From Slackia exigua ATCC 700122 (GTDB lineage: Bacteria > Actinomycetota > Coriobacteriia > Coriobacteriales > Eggerthellaceae), in contig NZ_GG700631.1 of NCBI RefSeq assembly GCF_000162875.1, forward strand, positions 48,258 through 112,257: DNA of 64,000 nucleotides, written 5' to 3'. This document shows, piece after piece, positions 1 to 64,000 of this stretch. The first letter of the stretch is position 1, and every line of letters starts with the position of its first letter. The notes beneath the pieces were generated by a model. The model ran no database searches. It was not told the origin of the DNA and saw only the letters and a list, made by a program, of their open reading frames with translations. A program made the translations under genes and the position numbers.

Positions 1-894
1 GAGGGCCGCGTCGGGCCGCGGGCCCGCGGCCCAGCCGGCGGGCCTGCCGTCGAAGCAGTCCACGACGGCGCTCAGGTAGGCCTTCGAGCCGCACGGCAGG
101 CGGAACTCGGTGATGTCGGTGAGCCACAGCTCGTCGGGGGAGTCGGCGCGGAAGTCGCGCCCGACCAGGTTGGGAGGGGCCTCCGAGATCTCCCCGGCGT
201 AGGAGCTGTAGCGCCTGCGGCGGCGCCTCGCGTAGACGGCCCCGACGCCCTCCTCGCGCATGATGCGGCGCACGACCTTCTCCGAGACGAGGATCCCCCG
301 CCGCCTCAGCCGGGCCCATATCACGCGGTAGCCCCAGGCCCGCCTCCCCTCCTCGGACAGGGAACGGACCTCGCGCCTCAGGTCGGCGTACTTGTCGCGC
401 CCGAGCCTCGCCCTGTGGTACTCATAGGAGCTCTTCGATATCCTCAAGAAACCGGTGATCGAGCGGAGGGGCAGGCCGGTCGCCCGCCTCAATCTCTCGC
501 CGAGCTCGCACTTGCTCCTGTTCGAGATCGAAGCCGGGTCCCACCCGCCCGCTTTTAGGTCGGCCAACACCGCCCTGAGCAGCAGGTTCTCTATCTGGGC
601 AGGCTCAAGGCCCGCCAGCGGCCCGCTCCTCGGCGGCTCGTAGGTCCCCTTCTCGCGCTCGCTCGGCCCCATCGCGGCATCCTCCTTCGGCGCAGGCTTC
701 GCTTCCCCCGTCGGCAGGATCCTACCACGCCGGCCCTGGAGCCTGAGCGGGACGCCGCGGTCGTGCGGAAGCCTTCCGGCCGCCCAGTTTCCCACGCTCA
801 CGCGACCGACGCCGGCGATCGCGGCGGCCTCGGCCTGCGTCATGCCCTCCTCGAGCGCCCACAGCGCCAGCTCGACGACCTTCCTGTCGTACAT
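1..894 (-). CDS. IS3-family transposase, single fused frame, C-terminus missing
   Basis: This is a DDE transposase of the IS3 group, which cuts and joins DNA ends during transposition. The frame is open for 298 codons from an ATG at 894 to the left edge. Residues 1-45 form a helix-turn-helix region (starts MYDRKVVELAL, with TQAEAAAIAGV). Further on come the HTH_21-like region (YRVIWARLRRRG, VSEKVVRRIMREEGV) and the integrase core with WLTDITEF, holding the first catalytic Asp, and AVVDCFDGR, holding the second. The third catalytic residue, Glu, should lie beyond the edge. Classical IS3 elements split orfA and orfB by a -1 frameshift; here both parts sit in one frame without a stop, as in some actinobacterial relatives. 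A GGAAGGGG sequence just upstream of the ATG can serve as ribosome binding site. Confidence 0.85.
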   Translation of the reverse strand, partial: MYDRKVVELALWALEEGMTQAEAAAIAGVGRVSVGNWAAGRLPHDRGVPLRLQGRRGRILPTGEAKPAPKEDAAMGPSEREKGTYEPPRSGPLAGLEPAQIENLLLRAVLADLKAGGWDPASISNRSKCELGERLRRATGLPLRSITGFLRISKSSYEYHRARLGRDKYADLRREVRSLSEEGRRAWGYRVIWARLRRRGILVSEKVVRRIMREEGVGAVYARRRRRRYSSYAGEISEAPPNLVGRDFRADSPDELWLTDITEFRLPCGSKAYLSAVVDCFDGRPAGWAAGPRPDAAL

Positions 895-955
895 GCGGAC
901 CCCTTCCCGGACCTTCGCGGTCCAACTTTTTGTCCGCATCCCCGAACTTAAGAAA
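1..955 (-). mobile_element. IS3-family insertion sequence, partial (runs off left edge)
   Basis: The stretch holds a transposase gene whose 5' end lies at 894, plus about 60 bases of upstream non-coding DNA that probably contain the IS terminal repeat near 925-955. The outer boundary is uncertain because the other end is outside the window, so the terminal inverted repeats cannot be paired. The IS lies just beyond the terminator of the adjacent cell-wall protein gene. Confidence 0.6.
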
Positions 956-1077
956 TTCGGCATCAGCGACAAGAAGGAGCAACAGAGAGACAGGCGAAGA
1001 GCGACAAGGAGACAGAGAGTGCAACTTGGCTGCAACGTTTTCGATGCTGCATCCGTACCATAGGTTCTGCAAGAAGA

Positions 1078-1108
1078 GGGGGCTCCGGACGAATCGTCCG
1101 GAGCCCCC
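1078..1108 (-). terminator. Strong hairpin terminator of the Cna-B protein gene
   Basis: Two 15-base arms (1078-1092 and 1094-1108) are perfectly complementary and GC-rich, 62 bases after the stop codon of the adhesin gene. On the minus strand the hairpin is followed by TCTTCTT, so it fits a rho-independent terminator with a weak T-tract. It separates the adhesin from the IS. Confidence 0.8.
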
Positions 1109-1170
1109 TCGCATGACGCGTCTCCGTCAGGCGCGGGCAGCGGCGTCAGGCCCCTGCGGGCCGCGCCGGG

Positions 1171-4100
1171 CTATTCAGCCCTGCGCCCGCGGAAGGCGAG
1201 GCCGAGCAGGCCTAAGGAGAGCAGGCCCGCGAGGCCGGCCCCGAGCGCCATGGCGCCCGTGCCGTCGCCCGTCTTCGGCATGGCCTTCTTGCCGCCGCCG
1301 GGGGCGGGCGCCTTGGGCTTCTCGTCCTTGGTGTTGGTGACGGTGAAGCCCTTGGAGGCGTCGCCCGTGACCTTGGAGGAGTAGCCCTCCACGGCGTCCT
1401 CGGCCACGGTGTAGGCGATCCTCTTGCCGTCCTTGAACGCAGGCAGGCCGTCGAAGGAGCCCTTCCAGTTATTGCCGGCGTTGAGCTTGAGCGACTTGCC
1501 CGCGTCCTTGCCGTCGGCGAGCAGGCGCACCGTCACCTCGCCGCCCTCGCCGCCGACCCATTTCTTCTCGACCGGGACCGACACGGTCTCGGGCCCATGG
1601 GCGTTGGTCAGCGTGTAGCCCGCCTTGGCGTCGCCCGCCACGGAGGCCTCGTAGCCCTTCGGGACCGAAACCTCCTCGACGGTGTAGGCGACGTCCTTGC
1701 CGGCCTCCTTCATGAACAGGCCGGTCCAGGTGTGGGTCCAGTTATTGGCCTCGGAGAGCTCGACGGGCGCGCCCAAGGGCTTGCCGTCCGCGTAGAGCTG
1801 GGCCTTCACGCTCGCGGGGCGGATCCCGTCTTGGTTGTTCGCGTCGGCCCACGCCTTGGTCACGGTGACCGAGGTCTTGCCGGGCGTGTAGGAGTTGGTT
1901 ATGTCCGTGCCGTTCACCTCGGTGGCGTAGTTCGGGACCGCCTCCTCGGTCACCGTGTAGGCGTACTCGTGGCCGTCGGCGGCGTACTTGGGAAGGCCGG
2001 TGAACGAGTAGGCCCACGCGCCGGAGGCGTCGGGCGTCACCGTCCTGGAGTCGGCCTTCGCGCCGTCCCTCATCAGGTTCACGGTGATCGAGGCGGGGCG
2101 GACCCCGTCGCGGTCGTCGTCGTCGTCCCAGGACTTGGTCCCGGAGACGTCCACGGTCTCCTTGTTCGTGTTCGTGATGGTGAAGCCGGAGGCCGCGTCG
2201 CCGGCCACGGCGGTGCCGTACTTGGAGCTATCCACCCCCGACACCTCGGCCTCGGTCACCGTGTAGGCGATCTCGGAGCCGTCGGCGTTGTACTTGGGAA
2301 GGCCGTCGAAGGAGCCCTTCCAGCCGTTGCCCTCGTTCAGCTTGAGCTCCTTGCCCGCGACGGGATTGCCGTCGGCGAGCAGGCGCACGGTGACCTCGGA
2401 GCCCTTGGGCCCGACCCACTTCTTCTCGACCGGGACCTTCACGGTCTCCTTGTTGGTGTTCGTGATGGTGAAGCCGGAGGCCGCGTCGCCGGCCACGGCG
2501 GTGCCGTACTTGGAGCTATCGACCCCCGACACCTCGGCCTCGGTCACCGTGTAGGCGATCTCGGAGCCGTCGGCGTTGTACTTGGGAAGGCCGTCGAAGG
2601 AGCCCTTCCAGCCGTTGCCCTCGTCGAGCTTGAGCGATTTGCCGGTATCGGCGCCGTCGGCGAGCAGCCTGACCGTGACCTCGGAGCCCTTGGGCCCGAC
2701 CCAGTTCTTCTCGACCGGGACCTTCACGGTCTCGGTGTTCGTGTTGGTGATCGTGAAGCCGCTCGCGGCGTCGCCGTCGACGGAGCCGTCGTAGTTCGCC
2801 ACCGGGTCTTCCTTCACGGTGTAGACGATCTCGTCGGCCGTGCCGGCCTTGTACTTGCGCAGGTTGTCGAAGGTGCCCTTCCAGCCGTTGCCGGCGTTGA
2901 GCTTGAGCTCCTTGCCGGTGTCCGCGCCGTCGGCGAGCAGGTGCGCGGTCACCTCGGAGCCCTCGGGGCCGACCCACTTCTTGGTCACGTCGACGTCGAC
3001 CTTGACGGGCCTGTCGCAGATGGTCTTGAGCGCGCCGCCCGCAGGCGTGACCTCGAGCGTGTACTCCTCGTCGTTGAGCTCGTATCCGTCGGGAGGCGTC
3101 TTCTCCTTGACCTTGTAGGTGCCCTGCGTGAGGACGCCCGAGGTCACGGTGCCGTCGGCGCCCGTCGTGAGCTCGAAGGTGGTGCCGTCGGGCGCGGTCA
3201 CCGTGAACACGGCGTTCTTGAGCGGGATGGAGTTGTCGTCGCCGTCGACCTTGGTCAGCTTGATCTTGCTCGCCAGGTCGCCGCCGGCAGAGCCGCCGGA
3301 ATCGGAAGACTTATAGGAAGCGCTGAATTCCTTATGAACCGCTGACGAGTCGACGGTCAAGTTGTTCTTGAGGTTCGTGCCTTTATTGTATGTCGTCTTG
3401 TAAATAAGACGGTACTGCTTGCCGTTCACGTTCCCCAGATTGATGGTGAACGACCGGCCGTCGGGAGCTATCTGAAGCTTGTCCGACAGGTCGATCGTCT
3501 GAATCACCTTGGTGGTATCGCCGTATTCGTCAAACTCCACTTCGCGAAGCACGAAGCTGTCCGCGATATAACGCTCGTCCCCGTTGCCGCCGGACAGGCT
3601 GTCGGAAATCACCAGGTTGGGAAGATTGGCTTTCTTATGGTTGATACGCGCCCACCACTCTGCCTGATCGGCATGGCCGTACACGCTCTGACCCCACTTG
3701 GACACATATTCATCTTGGACCGGCTTAGGACCGACGACCTTCACGCCATCGCTGATCGTTTGGGAATGACCCGCCACATCGGAATTGACCGTGACCGTGA
3801 AGGTATTCTCCTTGTCCTTGGTCACCTTGTCCTTGTCGAACTGGGCGGCCAGGTACATCGTGCCCTTGACGTTGTACTTGTTCTCCGCCGCCTTGGTGAA
3901 GGTGACGTGAACCTTGCCGCCCGAATCATTCGGTCCGGGAGTGACATGGGCTTTCGCCACGACGTTCCCATCGTCGTCCGTCAAGTCGAAGTCCCGCGCG
4001 GTCGTATCGGACGGGAACCTCATGTTGTCCGGGAGGGTGATATCGAAGTAGTCGCCTTCGTGGATGTTCGTCCCGGCGGCGCTGGCGTCCCAGTCCATCG

Positions 4101-4290
4101 CGAGGTAGAACCTGTCGGAGATGAAGATCTCGTGCGCTTCGGTCTTGTCGAGATTCTGGATCTGGAACTTCGTGATGTTGACGTTCACGGGAACGCCCCC
4201 ATCGGCGAAGGCCGTCTGCAACGCACCTCCCGAAATGCAGATTCCGAGCGCCAGAACGACACTCAGCAGATAACAGAGCTTCTTCTTCAT
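1171..4290 (-). CDS. LPXTG-type cell-wall-anchored Cna-B repeat adhesin
   Basis: This is a surface protein likely anchored to peptidoglycan by a class of sortase and used for adhesion. The start chosen is the ATG at 4290 (MKKKLCYLLSVVLALGICI), which has AGGAAGG at good spacing; the frame stays open upstream to 4365. It begins with a signal peptide ending near TAFADGG, followed by an adhesin N-terminal region of about 300 residues. One SpaA-like domain (KLTKVDGDDNSIPLKNAVF) comes next, and then about seven Cna-B domains, each marked by KKWVGPxGSEVTV or similar and YTVxE. The C-terminus has an MPKTG sorting signal (non-canonical M for L), a hydrophobic helix and the basic tail RGRRAE. No sortase gene is in this window. 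The Cna-B region contains near-identical 288-bp DNA repeats, so copy number may vary. At about 1039 residues it is typical for such proteins. Confidence 0.9.
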   Translation of the reverse strand: MKKKLCYLLSVVLALGICISGGALQTAFADGGVPVNVNITKFQIQNLDKTEAHEIFISDRFYLAMDWDASAAGTNIHEGDYFDITLPDNMRFPSDTTARDFDLTDDDGNVVAKAHVTPGPNDSGGKVHVTFTKAAENKYNVKGTMYLAAQFDKDKVTKDKENTFTVTVNSDVAGHSQTISDGVKVVGPKPVQDEYVSKWGQSVYGHADQAEWWARINHKKANLPNLVISDSLSGGNGDERYIADSFVLREVEFDEYGDTTKVIQTIDLSDKLQIAPDGRSFTINLGNVNGKQYRLIYKTTYNKGTNLKNNLTVDSSAVHKEFSASYKSSDSGGSAGGDLASKIKLTKVDGDDNSIPLKNAVFTVTAPDGTTFELTTGADGTVTSGVLTQGTYKVKEKTPPDGYELNDEEYTLEVTPAGGALKTICDRPVKVDVDVTKKWVGPEGSEVTAHLLADGADTGKELKLNAGNGWKGTFDNLRKYKAGTADEIVYTVKEDPVANYDGSVDGDAASGFTITNTNTETVKVPVEKNWVGPKGSEVTVRLLADGADTGKSLKLDEGNGWKGSFDGLPKYNADGSEIAYTVTEAEVSGVDSSKYGTAVAGDAASGFTITNTNKETVKVPVEKKWVGPKGSEVTVRLLADGNPVAGKELKLNEGNGWKGSFDGLPKYNADGSEIAYTVTEAEVSGVDSSKYGTAVAGDAASGFTITNTNKETVDVSGTKSWDDDDDRDGVRPASITVNLMRDGAKADSRTVTPDASGAWAYSFTGLPKYAADGHEYAYTVTEEAVPNYATEVNGTDITNSYTPGKTSVTVTKAWADANNQDGIRPASVKAQLYADGKPLGAPVELSEANNWTHTWTGLFMKEAGKDVAYTVEEVSVPKGYEASVAGDAKAGYTLTNAHGPETVSVPVEKKWVGGEGGEVTVRLLADGKDAGKSLKLNAGNNWKGSFDGLPAFKDGKRIAYTVAEDAVEGYSSKVTGDASKGFTVTNTKDEKPKAPAPGGGKKAMPKTGDGTGAMALGAGLAGLLSLGLLGLAFRGRRAE
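2160..2735 (-). repeat. Near-identical tandem 288-bp Cna-B domain repeats
   Basis: The DNA around 2173-2340 recurs almost base for base at 2461-2628, an exact 288-bp (96-codon) offset. Both copies encode a block containing YNADGSEIAYTVTEAEV and SGVDSSKYGTAVAGD. The third-position identity suggests recent duplication or gene conversion rather than only protein-level conservation. Confidence 0.85.
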
Positions 4291-4485
4291 ACCCATCCCT
4301 TCCTCGAATGGTCGTACCTTGCACATGGCGCGCTTCCGCACGGCCACGGCCGTTGCCTGCAACACCCTGCCGACCGCCTTCCCTCAAGAAAGCGAATCAT
4401 CCTTCGGGCCGCGCAGGGAGGCGGCCCGAAGGATTATGCCCCGCCCGATGCGGTGAGAACGGGGCGTGATCTCCGCCGACTCGCA

Positions 4486-4764
4486 TCATGCCGGGATGAA
4501 CGCCCGCGGACCTCCCCTGCCGCGCCGTAAACGCCGCGTTGAGGAAGAGGGCCGGAACGACAAGATCCCGTCCGGCACGCCGGGGGCGACGGCGCTGCCG
4601 GAGATGGAGGGGGAGCAATATAGGAAAGGCGCGGAAGCCTCGGAGAAAAGTCGAAATATGCGTTGAAGAAGCGAAGGCCCGGGAACGAAGGCCGCACGCG
4701 GCGAATCCGAAGCGACGCACGCGAGCAGAACGATCGACGCGAACACGATGGCGAACGCCTTCAT
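4486..4764 (-). CDS. Small secreted or lipoprotein-like peptide, hypothetical
   Basis: A 92-residue product starts at the ATG at 4764, preceded by a strong GAAGGAGGGGG ribosome site. It opens with MKAFAIVFASIVLLACVAS, a signal-peptide-like helix with a possible but non-canonical lipobox (LLAC). The rest is proline-, serine- and arginine-rich and matches no family I recognise. It sits upstream of the adhesin gene on the same strand, after a gap of about 195 bases. The good ribosome site and signal sequence argue for a real gene; the low-complexity C-terminal part argues against. Confidence is moderate to low. Confidence 0.4.
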   Translation of the reverse strand: MKAFAIVFASIVLLACVASDSPRAAFVPGPSLLQRIFRLFSEASAPFLYCSPSISGSAVAPGVPDGILSFRPSSSTRRLRRGRGGPRAFIPA

Positions 4765-4791
4765 GCCCCCTCCTTCGCAGTAAAACAAGCG

Positions 4792-4833
4792 GCAGCCAGC
4801 CGCAACCCTTGAGAGAATCGCAGCTGGCTGCCA
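4792..4833. other. Inverted repeat between two divergent genes
   Basis: The arms GGCAGCCAGC (near 4792-4801) and GCTGGCTGCC (near 4824-4833) are perfectly complementary across a loop of about 22 bases. The element lies just upstream of the small secreted peptide gene and before the promoter of the diguanylate cyclase gene. It could be an operator or an RNA hairpin in the leader of the peptide gene. Confidence 0.5.
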
Positions 4834-4876
4834 TGCGAAAGGCCCTATAGCTTTGCGTCGCCGTCTTTCGACGGGT

Positions 4877-4904
4877 TTGCCATTATATTTGTGGGTACTA
4901 TACG
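4877..4904 (+). promoter_or_regulatory. Candidate sigma-70 promoter of the diguanylate cyclase gene
   Basis: TTGCCA at 4877-4882 and TATACG at 4899-4904 are separated by 16 bases, in a locally AT-rich stretch. The predicted transcript would start near 4911, about 100 bases before the chosen start codon at 5014. Confidence 0.45.
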
Positions 4905-5013
4905 CCATTGTTGAATGACGTACAATGTCCTCCGGAAAAATGCACAGAAATGCGCGCCGAAGCGGATCGGTATCGGCCGCCGTGCGCGTTCGATATCGGA
5001 ATCCGGGGAGTTC

Positions 5014-6360
5014 ATGGATCCATCACAGACCACGCAGCAGGGAAGCGATCCCATACGTATCCTTCTTGGCATCAATCGTCTCTCCGACTATGAACGCGGG
5101 TTCATTCTGGATTCGAACATGCATGTCGGCATCGCGTTCGCCGGCGTCCTCATGGCGCTCGAGGCGTTCATGTTCATCAACAGCTTTGCCCTCTCGAGCC
5201 GCCCTGGTGCGATCGAGCATATCGGCATCGCTTGGATCATGCATCATCGCCTCGGCTACGCGACGCAGTTCGTGAGCGCAGCCGTCCTTCTCGGCGTCAG
5301 CCTTCGTCATGTCCTGGTCCGGCCATGCAGCCACGCCGTCCAAACGTTCGCTCTTGCGCAATGCCTGGGAATCATGCTCGTGCTCGGCACGTACGCCGCA
5401 TGCGGCGATGTGTTCCGCGGAAACGGCCTCTATGCGCTGATTACCCAGATCGTCGCCCTCACCTGCATCTTCGTGATCCGTCCCGCGATCACCGTTCCCC
5501 TCACCCTCGTATCCATCGAGATATGCTTCATGTTCGCGAGCTACCGCGGCGCGCTTTCCCACGGCCTGATCGTGAACCTGAGCATGTTCTTCGCGTTCAT
5601 CGTGATCGCCGCGTGCGTGCGCTATCTGTTCGCCGTGCAGAACGCTCAGCGAAGCGAGGCGCTCCTACGGCAGTCCAAAACCGATTCGTTGACGCGCGTC
5701 GGCAACGTTCGCCTGCTCAGGGAGGAAACCCTCGAACTCGTAGGGAGCACGGCCACGATCACGATTCTCGATCTCAACGATTTCAAGTCATGCAACGATC
5801 GCTGCGGACACGACATAGGCGATCGCGTGCTTATACGCGTCGCAGACGGGCTCGTCCAATCGTTCGGGAATGAAGGACGCTGCTATCGCATGGGCGGCGA
5901 CGAGTTCATCGTGACGTCGACGACCCTTTCATACGCCGAGCAGAACGCCCGGCTGCTCAGCGCCCAGGAATTCGCGCGCAAAGCGATCGCGGACGAGGGC
6001 ATCTGCCCGAAGGACATGGATATCTCGTTCGCGTTCGGAACCATCACGAGGCACATCGCGACGACCCGAGATCTGCGCAAGCTCGAGCGCGACGTCGACC
6101 GCCTCATGTATGTGGCGAAGAAATCTGGGACGACCCCCCCCCCCAGGCTCTTGACGACAGGATCGAAGAGGGCCTTCCGCGTGCGTAATGCGAGATGGAT
6201 AATCTGGGCCCTGCGTTCCGCACGTCGAATCGCCTTTCCAACCGACGCGGATCGATGCGCGGTCCGCGGGATGCCGATCCGCAAGATGGACGCAGAAGAT
6301 TCTTCGGGATGGGTCCTGATAGGGCCTAGAAGGCGCGATACCGTCCGTATCGCTGCGTGA
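5014..6360 (+). CDS. Membrane-bound GGDEF diguanylate cyclase with poly-C tract
   Basis: The protein makes cyclic di-GMP from two GTP. The start at 5014 has GGGGAG before the ATG; the frame is open back to 4915, but that ATG lacks a ribosome site. About six membrane helices fill residues 25-210 (an uncharacterised sensor region). A GGDEF domain follows, with the active-site motif GGDEF at residues 294-298 (RCYRMGGDEFIV). The usual RxxD product-inhibition site five residues upstream is not seen. A run of 11 C at 6134-6144 falls directly after the AKKSG end of the GGDEF domain. As printed, the frame then reads an arginine-rich 70-residue tail that overlaps the converging accDA gene by 35 bases. 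With one more C it would read PQALDDRIEEGLPRA and stop at 6186-6188, which looks more natural. The tail may therefore reflect phase variation or a sequencing slip. Confidence 0.85.
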   Translation: MDPSQTTQQGSDPIRILLGINRLSDYERGFILDSNMHVGIAFAGVLMALEAFMFINSFALSSRPGAIEHIGIAWIMHHRLGYATQFVSAAVLLGVSLRHVLVRPCSHAVQTFALAQCLGIMLVLGTYAACGDVFRGNGLYALITQIVALTCIFVIRPAITVPLTLVSIEICFMFASYRGALSHGLIVNLSMFFAFIVIAACVRYLFAVQNAQRSEALLRQSKTDSLTRVGNVRLLREETLELVGSTATITILDLNDFKSCNDRCGHDIGDRVLIRVADGLVQSFGNEGRCYRMGGDEFIVTSTTLSYAEQNARLLSAQEFARKAIADEGICPKDMDISFAFGTITRHIATTRDLRKLERDVDRLMYVAKKSGTTPPPRLLTTGSKRAFRVRNARWIIWALRSARRIAFPTDADRCAVRGMPIRKMDAEDSSGWVLIGPRRRDTVRIAA

Positions 6361-8701
6361 CCAGCTCGTCGGCGGACAGGTTGGACAGGTCTTCGAGCGC
6401 GCGCTCCACGAACGCGGTGACGCCGCGCGCCGCATCCTTCGGATTCTCGTGCGCAGGAGCCGGCCCTTCGGACAGCACGTCGTCGGCCACGCCTAGATCG
6501 CGCGCCTCTTCGGCGCTCATGCGCATGACGGCGGCGGCTTCGGCGGCGCGCGAGCGGTCCTTCCAAAGGATGGAAGCGAACCCTTCGGGCGACAGCACCG
6601 AATACACCGCGTGTTCCTGCATTGCGACCCTGTTGCCCATGGCCAGCGCGAGCGCGCCGCCTGAACCGCCCTCCCCCACGACGACGCTGACGATCGGAAC
6701 GCGCAGCCCCGCCTGGGAAACGAGGTTGTCGGCGATGGCGTTGCCCTGGCCGCGTTCCTCGGATTCGGCCCCGCAGTACGCGCCCTGGGTATCCACCAGG
6801 CACACGACCGGACGTCCGAATTTCTCCGCCTGCTTCATCAGGCGCAGCGCTTTGCGATATCCCTCGGGTTGAGGGCATCCGAAATTGCGCGCGATGCGCT
6901 GCGTGAGGTCGGATCCCTTCTCCTGCCCGATGATGGTGACGGCGCGACCTCCTATCCATCCTATGCCTCCGACGATGGCGCCGTCGTCGCCGAACGCGCG
7001 ATCGCCATGCAGCTCCACGAAGCCGCGCACCATCGATGCGATGTAGAACAGCGAGGTCGGACGATGGATATTGCGGGCAAGCTGCACGCTTTCCCATGCC
7101 TTGCCGCCCGTATGCCCTCCTTCGACGGGTTTTACATCGGGAGCATCGGCCAAGCCCTGACGGCGCAGCGCGCGCTGCACGTCGTTCGCGCCGCCTGCGA
7201 TGCCGTCGAAGATCCCGCGGATGCGCCCCATCAGACCCGTCGATCGCCCCTGCGCATCATCGAGCGCCTCCCGTTCGCGCTGCACGGGCGTGCCGCAAAG
7301 CGCCGCCTCCACCGATTCGAACGTCGGCGCCTGACGGCTCCCATCGGCGCAGGGAGCAGCGGCAGGCTTTCCGCCGTCCGATGCGGCGTCGCACGCCCTG
7401 GGACGCGATGCATGGATCGCCAGGATATGGGCGAGGCGGCGACGCAGAGATGCACGCGGCACGATAGCGTCGATGAGCCCATGCGCAAGCGCGAATTCCG
7501 TCGTTTGGAAGCCTTCGGGCAAGTCCTTGCGAATCGTGTCCTGGATCACGCGCCTTCCTGCGAACCCGATGAGCGCATGGGGCTCGGCAAGGATGATGTC
7601 GCCTTCCATCGCGAACGATGCGGTCACGCCGCCCGTCGTCGGATCGGTGAGCACCGACACGTAGAGCAAACCGGCGCGCCCATGGCGCTCGATCGCCGCA
7701 GATACCTTCGCCATCTGCATGAGCGATGCCAGGCCTTCCTGCATGCGCGCACCGCCCGAAGCCGTGAAGATGACCGTAGGCAGACGATCGTCGGTCGCGC
7801 GCTCCACCGTGCGCGTGATCTTCTCCCCCACGACCGAGCCCATCGATCCCATCATGAACGACGGCTCCATGACGGCAAGCGCGACCGGCATGCCCGCGAG
7901 CAGCGCCTTGCCGCAACGCACGGCCTCGGACCTGCCGCTGCGCGTGCGCGCCCGTTCGAGCGTCGATTCGTATCCCGGAAAGTCGAGAGGGTTTCGCTCC
8001 TCGATGCCGTCGAACCATTCCTCGAACGTTCCTTCGTCGAAGACCTGGGCGATGCGTTCGTCGGAATCGAGACGATAGAGTCCCTGGCACGTCGGGCACA
8101 CGCCGCCCGCCTCCATGACGAGCGCACGGTCATGCGACAGCCCGCAGACCGGACAGGCGCTCCAGACGGGATCGCGATCGAGCGCGGCCGTCGGGTCGAA
8201 TTCGAAGCGAACCCAGATTTCGAGCGATTTGTCGTTCGCGAAGGGCGTAAGCGCAAGCGCGCCGGCCTTATGCATGATCGCGCGCGCGAGAGGGCTCACG
8301 CAGGCGTCGCGATGCGCGAAGAGCACCGTTTTCGCGCCGCTTTCGGCAAGCGCGGATTCGAGGCAGCATTCGTTCGAGAACAAGCGCTCGTCGAACGCTT
8401 CCCCGATGACGCACGGCTCGGCGATGCCCCCGTAGGTGAACGCCTTACGCTTGTCGGCGGTCGCCGTGGCGAAGACGGCATCGGCGCCCGCCTTCTTGCA
8501 GGCACGCGCAACGGCCTTGGCGGCATTGCCGAAACCGACGATGAGCACGCTGCCCGAGCCGGGAGCGGCAACGCTTGAAAGCCGATAGATGACCTGGGCG
8601 CGAGGTTCCCTACCCTCGACGGACACCGCGACGGCGGATGCGTCGCGCGCACCCTGGCCGTCGAGGGCTATGGTTACGTAATCAGTGCGATTCGATGCCA
8701 T
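6326..8701 (-). CDS. accDA: Fused acetyl-CoA carboxylase carboxyltransferase (AccD-AccA) with N-terminal biotin-carboxylase-like domain
   Basis: This protein transfers the carboxyl group from carboxybiotin to acetyl-CoA to give malonyl-CoA, the first committed step of fatty-acid synthesis. The 791 residues hold the beta subunit first, with zinc ribbon cysteines 183, 186, 202 and 205 and crotonase-fold motifs (FTASGGARMQEG, DPTTGGVTASFA). The alpha subunit follows from about residue 535 (RPTSLFYIASM, DTQGAYCGAESEERGQ, GEGGSGGALALA). Bacteria usually make these as two proteins. Residues about 50-147 do not belong to either subunit; VLIVGFGNAAKAVARACKK with later TADK and CVIGEA resemble the pre-ATP-grasp N-domain of biotin carboxylase. 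GAAGGAAG precedes the ATG. It is the last gene of the fatty-acid operon; accB and accC are not in the window. Confidence 0.92.
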   Translation of the reverse strand: MASNRTDYVTIALDGQGARDASAVAVSVEGREPRAQVIYRLSSVAAPGSGSVLIVGFGNAAKAVARACKKAGADAVFATATADKRKAFTYGGIAEPCVIGEAFDERLFSNECCLESALAESGAKTVLFAHRDACVSPLARAIMHKAGALALTPFANDKSLEIWVRFEFDPTAALDRDPVWSACPVCGLSHDRALVMEAGGVCPTCQGLYRLDSDERIAQVFDEGTFEEWFDGIEERNPLDFPGYESTLERARTRSGRSEAVRCGKALLAGMPVALAVMEPSFMMGSMGSVVGEKITRTVERATDDRLPTVIFTASGGARMQEGLASLMQMAKVSAAIERHGRAGLLYVSVLTDPTTGGVTASFAMEGDIILAEPHALIGFAGRRVIQDTIRKDLPEGFQTTEFALAHGLIDAIVPRASLRRRLAHILAIHASRPRACDAASDGGKPAAAPCADGSRQAPTFESVEAALCGTPVQREREALDDAQGRSTGLMGRIRGIFDGIAGGANDVQRALRRQGLADAPDVKPVEGGHTGGKAWESVQLARNIHRPTSLFYIASMVRGFVELHGDRAFGDDGAIVGGIGWIGGRAVTIIGQEKGSDLTQRIARNFGCPQPEGYRKALRLMKQAEKFGRPVVCLVDTQGAYCGAESEERGQGNAIADNLVSQAGLRVPIVSVVVGEGGSGGALALAMGNRVAMQEHAVYSVLSPEGFASILWKDRSRAAEAAAVMRMSAEEARDLGVADDVLSEGPAPAHENPKDAARGVTAFVERALEDLSNLSADELVTQRYGRYRAF

Positions 8702-8731
8702 GATACTTCCTTCAAACCTACCGAACGGCCG

Positions 8732-9334
8732 TTACCCTTGACGCGCGATGACGTATTTCTGCGTCGCTTGCGCAGCCAGCACGTCTCCGACATACGCCGA
8801 GACGTCGGCCACGGCCATACGTGAAGAATCGCGTATGATGCGGACTTCGAGGCGCACCGTGTCGCCGGGATGCACCTGGGCGCGGAACTTCGCTTTATCG
8901 ATGCCGGTCAGAAAGCCGATCGTGCCGGCCCGGCCCCGTCCGGACAGCACGCAGCACGACGCCGCCTGGGCAAGCGCTTCCATGAGAATGACGCCTGGAA
9001 GCACGGGGTGGCTGGGAAAATGGCCGGCAAACAGCGGCAACGCCGGATCGACATCGAGTTCGGCCGTAATCGAGACGCCGGGCTCGCACGCAAGGATGCG
9101 GCTCACCCATATGAACGGATCGCGATGCGGCAGCAGCGCCTCGACGCCTGCGCGGCCGCAGGGAAACGAGACGGCGGGTTCCGAAGCGGGTTCCGAAGCG
9201 GGTTCCGAAGCGGGTTCCGAGCCGGACTCTCGAGACGCGGTGCGTTCGCGAGCCTCGACGCGCACCGAGGATTCGGCGGGCGCACCCTTCGCCTCCCGAT
9301 CCGGCATTTCATCTCTCAAGCGGTTCTCTTCCAT
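8732..9334 (-). CDS. fabZ: 3-hydroxyacyl-ACP dehydratase FabZ with SEPA-repeat N-terminal extension
   Basis: FabZ removes water from 3-hydroxyacyl-ACP in the elongation cycle. The hot-dog domain has the catalytic His in AGHFPSHPVLPGV (His105) and the partner Glu119 in LMEALAQ. The start at 9334 follows AAGGAGG; an ATG at 9358 overlaps the fabF stop but has a poorer ribosome site. At 200 residues the protein is longer than the usual 140-150, because residues 1-60 form a disordered, charged leader with four SEPA units at 39-54 (12-bp DNA repeats at about 9175-9222). The function of the leader is unknown. The gene lies between fabF and accDA in the same operon. Confidence 0.93.
   Translation of the reverse strand: MEENRLRDEMPDREAKGAPAESSVRVEARERTASRESGSEPASEPASEPASEPAVSFPCGRAGVEALLPHRDPFIWVSRILACEPGVSITAELDVDPALPLFAGHFPSHPVLPGVILMEALAQAASCCVLSGRGRAGTIGFLTGIDKAKFRAQVHPGDTVRLEVRIIRDSSRMAVADVSAYVGDVLAAQATQKYVIARQG
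9175..9222 (-). repeat. 12-bp tandem repeat encoding SEPA units in FabZ
   Basis: Four head-to-tail copies of a CGGGTTCCGAAG-like unit (plus strand) encode Ser-Glu-Pro-Ala four times. Copies are identical or nearly so, so the number may change by slippage without breaking the frame. Confidence 0.85.
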
Positions 9335-9354
9335 CGATAGGCCTCCTTGACCGG

Positions 9355-10704
9355 TCATGCAACGTACGGAGACAGGGCCAAGGTGGCGTTATGCCCGCCG
9401 AAGCCGAGCGAATTCGAAAGCGCGACCTTTTGGCGATAGCCCGTGACCGGCGCATTCGACACGCGCACAGGACATGCGGGGTCGGCGTCGCAAAAGCCGG
9501 CCGTCGGCGGCACGACGTCGTGCTCGAGCGCGCACGCCATGACGACGGCTTCGACGGCGCCCGTGCCACCGAGCATATGCCCCAGCGCGCCCTTGACCGA
9601 CATGACGGGGATCTCGGACGCGCGATCGCCCGCCAGCAGGCAGAGCGCCGTCGCCTCGGTCAGATCGTTCGCATGGGTCGACGTGCCGTGCGCGTTCAGA
9701 TGACCCAGATCCTCGATGCCGAACCCGCCCTCGGCGAGCGCCTGGGCCATCGAACGGGCAACGCCTTCGCCCGAAGGGTCGGGAGCCGTCATGTGGTGGG
9801 CATCGCCCGTCGAACCGAAGCCCGTGACCTCGCAGACGATCCGCGCCCCGCGCGCGCGGGCATGATCGAGGTCTTCGAGGACCAGGGCACCGGCGCCTTC
9901 GCCGGGCACGAAGCCCGAGCGGTTCGCATCGAAGGGACGCGAAGCGATGCGCGGGTCGGTCTCCTTGGTGATGGCCCCGAGGTTCATGAAGCCCGCAAGC
10001 GCCATCGGCGCGATGGATTCCTCGGAACCGCCTGCCAGGACCATGTCGGCGCGACCGGACTGGATCAGGCGAAACGCGTCGCCTATGTTATGGGTGCCGG
10101 TCGCGCACGCCGTCACCGTGGATGTGCAGGAACCGCGCAGGCCGTAGCGGATGGACAGGTGCCCGGCGGCCATATTCTCGATCATAATGGGGATGAACAG
10201 GGGGTTCACCTTGCGTGCACCCTGTTCGGCAAGCACGGCCGACTGCTCTTGGAAGATATGCAGGCCGCCGATGCCGCTGCCGAACGTGCAGGCGAAGCGC
10301 GTCAGGTCCTCGGCCTCGAGGTCGATCCCCGATGCCGCCATGGCCTCGTCCGCGGCGATGATCGCATACTGGACGAAGGGCGCGAGCCGGCGCGCCTCCT
10401 TCTTGGAAAATCCCGCCTCGATCGGGTCGTAGCCGGGGATGCGCCCGGCGACGGCGACACGGTATTCCTCGGCCATATCGCTCGGAAGCGCGGTGATGGC
10501 GGTTTCGCCCGACATCACGCGATCCCAAAGGGCATCGACGCCGAATCCTGCAGGAGAGACGGCTCCCATACCGGTCACGACCACGCGACGGGGATTCGTC
10601 AGATGGCGCGCGATGGATTCCTGGTCGCGCCGCGCACGGGCCATGATCTCGGCGCCGCTTGCGGCGTTCGGCGCCTCGGAGGCGGGAATGTTCGTTTCGC
10701 TCAT
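9355..10704 (-). CDS. fabF: Beta-ketoacyl-ACP synthase II FabF
   Basis: FabF condenses malonyl-ACP with acyl-ACP in each elongation round. The thiolase-fold triad is intact: Cys200 in TVTACATG, His339 in NAHGTST and His376 in KGALGHMLGG, with the C-terminal NSLGFGGHNA loop. I chose the ATG at 10704 (MSETNIPASEAP); a TTG seven codons upstream is also possible, and neither has a strong ribosome site. The N-terminus is about 35 residues longer than usual before RRVVVTGMGAVSPAG. The stop overlaps the alternative fabZ start. With fabH missing here, initiation must use an enzyme encoded elsewhere. Confidence 0.95.
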   Translation of the reverse strand: MSETNIPASEAPNAASGAEIMARARRDQESIARHLTNPRRVVVTGMGAVSPAGFGVDALWDRVMSGETAITALPSDMAEEYRVAVAGRIPGYDPIEAGFSKKEARRLAPFVQYAIIAADEAMAASGIDLEAEDLTRFACTFGSGIGGLHIFQEQSAVLAEQGARKVNPLFIPIMIENMAAGHLSIRYGLRGSCTSTVTACATGTHNIGDAFRLIQSGRADMVLAGGSEESIAPMALAGFMNLGAITKETDPRIASRPFDANRSGFVPGEGAGALVLEDLDHARARGARIVCEVTGFGSTGDAHHMTAPDPSGEGVARSMAQALAEGGFGIEDLGHLNAHGTSTHANDLTEATALCLLAGDRASEIPVMSVKGALGHMLGGTGAVEAVVMACALEHDVVPPTAGFCDADPACPVRVSNAPVTGYRQKVALSNSLGFGGHNATLALSPYVA

Positions 10705-10760
10705 GGGCGATTCTCTTTCTCTCAAAGAAGGACGTTCGATGGAAACGTTCGATGGAAACG

Positions 10761-11582
10761 CTAGACTGCCATGCCGCCATCCACACGAATGACCTGGCCG
10801 GTTATGTATCCCGCCGCCTCGCTTGCAAGGAAGGCGACCGCGGCCGCGACATCCTCGGGACGGCCGAACGAGCCGAGCGCGATGCGCGAGACCGCGCTTT
10901 CGCGGATCTTCTCGCCCAGATGCGCCGTCATGTCGGTCTCGATGAATCCCGGAGCGACCGCGTTCACCGTCACATGACGGCTTCCCAGCTCTTTGGCCAG
11001 GCTTTTCGTCATGCCGATGACGCCGGCTTTGGACGCGGCGTAGTTGATCTGCCCGGCGTTTCCCGCAATCCCCACGACGCTCGACACGTTGACGATGCGC
11101 CCCGAACGTTGACGTGCCATGATCGGCGCCGCATGGCGCATGCAGTTGAACGCGCCTTTGAGATTGACGTCGACCACGCGGTCGAAATCATCCTCCTTCA
11201 TGCGCATGATCAAACCATCGCGCGTGATGCCGGCGTTGTTGACCAGGACGTCAAGGCGTCCGAAACGGGCGCGCACGGCCTCGACGAGCTCGCGCGCCTC
11301 ATCGAAGCCCGCCACATCGGCAGCGAAAGGCTCGGCCGCGATGCCGTACGCGCCTTCGAGCTCGTCGCAGAGCGCCCGAGCGGCCGCGGCGCTCGAAGCC
11401 CCCGAATGATTGACGGCGACGTTCATGCCCGTTCGCGCCAACGCATGGGCGATCGCCGCTCCGATGCCGCGACTGCCGCCGGTGACGAGAGCCGTCGCGC
11501 CCGACGTTTCGCCGTGACCGCGCGATGCGGCGGGCGTGGGCGCGCCTGCAGGGGCCGAGCGGACATTCAGCGTCTCTTCCAT
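10761..11582 (-). CDS. fabG: 3-oxoacyl-ACP reductase FabG
   Basis: This NADPH-dependent short-chain dehydrogenase reduces 3-oxoacyl-ACP to the 3-hydroxy form. It has the cofactor motif TGGSRGIG (residues 34-41), the NNAG motif and the catalytic triad Ser168, Tyr181 and Lys185 (INYAASKAG). The C-terminal DGGMAV is typical. The start at 11582 has GAGGAAGGAAG upstream; the open frame extends further but only as noncoding sequence overlapping fabD. A 28-residue Ala/Pro-rich leader precedes the Rossmann fold, in keeping with the N-terminal leaders on FabF and FabZ in this operon. Confidence 0.95.
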   Translation of the reverse strand: MEETLNVRSAPAGAPTPAASRGHGETSGATALVTGGSRGIGAAIAHALARTGMNVAVNHSGASSAAAARALCDELEGAYGIAAEPFAADVAGFDEARELVEAVRARFGRLDVLVNNAGITRDGLIMRMKEDDFDRVVDVNLKGAFNCMRHAAPIMARQRSGRIVNVSSVVGIAGNAGQINYAASKAGVIGMTKSLAKELGSRHVTVNAVAPGFIETDMTAHLGEKIRESAVSRIALGSFGRPEDVAAAVAFLASEAAGYITGQVIRVDGGMAV

Positions 11583-11605
11583 GGATGCTTCCTTCCTCGC
11601 GTCGC

Positions 11606-12514
11606 TCACGCCACGAAGGCGTCGAGTTCGTCCCGCGTGCCCATGCGTTCGCGCATGAGCGTTGCGTCTATACGTTTCACCAGGTTGAACAACACACCGC
11701 CGAAGCCTGCTTCGATAAAGCGCGTCTGGCCGCGCGCTCTGAGCGTGCGGATGCCGTCGTCGAAGCGCACCGGAGAGACCAGATGGCGGGAAAGCCGATC
11801 GGCCGCCTCGCCGGCGACGAAAGGGGTCGCATCGGTGTTGCATATGACGGGGAAACGCGGCTCGGCGAAGGACGTTTTCTCGCACCAGGCACGCAGCTCA
11901 TCGGCCGCCTGAGCCATGAGCGGGCTGTGAAATGCGCCCGCGGTGTTGAGCCGTCGCGCACGCATGCCGAACTCCCGCACCCGCGCCTCGGCCCGGCCTA
12001 TGGCCGCCGCGTCGCCCGAAACGACGATCTGGCCCGGACAGTTGTAGTTTGCAGGCACAAGCACGCCGTCTTCCGAGCAGGCGGCGCAGAGGGCACGAAC
12101 CGCCTGTTCATCGGCACCGATAAGCGCGAGCATGGCGCCCGGCTGCGCCGCGCATGCGCGCGCCATGGCATCCGCGCGCACTTTCAAGAGAGAGAACGTC
12201 TGCTCAAGCGACAGCGCATCCGCAAGGCAAAGCGCGCTTATCTGGCCGAGCGAGAATCCGATGGCGCCTGCGACGTCGAGCCCACGCGCCATAAGGGCGC
12301 GTCCGACGCCGACGGACAGGGCGACGGTCGCCGCCTGGGATGCGCGCGCCTCGTCGATGCGTGCGGCATCGTCGCCCTGCACGACGGCCGCGAGGTCGAG
12401 GTCGAACGCGTCGGAGGCGCAGGCGAAAGCCTCCTTCACTTCGGGCTCGTCGAGCAAGTCGGCTCCCATGCCCGGCTTCTGGGCCCCTTGGCCCGAACAC
12501 ATGATCGCTGCCAC
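11606..12514 (-). CDS. fabD: Malonyl-CoA:ACP transacylase FabD with altered nucleophile motif
   Basis: FabD loads malonyl onto ACP. The likely start is the GTG at 12514, which gives MAAIMCSGQGAQKPGMG, matches family starts, and lies 13 bases past the fabK stop with an AGGGGG site. ATGs at 12553 and 12586 would overlap fabK. The catalytic Ser88 sits in GFSLGQ, where nearly all family members have GHSLG, so the His before the nucleophile is replaced by Phe. The second catalytic residue, His196 in GAFHSPLM, is kept. The ferredoxin-like small subdomain (PGAMLALIG to GQIVVSG) is present. Length of 302 residues is normal. Confidence 0.93.
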   Translation of the reverse strand: MAAIMCSGQGAQKPGMGADLLDEPEVKEAFACASDAFDLDLAAVVQGDDAARIDEARASQAATVALSVGVGRALMARGLDVAGAIGFSLGQISALCLADALSLEQTFSLLKVRADAMARACAAQPGAMLALIGADEQAVRALCAACSEDGVLVPANYNCPGQIVVSGDAAAIGRAEARVREFGMRARRLNTAGAFHSPLMAQAADELRAWCEKTSFAEPRFPVICNTDATPFVAGEAADRLSRHLVSPVRFDDGIRTLRARGQTRFIEAGFGGVLFNLVKRIDATLMRERMGTRDELDAFVA

Positions 12515-12527
12515 TTCTCGCCGCCCC

Positions 12528-13499
12528 CTATCCGCGCCATGAGCGCGTCGCATTGCGTTCCAGACGGGTGCCGAGCGCGCACGCACCCCATGCTTCGCAT
12601 CCCGCCATCAGGTCATCCATGATCGCCGCGGCGCTCTGCCGCGCCTTCACCAGACAGGCCGACTGCCCAGCCATCATCGATCCATCGTCGACATCGCCGT
12701 CCACGGCGCGCTTGAGCGATCCCGCAAGGCGAAGCTCGACGTCGGCATCGGTCGCAGCGCGATCGAGCTCGAGCGCACGCACCTCGCGCGCCCACCGGTT
12801 CTTGAGCTGGCGCACAGGATGGCCTCCCCCGCGACCGGTCACGATCGTGTCCGAATCCTTCGCCGCGAGGACGCGGTCCTTGTAGGCATCTGCGACGAGG
12901 CATTCCTCGGCGCAGAGGAACCGAGTCGCGACCTGCACCCCTTCGGCTCCGAGCGCGAAGGCGGCGACCATGCCGCGGCCGTCCGCGATGCCGCCCGCCG
13001 CGATGACGGGAATGGATACGGCCTCGCAAACCGCAGGCGTGAGCACCATGGTCGTAAGCTCGCCGATATGCCCGCCGGCCTCGCAGCCTTCGGCCACGAC
13101 GGCATCGGCGCCCAGACGCTCCATGCGCCGCGCGAGCGCGCACGAGGCCACCACGGGAATCACTTTGATGCCGGCCTCGTGCCACATGCCCATATAGGCA
13201 GACGGGCTGCCGGCGCCCGTCGTGACCACGGGAACCTCCATGTCGCAGACCAGGCGCGCCACGTCGTCGGCATGCGGATCCATGAGCATCACGTTCACGC
13301 CGAAAGGACGCTTAGTCAGGGTCCGCGCGAGCTCGATCTGCGCACGCACCCAATCGAGAGGCGCGCCGCCGCAGGCGATGATGCCGAGCCCGCCCGCGTT
13401 GCTGACCGCCGCGGCCAAGCGGGCGTCGGCGATACGGGCCATGGCTCCTTGGACGATCGGTCGTTCGATGCCGAGAAGCTCGGTCACGCGCGTACGCAT
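12528..13499 (-). CDS. fabK: FMN-dependent enoyl-ACP reductase II FabK
   Basis: FabK reduces trans-2-enoyl-ACP, the last step of each elongation cycle, and belongs to the nitronate monooxygenase-like TIM-barrel family. Recognisable parts are the start (RVTELLGIERPIVQGAMARIA), the AEGCEAGGHIGE loop and PVIAAGGIADGRGMVAAFALGAEGVQVATRFL, which binds FMN phosphate. The start at 13499 has AGGAGG. Organisms with FabK in place of FabI are typically resistant to triclosan; that is family knowledge, not shown here. It lies directly after acpP. Confidence 0.94.
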   Translation of the reverse strand: MRTRVTELLGIERPIVQGAMARIADARLAAAVSNAGGLGIIACGGAPLDWVRAQIELARTLTKRPFGVNVMLMDPHADDVARLVCDMEVPVVTTGAGSPSAYMGMWHEAGIKVIPVVASCALARRMERLGADAVVAEGCEAGGHIGELTTMVLTPAVCEAVSIPVIAAGGIADGRGMVAAFALGAEGVQVATRFLCAEECLVADAYKDRVLAAKDSDTIVTGRGGGHPVRQLKNRWAREVRALELDRAATDADVELRLAGSLKRAVDGDVDDGSMMAGQSACLVKARQSAAAIMDDLMAGCEAWGACALGTRLERNATRSWRG

Positions 13500-13511
13500 C
13501 GCATGAGCCTC

Positions 13512-13736
13512 CTACGCGTTCAAGCCGTCGATGTAGCCGACCAGCTGGCCGACCGTATCGATGCCGTCAGGCTCGCCGAACTCGATGCCGAGCTCGTCTT
13601 CGATGGCGCAGACGACCTCGGTCATGTCCAGGGAATCGATGCCGAGCGCATCGAGCGTGGCATCTTCGGTCACCTTCTCGGGATCGATGTCGAGGGTGTC
13701 GCTGAAAACGGTCTTGAGAGTGTCGAGAGTGGCCAT
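13512..13736 (-). CDS. acpP: Acyl carrier protein
   Basis: A 74-residue acidic four-helix protein that carries growing acyl chains on a phosphopantetheine arm. The attachment serine is Ser35 in GIDSLDMTE. A strong GAAAGGAGG site precedes the ATG. It is the first structural gene of the fatty-acid cluster after the MarR-type regulator, an order (fabT, acpP, fabK, fabD, fabG, fabF) also seen in lactic acid bacteria, where fabH lies between fabT and acpP. Here fabH is absent. Confidence 0.96.
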   Translation of the reverse strand: MATLDTLKTVFSDTLDIDPEKVTEDATLDALGIDSLDMTEVVCAIEDELGIEFGEPDGIDTVGQLVGYIDGLNA

Positions 13737-13969
13737 GAAGGCCTCCTTTCATGATTTTGAAGACATGCGCATCCAAGCCTCGGCGCACGGCGGGATTCAG
13801 GCTGCGGCCGGGCGGTGGATGGATGCGGTTTCGGTGCTGCAGTTCGGTGCTGCAGCTCTATGGGGAACGGAAACGAGATCGTGCAGAACGCTGGGGCCGG
13901 GCAACGCGCCAAGCGGCGCGGGTTTCGAAGACACGCATCGGACGGCGCACGTCCTTCATGGGCGAAACG
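13737..13969 (-). promoter_or_regulatory. Leader region between regulator and acpP
   Basis: These 233 bases hold no convincing gene. They include a direct repeat TTCGGTGCTGCAG occurring twice in tandem at about 13828-13853. Near 13750 there is a CATG-flanked, AT-richer stretch close to the acpP ribosome site. This is the natural place for an operator of the MarR-type regulator, but no clear -35/-10 pair was found. Confidence 0.35.
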
Positions 13970-14485
13970 CTAGCAGGCGACGTCCGCAGCATCGACGCGG
14001 TGCGCTGCCGGAGCGGTGCGCAGCATCTCGTTCTCCTTGTCGAAGAATTCCTTGATGCGGCGGACCGAGCGCAGAAGCGCGGCTTCCTCGTCGGCGTCCA
14101 TGCCGTCGAGAATGGAATCGATCATCCGCGCATGGAACAGATCGTGCGCGCGCACGGCCTTGCGGCCGCTCTTCGTGAGGTGCAGCAGCACCTTGCGACG
14201 ATCCTCCTGACTCGGAACGCGCTCGACGTATCCCTTGCGCACCAGCCTATTCACGGCTGCGGTGACGGTCGCCGCCGTCACGCTCAGGCGCTGGGCGACC
14301 ACGGTCACGGGCGTCTTGTCGTACATGCCGACCGCAACGAGGGTATGCAGCTCGGACATCGTGAGACCCGCCGTCAGCCGAAGCTCGATCGAACGTTCCT
14401 CGATGCTCATGATGGAATTGAAGGTCGAGGTGAGAAGATCATTGACAAGCGCTCGATGCTCCTGCTCAGCCGTACGTGGTTCCAT
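13970..14485 (-). CDS. MarR-family regulator, probable FabT-like controller of fatty-acid synthesis
   Basis: A 171-residue winged helix regulator. The start at 14485 (MEPRTAEQEHRALVNDLL) is preferred over the longer open frame, whose N-terminal part is arginine-rich and unlike the family. The HTH is at about residues 50-75 (MYDKTPVTVVAQRLSVTAATVTAAVNRLVRKGYVER), followed by the wing with PSQEDRRKVLLHLT. Its place between degV and acpP is the place of fabT in Firmicutes, so it probably represses or tunes the downstream fab genes with acyl-ACP as corepressor. That role is inference from position and family. Confidence 0.85.
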   Translation of the reverse strand: MEPRTAEQEHRALVNDLLTSTFNSIMSIEERSIELRLTAGLTMSELHTLVAVGMYDKTPVTVVAQRLSVTAATVTAAVNRLVRKGYVERVPSQEDRRKVLLHLTKSGRKAVRAHDLFHARMIDSILDGMDADEEAALLRSVRRIKEFFDKENEMLRTAPAAHRVDAADVAC

Positions 14486-14564
14486 CTCGTTGCCAGCCCT
14501 TCCGATCGACGTCGCTGCGCGCGCCCGTTGCGCCCGCAAAGCGGGAAATGCACGGACGGTCATT

Positions 14565-15416
14565 CTACCAGGCTTTGCATACACCGACGCCCAGAGCCCC
14601 GATGCCGAGGTGCGTCGCCACGGTCGCGCCGCACGAGGCGCAGCCCGCATCCACGAAGGCGATGCCTGCATCCGCGAGCTCCCGTCTCACGCGTTCCACT
14701 CCGTCGGGATTGCGCGTATGGCAGAAGCGCACGATCTGCGTGCCTTCCGAGCGCGTGCGTTCGGCGATGAGATCGACGTACCCCTTGACCACCCCCTTCA
14801 TGCCCTTGGCCTTATCGTGGGGCTTAAGGGCGCCGACCTCGTCGAACGCGAAGACGGGCTTCACATTGAGAAGGGATGCCGCGAAAGCGTCGCCCTCGGA
14901 CAGACGTCCGCCCTTGATCAGGTTGTTCAGCTGATCGCAGGCGATGAAGAACCGCACGTTCCCGATGTTTCGTTCGACCTCCGCGCAGGCCTCGTCGAAG
15001 GATGCCCCCGAATCACGCAGGTCGCAGGCGCGACGGAGCACGAGCCCCATGCCTGCGCTCGCGCTATGCGTGTCGATGACACGCACCTCGATGCCGGCAT
15101 CCGCGGCGGCCAGGCACGCGGACTGGTACGTTCCCGAGAGCACGCTCGCGATGGTGAGCACGACGACCTGACCGTACCCCTCCCTTGCCAGCGTGTCGAA
15201 CGCTTCCGCGAACTCATGGGGCGAAGGCTGGGACGTCTTGGGCAGATGCTCGGCGGCGAGCATGCGGTCGTAGAAATCCTCGGTGGAGATCTCGGTCTGG
15301 TCGCGCAGCACCTCCCCATCGATCTCGATGTTCAAAGGAGCGAGGACCACCTGGCGTGCGGCGCATTCTTCCAGCGTCCAGTCGACGGTCGAATCGCTCA
15401 TGATGGCAAAGCCCAT
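14565..15416 (-). CDS. DegV family fatty-acid-binding protein
   Basis: DegV proteins bind a single fatty acid; the FakB members present it to FakA kinase so that exogenous fatty acids enter phospholipid synthesis. The 283-residue protein has the N-terminal IMSDSTVDW motif, then TSQPSPHEF, and later TIASVLSGTYQSA and IDTHSASAGMGL, all diagnostic for the family. The start at 15416 has AAGAGG upstream. Its stop lies 79 bases before the MarR-type regulator on the same strand, so it may be the first gene of the fatty-acid operon. No fakA-like gene is visible here. Confidence 0.92.
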   Translation of the reverse strand: MGFAIMSDSTVDWTLEECAARQVVLAPLNIEIDGEVLRDQTEISTEDFYDRMLAAEHLPKTSQPSPHEFAEAFDTLAREGYGQVVVLTIASVLSGTYQSACLAAADAGIEVRVIDTHSASAGMGLVLRRACDLRDSGASFDEACAEVERNIGNVRFFIACDQLNNLIKGGRLSEGDAFAASLLNVKPVFAFDEVGALKPHDKAKGMKGVVKGYVDLIAERTRSEGTQIVRFCHTRNPDGVERVRRELADAGIAFVDAGCASCGATVATHLGIGALGVGVCKAW

Positions 15417-15862
15417 AGAGCCTCTTTCTTACGTATCTGCGATGCATTCGAAGCGGTGTTTCCGGCGCCCCCATCGGGGTTGCACCGTATTCGCCGGATC
15501 GATGCGCTTCGCCGGACTCGTTTGCAACCGATCCCGATAGCCGCATCGCGCAATCATTTTTATTTGATTATTAAATATTTATACTGTCTAAACAATTAGG
15601 AATACTAGCATCGAACGAGAATCGCGCAAGCGAAGGATTCGTGAATATGGACGTTCCTTGGAGCGCACGCGTGCGGGATGACGAGCTCTGCCAGAACCGT
15701 AGCGTAATCCGATGCGGCTGGAGCACGGGCGTGCGGGAATGGCGAAGAAAGCCTTACACCGTTCGCCGAATCGCTCGATTCGGCGATTTCGACGGTCGTC
15801 AGAGAAACGCACTTGAAATACTATGTGTCCGTCCGTTTTTTCGCCAAAAGGAGGCTGGATCC
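15417..15862. promoter_or_regulatory. Divergent intergenic region with AT-rich promoter core
   Basis: This gap separates degV (minus) from the GntP permease (plus). An AT-rich core at about 15555-15600 stands out from the high-GC background. On the minus strand, TTGTTT and AATAAT are spaced by 17 bases; on the plus strand, TTTTTA and TATACT are also spaced by 17. Both are candidate promoters. The permease leader would then be about 260 bases long. I see no gene in it. Confidence 0.45.
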
Positions 15863-17257
15863 ATGACAGGTATACCGCTCATCATCGCGTTCGTCTGCGC
15901 GATCGTATTGATGATCGTGATGATTTCGAAGCTTAAGATCCACCCATTCATCTCGATCATGCTGGTATCGCTGGCGCTCGGCCTCGTGGGAGGCATCCCG
16001 CTCGTCAACGCCACCGCCGAAGACGGCACCGCCATCAACGGCATCGCCACGGTTATCGGGCAGGGCTTCTCCGGAACCTTCACAAGCATCGGCATCGTCA
16101 TCATCCTGGGCGCGCTCGTCGGCGCCATCCTCGAGGCGACGGGCGGCGCGTTCAAGCTCGCCGACATGGTCATCAAGCTCGTGGGCGAGAAGCACCCCGA
16201 GATCGCGATGGCGATCATGGGCTGGGTCGTGTCCATCCCCGTGTTCTGCGACTCGGGCTTCGTCATCCTGAACCCCATCCGCAAGGCCATCGTCCAGCGC
16301 ACCGCCGCATCGAGCGTCATGCTCACGGTCGCGCTTTCGGCAGGCCTGTTCATCTCTCATAATCTGGTTCCGCCCACGCCCGGCCCCATCGCCGCGGCAG
16401 GTGCCCTCGGCCTTGAGGACAACCTGCTGCTGGTCATCGGCATCGGCATCCTCGTGTCGATCCTCCCGCTCATCGCGGGAATCGCCTACGCACGCTATAT
16501 CGGCGCGCGCGTGAAAGCCAAGGACGAGACCGACCCCGAGCTCGCGCATGAGCTGTACGAGCAGATCATGAAGGAAGTCGGCAAGCTTCCGAGCGGCCTT
16601 TCCACGCTGGCCCCGATCATCGTCCCCATCCTGCTCATGGCCCTGGGCTCGATCGCCAACATGGCCGGCTGGACCGGCATGCTCAAGAGCCTCTGCACGT
16701 TCTTCGGCACGCCGATCATCGCCCTGTCCATCGGCGTCGTCTTCGCCGTGCTCACGCTTTCCCAGATGCATAAGCTCGATTCATTCTACGATCTGGTTCA
16801 GGATACGCTCAAGACGGTCGGTCCCATCCTGTTCATCACCGCTGCCGGCGGCGTGCTGGGCAAGGTCATCGCAAGCACCGATATGGTCCAGTTCATCAGC
16901 GACCACGCCAACGCGTTCGATGCGCTCGGCATCTTCTTCCCGTTCCTGCTGGCCGCCATCCTGAAGACCGCCCAAGGTTCTTCCACCGTCGCCATCACGA
17001 CGACCGCCGGCATCCTCGGCCCCTTGATGGCGACCCTCGGCTACACCACCCCGGTCGGCGCCGCGCTCGTCGTCGCCGCCATCGGTTGCGGCGCCATGAC
17101 GGTCTCGCACGCGAACGACTCCTATTTCTGGGTCGTCACGAGCTTCGGCGGCATGGAGCCTGAGCAAGGCTACAAGACGCAGTCCGCGGTCACGGGACTC
17201 ATGGGCGTCGCCGGCATCATCGGTGTATTCGTTCTTTCCCTCGTTTTCGGCATCTAG
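15863..17257 (+). CDS. GntP-family gluconate/glycerate-type permease
   Basis: An integral membrane symporter of the GntP family, which imports gluconate and related hydroxy acids. The start at 15863 (MTGIPLIIAFVCAIVLM) has AAAAGGAGG upstream; the frame is open further but without membrane character. About 12-14 membrane helices fill the 464 residues. Family motifs include GFSGTFTSIGIVIILGALVGAILEATGGA, SIPVFCDSGFV, SHNLVPPTPGPIAAA, KTAQGSSTVAITT and SHANDSYFWV. The next gene is glycerate kinase, so the natural substrate may be glycerate or a related acid. That substrate is inference. Confidence 0.93.
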   Translation: MTGIPLIIAFVCAIVLMIVMISKLKIHPFISIMLVSLALGLVGGIPLVNATAEDGTAINGIATVIGQGFSGTFTSIGIVIILGALVGAILEATGGAFKLADMVIKLVGEKHPEIAMAIMGWVVSIPVFCDSGFVILNPIRKAIVQRTAASSVMLTVALSAGLFISHNLVPPTPGPIAAAGALGLEDNLLLVIGIGILVSILPLIAGIAYARYIGARVKAKDETDPELAHELYEQIMKEVGKLPSGLSTLAPIIVPILLMALGSIANMAGWTGMLKSLCTFFGTPIIALSIGVVFAVLTLSQMHKLDSFYDLVQDTLKTVGPILFITAAGGVLGKVIASTDMVQFISDHANAFDALGIFFPFLLAAILKTAQGSSTVAITTTAGILGPLMATLGYTTPVGAALVVAAIGCGAMTVSHANDSYFWVVTSFGGMEPEQGYKTQSAVTGLMGVAGIIGVFVLSLVFGI

Positions 17258-17262
17258 CGTTC

Positions 17263-17292
17263 GGGCCGCGCGCCATGCAGGCCGCGCGGCCC
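17263..17292 (+). terminator. Hairpin after the GntP permease gene
   Basis: Arms GGGCCGCGCG (17263-17272) and CGCGCGGCCC (17283-17292) form a perfect 10-bp stem with a 10-base loop, starting six bases after the stop codon. No T-tract follows, so it may be an attenuator or a rho-assisted site. Confidence 0.5.
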
Positions 17293-17472
17293 ATGTAGGC
17301 CACACGCGTCATACGGCTGTCGCCGTCCACGCCGGCCGCCGTATCGGACTCGAGCATTTTGAATCTCGATGCTGCGCGGCGCGGATCGTTCGAACCGTAC
17401 GGATTCGCACGGGTTCTCGCATTCGATTGTCACGGACTCACCCTCTAGGATAGGAATCGCACGAGGTCAGGC

Positions 17473-18651
17473 ATGTACACTACCGACTACAAGAGCTTTC
17501 TCATCGTTCCCGATTCGTTCAAAGGCACGATGAGCGCGATCGACGTCTGCCGCATCATGGAGGAGACGCTGCACGAGCGCTTTCCCGAGGCGAAGATCAA
17601 AAGCATCCCCGTAGCGGATGGCGGCGAAGGATCGGTCGACGCGTTCCTCGCCGCCATGCCGGGCATCAAGCGCACCTGTGTCTGCTCCGGTCCGTACGGA
17701 GAGCGAATCGAGGGATATTACGGGCTTCTCGAAGACGGCACGGCGGTCATAGAGATGGCCGCCGCGGCCGGCCTGCCGCTCGTCGGAGATGACCGCCGCG
17801 TCGAAGCGACCACCACCTACGGCGTGGGAGAGCTGCTCGTGGACGCCATCGACGCAGGTGCGACCCGTGTCATCATGGGACTGGGCGGGAGCGCCACCAA
17901 CGACGGCGCCTGCGGCATGGCCGCAGCCTGCGGCGTGCGGTTCCTCAACGAGGACGGCGAGACGTTCGTGCCGGTCGGCGGAACGCTCGCGGACATCGCG
18001 CGCATCGATACGACGGGGCTTGACGAGCGCGTGCGCGAGATTCCCATCGTCACGATGTGCGACATCGACAATCCGCTATGCGGGCCGACGGGTGCCGCGG
18101 CGATCTTCGCTCCGCAGAAGGGCGCGAGCCCCGCGCAGGTTGACATGCTCGACGCGGGGCTCGCCCATCTTGAAGAGCTGTTCAAGCGCGATCTGGGAAT
18201 CGACGTCGTAGAACTTCCCGGCGGGGGTGCGGCCGGCGGCATGGGCGCGGGCATGGCGGCGTTCTTCGGATCGCCCTTGCAGATGGGCATCCAGACGGTG
18301 CTCGACACCGCTCGGTTCGACGAACTTGTTCAAGAAGCGGACCTGGTATTTTCCGGCGAAGGGTGCTTCGACGGGCAGTCTCTGCACGGCAAGGTCGTCG
18401 TCGGCGTTGCCGGACGCTGCAAGGCGGCGAACAAGCCGCTCGTCGCCGTGGCGGGCGTCATCGACGACACCGTGGTCCCCGCCGCGCAGGAGCTCGGCAT
18501 CGCGCATCTGTGCTGCATCAACCGCACGGGCATGCCGCTTGAGTTTTGCCTGCGCCACCCGCGATCGAACCTCGCGCACACGATGGGACTTCTGACGGAG
18601 CTGCTCGCCCAGACGCCCGAGGCCGAGATTCCCGCTCGAATCCATCTATAG
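17473..18651 (+). CDS. glxK: Glycerate kinase, type I (GarK/GlxK family)
   Basis: The enzyme phosphorylates D-glycerate with ATP to a phosphoglycerate that enters lower glycolysis. The 392 residues show the family markers PDSFKGTMSA near the N-terminus, PVADGGEGSVDAF, GLGGSATNDGACGMAAA and FSGEGCFDGQSLHGK. The ribosome site is modest (GAGGTCAGGC). It lies 215 bases after a GntP-family permease on the same strand; together they make a plausible uptake-and-activation pair for glycerate. A hairpin between the two genes suggests the kinase may have its own promoter or be read through. Confidence 0.94.
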   Translation: MYTTDYKSFLIVPDSFKGTMSAIDVCRIMEETLHERFPEAKIKSIPVADGGEGSVDAFLAAMPGIKRTCVCSGPYGERIEGYYGLLEDGTAVIEMAAAAGLPLVGDDRRVEATTTYGVGELLVDAIDAGATRVIMGLGGSATNDGACGMAAACGVRFLNEDGETFVPVGGTLADIARIDTTGLDERVREIPIVTMCDIDNPLCGPTGAAAIFAPQKGASPAQVDMLDAGLAHLEELFKRDLGIDVVELPGGGAAGGMGAGMAAFFGSPLQMGIQTVLDTARFDELVQEADLVFSGEGCFDGQSLHGKVVVGVAGRCKAANKPLVAVAGVIDDTVVPAAQELGIAHLCCINRTGMPLEFCLRHPRSNLAHTMGLLTELLAQTPEAEIPARIHL

Positions 18652-18657
18652 GAACGG

Positions 18658-18696
18658 CAGGTGCGCGGCGGCGCATCATGCGGGGTCGCGCACCTG
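18658..18696 (+). terminator. Hairpin after glycerate kinase
   Basis: Arms CAGGTGCGCG (18658-18667) and CGCGCACCTG (18687-18696) form a perfect 10-bp stem across a 19-base loop, seven bases past the stop. No T-run follows. Confidence 0.55.
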
Positions 18697-18917
18697 CATC
18701 TAGACAGCGGATGGACGTGTGCAATGTCGCCAGGACGGGGAATGTGCGTCGAACGGGGATATGCATCGGCGGTGTAGAAACGGCGTGCATGCGACATCGC
18801 ACTTAGACGGGGACATGCGAAGCGCATCGCAGCGTCTGCGTCTAGACAACGGGTGCGCGGCGACGCAGCGTCCATGCCTGGATAGTAGGCGCGATGTACC
18901 GTACCTCGAATGTTGTC

Positions 18918-18959
18918 TGCAATCGCAACCGCAGCTGGTTGCGATCGCAGCCGCAGCTG
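18918..18959. repeat. Tandem 20-base repeat in the gene desert
   Basis: The 20 bases at 18918-18937 recur at 18940-18959 with two mismatches (offset 22). Both contain the core CGCAGCTG. The repeat is followed by AT-rich DNA and could be a paired protein-binding site. Confidence 0.6.
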
Positions 18960-19143
18960 TCAGAAATTCAATGCTTTGCGAAAAATCGCGTCTCTTTCTC
19001 GCGCAACTGTCAAAATAATTAAGCTTAGGGGGTATCCGAAGCGACCGGGAAATCCAATTGGCTTCCGCGCTCATCGCCTCAATATCGAAACACCAGTTCG
19101 CTGTCATGCGGCAACATCAGTTCGCAAAACACATCGCAACAAT

Positions 19144-19165
19144 GACATGCAAAATGCCACTAAGC
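19144..19165 (+). repeat. Dispersed 22-base intergenic element, copy 1
   Basis: This 22-mer (begins GACATGCAAAATG, ends CCACTAAGC) matches the reverse complement of 40064-40085 at 21 of 22 positions. It is directly followed by a TTTTCTGGCA motif (19171-19180), which resembles the repeated ATTTCTGGCA sites at 40222-40231 and 40272-40281. Both loci are gene-free. Confidence 0.75.
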
Positions 19166-19513
19166 ACCGATTTTCTGGCAATACGAGGGACGAAGCGACA
19201 AAACGGCAGACACCGCCCACGTCGCGTTTCCCAACTATATTCCGTCGAGATGCTTGAGCCGGCAACTTCCTCAAAGCGACACTCGGAAGCCGCCGGCCGC
19301 TTACATCCCGAAACCGTCCGCCTCAACCCCTCCGCACGATCCAACACGCCGCCGAACGACGCACGCATTATGGACCCCCGACGCAACGGCCCAGCCGTAT
19401 AGGCGGCCGAAAGATCTCCGTGCATCTCCCGTGCCCATGAGGCATGCCATCGGCCAAACTCGAAGGCGGCCGAAAGACGGCCGGCATAGGGACCGGGGCT
19501 GCCGGCGTATAGA

Positions 19514-21001
19514 TCAGACCACCGCCTTCGCAGCGTTCTCGCCGGAGAAGCGACCGGATGTATACGCCCAGTTAAGACCGCATCCGCCCGCGGGATACTC
19601 GTCATAGATGAAGGTGCCGGAGCAGACTTCGCCCGCTGAATACAGGTTCGGAATGGGCACGCCGTCGGTATCGAGAACCTGGAAGTCGGTATTCACGCGA
19701 TAGCCGCCGAAGCTGCCGTGGCTCGTCACGCTCATCGTGAGGACGTAGAACGGAGCCTGCGTGATGGGCAGGAGATTCTCGGCCTTCTTGCCGAACTCGG
19801 TGTCTTCGCCGGCCTCGGCCATGGCGTTGTAGGCGTCGAGGGTCGCCTGGACCGTGGCGCCATCGAGACCGAGCTTCTCCGCCGCTTCGGCGACGGTGTC
19901 GCCTTGGGCGAACATGCCCTTCTCCATGCCGATCTTGAAATCGTTCGCAGGCACGCCTTCCAGCTTGTCGACCATGGCCTGGTCGTAGACCGCATAGAAC
20001 TTCGTGCCGTCGAACTTCGCGACCTTGTAGAAGATGTCGTGCGTTTGCCCGGCCTCGTTCTCGAAGCGTTTGCCGTCGGGTGCGACCCATAGGGCCTTCT
20101 TGTCGATGAGCTTCGATTGGCCCGCCGCCGCGGGGCACCACAGGATGCCGTTCACGCCGCCGTGGCCGATGTAGTCCGCGCCGATATCCAGACCCATCCT
20201 CAGACCCTCGCCCGTGCTGCCGACGCCGACCTCGGTCGAGATCGAAGCGAAATCGGGCATGTATTCGGAAATCATCTCGTGGTTGCGGCAGAACCCGCCG
20301 GTCGCGACGATGACGCTCTTCGCGTTATAGCGGATGGCCTCCCCGATGTTCGTGCGCGCGATGACGCCGGAAACCGAGCCGTCGTCTTCGACGATAAGGG
20401 ATTCGCCGGCGACGCCGTATTTCACCTCGGCACCCTGATCCAGCGCCCATTCATGCACGGCGGACAGCGCGTCCATGCCGCTGTTCAGGCAGCGCGCCTG
20501 ACGCGGAACGGTATCGGAACCCTTGAGCAGCGGCTTTTCCTGAAAAGGAACGTTCAGATCCTCGGCAAGCCAATCGATGGTCTCGCCGAAGTGATAGGCG
20601 CAGAATTCCTGGACATCGTAATCGAGCTTGTCGCCGTTGCGCCTCATGAAGTACTCGAGGAGCGACTCGGGCGTGTCGTCGGTGATGCCGTAATTCCTTT
20701 GAATGACGCTGTTCGCGCCATAGAAGCCGCCGAGGCAGATGGAACTCGACCCGGCAAGCCAGTCCTTCTTCTCGAGCAGAATGGTCTTCGCGCCCGCCTC
20801 GGCCGCCTTGCCGGCTGCGGACATGCCCGCCCCGCCGCCGCCGAGCACGACGACATCGTAGTCGAAGCTCTTCTTCGCCTCGGACGTCGCTGCGGATTCG
20901 GGCGCGCATCCGAAGAGTCCGCCCATAGCAGCGACCGCCATGCTTCCTGCCATAAGACCCGCGAACCGGCGACGCGATATCGTCATGCCCTCTCCTGCCA
21001 T
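19514..21001 (-). CDS. Tat-exported FAD-dependent reductase (fumarate reductase flavoprotein family)
   Basis: This is a single-subunit flavoprotein likely reducing an organic electron acceptor outside the membrane. The start at 21001 (MAGEGMTISRRRFAGLM) has GGGGAGG upstream. Residues 5-32 are a Tat signal (SRRRF) ending in a lipobox-like LFGCAPES, so a membrane-anchored lipoprotein is likely. The FAD-binding GGGGAGMSAAGKAAEAG follows, with later IVATGGFCRNHEM and the C-terminal YSAGEVCSGTFIYDEYPAGG, matching the FAD-binding-2 family. No FMN-binding domain is present, so electrons must come from another carrier. A LuxR-type membrane regulator is divergent from it. The substrate is unknown. Confidence 0.88.
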   Translation of the reverse strand: MAGEGMTISRRRFAGLMAGSMAVAAMGGLFGCAPESAATSEAKKSFDYDVVVLGGGGAGMSAAGKAAEAGAKTILLEKKDWLAGSSSICLGGFYGANSVIQRNYGITDDTPESLLEYFMRRNGDKLDYDVQEFCAYHFGETIDWLAEDLNVPFQEKPLLKGSDTVPRQARCLNSGMDALSAVHEWALDQGAEVKYGVAGESLIVEDDGSVSGVIARTNIGEAIRYNAKSVIVATGGFCRNHEMISEYMPDFASISTEVGVGSTGEGLRMGLDIGADYIGHGGVNGILWCPAAAGQSKLIDKKALWVAPDGKRFENEAGQTHDIFYKVAKFDGTKFYAVYDQAMVDKLEGVPANDFKIGMEKGMFAQGDTVAEAAEKLGLDGATVQATLDAYNAMAEAGEDTEFGKKAENLLPITQAPFYVLTMSVTSHGSFGGYRVNTDFQVLDTDGVPIPNLYSAGEVCSGTFIYDEYPAGGCGLNWAYTSGRFSGENAAKAVV

Positions 21002-21367
21002 CTTCGAACCTCCCCTTTCGGTCGGGCCGCACGAGCGACCCCGTCTTCTTGCTGAACCGCACGCGCAGCACATAGCGAGGCGCTGATGCCTCGACTTGAC
21101 CGGGCCGACCCGCACTCGGTCGGATCCGATCGCGCAGGCGCAGCCGAGGTGCCGAAGGTGACATCGAAGGTTCCAACGGCCGCTGAGCCGAGTGCGCGCG
21201 ACGTGCGTTGCCTGAAGGCATCCTATGGCCCCGCACGCATACCGAGAAAGCCACTAAAGGTGTGAATAACCAGCGATTTCCGCAAAGCTCACACTAAAGG
21301 TGTGAAGCGGTGGACGCAGCACGGGTGCGAATCGTACAATCTGACGATGCGTGGAAGAGGGGGATGC
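21002..21367. promoter_or_regulatory. Divergent promoter region of a flavoprotein/LuxR pair
   Basis: This gap holds no gene. It lies between the oppositely oriented flavoprotein and LuxR regulator genes and contains the paired operator-like repeats at 21252-21306. The flavoprotein side (21002-21240) is GC-rich and shows no clear promoter hexamers. Confidence 0.5.
21252..21306. promoter_or_regulatory. Paired operator-like repeats CACTAAAGGTGTGAA
   Basis: The 15-base sequence occurs at 21252-21266 and again at 21292-21306, exactly 40 bases apart, about four helical turns. The second copy is flanked so that it reads ACAC-TAAAG-GTGT, a dyad. Position between the divergent genes and 60 bases from the regulator start suggests the binding sites of the LuxR-type regulator. 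Confidence 0.65.
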
Positions 21368-22876
21368 ATGACCGACGATATCGATGCGCGGAACCGGGCG
21401 CATGCATGGAAGGCGCCGTGGGCGACGCCGTTTTTCGCACCGTTCCTCGGCCTTGCCGCGACGCGCGTCTGGATGCAATGCACGTTCTTCGGCGCGTATG
21501 CGCAGAGCGATGCAGGCACGCTCACGATCGTCAATCAGCTGTTCTACGGCCTTGCCATGCTCATCGGCGCGCTTATCGCCTTGAAGCACCATGCGATGCC
21601 GGAAGCGCGGCGCGCCGTCTCGTTCGCGGGAACCTTCCTCATGACGGTCGGGTCGATCCTCATCCTTCTGGGCTCGTCTTCTTCGAACATGGGCATCCTC
21701 CTGGCCGCGTGCATCCTCGCCGGCATCGGCGGAGCGCTCGGAGGCGCCATGTGGATCGAAGCCTACATCAGGCTCGACCTGAGACGTTGCATTCTCTACG
21801 CTTTTCTCTCGCTTGCTCTGGGATCGTTCGGCGGACTCGTCTTGAGCTTCGCGCCCGTCACCACGATGCTTGCCGCAGGCATGCTCATGCCCGCCCTTTC
21901 GCTCCTCTGCCACCAGCGCGCCGTGCGCATCGACATCGGAACCCCGCCGAAGCCGAAACCCGTCTTCGACGCCGAGCCGATTTCGACGGCGCTCATCATC
22001 GTCGGAGGGCTCGCCGCATTCGGCTTCGCCCTCGGCGTCGCCCGAGGTTTTCCCCTCGGCCAGCCCGTGCAGCTGGACGTCCCCGAACGTATGGTCCATC
22101 AGCTCGGCGTCATCGCCGTCAGCCTCTTCATCATCTGGTGGTCGCTCGTGAAGAATCGGCGGCTCGGATTCTCGTTTCTCTGGCGCATCGAAATCACCTT
22201 GGTCGCGTTCGGCACGTTGGCGCTGTCGCTTTTTCCCGACGACGCCCTTCCGCTCGCCGTCGCCGTCATCAACGCGGCCGATACGCTCATGCTCGGCATC
22301 ATGTGGGTCACGCTTCAGGACGTCGCACGGCACACGAGCCGCGATGCATACGTTATATACGGGCTGGCCTGGGCCGCACGTGTCCTTGCACGCGATGCGG
22401 CTCGCGTGCTCCTCGTCTTCGTGGCATCGATGGGCGCGGCCGCCTACGCCGCGAGCGCCATCGTCGGCGCCATGTCCTTCGCACTGGCGCTCAGCATGGT
22501 CATGCTGCTGACGAGCGAGATACCGCGCACGCGTCCGCTGCTCACGTGGGACGACGAGGTGCCGGCCTCCCCTGCTTTGCCGTCCGGACGGAAGGAGGAT
22601 CGGAATCCTGCAGTCGACAATGCCCTCGACGCGTCGGATGGCTCTCTCGAGCGCACCGAAGCATGGCTGCGCGAGCATTTCGGGCTTTCGAAGCGGGAAG
22701 CCCAGGTCGCCGCGCTCATCGCGATGGGACGCAGCAAGATCTACATAGCCGAACACCTGTTCATAGCGGACAATACCGTGCGCACGCATGCGAAGAACGC
22801 CTATGCGAAGCTCGGCGTGCATTCCAACCAGGAACTCATCGACCTTATAGAGCAGCAGGAAGCTCGGATGCGCTGA
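21368..22876 (+). CDS. LuxR-type transcription regulator with polytopic membrane N-domain
   Basis: The protein has about 10-12 membrane helices (residues 15-400) followed by a LuxR-type helix-turn-helix at about 430-495. The latter contains LSKREAQVAALIAMGRSKIYIAEHLFIADNTVRTHAKNAYAKLGVHSNQELIDLIE in segments typical of the GerE fold. The start at 21368 (MTDDIDARNRAHAW) follows AGAGGGGG. Such membrane LuxR proteins are strongly expanded in Eggerthellaceae and usually lie beside a reductase gene. Here the partner is the divergent Tat flavoprotein. It probably senses the substrate or redox state at the membrane and activates that gene; this role is inference. Confidence 0.88.
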   Translation: MTDDIDARNRAHAWKAPWATPFFAPFLGLAATRVWMQCTFFGAYAQSDAGTLTIVNQLFYGLAMLIGALIALKHHAMPEARRAVSFAGTFLMTVGSILILLGSSSSNMGILLAACILAGIGGALGGAMWIEAYIRLDLRRCILYAFLSLALGSFGGLVLSFAPVTTMLAAGMLMPALSLLCHQRAVRIDIGTPPKPKPVFDAEPISTALIIVGGLAAFGFALGVARGFPLGQPVQLDVPERMVHQLGVIAVSLFIIWWSLVKNRRLGFSFLWRIEITLVAFGTLALSLFPDDALPLAVAVINAADTLMLGIMWVTLQDVARHTSRDAYVIYGLAWAARVLARDAARVLLVFVASMGAAAYAASAIVGAMSFALALSMVMLLTSEIPRTRPLLTWDDEVPASPALPSGRKEDRNPAVDNALDASDGSLERTEAWLREHFGLSKREAQVAALIAMGRSKIYIAEHLFIADNTVRTHAKNAYAKLGVHSNQELIDLIEQQEARMR

Positions 22877-22932
22877 CCAGACAGCAGCCCGGCAATCAAC
22901 CTATCCTGAAAGCGGCATGCCGTCGAAAGAAC

Positions 22933-22960
22933 CGGGGCCCGTCGCGTGCAACGGGCCCCG
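22933..22960 (+). terminator. Hairpin terminator after the LuxR gene
   Basis: Arms CGGGGCCCGT (22933-22942) and ACGGGCCCCG (22951-22960) form a perfect 10-bp stem with an 8-base loop, 57 bases after the stop. It separates this gene from the convergent adhesin gene. Confidence 0.65.
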
Positions 22961-23083
22961 AAATCTCGAACGTATCCGCGGCAGGCCCGCGTCATGCACG
23001 ACGCGTCCGACCGCGCTCATCAGATCTGATCTGTTTGCGCATCGCGCAATCGCGCACAATACATCTGTCCTCGAGGCGCGGAC

Positions 23084-25630
23084 TTACCCGCGCATCTTCC
23101 TCCTAGCCGCAGCGATGCAGGCGATCGATGCAACCGACACACCTGCGAGCGCAAACGTCATCGCACCCAGATCGTCGCCCGTCGCAGGAATCTTGGAAAT
23201 CCGCGGCTTCTTGGGCTGCTCCTTCGCCGGCGGCTTCGTCGGTTCCTTCACGTTGGTGATCGTGAAGCCCTCCGAAGCGCTGCCCGCAATGCGTGCCTTA
23301 TATCCCTTCGGCACATCGACCTCGGCGACGGTGTATTCCACGGCTGAGCCGTCTTTCATGACAGGAAGCCCGGTCCATGTATATGCCCAGTTCGAATCGC
23401 TGTTCAAAACGACGGGATCCCCATATGCCTCGCCATTCGCGTAGAGCTGCACCTTGACGGATGCCGGACGCGATCCATCCTTGTTATCGGCGTCGTCCCA
23501 CACCTTCTTCACCGAAACCGACGTGGACTTCGCATCGGGCGTGTTCGTGATCGTGAAAGCGATCTCGGTTTCGCTCACCTCTTCGCTCGTCACCTTCGCG
23601 GTCCAGCCTTCGACCGCCTCATCTTCCTCGATGCTGACATCCGCATTCAGAGGAAGGCCCTCGAAGGTATGCGTCCATCCGGAATCCTTGGTGAGCTCGA
23701 CGCTTTCGATGCGTTTGCCGTCGATCAAGAGCCAGACTTTGATCGAACCGGGAATGGCCGCATCGGGATTCGCAGAGGTGTCCCAGACCTTCTTGACGAC
23801 GACCTTCTTGGTGTAAACATTGACTTTGCCGAGCGTCGAAGCGCCGTTCGAGCCGATGCCGCCGCCCCGGGCAGCCGAGTTGTTCGTGATGGTCAGCTTC
23901 GCCTTGGACTGGGCCAGGTCGATCGCCGCCGGGGTCGGCGTCGCCTTGAGCGCGAAGATGTCGGTGCTCTCTGAGATGCCGGAAACCGGAACGTTGCTGC
24001 TCGACGCAGGATCGTAGCGCGGAGCATCGGGGTCGGGCTCGCCCAAGACGTGCGGCACGAGGATTCCGCCGTCCTTATACCAGTTGGCCGCGCCGCCGCC
24101 GAGCATGCGGTCGGAAATGGTCGTGGTGGCTTCTTCGCCCGCCATGCGGACGGCGGCCACGTCGTCCGCAGCGCCTTGGGCGTCGTTGCCGTAGACGGCT
24201 GCGCCGTTATTCACGGAGAAGGCCGCCTTGCCCGTCGGGCAGAACCAGGCGCCGCCGCCGATGACGCTTGCGTGATTGCTCGTCACGACGACGTCGTAGG
24301 CATTGAGCACGTACGGAACGGACCCGACATACGCGCCGCCGCCCTGGCGGTCGGCCGTATTTCCGTCAATCAGACCGGCATTGAGCGTGACCAGGGAGGA
24401 AGCGGAATACACGCCGCCGCCGCACCCGCCGTCGCCGGCCGCGCCGCCGCCTTCGGCCTTATTGCCGGTAATGGAGCCGCCGTTCATCGTGAACGCGGCA
24501 GGATAGAATTCAGGCCATTTGCTGAATACCGCTTCGTAATACTGACCCGTTGCGCTTGAGTACGGCACCTTCCCGAAGAATGTCACGAAGTTATCGAAGG
24601 CAGCGATGCCGCCGCCCATACCGGAAGCCTTATTGTTCGAGATGACGCCGTCGTTCATATCGAACGTGCTGCCGTTTTCCACGTAGACGCCGCCACCGCC
24701 GCCGGGAATGAAATCGCCGCTCGCAGATACGACGCCCGTGGCTTCATTGCCGGTGATCGTGCCGCCGTTCATCGTGAAGTACGCCTTCGAGCGGAAGTCG
24801 CGATAGTTGGGGCTGCCGCCGTACACGTACACGCCGCCGCCGAAGGGCGACTTGCAATTCGATATCGTGCCGCCGTTCATCGTGAAACGAGACGTCACAC
24901 CGGTATCGGTGTTGTTCTCGCATGCGAAGACGAGGACGCCTCCCGAGGTTTGCAGCTGATGCCCTGCATCTCCGCCGGTGATCGTGCCGCCGTCCATCGT
25001 GAACGTGGAAGCGTTCACGAGCACCGAAGACGACAGCTGGTTCTGCACTGCCGTGGATTCGACCGTGCCGCCGTTCATGAAGCCGACAGCGCCTTTATCC
25101 AGGCAAACCGCACCCTGTCCGGAATACAGCGCGGTCGTGTTCGAAATGGTTCCCCCGTTCATCGTGAACGTGGCATCGGCGCCCTTGGAATACACGCCGC
25201 CGCCGTTGCTCGCGTGATCGCGCTTTCCGTTCTTAAGATCGCCGTCCTCGAGCGTGAACGATCCTTCGTTCGTCACGTAATACGCCTTGCCGTCACCATC
25301 GAGCACGAGCCCGCCGTCGATGGAAAGCGTTGCACCGGATTCGACTTTGACCAAGTAATTGATGGAACTCGTCGCGGCGATGAGGGAGCCTGACCCCCCG
25401 CCGGCGACCGTGAGCCTGATATTCTTCCCCGACGGCACGACGACCTGCGTCGCCGCGGATATATCGCCCGAGACGGCAACGTCCGTCTGCTCCCCGTCGG
25501 GCGCAGCGGCGATGGCAGCCTGGATCTCTTCGATGCTCGTCGCGTCGTCGGCGAACGCAAGGCCGCCGGGAATGCAGATGGCGAGCGCCGCAAGCGCGAG
25601 CGCCCAGCCGCACAACCTCTTGGATATCAT
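23084..25630 (-). CDS. Beta-helix plus Cna-B cell-wall-anchored adhesin
   Basis: An 848-residue surface protein. It starts at 25630 with GGGGAGAGGG upstream and a signal peptide (KRLCGWALALAALAICIPGGLAFADD). Residues 100-520 carry many copies of FTMNGGTISN-like repeats with GGGVYV turns, typical of right-handed parallel beta-helix autotransported or surface proteins. Two Cna-B domains follow (VVVKKVWDTSANPDAAIPGS and VSVKKVWDDADNKDGSRPAS). The C-terminus holds a sorting signal KIPATGDD, a hydrophobic helix and the tail RRKMRG. IPATG is a variant of LPXTG. It lies among reductase genes but shares no obvious function with them. The other adhesin at 1.2-4.3 kb has a different binding region. Confidence 0.9.
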   Translation of the reverse strand: MISKRLCGWALALAALAICIPGGLAFADDATSIEEIQAAIAAAPDGEQTDVAVSGDISAATQVVVPSGKNIRLTVAGGGSGSLIAATSSINYLVKVESGATLSIDGGLVLDGDGKAYYVTNEGSFTLEDGDLKNGKRDHASNGGGVYSKGADATFTMNGGTISNTTALYSGQGAVCLDKGAVGFMNGGTVESTAVQNQLSSSVLVNASTFTMDGGTITGGDAGHQLQTSGGVLVFACENNTDTGVTSRFTMNGGTISNCKSPFGGGVYVYGGSPNYRDFRSKAYFTMNGGTITGNEATGVVSASGDFIPGGGGGVYVENGSTFDMNDGVISNNKASGMGGGIAAFDNFVTFFGKVPYSSATGQYYEAVFSKWPEFYPAAFTMNGGSITGNKAEGGGAAGDGGCGGGVYSASSLVTLNAGLIDGNTADRQGGGAYVGSVPYVLNAYDVVVTSNHASVIGGGAWFCPTGKAAFSVNNGAAVYGNDAQGAADDVAAVRMAGEEATTTISDRMLGGGAANWYKDGGILVPHVLGEPDPDAPRYDPASSSNVPVSGISESTDIFALKATPTPAAIDLAQSKAKLTITNNSAARGGGIGSNGASTLGKVNVYTKKVVVKKVWDTSANPDAAIPGSIKVWLLIDGKRIESVELTKDSGWTHTFEGLPLNADVSIEEDEAVEGWTAKVTSEEVSETEIAFTITNTPDAKSTSVSVKKVWDDADNKDGSRPASVKVQLYANGEAYGDPVVLNSDSNWAYTWTGLPVMKDGSAVEYTVAEVDVPKGYKARIAGSASEGFTITNVKEPTKPPAKEQPKKPRISKIPATGDDLGAMTFALAGVSVASIACIAAARRKMRG

Positions 25631-25921
25631 GGATCCCTCTCCCCTGAACCGTCGCGCTGACGGTGCCCTGCCGCCCGCCGTACGCGATTTCCCCGCACAC
25701 GCGCCAACACGATGGGTATGGCGATGTGTAGCTCAGGTTAGCTCTCTATATACCAGATGAGATAGGGCGTACGCTATATATATTCTTCTTAGTCGATGCA
25801 TTTTATCGCTTTATGCGCGGGCGTAAGGATTTCGGAGTAAAGCCTTGCGACGCATGCATGACCTAAAGGCGTCGCGCGAGAGGCTGCGCAAGCTGGACAT
25901 CGCTGCATCCAGCGCCCTCGT

Positions 25922-27499
25922 CTATGCCTTGACGCCGCCGCGTCCGCCTTTACCCTCGATGAGATCGAGAAGCTCTTGGCGCGAATGGACGCCGAGCTTC
26001 TGATAGATGTGCTTGATATGGGTCTTGACAGTGTTGTAGGAAAGCACAAGCTCCTGTTCAATGAACTTTCCGTCGCGCCCGCGCGCAAGCTGGCCCAGAA
26101 TCTCGAGCTCGCGCGTCGTGAGCCCATATGCTCGAGCAAGCACTTCGCACCTCTCATCCAGATAGCCGCCCATACGCTCGATTCCCGCGTCTTCCACTTC
26201 TTCGATGCCTTCGATGGCGCGACCGAAGCTGAAATCGCGGAACCCGATCCAAAGAAACGCAACGAATGCCATGATGAACGCTGCGACAGCCGCTTGAGCA
26301 ATGAATGGATCGCTGGCCAGGACGCCATTCACCCAATGGCCGCCCGCAGCGCCGAAGGTGATGCCGACTCCCGCCGCGATGCGCACGCCAGCGAGAACCG
26401 GCAGGGCGGCGAACACGTTACGTCTACCGATGGAATAGATGACGAGCCAGGTCAACATCGTGAACACATCGTGGCCGACGCGCAGAAGGATGTTAGGAGT
26501 CGTCGCATCGCGACCGAATGCGAGCGGCGCGATCAGGCAACCTGCCAGGACGAAGAGAACCACCATCGTGAAAAGCGCGTCATCCACAGAACGCCTCGGC
26601 CTGACCGTACCCGTCTTCTTGAATGTCTCCAGCACCACCGCGCCCACGATGATGAGAGAAAGGACCAGGCTATCGGACACCGTGACGAGCGGCGAATCGT
26701 TCACCTCGTTGAATGTGAGCCCGAAGCCCGTGGCCACGCCTATAAGAAGCATGCAGAGAAGCAGGCCCGCCACGGACCGCGTGCCGCCGAAGGTGTCGAC
26801 TCCTAAGGCGCTTGCGATCGATGCTTGGCGGATACGCGTGAAATACGGCTCGCTATCAGGGTAGAGCAGGATGATGGGGATAGCCGCGGTCAGCGCAAGC
26901 GCGCACGATGCGACGTATGGTCCCGATTGGAACGCGGGTGCCGCAGAAAACCCAAGGCTTGAAGCTGCGACACCGATGCCGACGAGAACGACCACGATGC
27001 GCGCATCGGAAAAGCGCAGGACGGCAATGGCGAATACCACGATGGCCCACGCAGACGACACGGATCGCAAGAGCATGCCCGCAAGGACGAGAAGTATGCT
27101 CTGAGATGAAACCGCGAAACCGAGCAAGGGAACGACGACTGCGGCCATTACGAGTGCGATCTGGGAAAAACGGCGCGCATCGATGTGGGACGGCCGGCGC
27201 GTCGCAAGAACGCCCAGCAGAAGGAATGCAAGCGCCGTCATGAGGGTCGAAATCTCGCGTCCAATGCCGAAGAAGCCTGCGAGTTCGGGATAGACGGTTC
27301 CGTTCACGATAACGCCGGAAAGCTGCAGAAGCACGATGGATGCGACGAAACGGGTCGCGACGCCTGCGCGCGTTCCTCCGAAAGCGAAGGCGCGCGTGCG
27401 CGCATCGGGCGAGGTCACATCGAGCATTGGATCGGGTTTGATCGACGATGCGGAGAAATCCTTATCGGTTGACGCAGAGCGCGACGCTTGCCGAGACAC
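25922..27499 (-). CDS. LuxR-type transcription regulator with polytopic membrane N-domain
   Basis: A 525-residue regulator with about 12 membrane helices (residues 45-440) and a C-terminal LuxR-type DNA-binding domain (YGLTTRELEILGQLARGRDGKFIEQELVLSYNTVKTHIKHIYQKLGVHSRQELLDLIE, seen in parts). The start is the GTG at 27499, supported by AGAGGGGGAAAC at good spacing. It is divergent from the flavoprotein gene at 27733 and the gap holds two copies of a 15-base palindromic site. It most likely controls that flavoprotein gene. The N-domain sequence differs from the other three regulators here, so a different signal is expected. Confidence 0.88.
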   Translation of the reverse strand: MSRQASRSASTDKDFSASSIKPDPMLDVTSPDARTRAFAFGGTRAGVATRFVASIVLLQLSGVIVNGTVYPELAGFFGIGREISTLMTALAFLLLGVLATRRPSHIDARRFSQIALVMAAVVVPLLGFAVSSQSILLVLAGMLLRSVSSAWAIVVFAIAVLRFSDARIVVVLVGIGVAASSLGFSAAPAFQSGPYVASCALALTAAIPIILLYPDSEPYFTRIRQASIASALGVDTFGGTRSVAGLLLCMLLIGVATGFGLTFNEVNDSPLVTVSDSLVLSLIIVGAVVLETFKKTGTVRPRRSVDDALFTMVVLFVLAGCLIAPLAFGRDATTPNILLRVGHDVFTMLTWLVIYSIGRRNVFAALPVLAGVRIAAGVGITFGAAGGHWVNGVLASDPFIAQAAVAAFIMAFVAFLWIGFRDFSFGRAIEGIEEVEDAGIERMGGYLDERCEVLARAYGLTTRELEILGQLARGRDGKFIEQELVLSYNTVKTHIKHIYQKLGVHSRQELLDLIEGKGGRGGVKA

Positions 27500-27581
27500 G
27501 TTTCCCCCTCTTCTTCCTTCGAATCCAGCTTCTAGGATAGTCGAGCATCATGCCTGATGGAAGCATCTACCCCGCGAAATA

Positions 27582-27642
27582 CCCCATCGTGGGTGAGCGG
27601 TTCTCGCGGCGAGTTCCGCACAAGAGGCCCCATCGGGGGTGA
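27582..27642. promoter_or_regulatory. Paired operator-like repeats CCCCATCGKGGGTGA
   Basis: The sequence occurs at 27582-27596 and 27628-27642 (14 of 15 bases identical, offset 46). Each copy is close to a dyad (CCCA-TCG-TGGG in the first). Both lie between the divergent LuxR regulator and flavoprotein genes, in the same arrangement as the different repeats at 21252-21306. Confidence 0.65.
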
Positions 27643-27732
27643 TGCGGCAGCGAAACATGCGCCCTATCCTCGGGCGCATCGCGGGACGGCGAAGGAATCG
27701 TCTCGGGAATGAACGTCGTAGGAGGGATATAC

Positions 27733-29463
27733 ATGAACGAATCCAAGGGAATGTCGCGTCGCAACTTCCTAGCCGGCGCCGGCGCCGCAAGCGCCCTCGG
27801 AGCGCTTGCGCTCGCAGGCTGCGCGCCGAAGACGGTCGACGAAACCGCCGAGAAGGCCGTGGCGGCCGGCGGTGCTGCGCAGAACGCAGCCGGCAGCGAC
27901 TGGCTGGGCGAGGCTCCCGAGATCGGCGATATCGCCGAGACAAAGGAAACCGATATCTTGGTCGTCGGCGCGGGTATGTCCGGCATCATGGCCGGCGCGA
28001 CCTTGGCCGAGCTCGGCGCGAAGTACATCATCGTCGATAAGGCGCCCGACGCCGCAGCGGCCCACTTCGACATCGGCGCAATCCATTCCCGCTATCAGAT
28101 CGAACAGGGCATCGACTTCAGCGAGGGCCGTTGGCTCAATGAATGGGCGCGCTACGCCTCCTTCAAGAACGACCAGTCCGTCGCCCGCACCTGGGTCGAG
28201 AACTCCGGCGCAACCGTGGAATGGATCGCCGACACCTACGAGAAGCACTTCGGCGAAGCCTCCGAAGTCGTCGTCGATGTGGAGAACGGCGGAGACGGCC
28301 AAGCGGGCGGCACCCTGTACTTCATTCCCCCTGAGTGCCACCACATCTCCAATCCCGGTTTCGTGGATGATCGCGGCCGCACCGACCATGTGAAGGCCAT
28401 GACCCAGGTCATCGTCAACGACGGCGGCGAGGTGCTGTACAATTACGACCTCCAGAAGCTCGTCCAGGGCGACGACGGCGCGGTGGCCGGCGCCATCTTC
28501 AGCACGCCGGACGGGAACATCCAGATCAACGCTGCGAAGGGCGTCATCCTGGCTACCGGCGGCTACCCGGCCAACCCCGACATGCTCAAGGCACGCGATC
28601 CCGAGGCCGTCCGCTGCGTCACCTCGCTCAACTACAACCAGAACAACACCGGCGCCGGCATCAAGGCGGCGCTCTGGGCAGGCGCCGATATGGACGCCGT
28701 GGGCGCCACGATGGTCTTCGACCGCGGCGTCGTCGCCCCCGGCGTGGACGCAGGCATGGACGAGACCGGTGCGTGGGCAACGAACGGCCAATTCAACCTC
28801 GGTTCTCAGCCCTTTTTGAAGGTCGACCGCAACGGAGAGCGCATCGCGAACGAATCCGCGAACTACGATGCGATCCCCTTCGCCTCCGCGCAGCATCCCG
28901 GCGGCGTATGGTGCCAGGTCTTCGATGTGAACGCACCTGACGACGTGCAGAGGTTCCAAACCCAAGGATGCTCGGCCATGACCTGGAAAATGCAGCTCAA
29001 GGACAAGACCGTCGACGAGGCCTATGACGAGAAATATCTGAGCAAGGGCCTCATGATGAAGGCCGACACGCTCGACGAGCTTGCCGACAAGCTGGGCTTC
29101 ACGGGCGATGCCAAGACCACCTTCCTCGCCACCGTCGACGCCTACAACGCCCTGTACGACGCCGGCGAAGATACGCAGTTCGGCAAGGAAGCCTATCGCC
29201 TCTCCGCCATCCGCGAGGCCCCGTTCTACGGCGCGTGGTTCGGCGGCAGCCTGCTGACCACCCTCGACGGCGTGCGCATCAACAAGCACACGCAGGTTCT
29301 GGGCAAGGACGGCCGACCGATCAAGGGACTGCATGCCGTCGGCACCACGTCGGGCAGCTACTACGCGGGCAACTACCCCGTGTATCTGGTCGGCAACTGC
29401 CTGGGCCGCCAGGTCACCTTCGGCCGCTACGCCGCCCGCTTCCTGGCAGGAGACATCGCGTAA
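27733..29463 (+). CDS. Tat-exported FAD-dependent reductase (fumarate reductase flavoprotein family)
   Basis: A 576-residue flavoprotein with a Tat signal (MSRRNFLAGAG) ending in a lipobox-like LAGCAPK. The start at 27733 has GTAGGAGGG. After a low-complexity linker come TDILVVGAGMSGIMAGATLAELGAKYIIVD (FAD binding), GVILATGGYPANPDML and the C-terminal AVGTTSGSYYAGNYPVYLVGN. There is no FMN-binding domain. Typical fumarate reductase active-site His and Arg residues could not be assigned with confidence, so the substrate is probably not fumarate. It is followed by a T-tract terminator and is divergent from its likely regulator. Confidence 0.87.
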   Translation: MNESKGMSRRNFLAGAGAASALGALALAGCAPKTVDETAEKAVAAGGAAQNAAGSDWLGEAPEIGDIAETKETDILVVGAGMSGIMAGATLAELGAKYIIVDKAPDAAAAHFDIGAIHSRYQIEQGIDFSEGRWLNEWARYASFKNDQSVARTWVENSGATVEWIADTYEKHFGEASEVVVDVENGGDGQAGGTLYFIPPECHHISNPGFVDDRGRTDHVKAMTQVIVNDGGEVLYNYDLQKLVQGDDGAVAGAIFSTPDGNIQINAAKGVILATGGYPANPDMLKARDPEAVRCVTSLNYNQNNTGAGIKAALWAGADMDAVGATMVFDRGVVAPGVDAGMDETGAWATNGQFNLGSQPFLKVDRNGERIANESANYDAIPFASAQHPGGVWCQVFDVNAPDDVQRFQTQGCSAMTWKMQLKDKTVDEAYDEKYLSKGLMMKADTLDELADKLGFTGDAKTTFLATVDAYNALYDAGEDTQFGKEAYRLSAIREAPFYGAWFGGSLLTTLDGVRINKHTQVLGKDGRPIKGLHAVGTTSGSYYAGNYPVYLVGNCLGRQVTFGRYAARFLAGDIA

Positions 29464-29512
29464 GGATTGACCTATCCCGCCGCATCCACCCCTCCTTCAA
29501 GATGCGGCATAC

Positions 29513-29560
29513 AACGAGGCAGCCCCTGGAAGCTTGCGCGACCAGAGGCTGCCTCGTTTT
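29513..29560 (+). terminator. Rho-independent terminator between convergent genes
   Basis: A perfect 12-bp stem (29513-29524 with 29547-29558), containing GAGGCAGCC and GGCTGCCTC, is followed by TTTT. It lies 50 bases after the flavoprotein stop. Confidence 0.85.
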
Positions 29561-29699
29561 GCAAGTCATGGCCGTCGATCGTATCGACATACGCACGTGC
29601 CGGCTTCGAAGATGCTTCGTCCCATCTGAGGACGCGCGTTCGTTCATCCGAAGCCGCGCATATCCGATGTCCGAAGCCATGCTCTGCTTCGACGAGCGT

Positions 29700-30437
29700 C
29701 TATGCGCTCGCCTTCACGAAGGCCGTGATGGCGTCGCTCGCGTACTGCGCCGTACCCTCTCCGAACTTGTCGATATTCGCCTTGAAGCGCGGATCGGCCG
29801 CATACCCCTTGCCGATATGCCCGAACACCTCGATCGAACAATCGAACGAATAGGTCCTCAGCACGTTCAAGAGACGCTGCGCGATGGCGATGTTCTCCGC
29901 AGCGTCAGGCGCGATCCCCTGCTCCAGATTGCGCGCGAACGCGAAGAACACGTCGTTGAACGCATCGGTCGCCTCGTCTTCCTTTCCTTTCTGCCGCGCG
30001 ATGCCGGCATCGATGACGTCGTTGCCGTAGCGCTTTCGCGCCTCGTTCTCATATTCCTTGCTGTCGTTCCAAGTCAAACCCTTGAACTTCTCTTCTGCGG
30101 TCATGATCGGCCCGCCTTTCTCCTCTTCGATGCTTCTCTTCAGCGTTCGCACAAGCTCTTCCATGCGCCGTTGCTCCTGTTCGATCAGCTGCAATTGACG
30201 CTCGAGCAGCGATATCCTGTCGATATCGCCCTGCATGAGCCCGGCGATCTCCTTCAGAGAAAACCCTAGATACTTGTAGAAAAGGATGCTCTGCAGAGTC
30301 TTGAGGTCCGCATCGTCATAGATGCGGTACCCGTTGTCGAGCTTGCGCGGCGAAAGCAGGCCGATTCGGTCGTAGTGGTGAAGCGTCCGGACGGACACCT
30401 TCGCGATGTCCGCTACTTCCTTGATCGAATGGCCCAT
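29700..30437 (-). CDS. MerR-family regulator with TipA-like effector domain
   Basis: A 245-residue regulator. The start at 30437 (MGHSIKEVADIAKVSVRTLHHYDRIGLL) has GGAGG upstream. Residues 3-70 are the MerR winged helix, with the usual NGYRIYDDADL. A coiled coil spans about 75-120, and residues 125-245 match the TipAS drug-recognition domain (FKGLTWNDSKEYENEARKRYG). TipA proteins activate resistance genes when they bind certain antibiotics. The gene sits behind its own 19-bp-spacer promoter, so it probably autoregulates. Its other targets may include the membrane protein just upstream; that is inference. Confidence 0.9.
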   Translation of the reverse strand: MGHSIKEVADIAKVSVRTLHHYDRIGLLSPRKLDNGYRIYDDADLKTLQSILFYKYLGFSLKEIAGLMQGDIDRISLLERQLQLIEQEQRRMEELVRTLKRSIEEEKGGPIMTAEEKFKGLTWNDSKEYENEARKRYGNDVIDAGIARQKGKEDEATDAFNDVFFAFARNLEQGIAPDAAENIAIAQRLLNVLRTYSFDCSIEVFGHIGKGYAADPRFKANIDKFGEGTAQYASDAITAFVKASA

Positions 30438-30468
30438 GCGCAACCTCCTGTCCTTTCCTGCAGAAACA

Positions 30469-30499
30469 GGTATACCCCCTGACGTAACGTCAGGGTCAA
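30469..30499 (-). promoter_or_regulatory. MerR-type promoter with 19-bp spacer and operator palindrome
   Basis: On the minus strand, TTGACC (30499-30494) and TATACC (30474-30469) are separated by exactly 19 bases, the overlong spacing that MerR activators correct by twisting DNA. The spacer carries the 19-bp palindrome CCCTGACGTAACGTCAGGG (30477-30495). The site is 32 bases upstream of the MerR start codon, which indicates autoregulation. Confidence 0.85.
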
Positions 30500-30520
30500 C
30501 CGGGAATTCGAAAAAATTTT

Positions 30521-31255
30521 TCAGTCTTTCGCATGACTCGACGAGAAGCGCATATGGAGCTTCAGCGCGAGATACGCGATGCCCATGACCGCATACGTCA
30601 CCGATGTCGCCACATACGTGGGAAATTCCGAGGCATCGGTTCCAACGTAAACCGCATGCCCCATCCCGAGCAGGATGCCCTGCGCGACAAGCAGCGCCAT
30701 GAACGGATACGCGAGCCTCTGCACCTTCTTCCAGGTTGCAGGCCTCATCTTCTTCCGTACGGCTTTGAACGACGTGATCCAGGGCACGAGAAAGCAGACG
30801 AGCAGCGGCGCGCCGATCACCGTGCAGGCCAAAAGCATGTACGGCGCCGCATCGCCCCAGATATAGCCCCAATAAAAGGTGAGCGACAGAGGCACCATGA
30901 ACACGACCTTGACAACGTGCGCGCAGATGACGATGCCGCCGATGACGCTGAGCTCGGAACGCGCAGCCAGAAGCCTGCGCACGGCCTGCCAGCGCTTGGG
31001 CAATGCACCGATGAACATGACGACGAGGTAGAAGGCGACGCCCGTATAGCAGCTTGCGAACAGGTCCACGACGGTCTTGAACGCCGGATTCGCATCCATC
31101 GCAGGCAGGAAGCTCGCGAGCGAGAATGCCAGGAAGCCGAGATAGAACGCGCCTGCATGCTTCCTCATATACGGTGCGAGCACGAGCGAGAACACGATGA
31201 CGAGGACAAGCGCCTGCAGAATGTTGGGAACGACGGCGGGAACGAAGGGAATCAT
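30521..31255 (-). CDS. Ferric-reductase-like membrane protein
   Basis: A 244-residue protein with about six membrane helices. It starts at 31255 (MIPFVPAVVPNILQAL) with TGGAGG upstream. The layout resembles the ferric reductase-like transmembrane family (MsrQ and relatives), with a His in helix 3 (IVICAHVVKVVF), the WKKVQRLAYPFMALLVAQGILLG segment, and a His in MGHAVY. These proteins bind heme and move electrons across the membrane. It may feed one of the exported flavoproteins nearby, but no direct link is seen. It shares orientation with the MerR gene downstream. Confidence 0.65.
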   Translation of the reverse strand: MIPFVPAVVPNILQALVLVIVFSLVLAPYMRKHAGAFYLGFLAFSLASFLPAMDANPAFKTVVDLFASCYTGVAFYLVVMFIGALPKRWQAVRRLLAARSELSVIGGIVICAHVVKVVFMVPLSLTFYWGYIWGDAAPYMLLACTVIGAPLLVCFLVPWITSFKAVRKKMRPATWKKVQRLAYPFMALLVAQGILLGMGHAVYVGTDASEFPTYVATSVTYAVMGIAYLALKLHMRFSSSHAKD

Positions 31256-31498
31256 GCGCACCTCCACATGCGTTGCCCGGATGCGGGCGAAAAGAGCTGA
31301 CGGAACTGCCGCACTCGCAAGAAGGACGGCACATCGCGCAAGCCTACTCCGAGGACGAGCGCATGACTGTTGGAATCACAACGTATGAAGGCGATTGCAC
31401 GGCCTTCGAACCGCCTGACGACATCGTCTCGAACCCAGTCGCTCCCTGAATCCCGAACGCCCCTCAATCCCCTCCCATAAGGCGAAAAGCAGACACCG

Positions 31499-32995
31499 TC
31501 ATGAAACCGGGAAGCCCTCCTGCCCATCCGTTTCCTTAAGGGGGATGGATTCGGCGAGCGCCAGGAGCTGCTGGCGTGAATTCAAGTCGAGGCGCCCGTA
31601 TATATGGCGGACATGCGTCTTGACCGTATTCTCTGAAACGCTGAGCGCATCGGCTATGCGCGCGTTGCTGTAGTTCTGCAGAAGCAGCTCGAGGACTTCC
31701 CTTTCGCGCCTTGAAAGCTGCGGGAAACGCGCCGCTATGACCTCGGCACGAGCTCGCGCAAGAGCAGCCTCGTCTATCACAGGGCCCGCGATCACATGCT
31801 CCACGACATGCTCGACCGTCTCCCTTTTACGCATGGACACGACGAACATGAGGAAGATGAAATATATGGCGAACAGCGCGGTCAGCGCGATAGCCGCCGT
31901 ATCCAGGCCGAATGCATTGCGAACGACGCCGCCGACGAGAATGCCCAGCAAGGTGACGCCCGACGAGGCGCCGAGCAGAAGCGCAAGGTAGCGACGGGCG
32001 CCGATGGACGCGTTCCGCGCGCGCAGCGCCATGGCAACCAGGACGAAGGAAAAGAAGAGCGAGGCCTGCGCCAGAACGATGCCTATCCTGACAAGCCGCG
32101 AAGCATCCGATAGAGGCAGAAGCACGAGCGCGGTCGCCAAAAGAAGCGGATTCGCAAGCGAAAGGTACGTCATCGCCCCGAACCGACGCATAAGGCCGAG
32201 CACAGCGAAGGATACGAGCGCCGCCGCTCCCATGATGAGCGCCTGACTGCGCAGCAGCTCATCCGACGGCAAGGCGTCGAAATCGAAGCCGAGGATTCCC
32301 ATGAAGAACGCGAATCCCAACATGCAGAAACACACGACCTGGAAAAGCGACCCTTGTTGAAAATCGGATTCTCCCTCGGCTTTCTCGAACAGTGCATCGT
32401 CGCTCAGGGCATGCCGTAAGGCGACGGCCGAGACGAGAGGAAGAATGCACAGGACGGCTCGCGCCGGCATCGCGGGCAGAACGCCCATCATGCCGAACAT
32501 GCATGCAGCAATGAAAAAAGACGCGGATCCCCCGATGAAAAGATCGGAAAGAGACACACGCGTCACGACGGGCATCCAGGAACCGAGCAAGGCCGTCAAG
32601 CCTGCACCGCAGAGAGCTCCGTACGACACGCACGGCATCGTTTCGTCTCCGAAGAGCATGAGCCCTACCCCTCCGACGGTCATGAGCAACGACCCGCTTG
32701 CGAGAGGCCATACGGAAAGCCGGTCGTCATCCGAGGCATTTCCGCCCTTCCGCTCGAGGATGGCGATCGCGAGACATGAAACCGCCATCGCGATCAGCGC
32801 GGACAGCCAGGCTGCATCCGAACGCGGCTGAGAGAGGAGAGGGATGCCGAGCGACACGAATCCGAACGCCTTCATCCTGAAGACGAGACCGTTCCACACC
32901 ACGATCGAAGCCATTGCGAAAGACAAGGCAAGAGAGCGGCCGAGCAGGCCTTTCGAAGCCTTTTCTTTGGCGCATGCAACGATCGACGACGGCAC
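31499..32995 (-). CDS. LuxR-type transcription regulator with polytopic membrane N-domain
   Basis: About 498 residues, with roughly 12 membrane helices and a C-terminal LuxR domain (PQLSRREREVLELLLQNYSNARIADALSVSENTVKTHVRHIYGRLDLNSRQQLLALAE, in parts). I chose the GTG at 32995 because GAAAGGA lies six bases upstream; upstream ATGs at 33037 and 33109 lack a ribosome site. It is divergent from the flavoprotein gene at 33319 and is probably its regulator. No perfect repeat pair like those of the other two divergent promoters was found in this gap. Confidence 0.86.
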   Translation of the reverse strand: MPSSIVACAKEKASKGLLGRSLALSFAMASIVVWNGLVFRMKAFGFVSLGIPLLSQPRSDAAWLSALIAMAVSCLAIAILERKGGNASDDDRLSVWPLASGSLLMTVGGVGLMLFGDETMPCVSYGALCGAGLTALLGSWMPVVTRVSLSDLFIGGSASFFIAACMFGMMGVLPAMPARAVLCILPLVSAVALRHALSDDALFEKAEGESDFQQGSLFQVVCFCMLGFAFFMGILGFDFDALPSDELLRSQALIMGAAALVSFAVLGLMRRFGAMTYLSLANPLLLATALVLLPLSDASRLVRIGIVLAQASLFFSFVLVAMALRARNASIGARRYLALLLGASSGVTLLGILVGGVVRNAFGLDTAAIALTALFAIYFIFLMFVVSMRKRETVEHVVEHVIAGPVIDEAALARARAEVIAARFPQLSRREREVLELLLQNYSNARIADALSVSENTVKTHVRHIYGRLDLNSRQQLLALAESIPLKETDGQEGFPVS

Positions 32996-33318
32996 GGGAA
33001 TCCTTTCACGTATACACGAGAAATCGATGAGAGCCATTGTAGTGCATGCGAGAGACGCCGCATGCATGCGGCCGAAACCGTATTCCGCGCGCATTCTCGC
33101 CATGCGCATGATGGGGCACCCCTCTCTCTCTTTCTCTCTCGCACGGCGAAAAATCGAGCGGAATGCTGTTCCCTTCCCCTAATCCTCTCATCATTCTCGG
33201 GTGATTTCTTCTCATCTGCGGCTTTTCCTCACCGCATGATGATTCGCATCGACCGGCCGAACGCTATCGTGCAGCGGTGAACGGACGCATCCGGCGTCCG
33301 CGAATAGGGAGGAAGAAC

Positions 33319-35247
33319 ATGATGAAACGTGAGAAGGGCACGGCCTTCGATATGGATCGCCGCGGATTCCTGAAAGTCGCTGCCGGCATCGGCGCGACGG
33401 CAGCCGCAGCCGCAGCGCTTCCCGGATGCGCTCCTGCGGAAAACGCTTCGAAATCGACGCAAGGAGCCGCTGCTGCCGGCGCTTCAACCGCCGGCACGCC
33501 CTCGTGGCTCGGCGAGGCGCCCGAAATCGACGAGGCTTCCATCGTCGACACCATCGAAACCGATATCGTCATCGTCGGCGGAGGCAACGCGGGCACCATG
33601 TGCGCTACCGCCGCCACCGAAGCGGGTGCGAAGGTCGCCGTCCTCGAAGCCCAGGACCAGAAGACGATGACCTACTACGGCCTGCATGACATCGCGAACC
33701 TCAACTCGCACTATCTGCTCGATCACGGCATCGAGCCCGTGAAGGTCAGCGAGTTCGTAGCGGAATACCAGCGCCGCAACCGCAATAAGACCAATCCGAG
33801 GCTCGTGAAGCAGTACGCCGAGAACTCCGGAGAAATGCTCGACTGGATCGTCGAGCGCGCACCCCAGAACGTCGTGGATGCCCTCGTGATCGAAAACGAG
33901 CCCGGAAGCTACGTGGGAGACGACTACTTCGACGAAGGCGCCGAGATCAACGGCTACAAATGCTATCGCGGGTGCGTCCAGGTGAACTTCCAGGACACGG
34001 CGCCGGTGCTCATCGAGGCCGCCGAAGCCGCCGGATCGAAATGGTACTGGCAGCACACGGGCGTCAAGCTCATCACCGAAGAGACGACCGAATCCGTCAA
34101 GACAACCGTGTTCGACAAGGACAGCAACACGATATCGGAGCAGATGGTAGACACCCCCTGCACGAAGGTGACCGCCGTTATCGCCCAGGACGCCGACGGC
34201 GCCTACCACAAGTTCGTCGGAACGAAAGGCATCGTGCTCGCCTGCGGCGATTACGGCGGAAACCACGACATGTACTACGCCCTCCAGGACGAGCGCCGCG
34301 CCCTGTACGAGTCGCATGGGCTTAATGTCGACGAGATGAAGTGCAAAGTGTTCGGCCGCGACGGTAGCGGCATCAAGATGGGCATGTGGGCAGGCGGCTC
34401 CATCGACCCGTCTCCCCATTGCCTCGTCTCGCCCCAGGTCATCTTCGACAGCGAAGATTTCCCCACCAACGTGCTTCGCTGGGGCGCCGGATTCAAGGTG
34501 ACGGCCGACCGCCTCGCCGCAGGCGCAGGCGGCGCGAGCCAGAATCCCTGGGGCGCTCCGTTCGTCTGCCTCGACATGAACGGCAAGCGCTTCACCGACG
34601 AGGCGTTCCTCGGTATCTTCGGAACGCTCGACCAGGTCGAGCGTCGCAAGCCGGGCCGCTACTTCTACTTCTTCGACAACAAGTGGAAGAAGATGATGTC
34701 GAAGATGCCGCCTGAGCATTTCTCCCAGCCGATCGGCATCGCCGACGCCACCGACTACGACAAGCTCTTCCAATCCTGGGTCGACCGAGGCGCCGAAGGC
34801 GCGGAAACCGAAGACGGCGGCACGGTGTGCGCCTGGGGTGCGAACTCTCTTGACGAACTGCTTGGATACATGGGCTTCGACGACGCCATGAAGAAAAGCG
34901 TCACAAAGTCGATCGACCAGTACAACGCATACTGCGCCCAGGGCGAGGACGAAGACTTCGGGCGCGACCCCAAGCTGCTCCTCGACGTGAGCGAACCTCC
35001 GTTCTTCGGCATGTACAGCGTCGAAGAGAAGCCCATGCTCGGCACGGTTGCCCTGAACGGACTGGTCATCGATGACGACCAGCGCGTGCTTGACAAGAAC
35101 TACAACCCTATCCTCGGGCTGTACGCATCGGGCAACAACAGCGGCGGCCGCTTCGCCGTGCAGTACTCGACCGCGATTTCCGGTCTGACCCTCGGCATGG
35201 CCATGACGCTCGGCCGCGTGCTCGGCAAGGCTCTGGCGAAGAAGTAG
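33319..35247 (+). CDS. Tat-exported FAD-dependent reductase (fumarate reductase flavoprotein family)
   Basis: A 642-residue flavoprotein, the largest of the four. The start at 33319 follows TAGGGAGGAAG. The Tat signal has DRRGFLK and ends in a lipobox-like ALPGCAP. The FAD site is TDIVIVGGGNAGTMCATAATEAG, with GIVLACGDYGGNHDM and a C-terminal LYASGNNSGGRFAVQYSTAISG. It has a long insertion (residues 190-330) absent from simple fumarate reductases. The PSWLGEAPEI segment after the signal peptide is shared with the 27.7-kb paralogue (DWLGEAPEI), so these two are close relatives within the set. Substrate unknown. Confidence 0.87.
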   Translation: MMKREKGTAFDMDRRGFLKVAAGIGATAAAAAALPGCAPAENASKSTQGAAAAGASTAGTPSWLGEAPEIDEASIVDTIETDIVIVGGGNAGTMCATAATEAGAKVAVLEAQDQKTMTYYGLHDIANLNSHYLLDHGIEPVKVSEFVAEYQRRNRNKTNPRLVKQYAENSGEMLDWIVERAPQNVVDALVIENEPGSYVGDDYFDEGAEINGYKCYRGCVQVNFQDTAPVLIEAAEAAGSKWYWQHTGVKLITEETTESVKTTVFDKDSNTISEQMVDTPCTKVTAVIAQDADGAYHKFVGTKGIVLACGDYGGNHDMYYALQDERRALYESHGLNVDEMKCKVFGRDGSGIKMGMWAGGSIDPSPHCLVSPQVIFDSEDFPTNVLRWGAGFKVTADRLAAGAGGASQNPWGAPFVCLDMNGKRFTDEAFLGIFGTLDQVERRKPGRYFYFFDNKWKKMMSKMPPEHFSQPIGIADATDYDKLFQSWVDRGAEGAETEDGGTVCAWGANSLDELLGYMGFDDAMKKSVTKSIDQYNAYCAQGEDEDFGRDPKLLLDVSEPPFFGMYSVEEKPMLGTVALNGLVIDDDQRVLDKNYNPILGLYASGNNSGGRFAVQYSTAISGLTLGMAMTLGRVLGKALAKK

Positions 35248-35483
35248 CTTTCTGCCGTCGCGGCTTCATCCCTTGCTCGTGCTCGAAATCCGAATGCAAT
35301 GCGGCAACCGATCGTCTCAGCCGGCCGGCTCGGCAGACGACCATGCTAGAATCAATCGCATTCAGCGAACGAAGATCGTTCCCCGCCGCCGAAGCCGGAC
35401 GCACGGCGCAAAGGACGAAAGCGGAGCGGGAGGCGCGCGATCGCGCATTCCCGCTTTCGGGCACACGGTTCAAGGAGAAGGCG

Positions 35484-37043
35484 TTGCGAAATCATGCCTG
35501 CGATGCGCCGCGCATGCGCGGCGCGAGGCTTCTCAGCATGTTCGGGCTTGCATGCTACATCGCCTGGAGCTTCCTGTTCTGGAACGGCCCCCTGCTCATG
35601 ATAGGTCCCTGGGATGCTGCAGGCGCGAGCGTCGCGTTCGTGGTTCAAGGCATAGCGACGGTCGTCGCATCCGTCTTGATCGCGGGAATCGCCCTTCGCT
35701 CGCCCAGCGCTTTCCTCCGTTTCGCCGCATTCGCCCTGTTCTGCGGGCTTTCGATCGCCGCCGTCGTTCTGCTCGCGCTTTCGCGCGGCGACGAGTCGGT
35801 CCAGCAGCTCTCCATCGCATTCGCTCTCAGCGGAGCGGGAAGCACGTTGAGGCTCCTATGGGAAGAACGCATCAGCCTGGGCGGCGTGAGGACGGTGGCG
35901 CTCACCGTGGCGGCCGCCTACGTGCTCGGCTACGTGCTCTTCGTCGCATGCGCGCTGCTCGCAAGCGAAGCCGTCATCGCAGCCGCCATCGTGCTTTCGA
36001 TTGCCGGGATGCTCTCGTTCCTTGCAGCCGATTCGATACCGAAAAGAAGCAAGGGCGACGGTGGCCAGGCGAAGCCTTCCGGAAAAGAGGCCGGCCCCGA
36101 TGCCGTGCAGCGCAGCGCTCTGGGTTCGACCACGCACGGCGATGCGAACGCGAGCGGGGTTCTCGGGCGGAACGGCCGCGCAAGCGCGTTCTTTGCGCGG
36201 GATATCGGCACGAGCCCGGTCGCAACCCGACCTCCATCGCTCAAAGAGCTTGCAAAGCAGCTCCCCGCGACGCACCTCGTCATCGTCGCCCTCGCCTTCT
36301 TCGGATACGGAGCCATGCGCACAACAGGCGTGATCGGCGGATACGCGGCAGGCGGCGTTCTATCCTCGGCATTATCCGCCGGCGTGCCCGCGCTTGCGAG
36401 CCTCGTCGCCGTGCTCCTCGCCTACTGCCTGCATCAAAAGAACGCCTCCCTCACCTTCTATGTCGCATTTCCCCTCATGGTCATTGCCGCGCTCATTCCC
36501 CCGGAGCTCGATCCGTTCTCGGGGGGCGCCGCGTTCTGCATCGCGCTCGTCGGATCGGAGACGATCAAGTACGTGGTGTGGTTCATGCTGGTGCGCTCAT
36601 TCGCGCAGGATCAGGTATCCGCCCTGTTCATCCTGGCCATGCTGCGTTGCGCCCAATGGCTCGGCAGCGTGGCCGGGCAATCCGCATCCCTGGTCGCGCC
36701 TACCGGCCAGACGCTCAGCATCGTGGTGCTCCTCGCGCTCATGATGGCGTTGCTCCTCGCCGTAGGGCTCCCTTCCCGAGGATTCTTCTCAACTCCGGAA
36801 GCTTCCGTGCAAGACCGGGCGAAACCACGCGACCACGTCGCGCTCGCCGTCAGGCGCTACGGACTCACGCCGCGCGAGGCCGAGATCCTCGGCTACTGGG
36901 CCGGCGGCTATTCCAGCCCCTACATAGAAAAGAAGCTCTTCATCTCGAAGAGCACGGTGAAGACCCATCTGGGGCATATCTACGAGAAGACGAAGACATC
37001 GAACCGCCAATCGTTGCTCGAGCTTCTCGAGAGCTTGGAATAG
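35484..37043 (+). CDS. LuxR-type transcription regulator with polytopic membrane N-domain
   Basis: A 519-residue regulator with about 12 membrane helices and a C-terminal LuxR domain (YGLTPREAEILGYWAGGYSSPYIEKKLFISKSTVKTHLGHIYEKTKTSNRQSLLELLE, in parts). The start is uncertain. A TTG at 35484 has AAGGAG at ideal spacing; an ATG at 35343 has none and overlaps a TAGAAT -10-like box. A low-complexity stretch in the middle (residues 175-240) probably forms a cytoplasmic loop. It lies between two flavoprotein genes, downstream of one and convergent with the other, so its target is not obvious from position. Confidence 0.84.
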   Translation: MRNHACDAPRMRGARLLSMFGLACYIAWSFLFWNGPLLMIGPWDAAGASVAFVVQGIATVVASVLIAGIALRSPSAFLRFAAFALFCGLSIAAVVLLALSRGDESVQQLSIAFALSGAGSTLRLLWEERISLGGVRTVALTVAAAYVLGYVLFVACALLASEAVIAAAIVLSIAGMLSFLAADSIPKRSKGDGGQAKPSGKEAGPDAVQRSALGSTTHGDANASGVLGRNGRASAFFARDIGTSPVATRPPSLKELAKQLPATHLVIVALAFFGYGAMRTTGVIGGYAAGGVLSSALSAGVPALASLVAVLLAYCLHQKNASLTFYVAFPLMVIAALIPPELDPFSGGAAFCIALVGSETIKYVVWFMLVRSFAQDQVSALFILAMLRCAQWLGSVAGQSASLVAPTGQTLSIVVLLALMMALLLAVGLPSRGFFSTPEASVQDRAKPRDHVALAVRRYGLTPREAEILGYWAGGYSSPYIEKKLFISKSTVKTHLGHIYEKTKTSNRQSLLELLESLE

Positions 37044-37094
37044 AGCCTGAAAAAATCCCGTCTTCATGCGGAGGGGTGGAACAAGACCTAAAAA

Positions 37095-37131
37095 CCCGCC
37101 TTCACGCGGGAGGGGATCGCATGAAGGCGGG
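37095..37131 (-). terminator. Terminator of the FMN/FAD reductase gene
   Basis: Arms at 37095-37108 and 37118-37131 pair with one mismatch over 14 bases. Read on the minus strand the hairpin is followed by TTTTT, so it ends transcription coming from the reductase gene at 37242. It lies in the gap between convergent genes. Confidence 0.7.
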
Positions 37132-37241
37132 CGAGGCGGCCGATCCGGCTCGACCGATGCCGAGCACGCACGCGCAGGAACGGCTGCAGCATACGCCGCG
37201 CATGGAGGAGGGGTTGCGACAGCCATGCGCGGCAGGATGTC

Positions 37242-39044
37242 TTATTTCGAAACGGCCTCGCCGGCACGGCGGCCGAAGACGAACGCATCGGCGATCGAAC
37301 ACGAGCCGAGACGGTTGTCGCCCATCTTATGGCCGGCCACTTCGCCGATCGCCATCAAGCCGGAGATGGGTTCGCCTGCGTCGTCGAGCACCTGAGCCTG
37401 CGGATTGATGTGCAGGCCGCCCATGGTGTAATGGACCGAGGGCTTGAAGACGATCACGTAGTAAGGGCCTTCGTTGATCGGATTGAGGGTCCCGCGGTAG
37501 TTGAAGTCGTCGTCCTTGCCGGCGGCGCAGTAGCCGTTCCAGGTATCGATGGTCTTCTGAAGCTCGGCCGCGTCGATGCTGAAGGGCTTGCAAGCTTCCT
37601 CGAGCGTGTCTCCCCTGACCATCTTCTCGCGCGCCAGGAGGTTTTCGACCTCGCTCTTATTCGCATTGAACACGCCGGTCTTGTCGACCTGTTCCTGCGT
37701 GAAGACCATATAGCCGACGCCGTCGGTCTGCTGCGTCGTAGCCTCGGAGATGACGTCGCGGCGCTCGAGCTCCTCGACGTAGCGCTTGCCTTCCTTGTTG
37801 ACGCAGATGGCGTTCTGGTTGAGGCGCATATTGCCTGTGTACAGAAGACCGCCGGTCTCGACATCGCAGGTCGGATACGTCTGGATGTACTGCATGTCGA
37901 TGAGATTCGCGCCGATCGCCTCGGCCATCGAGATGCCGTCGCCCGTCGCGCCCACGCTGTCGGTGGACAGGATGTTCTCGTCCATCTTGGGGTTGTATTT
38001 CACGCGCATCTCGACATTCGAGCCGAAGCCGCCGGTCGCCAGGATCACATGCTTCGCTTTGAACGTATACGGATCGCCGGATAGCGTGTGCGTCGCCTTG
38101 ACGCCGGTCACGGCGCCGCCTTCGACGACGAGCTCTTCGGCCTTCATATTGCGCACGATGGTCAGCCCGTCGACCTCCTTGCAGCGCTTGTCGAGCTTCA
38201 CGATGATCTCGCTGCCCTCCTGGCCGTACGGCACGAGGGAGCGAGCAACGGAGTGCCCGCCGAAGAACTGCTGGTACGGCTGCCATGCCACGTCGGCCTC
38301 GAAGGTGAGCCATTCCATGGCGTCGTAGGCGCCCTCGGCGATGACCTGCACGAGCTCGGGATCGCCGATGTTGTCGCCGCCCACGAGCATGTCTTCGGCC
38401 AGCTTTTCGACGCTATCCTCGATGCCGTCGCGGCGCTGGAAATAGTTATTCGGAACGGAAATGGCGCCGCCCGAAAGAATGGTATCGCCGCCCGTGATGC
38501 CGAGCTTCTCGATCATGACGACCGACGATCCGTTGCGGGCCGCCGTCAGCGCTGCGGCATATCCGGCGCCGCCGGCGCCCACCACGACGACATCGACATC
38601 GGTCGGAATGCTGTCGGGCAGGGCAGGCACGGCTTTGGCACGCGCCTTCCATTCGTCGGCGTCTTCGCCCGCCTGCTTGAGCGCATCAGCGGTAGCCAAG
38701 ATGAATGCGCGGCTCGAAAGCGTCGCGCCCGAGACGGCATCTACGTTGAGCGTCTGATTGTCCACGATAAGACTGCTGAGCACATCGATGGCCTCGGTGC
38801 CGACACCGGCGGATTCTTGCGATTTCAAGACGTTGATATGCAGAAGCTTGCCATCTTCGAGCACGCATTCGACGTTCAGCTCGCCGCCTTTGCCCGTCGA
38901 CGAGCCCGATCCTGCGATCTGGCCGCTCTGCGGGATCTTGGCCGCGCCGCCGTCCGACGCGCACGCGCCCAGAAACAGGCTTGCGCCTCCGGCCGCCGCG
39001 ATCATGCTCCCTGAAAGAAAGCTTCTCCGAGATAGCTTCGCCAT
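37242..39044 (-). CDS. Tat-exported FMN/FAD reductase, urocanate- or fumarate-reductase-like
   Basis: A 600-residue two-domain flavoprotein. After a Tat signal (LSRRSFLSGS) ending in a lipobox-like FLGACAS comes an FMN-binding domain (residues 50-125) with the flavinylation motif DAVSGAT at 102-108, where Thr108 would carry covalent FMN added by an ApbE transferase. The FAD domain follows (VVVVGAGGAGYAAAL), with VILATGGFGSNVEM, HYTMGGLHINPQAQVLD and IGEVAGHKMGDNRLG. This layout matches UrdA and soluble fumarate reductases lacking the heme domain. GAGGAGG precedes the ATG. Electrons probably arrive through a membrane flavin or quinol donor encoded elsewhere. Confidence 0.9.
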   Translation of the reverse strand: MAKLSRRSFLSGSMIAAAGGASLFLGACASDGGAAKIPQSGQIAGSGSSTGKGGELNVECVLEDGKLLHINVLKSQESAGVGTEAIDVLSSLIVDNQTLNVDAVSGATLSSRAFILATADALKQAGEDADEWKARAKAVPALPDSIPTDVDVVVVGAGGAGYAAALTAARNGSSVVMIEKLGITGGDTILSGGAISVPNNYFQRRDGIEDSVEKLAEDMLVGGDNIGDPELVQVIAEGAYDAMEWLTFEADVAWQPYQQFFGGHSVARSLVPYGQEGSEIIVKLDKRCKEVDGLTIVRNMKAEELVVEGGAVTGVKATHTLSGDPYTFKAKHVILATGGFGSNVEMRVKYNPKMDENILSTDSVGATGDGISMAEAIGANLIDMQYIQTYPTCDVETGGLLYTGNMRLNQNAICVNKEGKRYVEELERRDVISEATTQQTDGVGYMVFTQEQVDKTGVFNANKSEVENLLAREKMVRGDTLEEACKPFSIDAAELQKTIDTWNGYCAAGKDDDFNYRGTLNPINEGPYYVIVFKPSVHYTMGGLHINPQAQVLDDAGEPISGLMAIGEVAGHKMGDNRLGSCSIADAFVFGRRAGEAVSK

Positions 39045-39288
39045 CGTTTCCTCCTCTATCCCTTTTTCAGCCGGTCCCTTGCCGGCACTTGGGGACAGAT
39101 TGGCGCGCAGGCGACGCGGAGGCTATCGCAGCGCAGGTCGGATTCGCAGGAAAACGGCATCCCCCCAGAGGGAGGATATTGATGCGATTCGCCACGAACG
39201 ACCCGACACCTGGAATGCGGCAACACGGCCATCCAGCGCGCGGCCCAAACGACGAAGCCGACATGATAGGATGCGTGGCTCGACGGAA

Positions 39289-39654
39289 TCAGTCCCCTAT
39301 CTCGCGTTCCCAGTCGATATCGGTCGGACGGCCGAAGGTGTCTTCCCCAGGAGTCCAGGCGCACTTCGCCATATCGACGTGCGTATCATCGAGAAAGGGT
39401 ACGCCCTCCTGCTCGAGCAGGCGTTTTTGCACCTCGGGACCGCCGAAGACATACGAATCGCAGATCGCGCCGTCTTTGAAGACGACGCGGTGGCAGGGAT
39501 AGATATCCGGATCAGGATTGTTACGCATAGCGTAACCCACGAAGCGGGACTTGCGAGGCTCGCCGATCGCACGCGCGACAGCGCCGTAGGACATGACGCG
39601 TCCGCGCGGAATGCGTCGCACGATGTCGAATGCCTTGTCGGAGAATGCGCCCAT
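39289..39654 (-). CDS. Minimal MGMT-family alkyltransferase, probably leaderless
   Basis: A 121-residue protein matching only the DNA-binding and active-site domain of O6-alkylguanine-DNA alkyltransferases (RVMSYGAVARAIGEPRKSRFVGYAMRNNP). The reactive-Cys motif PCHRVV is intact, so unlike alkyltransferase-like proteins it may transfer alkyl groups to itself. The N-terminal domain of full-length enzymes is absent. No ribosome site precedes the ATG; instead a perfect TATAAT lies seven bases upstream, which places the transcript start at or next to the start codon. A leaderless mRNA is therefore likely. Confidence 0.85.
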   Translation of the reverse strand: MGAFSDKAFDIVRRIPRGRVMSYGAVARAIGEPRKSRFVGYAMRNNPDPDIYPCHRVVFKDGAICDSYVFGGPEVQKRLLEQEGVPFLDDTHVDMAKCAWTPGEDTFGRPTDIDWEREIGD

Positions 39655-39742
39655 GGCAGCATTATAGAGGTTTCGGGTGTAAGGGCCTCAGTGCCTCCTG
39701 CATGCTCCTCCAGGAGGTCTTGGGTCTTGGGTATTGGGTATC

Positions 39743-39834
39743 GGGTCTTCGGTTTTGGGTCTTCGGTTTTGGGTCTTCGGTTTTGGGTCTTCGGTTTTGG
39801 GTCTTCGGTTTTGGGTCTTCGGTTTTGGGTCTTC
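39743..39834. repeat. 14-bp minisatellite, GGGTCTTCGGTTTT
   Basis: Six perfect head-to-tail copies at 39743-39826, then a partial copy. Degenerate copies precede (from about 39713) and a looser TC/G-rich tract follows to about 39970. The unit is not a multiple of three, and no gene reads through it, so it is not a protein repeat. The strand composition is strongly skewed to G and T on the plus strand. Confidence 0.9.
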
Positions 39835-40063
39835 ACCTTCCGCTTTTAGCTCCCGGTCTTCGGTCTTCGCTCTCCGTTCTTCGCTCTCCGGCCTTCGCTC
39901 TTCGCTCTTCATTCTCCAGTCTCCGGTCTTCGCCCTTCGCTTTTAGTTCTTCGGTCTTCGCTCTTCACGCGAAGGCATTCATGAGAGTCCCGCGAGGACG
40001 AATGCGAAAACCAATTGAACCCTCCTTGTAAGCCCAATCGGACCCTTCTGACAAAATATCTAC

Positions 40064-40085
40064 GCTTAGTGGCATTTTGCAAGTC
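40064..40085 (-). repeat. Dispersed 22-base intergenic element, copy 2
   Basis: The reverse complement of this stretch matches 19144-19165 at 21 of 22 bases. The two copies are 21 kb apart in opposite orientation, both in gene-free DNA that also contains TTTCTGGCA-type motifs. Confidence 0.75.
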
Positions 40086-40114
40086 GCCTTCCATGAAAGA
40101 GGCCATGACGAGCT

Positions 40115-40154
40115 CACTATATAGTGTTATTACGTCTTGACACACTATATATTG
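40115..40154. promoter_or_regulatory. Twin CACTATATA dyads
   Basis: CACTATATAGTG (40115-40126) is a perfect 12-bp palindrome, and CACTATATATTG (40143-40154) is a near copy 28 bases on. A consensus -35 TTGACA lies between them. This looks like a repressor-controlled promoter region, but the controlled gene is not clear, since the next gene starts 570 bases away. Confidence 0.5.
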
Positions 40155-40212
40155 CATCATCATTCACGGAGCGCGACAGAGTTTCCAACGCGAATCGTGT
40201 TCAAACCCCTCT

Positions 40213-40281
40213 AAGCTCGCAATTTCTGGCAGTTGGACACGAAATAGCTTTGTAAATTCGCAAAGCTCGCGATTTCTGGCA
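40213..40281. repeat. Two copies of AAGCTCGCRATTTCTGGCA, 50 bases apart
   Basis: The 19-base sequence is at 40213-40231 and 40263-40281 with one difference. Its TTTCTGGCA end also occurs next to the 22-mer at 19144-19165. A regulatory or mobile origin is possible. Confidence 0.6.
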
Positions 40282-40723
40282 AAAACAGCGGGAGAACTCA
40301 TTGCAGTTTGAGAAGCGGTTAATCCGAACATCCCGACCCCCCCTGAACGCAACGGCAACGCACATGAGCAAGGCTTCCCGTATGCGGCCGGCCATGACAG
40401 GATGCGCGGGTATTTCCTGCGCTTCCGTGCTCTGGTATGGTTCTTTTGGGTCGAAGACGAACCGAGCTCACGTCGCTTCTCGGTCGTGCGGTCTGAAAGC
40501 GAACCGAATCCGTGTCTACCCTACGATCTCTCAAGTCGAAGGCCGCAAACGAACCGATCCTCTATCGCCTGCGCGCTCGCGGACCGAGCGAAGTTGGCGG
40601 CCAGGACCTGAGGAAGCGAACACTATCGCTCGCGCGCTCGCGAACCGAACCCCTATCGTCTGCGACTTGCGGAATCAGAACCAGATCGAGCACATGCCGT
40701 CCTACGAGGAAACGAGGTGCCCC

Positions 40724-42349
40724 ATGGCTGTTGCCTACGAGGAAAACCCGCTTACCGTGCATTGCGAGTCATGCGGAGGCGCGGCGAACTACGACATCGT
40801 CACCCAGAGCTACCGCTGCCCCTACTGCGGCGGCACCACGAGCGTAAAAGGCGCGAAGGCGCAGGCCAAAGGATGGAGAGATGCTCGTCAGGTGCAGTTC
40901 CGCGAAAATGCCCGAGATCTTGCGCAGGCGACCTACACCTGCCCGAATTGCGCGGCCAAAGTGGTCGTTCCCGAAGGCGAGGCCCTTGCCGCCTGCAGTT
41001 TCTGCGGCGGCAAGCCCGTACGGAGCGAATTTTTCGACGATGACAGCTTCCCCGAGGTCGTCATCGGCTTCAAAATCACACTCGACGAGGCACGCGCACG
41101 GCTCGAACGCTGGTGCGAAGAGAATGCAAGATGCAAACCCGAAACGGACGGCATCAGGAAGAACATCGGGAAGCTCGCCGGATACTATCTCCCCTACCAG
41201 CTTGTGCGCGGCGGTATATCCTGTACCGCGCGCAGGATCGATTCGTCGCGTGATTACGTCTGCCGCGGATTCGCCAACGGTATCGCCGTCAACACATCGC
41301 AGCAGATGAAAAACGAGCTGCTTGATGCCATGGAGCCTTTCGACTGGACGGAATGCGCCCCGTTCGACTTCGGCTACGTGGCCGGCCAGCGCGTCAAACT
41401 GCAAGATCTTCAGAAGGATCGGCTCGAAGGGCGCGTCAAACGAGAGGTCGAGCAGGGGTACCGCCCCATGGTAGAGAAGGTCATGCAATCGAAGGCCGTG
41501 AGCATGAACGCCGACATCAGCAGTATGCTCATCATGCCGGCGCTGCTGCCGGCCTATGTGCTGCACAGCAAGGCATGCGATGTCGCAATCAACGGCCAAA
41601 CAGGGAAGGTAGCGGTGCTCTCGCAGCGCATAGGTCGAAGCATGCCTTGGTTCGTCCCGCCGATAATCGCCACCGCGATCTGCGGCATCCTCGCATTCGC
41701 GGTCGCCTTTCTCCTTGCGGACACCTCGGATCCCGCGAACACGGCAAGTATAGCGGCCGGCATCACAGCCGTCATAGCCGCCATAGCGTTCACCGCATAT
41801 AGCCGGAACCGCGGCCTCAAAGGCGAATGGAATCTGCTGTTCACCAGCAAAGATTCAGTAATTGAACGACAAGGGGGAACGCTTGTCTGGGGAGCGGGCG
41901 AATCACGCCCCGATCCCGATCCCGTGTTCTTCGAACGCATCGGCGGCCTGGAAGAACCCGTGCGCATACGTTTCCACCCGCCCGCACGCATCGCGAAATG
42001 GGTGGCGCTCATCGCGCTCTGGAACACGTTCCCGCTGCTCCTTGGGTTCCTATTCGCAGGCTTCGATACGTCGGGCATGTGGCTGGGCGGCATCGTCGTG
42101 TGGCTCTGCATCTCCATCCCCACCACACCCGCATTCATCATGAAGTTCTTCCATATGGAAGTCTACGATCGCCCTATCCTCTACCGGATACTGCCCGACG
42201 GCACGACGAAACGTGTCAAGGCCGATGGCGAGAAGGCGAATTGGAGGGAGATTTTGAACGACGCCTTCGAGATGAAGGGACTCATCGCCGGGCTCGCGCT
42301 GATTCCCCTCGTCATCTCGCTCGTGATAGCCTTCGGAGGAAGCGCCTAG
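40724..42349 (+). CDS. Zinc-ribbon membrane protein of unknown function
   Basis: The 541-residue product starts at 40724 (MAVAYEENPLTVHCESCGG) with GAGGT upstream; an ATG ten codons earlier is possible. Two zinc ribbons open the protein: CESCGG with YRCPYCGG (first 40 residues), then YTCPNC with CSFCGG. A soluble region of about 200 residues follows. Then come two membrane helices near 310-360, a further soluble part, and three or four more helices to the C-terminus. Similar TFIIB-type zinc-ribbon membrane proteins are common in Actinobacteria and Firmicutes but have no known role. The gene seems monocistronic and has a long non-coding leader. Confidence 0.75.
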   Translation: MAVAYEENPLTVHCESCGGAANYDIVTQSYRCPYCGGTTSVKGAKAQAKGWRDARQVQFRENARDLAQATYTCPNCAAKVVVPEGEALAACSFCGGKPVRSEFFDDDSFPEVVIGFKITLDEARARLERWCEENARCKPETDGIRKNIGKLAGYYLPYQLVRGGISCTARRIDSSRDYVCRGFANGIAVNTSQQMKNELLDAMEPFDWTECAPFDFGYVAGQRVKLQDLQKDRLEGRVKREVEQGYRPMVEKVMQSKAVSMNADISSMLIMPALLPAYVLHSKACDVAINGQTGKVAVLSQRIGRSMPWFVPPIIATAICGILAFAVAFLLADTSDPANTASIAAGITAVIAAIAFTAYSRNRGLKGEWNLLFTSKDSVIERQGGTLVWGAGESRPDPDPVFFERIGGLEEPVRIRFHPPARIAKWVALIALWNTFPLLLGFLFAGFDTSGMWLGGIVVWLCISIPTTPAFIMKFFHMEVYDRPILYRILPDGTTKRVKADGEKANWREILNDAFEMKGLIAGLALIPLVISLVIAFGGSA

Positions 42350-42580
42350 ACGAGCTGCGCGGCATGCATTTCATGATCGTGCGCGAATACGCAGGCCCAA
42401 CATGCGATGCTACGGAATCGCTGAGCCGTTCTGCAACGCCATGCGCAGGAGCTATCGCATACGATGCCCGCATCGACCGTCGCTCTTGCAAAACCAGCGG
42501 CATCGAGATGCGCCCGCCGATTCCATCAGGTAGAATCAGGGCAAGACACATGTCCGCATTCAACGATTGGAGACGTCGCC

Positions 42581-43093
42581 ATGTCCGAAGAGCCCATCGA
42601 TTCCCCGATCAACGAAACCGCGACCGCTGCAACCGACAGCGTCATGCATGACAAAGCGCCCACGAATACCGAGGCAGAACCCAAGGTCGGCACCGTCACG
42701 AATGCAGGGGCCGCGAACAACGCAGAGGCCGTCGAGACGGAACCCCTCGCCGGCGAAGAGGTCGACTTCGAAACCTTCAGCAAGTCCGACTTCCGCGCCG
42801 TCAAGGTGAAGGAATGCGAAGCCGTCCGCAAGAGCAAGAAGCTCCTCAAGTTCGTGCTCGACGACGGCACCGGCACCGACCGCGTGATTCTTTCGGGCAT
42901 TCACATGTACTACGAGCCCGAAGAGCTCGTCGGCAAGACGCTCATCGCCATCGTGAACCTGCCTGCGCGCTCGATGATGGGCATCGACTCGTGCGGCATG
43001 CTGCTCTCGGCGATCCATGAGGTGAAGGGCGAAGAACGCCTGAACCTGCTCATGGTCGACGATGCGATACCCGCAGGCGCGAAGCTCTACTAG
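42581..43093 (+). CDS. tRNA-binding domain protein (MetRS C-terminal/CsaA-like)
   Basis: A 170-residue protein with a free-standing EMAP-II/Arc1p-type OB fold (DFETFSKSDFRAVKVKECEAV, LVGKTLIAIVNLPARSMMGIDSCGMLLSA). The family binds tRNA or acts as a chaperone (CsaA). An acidic, Ala/Thr-rich leader of about 60 residues is added at the N-terminus. The start at 42581 has GGAGACG. A TAGAAT -10-like box lies at 42531-42536. Full-length methionyl-tRNA synthetase is not adjacent, so this is a separate trans-acting protein. Confidence 0.85.
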   Translation: MSEEPIDSPINETATAATDSVMHDKAPTNTEAEPKVGTVTNAGAANNAEAVETEPLAGEEVDFETFSKSDFRAVKVKECEAVRKSKKLLKFVLDDGTGTDRVILSGIHMYYEPEELVGKTLIAIVNLPARSMMGIDSCGMLLSAIHEVKGEERLNLLMVDDAIPAGAKLY

Positions 43094-43268
43094 CTCGACC
43101 CAAGGGCCGGTGCCCGCGCGCATGAAGGAAGCCCGCGCAGCGGACGAACGTTCCGTCCGTTGCGCGACTGGCCTCGGAAGCCGCCGAAAGCCCCATGGCG
43201 TGCATGTCGCACACCGGCTTCGCCGAGCGACGCGGATGCATCCTCGCGCCAGGAAGATTGGAGGCATT

Positions 43269-43487
43269 ATGGACCCGAAGAAGACCGGATTCGCCCTTGC
43301 TGCCGCGATCGCATGCGCGTGCGCCATGCCTTCGTATGCGTTCGCCGACATCGCGCCGATTCCCTCGTATCCCACGCCGTCGGGATTCTTTGATATCGCG
43401 CTCATTGCGGGAGTAGCAGTGCCCGTCATCATCGCCTCGATCGTTGCGCTCGTTGCGATCGTGATCATTCTGAACGAACGAAAATGA
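43269..43487 (+). CDS. Small membrane protein, first gene of an unknown operon
   Basis: A 72-residue product that starts at 43269 after GGAGGC. It has a signal-peptide-like start (MDPKKTGFALAAAIACACAMPSYAFADI), a proline-rich PIPSYPTPSG, and one strongly hydrophobic helix ending in NERK. The stop codon overlaps the start of the MFS gene (ATGA), so the two are translationally coupled. I do not recognise the family. It may be a partner subunit for the transporter. Confidence 0.65.
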   Translation: MDPKKTGFALAAAIACACAMPSYAFADIAPIPSYPTPSGFFDIALIAGVAVPVIIASIVALVAIVIILNERK

Positions 43488-44602
43488 CGGGCGATTCGGC
43501 ACGCGTGCCGATGACCGCGGTCTACGGAGTTTCCCACTTCGTCATCGACCTCGCCTGCATAGCAACCATGCTCGGCGCCGTATCGCGCACGCTCGGCATC
43601 GAGGGAGCGGAAGGCGTGGTTGCGGCCATCGTCGCCTACGATCTGCTCGCCTTCTGCCTTCAGCTCCCCTTCGGCGCGCTGGTCGATCTCGCGGATCGCA
43701 ATGCACGCGCCGCCATGGTCGCCTGCGGGTTGGTGGCGGCAGGCACGTTCGTCTCGGCCGCGCCGCACGCACCTGCGGCCTTGGCGGCGGTGGCGCTCGT
43801 CGCGGTCGGAAACGCGCTGTTCCACTGCGCAGGCGGCCTTGATGTGCTGAATGTCGCCCAAGGAAAGGCGACGCTTCCCGGAGCCTTCGTTTCGACAGGG
43901 GCGGCAGGAGTCTTCCTCGGAGGCCTCATGGCCGTATCGCACGCAAGCCTCACGCCCGTGCTGGCAGCGCTGCCCGTCGGATGCATCTTCGCGATCGCCT
44001 CCGTCGATCGCATGAATCGACGCATATGGAACGTGCGCAACGAGCCGTTCGGGCTCCCTCGGCCGTCCGTTCGCTTCATCGGCGCCTGCGCGCTGCTCGC
44101 CGCCACCGTTGCGCTTCGCAGCTATGCGGGCATGGAAATGGCATTCCCCTGGAAGGCCGACATCGCGCTCGCAGCCGGGCTGGTCACAGGTATCGTCGCC
44201 GGAAAGGCGGCAGGAGGCGTGCTGGCCGATCGCCGCGGGCTTGCCGCCGCCTCGATTGCATCTCTTGCGGGTTCGGCAGCCCTTTTTCCCTTCGCAGCGG
44301 CATTCCCCGCCATCGGCATGCTTGCGGCGTTCCTCTTCAATTTCACCATGCCCGTCACGCTTATTTCGCTTGCAAACCTCATGCCCGCATCCAAGGGAAT
44401 CGCCTTCGGAATCGCATCGTTCTCACTTGCGATCGGCGCGCTGCCGGCATTGATCGGATTCGATGTCGACGGGCCGATGGCCTTGAGCGTCCTCGCGATC
44501 GCCTCGCTTGCCTGCCTCCTGCCTGCGCTTCGGCTCGCACGCGGCATTCAGAACGAGCCTGACGCGCAGGCCGCGACCCTCCAGGCAGAGGGTCGGGCAT
44601 GA
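43484..44602 (+). CDS. Major facilitator superfamily-like transporter
   Basis: A 372-residue protein with about 11-12 membrane helices. It opens with VYGVSHFVIDLACIATMLGAV, as in sugar- or drug-efflux MFS proteins; the segment LVDLADRNARAAM resembles the loop 2-3 motif. It overlaps the small membrane gene upstream and the four-helix gene downstream by four bases each (ATGA), so all three form one operon. Substrate unknown. The tight coupling suggests one complex or pathway. Confidence 0.75.
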   Translation: MTGDSARVPMTAVYGVSHFVIDLACIATMLGAVSRTLGIEGAEGVVAAIVAYDLLAFCLQLPFGALVDLADRNARAAMVACGLVAAGTFVSAAPHAPAALAAVALVAVGNALFHCAGGLDVLNVAQGKATLPGAFVSTGAAGVFLGGLMAVSHASLTPVLAALPVGCIFAIASVDRMNRRIWNVRNEPFGLPRPSVRFIGACALLAATVALRSYAGMEMAFPWKADIALAAGLVTGIVAGKAAGGVLADRRGLAAASIASLAGSAALFPFAAAFPAIGMLAAFLFNFTMPVTLISLANLMPASKGIAFGIASFSLAIGALPALIGFDVDGPMALSVLAIASLACLLPALRLARGIQNEPDAQAATLQAEGRA

Positions 44603-44979
44603 CAGGATCCTCGTGGGCGATCGCAGCGATGTTCCTCACCTGCCTTGCGCTGACTATCGTCGTCGAGCTCGTTGTCGCTCTCGCCGTATTCCACGTGCGC
44701 GGCGCGTGGCATATCGCCGTGGTCGCATTAGCGCAGACCGTCACGAATCCGCCTCTTGTGCTTGCGACGATCGTCGCCGGCGTCGCCCTCGATTCCGAAC
44801 TCGCATTCGCCACGATACTCATCGTCCTTGAGACGGCGGCCGTTGTGGCAGAAGGCGGCATCTATCGGTATGCCGGGCTTTCGGACAGGCCTTATATCCT
44901 TTCCCTCGCATGCAATGCAGCTTCGTTCACGATAGGGTTCGCGATATCCCTCGTTTCATGCGCGCTTTCATCCTTCTAG
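44599..44979 (+). CDS. Four-helix membrane protein, last gene of the operon
   Basis: A 126-residue integral membrane protein with about four helices (TCLALTIVVELVVALAVF, VALAQTVTNPPLVLATIVAG, FATILIVLETAAVVAEGG, and the last before CALSSF). Conserved-looking polar residues within helices (TNPP, ETAAVVAEG) suggest a transport or binding role. I do not recognise the family. It is coupled to the MFS gene by an ATGA overlap and followed by a hairpin. Confidence 0.7.
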   Translation: MTGSSWAIAAMFLTCLALTIVVELVVALAVFHVRGAWHIAVVALAQTVTNPPLVLATIVAGVALDSELAFATILIVLETAAVVAEGGIYRYAGLSDRPYILSLACNAASFTIGFAISLVSCALSSF

Positions 44980-45003
44980 AATAGTCGGCTCGAGAGACGG
45001 GAC

Positions 45004-45047
45004 CGCGCCTCGAACCCTGAGGAGGAATTCCAGGGCGCCGAGGCGCG
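45004..45047 (+). terminator. Hairpin after the three-gene membrane operon
   Basis: Outer arms CGCGCCTCG (45004-45012) and CGAGGCGCG (45039-45047) pair perfectly, with inner arms CCCTG and CAGGG (45015-45019, 45031-45035). No T-tract follows. Confidence 0.55.
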
Positions 45048-45127
45048 ACCATCGTCGAAAGCCGTTGTCAAGAACCGAAGCGCAACCGCAATCGGCATGC
45101 GGGGGATTTCATATCATAAACCGATTC

Positions 45128-45322
45128 CTACCCGACGTAGTCGGCCGCATTGTCGCCGGCGACGCGTCCGAAGGTGTAGATATCGGCCATAGACGTGGAG
45201 CCCAGGCGGTTCGTTTCCATCTTACGACCCGCAACCTCGCCCGCGGCGAACAGGCCGGGAATGGGCTCATCGTTCCCATCGAGCACCTCGGCGTTCGGAT
45301 TGAAGCGATTGAATCCGCTCAT
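45128..45322 (-). pseudogene. C-terminal remnant of a fumarate-reductase-like flavoprotein
   Basis: The 64 codons keep only the last part of an FAD-binding-2 protein: MSGFNRFNPNAEVLD, then PIPGLFAAGEVAGRKMETNRLGS and YTFGRVAGDNAADYVG. They align with the C-terminus of the reductase at 37242 (HYTMGGLHINPQAQVLD, IGEVAGHKMGDNRLGS). The remaining roughly 500 residues are missing and the DNA upstream is the promoter of a toxin-antitoxin pair. It looks like a deletion remnant, possibly left when the toxin-antitoxin cassette was inserted. Confidence 0.85.
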
Positions 45323-45333
45323 GGCACATGCTA

Positions 45334-45348
45334 GAATACATTGTATTC
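45334..45348. promoter_or_regulatory. Operator palindrome of the RelBE pair over the -10 box
   Basis: GAATACA-T-TGTATTC at 45334-45348 is a perfect 7-bp inverted repeat. It overlaps a TAGAAT -10-like hexamer (45332-45337), 22 bases before the antitoxin start. This suits autorepression by the antitoxin-toxin complex. Confidence 0.75.
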
Positions 45349-45369
45349 AACGAAATGAAAGAGGATGCC

Positions 45370-45585
45370 ATGTCCACATTAACCATGCGCATAGATGACG
45401 CCGACGCCGCCGTCGTTCGCAAGTACGCCATGTTCGAAGGCAAAACCATTTCCGATTTCATCCGCGATGCCGTCTTCGAGAAAATCGAGGACCAGGAAGA
45501 CCTGAAGGCTCTTCGCTCGGCGATAGCCGAGGATGATGGAACGCGCTACGCCCACGATCGGATTCTTTCCGAACTGGGACTGTAA
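45370..45585 (+). CDS. RelB/DinJ-family antitoxin
   Basis: A 71-residue antitoxin with an N-terminal ribbon-helix-helix domain (STLTMRIDDADAAVVRKYAMFEGKTISDFIRDAV) and an acidic C-terminal tail that would wrap the toxin. The ATG at 45370 has AGAGG; the frame is open 14 codons further up, but those codons overlap the operator. Stop codon and toxin start are directly adjacent. Confidence 0.88.
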   Translation: MSTLTMRIDDADAAVVRKYAMFEGKTISDFIRDAVFEKIEDQEDLKALRSAIAEDDGTRYAHDRILSELGL

Positions 45586-45855
45586 ATGGCCTATCGCGTT
45601 GAATACACGTCAGCCGCCTTAAAGCAGCTGAAGAAGATGGATCGTTTCGATGCGCGACTCATCGTTTCCTGGATCGACAAGAACCTTGAAGGATGCGAAG
45701 ACCCACGCGTCCATGGAAAAGGCCTCACGGCCAATCGCGCGGGCGAATGGCGCTACCGCGTCGGGAGCTATCGCATCCTATGCGTCATCCAAGACGACCG
45801 GCTCGTCATCGAGGTGTTCTCCGTCGGACACCGCAGCACAATCTACGAAGGATGA
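45586..45855 (+). CDS. RelE-family toxin (ribosome-dependent mRNA endoribonuclease)
   Basis: An 89-residue RelE/ParE-superfamily toxin (YRVEYTSAALKQLKKMDR). It has the family core GEWRYRVGSYRILCVIQDDRLVIEVFSVGHRSTIY, where basic residues Arg and the final Arg/Tyr serve catalysis in RelE. It starts directly at the antitoxin stop, so the two are coupled. RelE toxins cut mRNA in the ribosomal A site. Family is clear; exact subtype (RelE or YafQ) is not settled. Confidence 0.9.
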   Translation: MAYRVEYTSAALKQLKKMDRFDARLIVSWIDKNLEGCEDPRVHGKGLTANRAGEWRYRVGSYRILCVIQDDRLVIEVFSVGHRSTIYEG

Positions 45856-45949
45856 CGATCGCTCTACGCATTGAGCCTTTTTCTTGATTCACCTGGAAGT
45901 ATGTCTCTCTATCTCTCGTCTCTAAGCTCTTGCCGATGTGCAGCCGATG

Positions 45950-47431
45950 CTATGCAGGCGGCGCAGCAAGAGGGAGCGCGATCGTCGCGCGTGCCCCCAA
46001 GATATCGCCCGCATCGTCCGTACGATTGGCAAGCTCCAGCCTGCCGCCATGCGCGGAGGCGATATCGGCGGCGATGGAAAGTCCCAACCCGAAATGCGTG
46101 CCGCCACCGCCCGCGCCGCCAACATTTGCCCGCGATGCATCCCCGCGGAAGAACCGCTCGGTCCCGTGCGCGAGAGCCTCAGACGAAAGGCCGGCCCCGT
46201 CGTCCTCGATAGCGATGTAGACGGTTTGCGATGCGACGTCGTACGAAAACGCAAGGACCACGCGGCCGCCACATGCATGGTCGCAGGCATTGCCTACCAG
46301 ATTGAGCGCGGCGCGCTCAAGGGCATCCGCATCCCAGAGCGGCAGCGCCCCCTCCCCTTCGCGCATCGCGATGCATGCATCGTGGAACGCGCGTGTCCTC
46401 GCGGTTTCGAAGGCGAAGCCGCGCGCTGCGACGACCCTCTTCGCCGCGCGTTCCACGCTATCGGCAAGAACCCAGGGATTCACGGATTCGAGATGCGATT
46501 CGTCCGCCCGTCCGCGAGATGCTTCCACAATTCTGGTCACGAAGCCATCCATGGAATGCGCGGCCTCCCGTATCGCCTGCGCGCACGCAGCCTGATCAGC
46601 GCCGAGCATACCCGAAGCCGCATCCTCGGCAAGCAGCTCCGCATTGCCGATCGCCACCGTAAGGGGCGTCTTGAGGTCGTGAGCAAGCGCGGCGACCTGC
46701 TCCCGAGCCTGCCGTTCGGTCGCCTGCTGCGCCTCGCGCGCGTCTTTCAACGAAATCCGCATCGCTTCCATCGCGCGCAGCACATCGTCGATCTCGGCCA
46801 CATCGCTGCTACCTGCAGGCGTATCCAAATCCTGCCTGCCGACGGCTTGGGCCGATCGGGTCAAGGGATCCATCTTGCGCGTGAGCACGCGTCCGGCACG
46901 CAGGGCGATGAGCATGATCGCAAGGACCAGCGCGGCCAGCACGGTCCAGAGAAACAGGTCCTGAGGATTCGGCAAGGCGTCGCGCATGCCCTTGTAGACC
47001 CACTGAGGCACGATATCGTAGGAAAGCACGCAGCACCCGCCATCTGCAAGACCGACCGCATCGTAGGAAGGATACGAGTCATCGAACGCCTCGCGCGAAA
47101 CCGCGACGGCATGCGCGGTATCAAGCTGACCGACAGGCATGTCGGTTGCCAGAAGAGAGCCGTCCGCGCCGAAGCGGGCGTAGCGATACGCCGAGGGAAT
47201 GGCATCGGCGTCGAAGGAAGCCTGGCCGGCGAGCATATCTTCCACCTCGCCCAGGTGGGTGTCGCCGTAGTTCGCGACCGATACGGCATCGGAAGCCATC
47301 TGCCAAGCGAAGGCGCCCGTCGGAATGCCCACGGCGAGAAGCGCGCCGACGAGCACGTAGAGGAAGTAGCGGGACACCACCAGGAACAGAGGGATCCTCA
47401 CGCGTCGGCGCGTATGCCCTACGCCTGCCAC
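45950..47431 (-). CDS. Sensor histidine kinase of the ABC-transporter-linked two-component system
   Basis: A 493-residue kinase. Two membrane helices (residues 15-45 and about 155-180) frame a 110-residue outside sensor. A HAMP-like linker follows, then the phospho-acceptor His in ALAHDLKTPLT, and the ATP-binding N, G1 and G2 boxes (NLVGNACDHA, DDGAGLSSEAL, GLGLSIAADIASAHGG). The N-terminus MAGVGHTRRRVR overlaps the response regulator gene by 13 bases. It shares orientation with the ABC transporter, so it probably senses the compound that the transporter removes. Confidence 0.92.
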   Translation of the reverse strand: MAGVGHTRRRVRIPLFLVVSRYFLYVLVGALLAVGIPTGAFAWQMASDAVSVANYGDTHLGEVEDMLAGQASFDADAIPSAYRYARFGADGSLLATDMPVGQLDTAHAVAVSREAFDDSYPSYDAVGLADGGCCVLSYDIVPQWVYKGMRDALPNPQDLFLWTVLAALVLAIMLIALRAGRVLTRKMDPLTRSAQAVGRQDLDTPAGSSDVAEIDDVLRAMEAMRISLKDAREAQQATERQAREQVAALAHDLKTPLTVAIGNAELLAEDAASGMLGADQAACAQAIREAAHSMDGFVTRIVEASRGRADESHLESVNPWVLADSVERAAKRVVAARGFAFETARTRAFHDACIAMREGEGALPLWDADALERAALNLVGNACDHACGGRVVLAFSYDVASQTVYIAIEDDGAGLSSEALAHGTERFFRGDASRANVGGAGGGGTHFGLGLSIAADIASAHGGRLELANRTDDAGDILGARATIALPLAAPPA

Positions 47432-48081
47432 TTATACCCCATCCCACGCACGGTCTCTATAGGATCGACGTTCGCCCGACGGAGCTTCGCGCGGGCGTTG
47501 CTCACGTGCATGGAAATCGCATCGTCGCCCGCGTCCGAAGCCCAGCCGAACGCGCGCTCGCGAATCTGCTCGCGCGAAAGCACCTGGCCGCGATGCATGG
47601 CGAGGAGCTCGCACACGGCATACTCGGTAGGCGTGAGCGGCACAGGCGAACCATGCGCGGAAAGCTCGCGTGCATCGAGATCGACGCGAACGTCGCCCAA
47701 GGCGAGCATATGGGTGCGCACCCTTTCTTCCCGACGCACATGCGCGCCGACCTTCGCACGAAGCTCGACGATGCCGAACGGTTTGCGGATATAGTCGTCG
47801 GCACCGAGGCCCAATCCGAACACAGCATCTTCCTCAGCCACCTTCGCAGTGAGGAAGAGGATCGGAGCGTCTACCAGATGCCGGATGCGGCCTACCAGCT
47901 CGAAGCCGTCCATACCGGGCATCATCACATCGCAGAGAATAAGATCGTACCGTGACAAAGCGAGGCCAAGCACGGAAACCGGGTCGTTCGCGGCATCGAC
48001 GGCATGTCCGTCGCGCGCAAGCACGCGGGACAGCAGGTCGGTGATCGCCGCATCGTCATCGACCACGAGAATCCGCGCCAT
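47419..48081 (-). CDS. OmpR-family response regulator
   Basis: A 220-residue regulator that starts at 48081 (MARILVVDDDAAITDLL) with GGAGG; the open frame extends further, but that part is not a receiver domain. The receiver has Asp residues in VVDDD, phospho-acceptor Asp in LILCDVMMPGMDG, and Lys in RKPFG. The C-terminal winged helix has LTPTEYAVCELL and YKWQA. Together with the kinase it likely controls the ABC genes upstream. A GTTTCT-AA-AGAAAC dyad at 50740-50753, before the ATPase gene, is a candidate binding site. Confidence 0.93.
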   Translation of the reverse strand: MARILVVDDDAAITDLLSRVLARDGHAVDAANDPVSVLGLALSRYDLILCDVMMPGMDGFELVGRIRHLVDAPILFLTAKVAEEDAVFGLGLGADDYIRKPFGIVELRAKVGAHVRREERVRTHMLALGDVRVDLDARELSAHGSPVPLTPTEYAVCELLAMHRGQVLSREQIRERAFGWASDAGDDAISMHVSNARAKLRRANVDPIETVRGMGYKWQA

Positions 48082-48182
48082 GCCTTTCGCCTCCTCGCAT
48101 GCGTCTTGCAGACCCCTTCCAAGGCATCCTATCGTTTCCATAGGCGTCGCCATGATATATCAGATCCCGGGCAGCCATCTTT

Positions 48183-49076
48183 TCATTCTCCATGCCGAGC
48201 AGGCTCGAAACGGGAAATCCATGCCGCCAGCCCGCCTGCAAGCAGAACGGTCGCGACAGCGCATAAGCCTGCGAGCGGCCAGATCGCACCGGCGACATGA
48301 GCCGCAGCATCCAACGAACCTGCAGATCCGCCAGCGATCGAAAGCTCGATAGGCAATGATCCCAGAAGCGCGGGCCAGCTGGTCGGCAGATACGACAACG
48401 CATTCGCATCAGCGGCCGTGAGCGCCCCGGTCATAAGACCGTGCGCGAGCCCTCCCATCGAGAAGAACGAGAGCATGAGTCCTGCCGCGCCGGCAACGAT
48501 CGCCGCATTGCGGCCCCATCGTAGCGCAGCGACGTAGAGGACAAGATAGAGCGGGATGCTGCCGAATGCGAGGCCGACGACGGCACCCACCCAGGCGGCC
48601 GGCCCCAATGCCTGTCGCCCAACCAGGATGAGGGGCGCGGCGAACGCGGCTGCGGCAAGCACGAGGGCGAACGCCCCCATAAGCCAGAGCGTGCAGAGCC
48701 GTGCGGCAATCGCCTTTCGCCTCGACGGGACGGCGAGCATGCCTGAAAAACAGGTCGCCTCCCGCTCGGCATCCACGTCCAGGCCGCAGACGATGCCCGC
48801 CATAAGCGGCATCATGGCGCCCAGCAGCTGCACGAAGGCGTCGGCACCCATCGATGCATCCCAGGGAGCTGTGGCGAAGTACGCCCCGCACGCCGCCCCC
48901 GCCGCCAAAGCGCATATCAGATGCAGAGGCACAAGGGACAACCGACGCAGGCGCAGCGTCTCTGCGCGCAAGGAACGCGGAAACGTCATGCTCGGTCCAG
49001 ATGCCCGCGCATCCTCGCCTTCGCTTCCGCTCGCGTTACGGATATCGTCCGCATGATCCGTCGCGCGTCCCGTCAT
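48183..49076 (-). CDS. Lantibiotic-immunity-type ABC permease, second subunit
   Basis: A 297-residue membrane protein with about six helices. It starts at 49076 with GGAGGAGCG; its ATG overlaps the stop of the first permease (ATGA). A 45-residue polar leader precedes MTFPRSLRAETLRLRRLSLVPLH. The layout matches MutG/EpiG-type permeases of the ABC-2 family, which remove lantibiotics from the membrane. Together with the first permease and the ATPase it forms the F-E-G set. No lantibiotic gene is in the window, so the role is probably resistance. Confidence 0.82.
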   Translation of the reverse strand: MTGRATDHADDIRNASGSEGEDARASGPSMTFPRSLRAETLRLRRLSLVPLHLICALAAGAACGAYFATAPWDASMGADAFVQLLGAMMPLMAGIVCGLDVDAEREATCFSGMLAVPSRRKAIAARLCTLWLMGAFALVLAAAAFAAPLILVGRQALGPAAWVGAVVGLAFGSIPLYLVLYVAALRWGRNAAIVAGAAGLMLSFFSMGGLAHGLMTGALTAADANALSYLPTSWPALLGSLPIELSIAGGSAGSLDAAAHVAGAIWPLAGLCAVATVLLAGGLAAWISRFEPARHGE

Positions 49077-49978
49077 CGCCGCTCCTCCGATTTCTCGAAC
49101 CATGATGCGCCGGCAACGACGAGCACTGCCGTGAGCGCACACGCGATGCCGAGCGCAAGCGCGATAGCATCTCCTTGGGATACCGTTTCGACGATATCCA
49201 TGCCGACGCCGACGGGCTCGCCGCTTGGCAGGACCGGAAGGAAGGCCGTCGGCAGCATGACGGTGGCCGAAGGCGGGCATGCGGGCCAGAACGGCACGAC
49301 CGACCAGCTGAAAGCCAGGGCGATCTGCACCGCCAACGGCACGAAGACGCCTGCGAGCATCCCTGCGCGCATCGTGAGGAAAAGCGTCGTCGGAACCATC
49401 CACGAACTTGCGACGATGAGCGCAAGCGCCGCGGCCAGCATCGCCGGCATGCTCGCCGCACCCTGCGGCGCTGCGATCGACGCTGCAGCATACACGGCGA
49501 AGACGACGAGGTTCGACAGCGCCGAGAGAATCAGACACCAGACGACCTTGGCGCCCCACGCCTGACGCAGCGGCACGCCGCTCGAAAGCAAGGCGCGGTT
49601 GCCTAAGCGTGCATCGACCCGCGCCACCGATGCGGCGGCAAGCGTGATCGCGACCGGCATCAGCAGCGCATACCAGTAGTTCCACGGCGCATACGTAAGG
49701 CCCGCCTGCGGGGCGAGCAGAGCCCCGAGGACCGCCAGCAGCGGAAAGGGCAGCGCCAAGACGATAGCCAGGCGCAGCGGTGCGGCATGCTTCGATTTCA
49801 ACGCTTCCGCGCGCAGAGCGCGAACGAAGGATCCGCGCATGGGAACGGGTTTCTCGTCGGTCCCTGTCGCACATGGCATTGCCGGTTCATGCCGCGGCGT
49901 CATCCCGCACGATAGCGCTGCCGCATGCTGCGCCCCTGACATGGCCGTCGCCTCGGCCGCGCGCTTCGTCTCCTTCAT
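49073..49978 (-). CDS. Lantibiotic-immunity-type ABC permease, first subunit
   Basis: A 301-residue protein with about six helices after a polar 45-residue leader. The start at 49978 (MKETKRAAEATAM) follows GGAAGGAGG and overlaps the ATPase stop by four bases. FVRALRAEALKSKHAAPLRLAI marks the cytoplasmic start of the ABC-2/MutE/EpiE-type domain. The chain PSSGEPVGVGMDIVETVS belongs to the outside loop. Coupling with both neighbours supports one complex. Confidence 0.82.
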   Translation of the reverse strand: MKETKRAAEATAMSGAQHAAALSCGMTPRHEPAMPCATGTDEKPVPMRGSFVRALRAEALKSKHAAPLRLAIVLALPFPLLAVLGALLAPQAGLTYAPWNYWYALLMPVAITLAAASVARVDARLGNRALLSSGVPLRQAWGAKVVWCLILSALSNLVVFAVYAAASIAAPQGAASMPAMLAAALALIVASSWMVPTTLFLTMRAGMLAGVFVPLAVQIALAFSWSVVPFWPACPPSATVMLPTAFLPVLPSGEPVGVGMDIVETVSQGDAIALALGIACALTAVLVVAGASWFEKSEERR

Positions 49979-50688
49979 CGTCCGGCCTCCTTCCGGCACA
50001 CGTCCATGAAGAGCGCTTCCAGATCCTCGCCCTCATGCAGCGCATCCTCGTAGGCGAGCCTGCCGCCGACGATGATGCCGACGACATCGGCCGTATGCTG
50101 CACCTCGCCGAGGATATGGCTCGACAGCAGCACCGTGATGCCCTGTGCGGGAAAGCTTCGGATAAGACCGCGTAGATCTTCGATGCCGATGGGATCGAGC
50201 CCGTTGGTCGGCTCGTCCAGAATCAGCAGACGCGGATGGGCCAGCAAGGCCAGCGCAATGCCCAGACGCTGCTTCATACCCATCGAAAACCTTCCGGCGC
50301 GCTTGGATCCCGTATCCGCAAGACCCACCGTCGCGAGCGCCTCATCTATGCGTGCCTCCGACAGCCCCAGCAGCGTGGTGCGCACGCGCAGATTCTCTCG
50401 TGCGGTCAGATTCGGATAGAGAGGCGCCTGCTCGACGAGCGAACCGATGCGGTAGAGGTCGTCTCGCGTCCACGGATGCCCCTCGAACAGCATCTGCCCC
50501 TCCGTCGGATGCAGCATCCCCGTGATCATCTTGAGCGTGGTCGACTTGCCCGCACCGTTCGGGCCGAGCAGGCCGTAGACCTTTCCCTCTTCTACATGGA
50601 GGGACACATGGTCCACCGCCGTCTGGGCGTTGCCGCCCCGCCCGAACCGCTTGACGAGCCCACGCGTTTCCAAAACGCATTCCGCCAT
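49975..50688 (-). CDS. ABC transporter ATPase of the lantibiotic-immunity type
   Basis: A 237-residue ATPase with Walker A GPNGAGKST, signature SMGMKQR (a BcrA/EpiF-type variant lacking LSGGQ), Walker B LLILDEPTNGLDP and H-loop SSHIL. This signature is characteristic of the BcrA/NukF/EpiF branch. It starts at 50688 with GGAAGAGAGGAAG and heads the operon. The downstream order ATPase, permease, permease, response regulator, kinase is typical of antimicrobial-peptide resistance modules. Confidence 0.92.
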   Translation of the reverse strand: MAECVLETRGLVKRFGRGGNAQTAVDHVSLHVEEGKVYGLLGPNGAGKSTTLKMITGMLHPTEGQMLFEGHPWTRDDLYRIGSLVEQAPLYPNLTARENLRVRTTLLGLSEARIDEALATVGLADTGSKRAGRFSMGMKQRLGIALALLAHPRLLILDEPTNGLDPIGIEDLRGLIRSFPAQGITVLLSSHILGEVQHTADVVGIIVGGRLAYEDALHEGEDLEALFMDVCRKEAGR

Positions 50689-50739
50689 GGAGCTTCCTCT
50701 CTTCCGCCGTCCAACGTCTTGCTTCTCAGTCTGGACGGG

Positions 50740-50753
50740 GTTTCTAAAGAAAC
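50740..50753. promoter_or_regulatory. Inverted repeat upstream of the ABC operon
   Basis: GTTTCT-AA-AGAAAC forms a 6-bp dyad 52 bases before the ATPase start codon. It is a candidate binding site for the OmpR-family regulator in the same cluster. Confidence 0.45.
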
Positions 50754-50828
50754 GCTAAAGGTCGGAAGACCGCGGGCTATTTCAGACAATTGCAGAGGAA
50801 GAGCTGACGGCAGCAGACGTGTTCGAAT

Positions 50829-51473
50829 TCACTTTGCACCGCGATCGGCGCTCGGACGAATGCCCTTCACCAGATCCTCTGCGCGATAGGCGGCATAGCC
50901 CTCGTATGCGTACGACGCATCGATGCCGCGTGCGAGCAACGTGAAGCTGTCGAGCCGATCGGATAGGGCCTCGCGCACCAGTGCCTTTATCTCCACATCG
51001 CGCACCGGGCTGCGTTCCATGGCAAGCAGGTAGTCTTCGCGATCGATTTTGCTCCAATCAACAGTGAATCCCAGGTTGCGCCGCAGCATATGGTCGAGCC
51101 ATATACGACCCGACCTCCCATTCCCCTCGCGAAAGGGGTGCGCCACGTTCATCTCAACGTATTTTTCGAGAATGCGCTCGAAACCATCCTGCGGCATCTT
51201 CTCAATGCTTTTCAACGCCGAACCGAGATAAAGAGCAGAGGCGAAACGGAAGCTGCCTTTGGCAAGATTCACGGTACGAATCTTGCCCGCAAAGTCATAG
51301 ATCGTGCAGAACAAAGCCCTATGAATGCTCGTCAGCGCATGAACCGTACCGGATTCCAGCGTATCGAGCGCGCCGTCGCGATACATCAGCAGCGCTGCCG
51401 TTTTAGAGAGGCGCTCTTCTTCGTGGGCAAGCTTCACGTCGTCCATTATGCCCAATCTGTTTTCGAGGGTCAT
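50829..51473 (-). CDS. Fic-domain AMP-transferase, self-inhibited class III type
   Basis: Fic proteins attach AMP or related groups to target proteins. The 214-residue protein has the complete motif HPFREGNGRSGR at residues 112-123. Near the C-terminus lies SYAYEG (187-192), which fits the inhibitory helix pattern (S/T)xxxE(G/N) at the position expected in class III Fic proteins such as NmFic. The inhibitory Glu191 would block ATP binding until relief. No separate antitoxin gene is seen. The start at 51473 follows AGGTGG. Confidence 0.88.
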   Translation of the reverse strand: MTLENRLGIMDDVKLAHEEERLSKTAALLMYRDGALDTLESGTVHALTSIHRALFCTIYDFAGKIRTVNLAKGSFRFASALYLGSALKSIEKMPQDGFERILEKYVEMNVAHPFREGNGRSGRIWLDHMLRRNLGFTVDWSKIDREDYLLAMERSPVRDVEIKALVREALSDRLDSFTLLARGIDASYAYEGYAAYRAEDLVKGIRPSADRGAK

Positions 51474-51805
51474 CCAACCACCTGCCTGCCGGTACCGAAT
51501 TCGGATATATCATCGCATAGTTCTACATTCCAGACGATGCACGAAGGTTATCGAAAGGTACCTGCGGCACAGTATTATGCCTGCTTTCCCCGTTGCGCCA
51601 TCGCGAGCAGAATGAAAGCCGTCAAGAAAACAGCGGATGCAAGACCGCATGAGGGAAAGGATCCCGAGTTGATTCCGGCCTGGAAATCCAGAGATGAAGC
51701 TGAACGCGACGTATGCCTGCGTGAACTACGGCGAGGCATGCGCCCCTGGCGAAATTCGCGACCGTTCGATACCATTGAATGCAGACACCGATGAAGGAGG
51801 TCGCC
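51474..51805. other. 332-bp divergent intergenic region
   Basis: It lies between the Fic gene (minus) and the B3/B4-domain gene (plus). No convincing gene or clear promoter hexamers are seen. Confidence 0.5.
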
Positions 51806-52504
51806 ATGAAGCTGCTGGTCGACGAAAGCATCGCAAAACTCGGCATCGAAAGCGTCGTGATCGGCATCGCGAGAGACGTGGACCCGAACGCTCCCCTGCC
51901 CGATTCGTTCCTGAAAAAGCAGAAGGACATGGAAGATTGGGCGTTGGGCTGCACCATGGACGACGTGCTCGACCTTCCGGTCGTCCGAGGTTACACGGAC
52001 CTGCTGAAACGCGTGAAGCGAAGCGTCAAGAAGAACCCTCCCACCGTTCCCGCGCTCATCCGCAATATCCAACACCGCGGCTCCATTCCGCACATCAACA
52101 GCGTCATCGACATCTACAACGTCGAATCGCTGCGCTCGCGTCTAGCCATAGGCGGACATGACCTCGACAAGGTCGACGAACGGATAGAATTCACCATCAA
52201 CAAAGAGGAAGACTCCTTCCTTCCGATCCTTTCCGCCGAGAAGCACGTGGCCGAGACGGACTACGTCTATCGGGACGCGAAAGGAATCATGGCATGGCTG
52301 GACGTTCGCGACGGCGAGAACTACAAGTTCGACGATGCGACGAAGAACGCCATCTTCATCATCCAGGGCAACGCCGAAACATCCGCCGAATACCGCCTGG
52401 AAGCGCTCGAGCGGATTCGGGACGACCTGGCAGCATGCATGCCGAACGTGAAGTTCGAGACATATGTCGTGCACGCCGGAGAAGAATTGGACGTGCAGGG
52501 CTGA
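51806..52504 (+). CDS. B3/B4 tRNA-binding domain protein
   Basis: A 232-residue stand-alone protein with the B3/B4 fold of phenylalanyl-tRNA synthetase beta chains (NPPTVPALIRNIQHRGSIPHINSVIDIYNVESL, then IGGHDLDKVDERIEFTINKEEDSFLPI). Family members may edit mischarged tRNA or bind nucleic acid; function here is not known. The start at 51806 has GAAGGAGG. It lies between two Fic genes, with no clear functional link. Confidence 0.87.
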   Translation: MKLLVDESIAKLGIESVVIGIARDVDPNAPLPDSFLKKQKDMEDWALGCTMDDVLDLPVVRGYTDLLKRVKRSVKKNPPTVPALIRNIQHRGSIPHINSVIDIYNVESLRSRLAIGGHDLDKVDERIEFTINKEEDSFLPILSAEKHVAETDYVYRDAKGIMAWLDVRDGENYKFDDATKNAIFIIQGNAETSAEYRLEALERIRDDLAACMPNVKFETYVVHAGEELDVQG

Positions 52505-52573
52505 GCCGACAAGCCGCATATCGCGCATCGGTGCCTTTCCGGCTCGGAAGACGCCTGTGCATCCCACGGATGC

Positions 52574-52608
52574 AGCACCCGCTCTGCGACCATCGCATGG
52601 CGGGTGCT
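52574..52608 (+). terminator. Hairpin terminator after the B3/B4 gene
   Basis: Arms AGCACCCGC (52574-52582) and GCGGGTGCT (52600-52608) form a perfect 9-bp stem with a 17-base loop, followed by CGTTTCC. It lies 69 bases past the stop and faces the end of the second Fic gene. Confidence 0.6.
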
Positions 52609-52661
52609 CGTTTCCAGGATAAGCGTCGAAGATGTCGCGCTGTTGAAGAACCCGGCGTGTC

Positions 52662-53543
52662 TCACGTCTTCGAATGCAGCGCTTCTTCAGAATCGATGTT
52701 CCTGAGCAACGAAGGATTCTCGAAAAGCTGCGTGCAGATCATCTTCTCGCGGTCGAGCTCATCGGCCTCCCGCCCTATAAGCCTCTTATAAAATGAAACA
52801 AGAAAGCGCTCGTCAGGGAAAACACCCGCAGGCGCGTTTCTGTACATCGCACGCACCAACGCGTCGCGATAGTAGCGCGCATGCTTCGCAAACGGATCGT
52901 TGGTTACCTGGAACCCCAGATTGTTCAAGTAGAGCTCCGAGAACACGGCGACGGTGCGGGTATTGCCTTCGTAAAAGGGATGGATCTGCCAGAGAAACGC
53001 GATGGTGTGGCAGAAGTCCTTGACCTCGTCGTCTGAAAACGCTCCATATGACCGTGCCGATTCCCGAGCGAAGGCGCCGTGCAAAGACATCTCGTAGGCC
53101 ATCGGGTCGGCATACAGCACGCTGTCGCCGTTGAGGATTTCCTCCTGTTTGACCATTCTTTCGGTCTTGAATTCGCCGGGATGGTACTTCGACCGATCAA
53201 GGTCTTGAAAAAGATATGCATGGATTCGGACGAGCATTTCAGGCGCCAAGAAGAATGCGCCCCGCGACAAGAGCTCGGCGATTCGTTGGCTGACAAGATC
53301 GGCCTCGGCCGCCCCCTCGTCCTTGCCCGACGCATGATGCGCGCGCACGAGCTTGCCGACCTCGCCCAGCGACTTCTCGCCGGAAACATACGAACAGGAC
53401 TGAGCGCGAAGATAATCCGAAACCTCGAGCCCATCGACATCCTGCAAGCCGATCGCAACCGCCCAGTAATGCCGACGCTGAGCCTCCGACGTATGATCGG
53501 ACGCCCGTTCGTATTCGAAATCGTCGAAACTGTCAGCAGACAT
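52662..53543 (-). CDS. Fic-family protein with HPFYEGNTRT motif
   Basis: A 293-residue Fic protein. The active-site motif is HPFYEGNTRT (188-197), in which the second Gly of the usual GNGR is Thr; this GNTR variant is common in filamentation-type Fic proteins. The domain spans about residues 100-230. A DNA- or partner-binding part of about 90 residues precedes it. No clear class II inhibitory motif is seen in the N-terminus. AGAGGAG lies about 12 bases before the ATG. It is 2 kb from the first Fic gene on the same strand but has a different domain layout, so the two are not recent duplicates. Confidence 0.86.
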   Translation of the reverse strand: MSADSFDDFEYERASDHTSEAQRRHYWAVAIGLQDVDGLEVSDYLRAQSCSYVSGEKSLGEVGKLVRAHHASGKDEGAAEADLVSQRIAELLSRGAFFLAPEMLVRIHAYLFQDLDRSKYHPGEFKTERMVKQEEILNGDSVLYADPMAYEMSLHGAFARESARSYGAFSDDEVKDFCHTIAFLWQIHPFYEGNTRTVAVFSELYLNNLGFQVTNDPFAKHARYYRDALVRAMYRNAPAGVFPDERFLVSFYKRLIGREADELDREKMICTQLFENPSLLRNIDSEEALHSKT

Positions 53544-53745
53544 GCGCTATGGTTCTCCTCTGTCTTTTGGAAAACACCATGCCATCATGCGTCGCCGCAC
53601 CGCCATGCATGCGGATGCGGACGATACGCTTCGGCATGCATGGTAGCATGCCGAAACTCGATGCGATGCCCTGCATGCGGGAACTCCGCAGTCTCCTTGC
53701 CTCGCTCGAGGTTGGAAGCGTACATCAAGCCCCGCATCCTTACCC

Positions 53746-55503
53746 TCACACTCCCCCTCGTGCGAGGCGCCAGCCGATGGCCCGGCTTCTCATGCCGACG
53801 AATCGCCGGTATATCCCTTCTTCCGCCATCAGCTCGTCGTGCGTTCCCCGCTGCACGATGCTGCCGCCGTCGAGCACGACGATCTGATCCGCCATGCGCA
53901 CCGTGGACAGGCGATGCGCGATCATGAGTATCGTCTTGTCCTTGGTCAGTTCGGCAATCGCCTTTTGAAGCTCCTGCTCGTTTTCCGGATCGACGCTTGC
54001 CGTCGCCTCGTCCAGGATGACGATAGGAGCGTCCTTCAGAATGGCACGCGCGATGGAGATGCGCTGACGCTCTCCGCCTGAAAGGCTCGACCCTCCTTCG
54101 CCGATATGCGTCTGGTAACCGTCGGGAAGCGCCATGATGAAATCATGGCAGCAGGCCTTCTTCGCGGCAGCGATCATCTCTTCCTCCGTCGCCTCCGGCC
54201 GTCCGAAGCAGATGTTGTTCGCAACGGTGTCTTCGAACAGATAGACGTTCTGGAACACGATGGCGAAGTTCTTCAGGAGGCTATCACTCGTATACTCCCG
54301 CACGTCCCTGCCGCCTACCAGGATCTTTCCTGCATCCACATCCCAGAAGCGGGCAATCAGAGAACACAGGGTGGTCTTGCCGGAACCCGACGGCCCGACG
54401 ATGGCGCAGGTGCTTCTCTCCGGCACGGTCAAGTCGATATGATGCAGGATCTCCGTGCGGTCGTATCCGAAGGAAACGTCCTTGACTTCAATGGTGAACG
54501 TATCGGGATCCAAATTCGCGCCGCCCTCGTCCAAAGACGGCATATGGGTCACGACATCCAACCTGTCAAGCGATGCCTCGACCGCGCGGGCGACGGACGA
54601 CATGCTGCCCGCCACTTCGACGGTGGCATAGATCATGAAGCTCGCCACGAGCAGAAGAAGGCACTTCTCAGCCGTGATCTCCCCTCCGATCAGGAGGTAG
54701 GGAGCAAAGACGAGAATCGCCGCGCGCGCGAACTTGAACACGGTCTGATAGAGCGCCGTCATCTTCGAGAACGCCTTTTCCAAAACGGTATTCGCATCCC
54801 TGCTCTCTCCGATCGCGGCGTCCACGGCCTTCTCGGACCTGCCTGCCAGGCCGAAAGCCTTCACGACCCCCATGCCCTGAACGTATTCGAGCATGGACGT
54901 GACAAGACCCGCCTGAGCCGCCTGTCTGCGGGGCGCGTATTTCGTGCCGACCCTGCCGATGAAGGCGTACACGATGAGCGCCACGGCAAGCCCTGCAAGG
55001 GAAAGAAGCCCGATGCGCCATTCGTAGACCAGAAGCCACGTGCCGATCACGACGGCATGGATGAATCCCCCGGCGATGTGTTCCATGATCGCGACGGACT
55101 GCTGCTCAAGGTCGCCCAGCGTGGTGGTCACGGCCGCCGTGATATCGCCCAGCCTGTTCTCGTTGAAATACCCCATCGGCGCCTTCTTCAGACGCTCGCC
55201 GATCTCCATGCGTTTCTCGGCGCCGAACGCGAAGCTGCCGAGCGTCCTCGCGTTCGCAGACAGACCTACGAACGCGATCCTGCCGGCGATAGAGACCAGC
55301 ATGATGCCGAGCGAGATCCAGATCGCGTCTGCAGGCATGGCGCCGCCATCAAGCGACGCCAAAATGCCTGAAAGCACGACGAGAATCGCCATGATGGGAA
55401 GCATCTCGAAAAACGAGCTGACGAGATATGCGAGAAACGATCGTATGAGCCGGCCTTTCTGGTTACCCGCAAACGCGAGCAGCCTTTGGAACAGACGTAT
55501 CAT
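53746..55503 (-). CDS. Exporter-fold ABC half-transporter, second of a pair
   Basis: A 585-residue fusion of a six-helix membrane domain (residues 15-300) and an ATPase with Walker A GPSGSGKTT, signature LSGGERQR, Walker B IVILDEATASVDPENE and H-loop MIAHRLSTV. The start at 55503 overlaps the upstream gene's stop. Pairs of exporter-fold half-transporters such as YbtPQ and IrtAB import siderophores; others export drugs. Being in one operon with an ECF module favours an uptake role for the pair. It is the last gene of the operon. Confidence 0.88.
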   Translation of the reverse strand: MIRLFQRLLAFAGNQKGRLIRSFLAYLVSSFFEMLPIMAILVVLSGILASLDGGAMPADAIWISLGIMLVSIAGRIAFVGLSANARTLGSFAFGAEKRMEIGERLKKAPMGYFNENRLGDITAAVTTTLGDLEQQSVAIMEHIAGGFIHAVVIGTWLLVYEWRIGLLSLAGLAVALIVYAFIGRVGTKYAPRRQAAQAGLVTSMLEYVQGMGVVKAFGLAGRSEKAVDAAIGESRDANTVLEKAFSKMTALYQTVFKFARAAILVFAPYLLIGGEITAEKCLLLLVASFMIYATVEVAGSMSSVARAVEASLDRLDVVTHMPSLDEGGANLDPDTFTIEVKDVSFGYDRTEILHHIDLTVPERSTCAIVGPSGSGKTTLCSLIARFWDVDAGKILVGGRDVREYTSDSLLKNFAIVFQNVYLFEDTVANNICFGRPEATEEEMIAAAKKACCHDFIMALPDGYQTHIGEGGSSLSGGERQRISIARAILKDAPIVILDEATASVDPENEQELQKAIAELTKDKTILMIAHRLSTVRMADQIVVLDGGSIVQRGTHDELMAEEGIYRRFVGMRSRAIGWRLARGGV

Positions 55504-57299
55504 CACGCCACCTCCTCTGCGGTATCGCGACTCGCGACGTGGGCATTCCAGAGCTGCCCGTACAGCGGGCTTTCCGCAACCAGCTCCTCATGCGTCCCTT
55601 CGGCGGCGACGCGGCCCCGATCGATCACGAGGATCTTGTCCGCATCGACGATGGTGGAAAGCCTGTGGGCGATCACGATCAAGGTCTTTCCCGCCACGAG
55701 CTTAGCGATGGACGCCTGTATAGCGGCCTCGTTCTCCGGGTCGGTGAATGCGGTCGCCTCATCGAGCACGACGATCGGGCTGTTCTTCAAAATCGCCCGC
55801 GCGATCGCGATGCGCTGGCGCTCGCCTCCGGAAAGATGGCTTCCCGCATCGCCCGCCAACGTGTCGTATCCCTTCGGAAGAGAGAGGATGAAATCATGGC
55901 AGCTCGCCTTTCGCGCCGCATCCTCGATTTCCGCATCCGTCGCATCCGGCTTGCCGATGCGGATGTTCTCCCGAATGGAAAGATGAAACAGGAAGTTGTC
56001 CTGCGACACATAGGAAACGAGCTCCATCACCTGCGACAGCGGCATCTTCCGCACGTCCACGCCGCCGATGCGGACGAAGCCGCGCTCCGCCTCCCAGAAC
56101 GAGGCTATCAGTCGCGCGATCGTGGATTTGCCGGAGCCGGAAGGCCCGACGATCGCGGTCATGCCGCCCTTGGGGCAATCGAAGGAAACGCCGTGCAGCA
56201 CCTCCGTGCCGTCGTGCTCCGAGCCGTCCCCTTCTCCATCGCCGGAAGGCGCGCCCTCGTATCGGAAGGTGACGTCTTCGAAGGAGACGTGCGTATCGAC
56301 CAGCGGTGCCTTTTCATCCGGCCTTGACAGCTCGGGAAGGTCGAGCAGGGCCTTGACCTCCTTCACGGTGGAATCCACCATAGCAAGGCTATCGGTGTAC
56401 TGAAGCGCCTGGATCAGAGGCTTCACCAGACCGAGCGCAAGGACGATGCAGGTGATGAACGTTCCCGCCTCTATGCTCCCGTTCATGAACAGCCAGCTTC
56501 CCAGCGGCAGGACGCCCGTGAGCGTTGCCGTCAGAATGGAAAGCCCCACCACGTAGTAACCGTTGGTCTGCCTGAACCACGTCTCCTTCGACGCCCTGTT
56601 CTCGGCCACGGCGTCCGCGTACTTCTTGTACGAACGATCCCCCTGGTTGAAGGTCTTCACCACTTCGATACCGCCGATGTATTCCACCGTCGCGGCATCC
56701 ATGCGCTTCCCCGCCGTCAGCACCCTCGCATACCGGCGCTCGTAGTCCTTCAGCATTCCCATGTAGCAGAAGACCCCGACCGGGATGGTCGCAAGGGATA
56801 TCAAGGCCATCCTCCAATCGAGGACGAACAGGTACGCAAGCATCATGGCAGGGATCAGGGTGTTGGCGGTCAATTCCGGCACCATGTGGGCCAGCGGGAG
56901 CTCGAGCTTCTCGACGGTATCGACCGCAACGGTCTTGAACGTGCCGGAAGGCGTGTCGAGGATCGTCCCCATAGGGACGCGGGAAAGCTTTCCCGTGATC
57001 GCCGTGCGGATATTCCCCAGAATCGTGAAGGCGGCCTCGTGGCTTTTCATCGTAGAGAACGTGCCGAGCCACACCTGTCCCAGATATCCGGCAAGCGCGA
57101 TTCCCGCAAGCAGCGCGAATACGCCGAAGTCGTAATCTTCGCTGCAGACCATGATGATGCCCCGCGACGCGGCGATGTACGGAACCATACCGCACAGCGC
57201 CCCGAGCACCGCCAGCACGACCGATCCCGCAAGCATCCCCTTGCACGGCCGCGCGAAGCCCATCAGGATGGACGCCGCGCTCTGTCCTGCATTGCTCAT
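55503..57299 (-). CDS. Exporter-fold ABC half-transporter, first of a pair
   Basis: A 598-residue partner with the same layout (helices at 20-300; Walker A GPSGSGKST, signature LSGGERQR, Walker B IVVLDEATAFTDPENE, H-loop VIAHRLSTI). The start at 57299 (MSNAGQSAASILMGF) has GAGGTGG and overlaps the stop of the ATPase gene (ATGA). The D-loop is AFTDPENE rather than the usual ASVDPENE, and an acidic insert (GDGEGDGSEHDG) sits just before the ATPase core. With its neighbour it forms a heterodimer, probably YbtPQ-like. Confidence 0.88.
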   Translation of the reverse strand: MSNAGQSAASILMGFARPCKGMLAGSVVLAVLGALCGMVPYIAASRGIIMVCSEDYDFGVFALLAGIALAGYLGQVWLGTFSTMKSHEAAFTILGNIRTAITGKLSRVPMGTILDTPSGTFKTVAVDTVEKLELPLAHMVPELTANTLIPAMMLAYLFVLDWRMALISLATIPVGVFCYMGMLKDYERRYARVLTAGKRMDAATVEYIGGIEVVKTFNQGDRSYKKYADAVAENRASKETWFRQTNGYYVVGLSILTATLTGVLPLGSWLFMNGSIEAGTFITCIVLALGLVKPLIQALQYTDSLAMVDSTVKEVKALLDLPELSRPDEKAPLVDTHVSFEDVTFRYEGAPSGDGEGDGSEHDGTEVLHGVSFDCPKGGMTAIVGPSGSGKSTIARLIASFWEAERGFVRIGGVDVRKMPLSQVMELVSYVSQDNFLFHLSIRENIRIGKPDATDAEIEDAARKASCHDFILSLPKGYDTLAGDAGSHLSGGERQRIAIARAILKNSPIVVLDEATAFTDPENEAAIQASIAKLVAGKTLIVIAHRLSTIVDADKILVIDRGRVAAEGTHEELVAESPLYGQLWNAHVASRDTAEEVA

Positions 57300-58837
57300 C
57301 GTTTTCCACCTCGCATCAGATCGACGATCAGATCTCGTTTCCCACCCGACAGATCCGCGGCCACGCATCCGTTCTCAAGAACGAGGATGCGGGTGCAGAT
57401 GCGCATCATGAATTCGATGTCATGGGTGATGATCAGAAGAATCTTTCCTTGATCCGCAAGAACCCGCACCAACCCGCCGACTTCCTCCATGCTTCGAAGA
57501 TCCAGGCCGCTGGTAGGCTCATCGAAAACCAGCAGATCCTTCCCGCAGATCTCGCTGACCGCAACGGCGAGCCGCTGCATCTGTCCCCCCGACAGGGAAA
57601 GAGGGTGGCGATTCTTGCACGCCAGCAGATCGACCCTGCGAAGCGCCGATTCGATGCCGTCTCTATCGGGATCCTTGATGCCCAGACGGCATTCCTCCAT
57701 CACGCTGTCGGAAAAGAGCTGGTGGCCGACGTCCTGCATGACCATATAGGCCTTCTTGCGCCGCACGCGACGGTTCAAGGGGCGCCCGTTCCACCGCACG
57801 GTTCCCGAAACATCGTTCGCAAGCCCGCAGATCGCCCGTGCAAGCGTCGTCTTCCCTGCCCCGTTCGCCCCCGCGATCGCGATGATCTCGCCGGCATTCG
57901 CCTGGAACGAGATGCTTTTCAATACCTCGTTGCCGCCAAGCCGGACGCTCACGTTTTCAAGGGAAAGGACATTGCCGGAAGCGCTCGGGAATGCTGTCGC
58001 CTCGGGTTGCAAGGCGGCAAGGTACCGGGAACGCAAACCCCTGCTGCGCATGTCGCGTTCCGAAAGTCTCCTGAAGCCTTCGATGGGCATGTCCGAAACG
58101 ACCGCCCCATCCTGCAGATAGATCACGCGATCCACGATGTCCATCAGATACCAGATGCGATGCTCTGCGATAAGGATCGTCTTTCCCTTCTCCTTCGCCG
58201 TCCTCATGAGCTTCGCAAGCTCCTCGATGGACTTCATGTCCAGGTTGGAGGACGGTTCGTCGAAGACCAGCACATCCGGATCGGAGGCATAGACGCTGGA
58301 GAATGCGACCTTCTGCTTCTCCCCGCCGGAAAGCTCGAACACGCTTCTTCCCCTCAACGCCTGGAGATGCAGCTCTTCGGTGACATCATCCAGTCGAGCG
58401 CAAAGCTGCGCCCGCGCGATTCCCCTGTTTTCCAATCCGAACACGATCTCGCTGTCGACATCGGCGTTGAAGAACTGGGTCCGGGGATTCTGAAACACGG
58501 TTCCCACCGCATCGGAGAGCGTGGCGATCTCCGTTTCTTGGGAATCCATGCCGTCCACGCATACGGTTCCCGCGATCTTTCCTTCGAAGAAATGGGGGAT
58601 CAGCCCGTTCACGAGCCGGGCGACCGTCGTCTTCCCGCAGCCCGATGCGCCGCAGAGCAAAACGCATTCGCCACGATCTATGCGAAGGGACAATCCGCGC
58701 ACGCCGCCCCTGCCGCTTCCATCGTTCTTGCCGCTTCCGCCGCCTCTGCCGTCCTTCGCACGGCCCAAGCCGTCTTCCCTCTCTTCCCCGGAGAAGGCCG
58801 CCCGATACTCGAAAGAGACATCCTGCATCTCGATCAT
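57296..58837 (-). CDS. Double-ATPase energy-coupling (ECF) protein
   Basis: A 513-residue protein with two ABC ATPase domains. The first has Walker A GASGCGKTT, signature LSGGEKQK and Walker B VLVFDEPSSNLD. The second has GANGAGKTT, LSGGQMQR and LLVFDEPTSGLD. It powers the adjacent ECF T and S subunits. The start at 58837 shares one base with the EcfT stop (TGATG) and has AAGGGGG. A Gly/Asp-rich insert at about residues 20-45 splits the first beta strand region from the Walker A part; its role is unknown. The open frame extends past the start but shows no ATPase sequence there. Confidence 0.92.
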   Translation of the reverse strand: MIEMQDVSFEYRAAFSGEEREDGLGRAKDGRGGGSGKNDGSGRGGVRGLSLRIDRGECVLLCGASGCGKTTVARLVNGLIPHFFEGKIAGTVCVDGMDSQETEIATLSDAVGTVFQNPRTQFFNADVDSEIVFGLENRGIARAQLCARLDDVTEELHLQALRGRSVFELSGGEKQKVAFSSVYASDPDVLVFDEPSSNLDMKSIEELAKLMRTAKEKGKTILIAEHRIWYLMDIVDRVIYLQDGAVVSDMPIEGFRRLSERDMRSRGLRSRYLAALQPEATAFPSASGNVLSLENVSVRLGGNEVLKSISFQANAGEIIAIAGANGAGKTTLARAICGLANDVSGTVRWNGRPLNRRVRRKKAYMVMQDVGHQLFSDSVMEECRLGIKDPDRDGIESALRRVDLLACKNRHPLSLSGGQMQRLAVAVSEICGKDLLVFDEPTSGLDLRSMEEVGGLVRVLADQGKILLIITHDIEFMMRICTRILVLENGCVAADLSGGKRDLIVDLMRGGKR

Positions 58838-59535
58838 CAGAACACCCCCTTGACGTTCGCGAAGACCATGCCTGCGACCAAGGCCGCGTAGGCAAGGACC
58901 GCTGCCGCATCGACGGCGGAAAACGAAGGCTCTTCCAAACAGGTCCTCTCGTGCGCATGCTCGATGCCGCGCGTGATCGCGGCCTGCGTGATCTCGTCGG
59001 ATATCCTCGATGCGGACACAAGCAGAGGAACGTACACGTGCTCCGTCGTCTGCGCAGGATGACGGAGCACCCCGCCTACCGAGGCCGATATGCCGCGAAG
59101 CGCCATGGCGTCTCGAATGGCGGCCCATTCCTCAGCCAGGGTGGGAAGGAACCGGAGCGTGACGGCAAGGGCGATCGTCAGGCCTTCGGGCAGCCGAAGC
59201 TTCGCGAGAGCAGCCAAAAACGTGCTCACGCGCGTTGTGGAGATCAGATAGCTTCCCAGCATGAAGCAGGGCAGAAGCTTTCGGATGTACACGGCGAACA
59301 TGTAGACGATCCCGCCGGCCGCCACCGGAAGCTGGGGCACCGCGCACAGCTGCACCGCTAGAAGCAGGATGAAGAACGAACCGTACCTCGCCGCCTTCTT
59401 CGGCTGCCCCGACATCGCAAGCATCAGAAGCGGAATGCCTGCATACGCGCATTCGACGGCGATGCTCCTATTCAGAAAGACGGAAACGCTCGTGATCGCC
59501 AGAATCAGGAGCTTCGTGCGCGGATCGAGCCCCAT
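58837..59535 (-). CDS. ECF transporter transmembrane T subunit
   Basis: A 232-residue membrane protein of the EcfT family. It has PRTKLLILAITSVSVFL at the N-terminus, five to six helices, and the coupling motifs AMALRGI and AITRGIE, which correspond to the two Ala-Arg-Gly-type motifs that contact the ATPases. The ATG follows the S-subunit stop directly. Length and order (S, T, A) are standard. Confidence 0.92.
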   Translation of the reverse strand: MGLDPRTKLLILAITSVSVFLNRSIAVECAYAGIPLLMLAMSGQPKKAARYGSFFILLLAVQLCAVPQLPVAAGGIVYMFAVYIRKLLPCFMLGSYLISTTRVSTFLAALAKLRLPEGLTIALAVTLRFLPTLAEEWAAIRDAMALRGISASVGGVLRHPAQTTEHVYVPLLVSASRISDEITQAAITRGIEHAHERTCLEEPSFSAVDAAAVLAYAALVAGMVFANVKGVF

Positions 59536-60138
59536 CTATGCGATCCCCGCCTTCTCGAAATGCTTCCTCAAAAGCTTCTTTCCGATGAATCCTCCGATCA
59601 GCGCGCAGATGACGGTCCCAGCGACCAGCGCGGGAAGGATCCACCACGTTCCCCCGATGGCATGGATGATTCCCTCGAAGGAGGCAACATCCCCTTTGCT
59701 CCTCATGAAGGCATCGAACTGTTCCGGCATGACGACCATGGGAACATACGCGCCGAGAGGCGCAAGCGCCATCACGCAATAGGCAGCCAGATTCTTCCTG
59801 AACGACCTGAAGCCTCCCGATGCGCAGATTCCGTCCGCCACGATCCCGAATACCAGGAAGAACGCGGACATCATCCAGAACATGCCCGTGACGAACAGCA
59901 GGATTGCGGCGATGACGCCGAGGATGGAAAGCGCGCCCCTCTTCGGGATCTTGGCCACATACAGCATGAAGACCGTTCCCGTGAACAGGGCCACGATCAT
60001 GGGCATGAACGGAAACGTGACGGGCGTCATCTGCGCCACGCCGCCGACCACGAACGCCACCACGGCATAGATCAGGGAGAAGATGCCGACGGAAATGAAG
60101 TCCCTCGTCTCCAGCTTCTCCGAACCCGTCTTGCTCAT
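59536..60138 (-). CDS. MptD-family ECF transporter substrate-binding S component
   Basis: A 200-residue membrane protein with about six helices. MSKTGSEKLETRDFISVGIFSLIYAVV and the later FRKNLAAYCVMALAPLGAYVP match the MptD family of putative S components, whose substrate is not firmly known. GGAGGCG precedes the ATG. It is the first structural gene of the operon, 196 bases after the TetR gene. The S component sets the specificity, so it decides what the whole cluster takes up. Confidence 0.85.
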   Translation of the reverse strand: MSKTGSEKLETRDFISVGIFSLIYAVVAFVVGGVAQMTPVTFPFMPMIVALFTGTVFMLYVAKIPKRGALSILGVIAAILLFVTGMFWMMSAFFLVFGIVADGICASGGFRSFRKNLAAYCVMALAPLGAYVPMVVMPEQFDAFMRSKGDVASFEGIIHAIGGTWWILPALVAGTVICALIGGFIGKKLLRKHFEKAGIA

Positions 60139-60163
60139 GATTCGCCTCCAAACGATACGTTGG

Positions 60164-60192
60164 TTTGTAAGATTCAGCTAACTCGTGGTGAA
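60164..60192 (-). promoter_or_regulatory. Candidate promoter of the ECF/ABC operon
   Basis: On the minus strand, TTCACC (60192-60187) and TACAAA (60169-60164) are 17 bases apart and start a transcript about 20 bases before the S-component gene. No copy of the TetR-site half is visible next to it. Confidence 0.5.
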
Positions 60193-60334
60193 AAAAGAAG
60201 GGATTTCCCCATCGGACGATGCTCCTGTCGAAACCATCCCGCTTTAGTCGAGGGCTCCTTCGAGGGATCCTCGCCCCAGGTGAAAACCTTTCGGCAGACT
60301 CCCCTTTTCGAGCAGCGTCCCTTCCAGAGGATGC

Positions 60335-60949
60335 CTATTCCAAGCGAAGAAGGCCCTCCCAGCCGGCATTGAAGAATTTCGCGAGCTCCTCGATGTACTG
60401 CATGGCCTCGTCCTTCGGCATGGCGTGGACGATGGGTTCGCACACAGCCGCGAAGTAGGCGCTCGTGATCATATGGTGCAGCTGCCGGGACATCCGTCCG
60501 CTCAGTTTCCCCTTTTCGCGAAGAGCCTTGTAATACGACTCCGTTTTCTCCACCTCCCTATCCACGAGGTCATGGAGGAAGGAAGCGTATTTCGTGCCGT
60601 CCGCGCAGCACAGGATCAGCCTGAACTCGTCGAAGTGGGCGTACAGGTATTCCACGAACGAGCGCAGATACTGCGTGGACAGGGCAAGGCTCTCGTTCGT
60701 CCTCTCTTCGGGAATCAAGTCGAAATGGGCGTCCTGCGCGGCTTTGAATCGATCCACGAGCCCATCCGCCGCCTCTCGGACGATGTCCTCGAAGAGGGCC
60801 GCTTTGTCCGGGTAATATCCGTAGAATGCGCCCTTCGTGAACCCCGCTTCGGCGACGATCCTGTTCAGAGACGCATCCTTGAAGCCCTTCTCAAGGAATT
60901 CCCGCTTCCCGACCTCTAGGATCTTCATCTGGGTTTCTGTGCGTTCCAT
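60335..60949 (-). CDS. TetR-family regulator
   Basis: A 204-residue regulator with an N-terminal HTH (MKILEVGKREFLEKGFKDASLNRIVAEAGFTKGAFYGYYPDKAALF) and an all-helical ligand domain. A strongly AT-rich triple site sits 12-46 bases upstream of its start, which suggests autorepression. It precedes the ECF/ABC operon on the same strand and probably controls it. Confidence 0.9.
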   Translation of the reverse strand: MERTETQMKILEVGKREFLEKGFKDASLNRIVAEAGFTKGAFYGYYPDKAALFEDIVREAADGLVDRFKAAQDAHFDLIPEERTNESLALSTQYLRSFVEYLYAHFDEFRLILCCADGTKYASFLHDLVDREVEKTESYYKALREKGKLSGRMSRQLHHMITSAYFAAVCEPIVHAMPKDEAMQYIEELAKFFNAGWEGLLRLE

Positions 60950-60961
60950 AGGCTCTTCCTC

Positions 60962-60995
60962 GAATATACCACTAGTATATACCGATAGTATATTC
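60962..60995. promoter_or_regulatory. Triple GTATAT-type operator of the TetR gene
   Basis: The 34 bases hold the outer inverted repeat GAATATAC (60962-60969) and GTATATTC (60988-60995). A third GTATATAC lies in the centre (60975-60982). Three such half-sites fit a cooperative TetR-family site over the regulator's promoter. Confidence 0.65.
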
Positions 60996-61108
60996 AGCGA
61001 ACCCAGGTTGTCAACGAGATATTCCGCGAGCCGGCGCCCGCCGAAGCGGTTCGACGGAGATGGCCGATTCGGCAGCCCGACGTACCGTCATTCAGCGACT
61101 CGACCTAT

Positions 61109-61198
61109 CGTTGGCCCGCTTGACGCCGGCATGTTTTCCGTTGGTTTGCCTGCCATCGGTTTGCTTGTCGTCGGTTTGCCTATCGTTGCTCGACCTGC
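61109..61198. repeat. 15-bp tandem repeat after pdxR
   Basis: About six 15-base units are seen, with the best three at 61139-61183 (pattern CGTYGGTTTGCCTRY). They lie directly after the pdxR stop and the array has no gene in it. Flanking copies are degenerate. Confidence 0.65.
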
Positions 61199-61200
61199 TG

Positions 61201-62634
61201 CTATTTCGCCTGCCGCCGTTCAGCGCGCTCTATCGATTCGCAAACGATGGCGGCCGCGCGCATAAGCGTTTCGCGCTCGATGCCGTCATACTGCATCACG
61301 AAGCGGACGCGGCCATCCGGGGCCATCATGCCTCCCAGATCATACCGTTCGAGCGGCGCCAATCCGACACCCCGCTCGGCCGCACGTCTCGCGATGTCCT
61401 CGGCGCGGGCGGGCGTGTCCACGCAGAGCACGAAGTGCAGGCCCGAATCGCATTCCTCGTACGAAAGCCGGCCTGCGATCGGGCTTTCGCGAAAAGCACC
61501 GATCAGGCAATCGCGCGCCGCGCGGGCCTTGGTGCGATACCTGCCGACATGACGCTCGTATCCCCCTGACTCCATGAGGCGGGCGAGCGCGATCTGGTCG
61601 ATGGCCCCGACCGTCGATGCGAAACAGCCCAGCACGCGTTCGAGATCCTCATCCAGCTCGCTGGGGAACACGCCGAACGCGATGCGCAGCGACGGGCTCA
61701 GGCTCTTCGAGAATGTGCTTAGATAGATGACCTTGCCCTCGGCATCGATGCTGCTGAGCGACGGGATCGGTTTGCCCGAAAGCCTGAACTCCCAGTCGTA
61801 GTCGTCTTCGACGATGTACCGATCGTCTGCCTGCGATGCCCATCTTAAGAGCTCGTAACGCCGCGATACCGTGGTCACGCGCCCCGTGGGGAACTGGTGA
61901 GAAGGCATGACGTGGACCAGGGATGCCGCGCTCTTCTCGAGCATGGAGCAATCGATGCCCTCGACATCGAGCGGCATCGGCGCAACGCGCCAGCCCATCG
62001 TTTCGTAGATGCCCTTGATCATCCCGTATCCGGGCGATTCGAGCGCAACGGCCCCGGCGCGTCCCCGCCGCCTCCGCATCAACGCCACAAGCCCGTAGAG
62101 CATCGGAGCGCCGGCAGCGACGACGATCCTGTCCGGACCGGTCGTGATGCCGCGAGCACGCGCAAGCCATGACGCGATGCATTCCCTCAGCCTCTGCGAT
62201 CCCTGGGGCGGCTGTCGCGCGAACAGGTCCTGCTCGGATTCATGCGCGATGACGTCGCGAAGCGTCTTCTCCCAAAGCCGGGCGAACGATCGGTCGGAGC
62301 ATGCGGGCGCCGACGAGAAATCCGCGACGGCGAAGGTCGGACGGGACGTCACGGCACGCGACGATACGGGCCTTGTCACATGAGGGCGCGTCGCGATGCT
62401 GCGCACGTAGTATCCGCTGCGTTCGCGAGACACGATGTACCCTTCGGCTTGCAGCTGGCGATAGGCGCTTTCGACGGTTATCACGCTCACGCCGAGGTCG
62501 GCCGCCAGGCTTCGTTTCGAAGGAAGACGATCGTCCGGCAGCAGATTCCCGGCAAGGATGTCATCGCGGATATGGCGGTAGAGACTTTCGTACAGACTCA
62601 AGTTCCCGCGATCCGCAAGATCGTAGATGCGCAT
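61201..62634 (-). CDS. pdxR: PdxR-type MocR regulator of vitamin B6 synthesis
   Basis: A 477-residue fusion of a GntR winged helix (residues 10-80: NLLPDDRLPSKRSLAADLGVSVITVESAYRQLQAEG) and a class I aminotransferase-like domain. The PLP-binding Lys is Lys310 in TFSKSLSPSLR, and the family has DYDWEFR near 279-284. MocR regulators use PLP as effector. The gene is divergent from pdxS and pdxT, the usual arrangement for PdxR, so it likely activates or represses them and itself. The inverted repeat at 62701-62730 between the genes fits a control site. Confidence 0.9.
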   Translation of the reverse strand: MRIYDLADRGNLSLYESLYRHIRDDILAGNLLPDDRLPSKRSLAADLGVSVITVESAYRQLQAEGYIVSRERSGYYVRSIATRPHVTRPVSSRAVTSRPTFAVADFSSAPACSDRSFARLWEKTLRDVIAHESEQDLFARQPPQGSQRLRECIASWLARARGITTGPDRIVVAAGAPMLYGLVALMRRRRGRAGAVALESPGYGMIKGIYETMGWRVAPMPLDVEGIDCSMLEKSAASLVHVMPSHQFPTGRVTTVSRRYELLRWASQADDRYIVEDDYDWEFRLSGKPIPSLSSIDAEGKVIYLSTFSKSLSPSLRIAFGVFPSELDEDLERVLGCFASTVGAIDQIALARLMESGGYERHVGRYRTKARAARDCLIGAFRESPIAGRLSYEECDSGLHFVLCVDTPARAEDIARRAAERGVGLAPLERYDLGGMMAPDGRVRFVMQYDGIERETLMRAAAIVCESIERAERRQAK

Positions 62635-62667
62635 GGCTTCCCTTTTTTGGTCATATCGAAGTAACTG

Positions 62668-62685
62668 TTCTGACTATATTCTGAC
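62668..62685. promoter_or_regulatory. Direct repeat TTCTGAC, possible PdxR site
   Basis: TTCTGAC occurs at 62668-62674 and again at 62679-62685, 11 bases apart, one helical turn. PdxR-type regulators often bind direct repeats. It lies between the two divergent genes. Confidence 0.45.
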
Positions 62686-62700
62686 ATTATCATTTTTGCA

Positions 62701-62730
62701 TTCATTGAATATTCCGCCATATTCAATGAA
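62701..62730. promoter_or_regulatory. Perfect 12-bp inverted repeat between pdxR and pdxS
   Basis: TTCATTGAATAT (62701-62712) and ATATTCAATGAA (62719-62730) are fully complementary across TCCGCC. A candidate pdxS promoter (TTGCAT at 62696-62701, TATTCA at 62720-62725, 18-base spacing) overlaps it, so binding here would control pdxST. Confidence 0.65.
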
Positions 62731-62776
62731 GCACTATGCTTCGCCGAAACCATGGCTCGGATGAAGGAGATGCCCC

Positions 62777-63652
62777 ATGAACGTCGACAGGATCAAACTC
62801 AACAGAGAGCTCGCCCAGATGCTCAAAGGCGGCGTCATCATGGATGTGACGACGCCGGAACAGGCGCGCGTGGCGGAGAAGGCCGGTGCGTGCGCGGTCA
62901 TGGCGCTCGAACGCATCCCCGCGGACATCCGCGCGGCCGGCGGCGTCTCGCGCATGAGCGATCCCGAGATGATCAAGGGAATCCAGAAGGCCGTGAGCAT
63001 TCCCGTCATGGCCAAGGTCCGCATCGGCCATTTCGTGGAAGCGCAGATCCTCCAAGCCATCGACATCGACTACATCGACGAATCGGAAGTCCTCTCTCCT
63101 GCCGACGATGCCTACCACATCGACAAAACCGCGTTCGACGTTCCGTTCGTCTGCGGGGCGCGCGACCTCGGCGAGGCGCTGCGCCGCATAGCCGAGGGCG
63201 CGACGATGATCCGTACGAAGGGAGAGCCGGGCACGGGCGACGTCGTGCAAGCCGTGCGTCACATGAGGCTCATCAACTCCCAGATCAGGCATGTGCGGTC
63301 TTTGCGTGACGACGAGCTGTTCGAAGAGGCCAAGCGTCTGGAAGTGCCCGTGGAGCTTATCCGCGGCGTGCATGAAAGCGGCCGCCTTCCCGTCGTCAAC
63401 TTCGCGGCCGGCGGTGTCGCCACGCCCGCGGATGCCGCGCTGATGATGCAGCTCGGTGCAGAAGGCGTCTTCGTCGGAAGCGGCATCTTCAAGAGCGGGG
63501 ATCCTGCGAAGCGCGCCGATGCGATCGTGAAAGCCGTCGCGAACTACGAGGACGCCAAGCTGATCGCGGAGCTCTCGTCAGGTCTCGGCGAGGCCATGGT
63601 GGGCATCAATGCGGATGAAATAGAGCTCATCATGGAAGAACGCGGCCGGTGA
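62777..63652 (+). CDS. pdxS: Pyridoxal 5'-phosphate synthase subunit PdxS
   Basis: PdxS joins ribose 5-phosphate, glyceraldehyde 3-phosphate and ammonia to make PLP. The 291-residue TIM barrel has the two catalytic lysines Lys80 (AKVRIGH) and Lys148 ([10 protein letters not shown]), plus [29 protein letters not shown]. The ATG has GAAGGAG upstream. The stop overlaps the pdxT start by one base (TGATG). This is the deoxyxylulose-independent B6 route of many Gram-positive bacteria. Confidence 0.97.
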
Positions 63653-64000
63653 TGGGTGCCGAACGCGTCGGGATCCTTGCGGTGCAAGGCGCCTTCGCCG
63701 AGCACGAACGCATGCTGTCTGAGCTCGGCGTGGAATGCATCGAGCTCAGACAAGCGTCCGACCTGCATAAAGGATTCGATCGTTTAGTATTGCCGGGAGG
63801 AGAGAGCACGGCTCAGGGCCGGATGCTGCGAGAACTCGGCATGCTGGAGCCTCTGCGCGACATGATCGAGGCCGGCATGCCGACGTTCGGAACCTGCGCC
63901 GGCCTGATACTCATGGCCGAGCGCATAGACGGCATCAATGGGGATGGAAGCGCTGTGGACAGCCAGCACAACGCTACCTGGCTTGGGACGCTTCCGGTCA
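63652..64000 (+). CDS. pdxT: Glutaminase subunit PdxT, C-terminus missing
   Basis: PdxT releases ammonia from glutamine for PdxS. The 116 visible codons hold [26 protein letters not shown], the LVLPGGESTA loop and the nucleophile Cys82 in GTCAGLIL. The catalytic His and Glu lie beyond the right edge. The frame starts at the ATG that shares its A with the pdxS stop and is open to the end of the window. Confidence 0.95.
   Translation, partial: MGAERVGILAVQGAFAEHERMLSELGVECIELRQASDLHKGFDRLVLPGGESTAQGRMLRELGMLEPLRDMIEAGMPTFGTCAGLILMAERIDGINGDGSAVDSQHNATWLGTLPV

Follow-up and report, generated by a model that had tools for sequence, protein, structure and literature searches.

The analysed window was a stretch of 64 kb (C1:48258-112257) from the genome of Slackia exigua ATCC 700122, which had a size of 2.10 Mb in two contigs and was 98.8% complete. 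A diguanylate cyclase gene and an adhesin gene diverged at the studied locus, and a c-di-GMP-I riboswitch was located in the region that separated them. The 3' part of the cyclase gene contained a run of 11 C and converged with the accDA gene. The features of the locus, in window coordinates, were the following:

1171-4296 (-), adhesin gene with Cna_B, Big_8, SpaA and Collagen_bind family matches and a sorting-signal-like end, downstream of the riboswitch
4399-4434 (-), second terminator-like hairpin from the terminator scan, in the interval between the leader ORF and the adhesin gene
4486-4764 (-), small leader ORF behind the riboswitch; the paralogous leader ORF bears a 9-G tract at its start
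4790-4833 (-), terminator-like hairpin of 20 pairs with a T-rich tail (the expression platform)
4816-4891 (-), c-di-GMP-I riboswitch aptamer (RF01051, full length, 59.6 bits; gathering cut-off 35 bits)
4897-4925 (-), possible promoter TTGTAC-N17-TATAGT, kept in both adhesin leaders and not called by the consensus scan
5014-6360 (+), diguanylate cyclase gene as given, probably membrane-bound; its start is preceded by ggggag, and a longer ORF opens at 4915
5677-6132 (+), GGDEF domain with an intact GGDEF motif (PF00990, E 7.7e-20, profile positions 2-159 of 161, residues 222-373)
6134-6144 (+), 11-C homopolymer tract, a long homopolymer in a gene as at SSR phase-variable (contingency) loci
6145-6360 (+), tail of 71 codons and a stop in the frame as given, without the look of coding sequence
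6152-6154 (+), stop if the tract is one C shorter, almost immediately past the tract
6186-6188 (+), stop if the tract is one C longer
6326-8701 (-), converging accDA gene (acetyl-CoA carboxylase carboxyltransferase; gene call and family match), overlapped by the given tail

Position 5014 was the best start of the cyclase. The N-terminal part of the protein was helical in the structure model and was probably its membrane part. The metal-binding residues D253, N261 and D262, as well as the GGDEF motif at residues 294-298, were all present in an alignment of 15 sequences. Thus, the protein had the features of the GGDEF family (PF00990), and it was predicted to synthesize c-di-GMP. A genome-wide census that covered GGDEF, EAL, PilZ and c-di-GMP-I riboswitches found this single GGDEF place and neither EAL nor PilZ. 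The cyclase looked like the only c-di-GMP-making enzyme of the bacterium. The original prediction, which concerned the C tract, had missed this best reason for interest in the locus: the sole GGDEF gene found was located beside a c-di-GMP riboswitch and an adhesin. No close orthologues of the cyclase were found, since a search of 138 family genomes gave four non-self matches at E <= 1e-18 with identities of 26-34%, and a contig scan of close relatives gave just two distant matches. Ten other GGDEF places were found in four congeners; none of the tracts listed was within 1 kb of them.

The riboswitch was the only Rfam match in the window at the gathering cut-offs. The genome search identified one other c-di-GMP-I aptamer (C2:650512-650587, 54.4 bits). 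Both riboswitches were followed by paralogous adhesins with Cna_B, Big_8, SpaA and Collagen_bind domains, and the two leaders could be aligned from a common promoter-like box to the adhesin start. A promoter consensus scan over 4300-6700 gave no promoter-like site. In both leaders the aptamer overlapped the terminator. At the studied locus the terminator hairpin had 18 nt in common with the 3' end of the aptamer, so that ligand binding should block termination, and the two structures were mutually exclusive, as in an RF01051 expression platform. The predicted fold that included the terminator had an energy of -49.2 kcal/mol versus -19.3 kcal/mol for the fold with the 3' part held open, both computed without ligand and tertiary contacts. 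This anatomy pointed to an ON switch, in which c-di-GMP would promote adhesin expression.

The leader ORF and the second hairpin separated the riboswitch from the adhesin start, and the aligned leader of the paralogue had the same layout, which suggested a second control step. A coding test of the leader ORF gave 11, 4 and 16 differences by codon position over 34 codons, which was a weak signal. No c-di-GMP-I riboswitch was found in 11 congeners. However, this absence was not firm because the best 150 candidates were scored in seven of the 11, and the 14 control genomes were without a match as well.

The run of 11 C corresponded to codons 374-377 of the cyclase, numbered from 5014. It was the longest homopolymer of the whole window, and the genome contained one further run of 11 C. 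Since the tract opened at 6134 and the PF00990 match stopped at 6132, the catalytic domain was retained in all three frame states, and a change of the tract length touched only the tail behind the domain. The presence of the run in the assembly confirmed the original prediction, and so did the frame as given, which was said to add an Arg-rich tail overlapping accDA: the tail had 71 codons, its Arg content was 21%, and the frame opened at 5014 reached its stop at 6358-6360, overlapping the end of accDA (6326, minus strand) by 35 bases. Frame reading also agreed that one extra C leads to the stop at 6186-6188, and both alternative frames gave ordinary short ends. The description of that short end as natural-looking held up against 28 relatives with a terminal GGDEF domain, 23 of which likewise had at most 25 residues past the domain (median 8, range 0-56).

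The predicted RNA fold of 6100-6400 was unremarkable (z -1.47). No plus-strand terminator was found 3' of the cyclase, and all four terminator-like sites in 4300-6700 (shuffle mean 1.8) were on the minus strand. The window contained four CCCCCCCC words compared to a shuffle mean of 1.82, with at least four in 15 of 100 shuffles. Window C runs of length 6, 7 and 11 occurred three times, once and once, respectively; therefore, the tail of the run-length distribution was heavy only relative to the actual run lengths.

The coding character of the tail was evaluated with a codon score trained on 140 genes (58,618 codons) that a crude gene finder called in the retrieved portions of this genome, with the cyclase excluded. 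The 372 codons of the cyclase body scored 109.8, as expected of an ordinary gene, whereas the 13 codons that lead to the stop at 6186 scored 1.28, too little to decide between the two short ends. The first 70 codons of the tail scored -10.85, and none of 769 true-gene windows was as low (mean 23.5). Over the first 60 codons the score was -6.91, a level reached by 0.7% of 900 true windows (mean 20.1) versus 50% of 1723 stop-free wrong-frame windows. Similarly, Arg averaged 5.6% in 753 true windows, and 0.13% of them reached the 21% of the tail. The mean Arg content was 23.9% in same-strand wrong-frame windows (n=444), 70% of which reached the value of the tail, and 12.9% in opposite-strand ones (n=838), 11% of which did so. 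Moreover, confidence in the structure model (mean pLDDT 74.7 with 15 aligned sequences) was 89-98 in the domain blocks, 63 in the tract block and 28-43 behind the tract. This drop was weak evidence, since all 14 other aligned sequences had been trimmed at the domain and none extended into the tail.

Given the codon score, the Arg content and the short ends in relatives, the frame as given was probably unnatural. The 71-residue Arg-rich tail was very probably out of frame rather than a natural extension, and the native C-terminus was probably one of the two short ends, with the stop at either 6152 or 6186. This out-of-frame look would fit a tract that has shifted and a tract that was miscounted equally well. 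As an interpretation, the original prediction was partly supported, with the switch in activity or location that it proposed still a hypothesis.

The genome had ten runs of at least nine C, each of them on the forward contig strand. According to a first-order chain built from the window, about 13.4 C/G runs of at least nine were expected (10 seen), 3.4 of at least ten (6 seen) and 0.8 of at least 11 (2 seen). Thus, the number of tracts itself was not beyond chance on that model, and tract density was rejected as evidence in its own right. The remarkable feature of the tract is its place, not its number. Namely, two of the ten tracts belonged to the c-di-GMP circuit: the 11 C in the cyclase and a 9-G tract, on the coding strand, in the second leader (C2:650452-650460; L072 5452-5460). 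The latter began with the G of the start codon (ATG) of the leader ORF that follows the second riboswitch. As given, this tract was in frame with a region resembling the paralogous leader ORF. A fusion of the second adhesin to the leader ORF through this tract was considered and rejected, since there was a stop in the adhesin frame just behind the tract.

All chance estimates for these places came from tests framed post hoc. The probability of two of ten tracts inside the roughly 2.5 kb of the circuit was 6.6e-5 under a uniform distribution. With tracts confined to an assumed 12% of non-coding DNA, the probability of at least one tract in the two leaders was 4.6%. Two of the ten tracts were located within 600 nt upstream of seven Cna_B ORFs, a manual grouping of 30 matches (1.8e-4 if uniform, 1.2% if confined to the 12% non-coding DNA).

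A C10-T-C8 tract (L065 5226-5244) was located about 60-70 nt upstream of a gene for a VWA sortase-type protein, and a C9 tract (L077 5937-5945) was 51-81 nt upstream of another Cna_B protein gene; both were candidate promoter-type phase-variable sites. Of the remaining tracts of at least nine, one was 93 nt upstream of a gene for a DUF4190/DUF5067 membrane protein, one was in frame within a YobI-ATPase gene, one was about 274 nt upstream of a T4SS coupling-protein-like gene, and three had no clear target.

Tract words in this genome showed a strand bias (34 forward versus 6 reverse). Nine of the ten tracts were in stretches of negative GC skew (dnaA was at C2:1216808, and skew was the sole basis for placing contig 1), so the bias looked like a leading/lagging effect and was rejected as a feature of the locus. 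Words of at least nine C were strand-biased in some of the twelve genomes of the genus (18:0 in S. exigua, 10:0 in G005). Tracts of 9-10 C were also observed in congeners (L118 11462-11471; L135 4059-4068 and 4471-4479; L119 4127-4135; L141 4032-4040; L144 4076-4085). Labelled by eye, their settings were the neighbourhood of a LicD-like gene, positions within and next to overlapping ORFs in a phage-tail-like region, and positions in or before large surface-like proteins. Such tracts may be in wide use across the genus.

Slippage at the 11-C tract was plausible from the sequence. Our leading explanation, held tentatively and somewhat short of probable, was that the tract is prone to slippage and, from the end of the sole diguanylate cyclase in a small private c-di-GMP circuit, tunes this enzyme via its tail. 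Two phases of the tract would end the cyclase shortly past the GGDEF domain, as in most relatives, and the third, that of the assembly, would append 71 out-of-frame Arg-rich residues. Because none of the three states cuts into the domain, an effect on the level of stability or activity was more likely than an on/off effect. The tail would then tune the amount or the activity of the cyclase, e.g., through instability, and would not act as a clean switch. A change in the cyclase would shift c-di-GMP and subsequently both adhesins behind the ON-type c-di-GMP-I riboswitches. We considered it unlikely, although conceivable, that this minimal circuit is diversified by slippage both at its source (11 C) and at one target (9 G, leader ORF), with single cells gambling on adhesion. 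In the long-tail phase of such a circuit the cyclase, whose end ...RIAA resembles an ssrA-like degron, might be degraded.

Neutral drift and a miscounted run were serious rivals to the slippage switch. Two further points spoke against our explanation: past the catalytic domain, where the tract lies, a frameshift costs little and may be neutral, and the congeners showed no listed tract close to their GGDEF places. A homopolymer might simply be tolerated past the last domain residue, drifting in length and altering an expendable tail to no effect. The GGDEF match ended directly before the tract, tail lengths in relatives covered a wide range, and the tract number was close to the first-order expectation, all of which was consistent with such drift. 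However, there were tracts at places where drift alone need not have put them, namely one in the leader of the paralogous adhesin under c-di-GMP control and others ahead of two more genes for sortase-type surface proteins; on balance, we regarded neutrality as rather unlikely. It was also possible, but improbable in our view, that the length was miscalled: the real tract would then have another, fixed length, the cyclase would stop short, and the long tail would exist in the assembly only. A homopolymer run of 11 bases is hard for any sequencing method, and the given tail was the sole unnatural-looking end of the three. Moreover, copies of the rRNA region in this assembly differed by many small indels, including single-base and several homopolymeric ones (e.g., GGGGGG versus GGGGGGG), which were likely assembly errors and made the count of 11 uncertain. 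On the other hand, these differences were confined to the contig ends and a tangled repeat (C1:1-5000, C2:569000-576000 and C2:1428000-1431083), whereas the gene calls of the window, inspected by eye, included no split gene, so the unique regions looked cleaner. A functional role of the Arg-rich tail as an alternative C-terminus, for example in membrane or nucleic-acid binding, was highly improbable. The frame did stay open for 71 codons and was basic, but its codon score and Arg content matched those of out-of-frame sequence, it ran into accDA, and model confidence in it was low (in an alignment without other rows there). Accordingly, a functional long tail was rejected.

Several known systems resembled parts of this locus. 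In Bacillus thuringiensis, the Bc2 c-di-GMP-I riboswitch precedes the gene for the Cap collagen adhesion protein, and its ligand turns transcription on (PMC4933901). The c-di-GMP-I aptamer, the terminator/anti-terminator platform and the wall-anchored collagen adhesion gene were common to that system and the Slackia locus, the latter as judged from its sequence. Unlike Bc2/Cap, Slackia had two paralogous leaders, one of them divergently beside the sole GGDEF gene found, and its C/G tracts occupied the cyclase gene and the second leader. CD2831 of Clostridioides difficile (PMC6447587) was another close system in a different organism. The c-di-GMP phosphodiesterases pdcB and pdcC of C. difficile are phase-varied by DNA inversion (PMC9286219). 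The likeness was that random switching of a c-di-GMP enzyme alters several processes; however, the invertible promoter is located upstream of the phosphodiesterases, whereas any switching in Slackia would come from slippage of a homopolymer in the 3' end of the cyclase gene.

Homopolymeric-tract phase variation is described for inlA of Listeria (PMC2831843), where a hypermutable homopolymer likewise shifts the reading frame. Those poly(A)/poly(T) tracts are near the 5' ends and truncate the product, whereas the poly(C) of Slackia lay past the last domain and would lengthen it. During laboratory evolution of Pseudomonas aeruginosa, indels in homopolymeric tracts and changes in c-di-GMP enzymes were reported, and the authors speculated on their joint action (PMC8115180). 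In contrast to the one cyclase with an intragenic tract in Slackia, the selected indels there were intergenic and the c-di-GMP network was highly redundant. A paper on phase variation in Eggerthellaceae dealt with prophage recombinases and retroelements (PMC8778435). Excerpts of the open-licence literature on phase variation, homopolymers, c-di-GMP and riboswitches in Slackia, Eggerthella and Eggerthellaceae contained nothing on this system, and among the matches listed from the open-licence phase-variation literature, likewise in excerpt, there was no diguanylate cyclase with a comparable tract.

Should the tract prove variable in cells, random changes of its length would, from one site, reset the level of a second messenger with apparently one source and two adhesin targets that sense it through RNA. 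In that case, a very small system would join phase variation, c-di-GMP signalling and riboswitch control. Even without slippage, one GGDEF gene and two c-di-GMP-I riboswitches found in the genome, both on adhesins, make this bacterium a clean model of a minimal c-di-GMP circuit.
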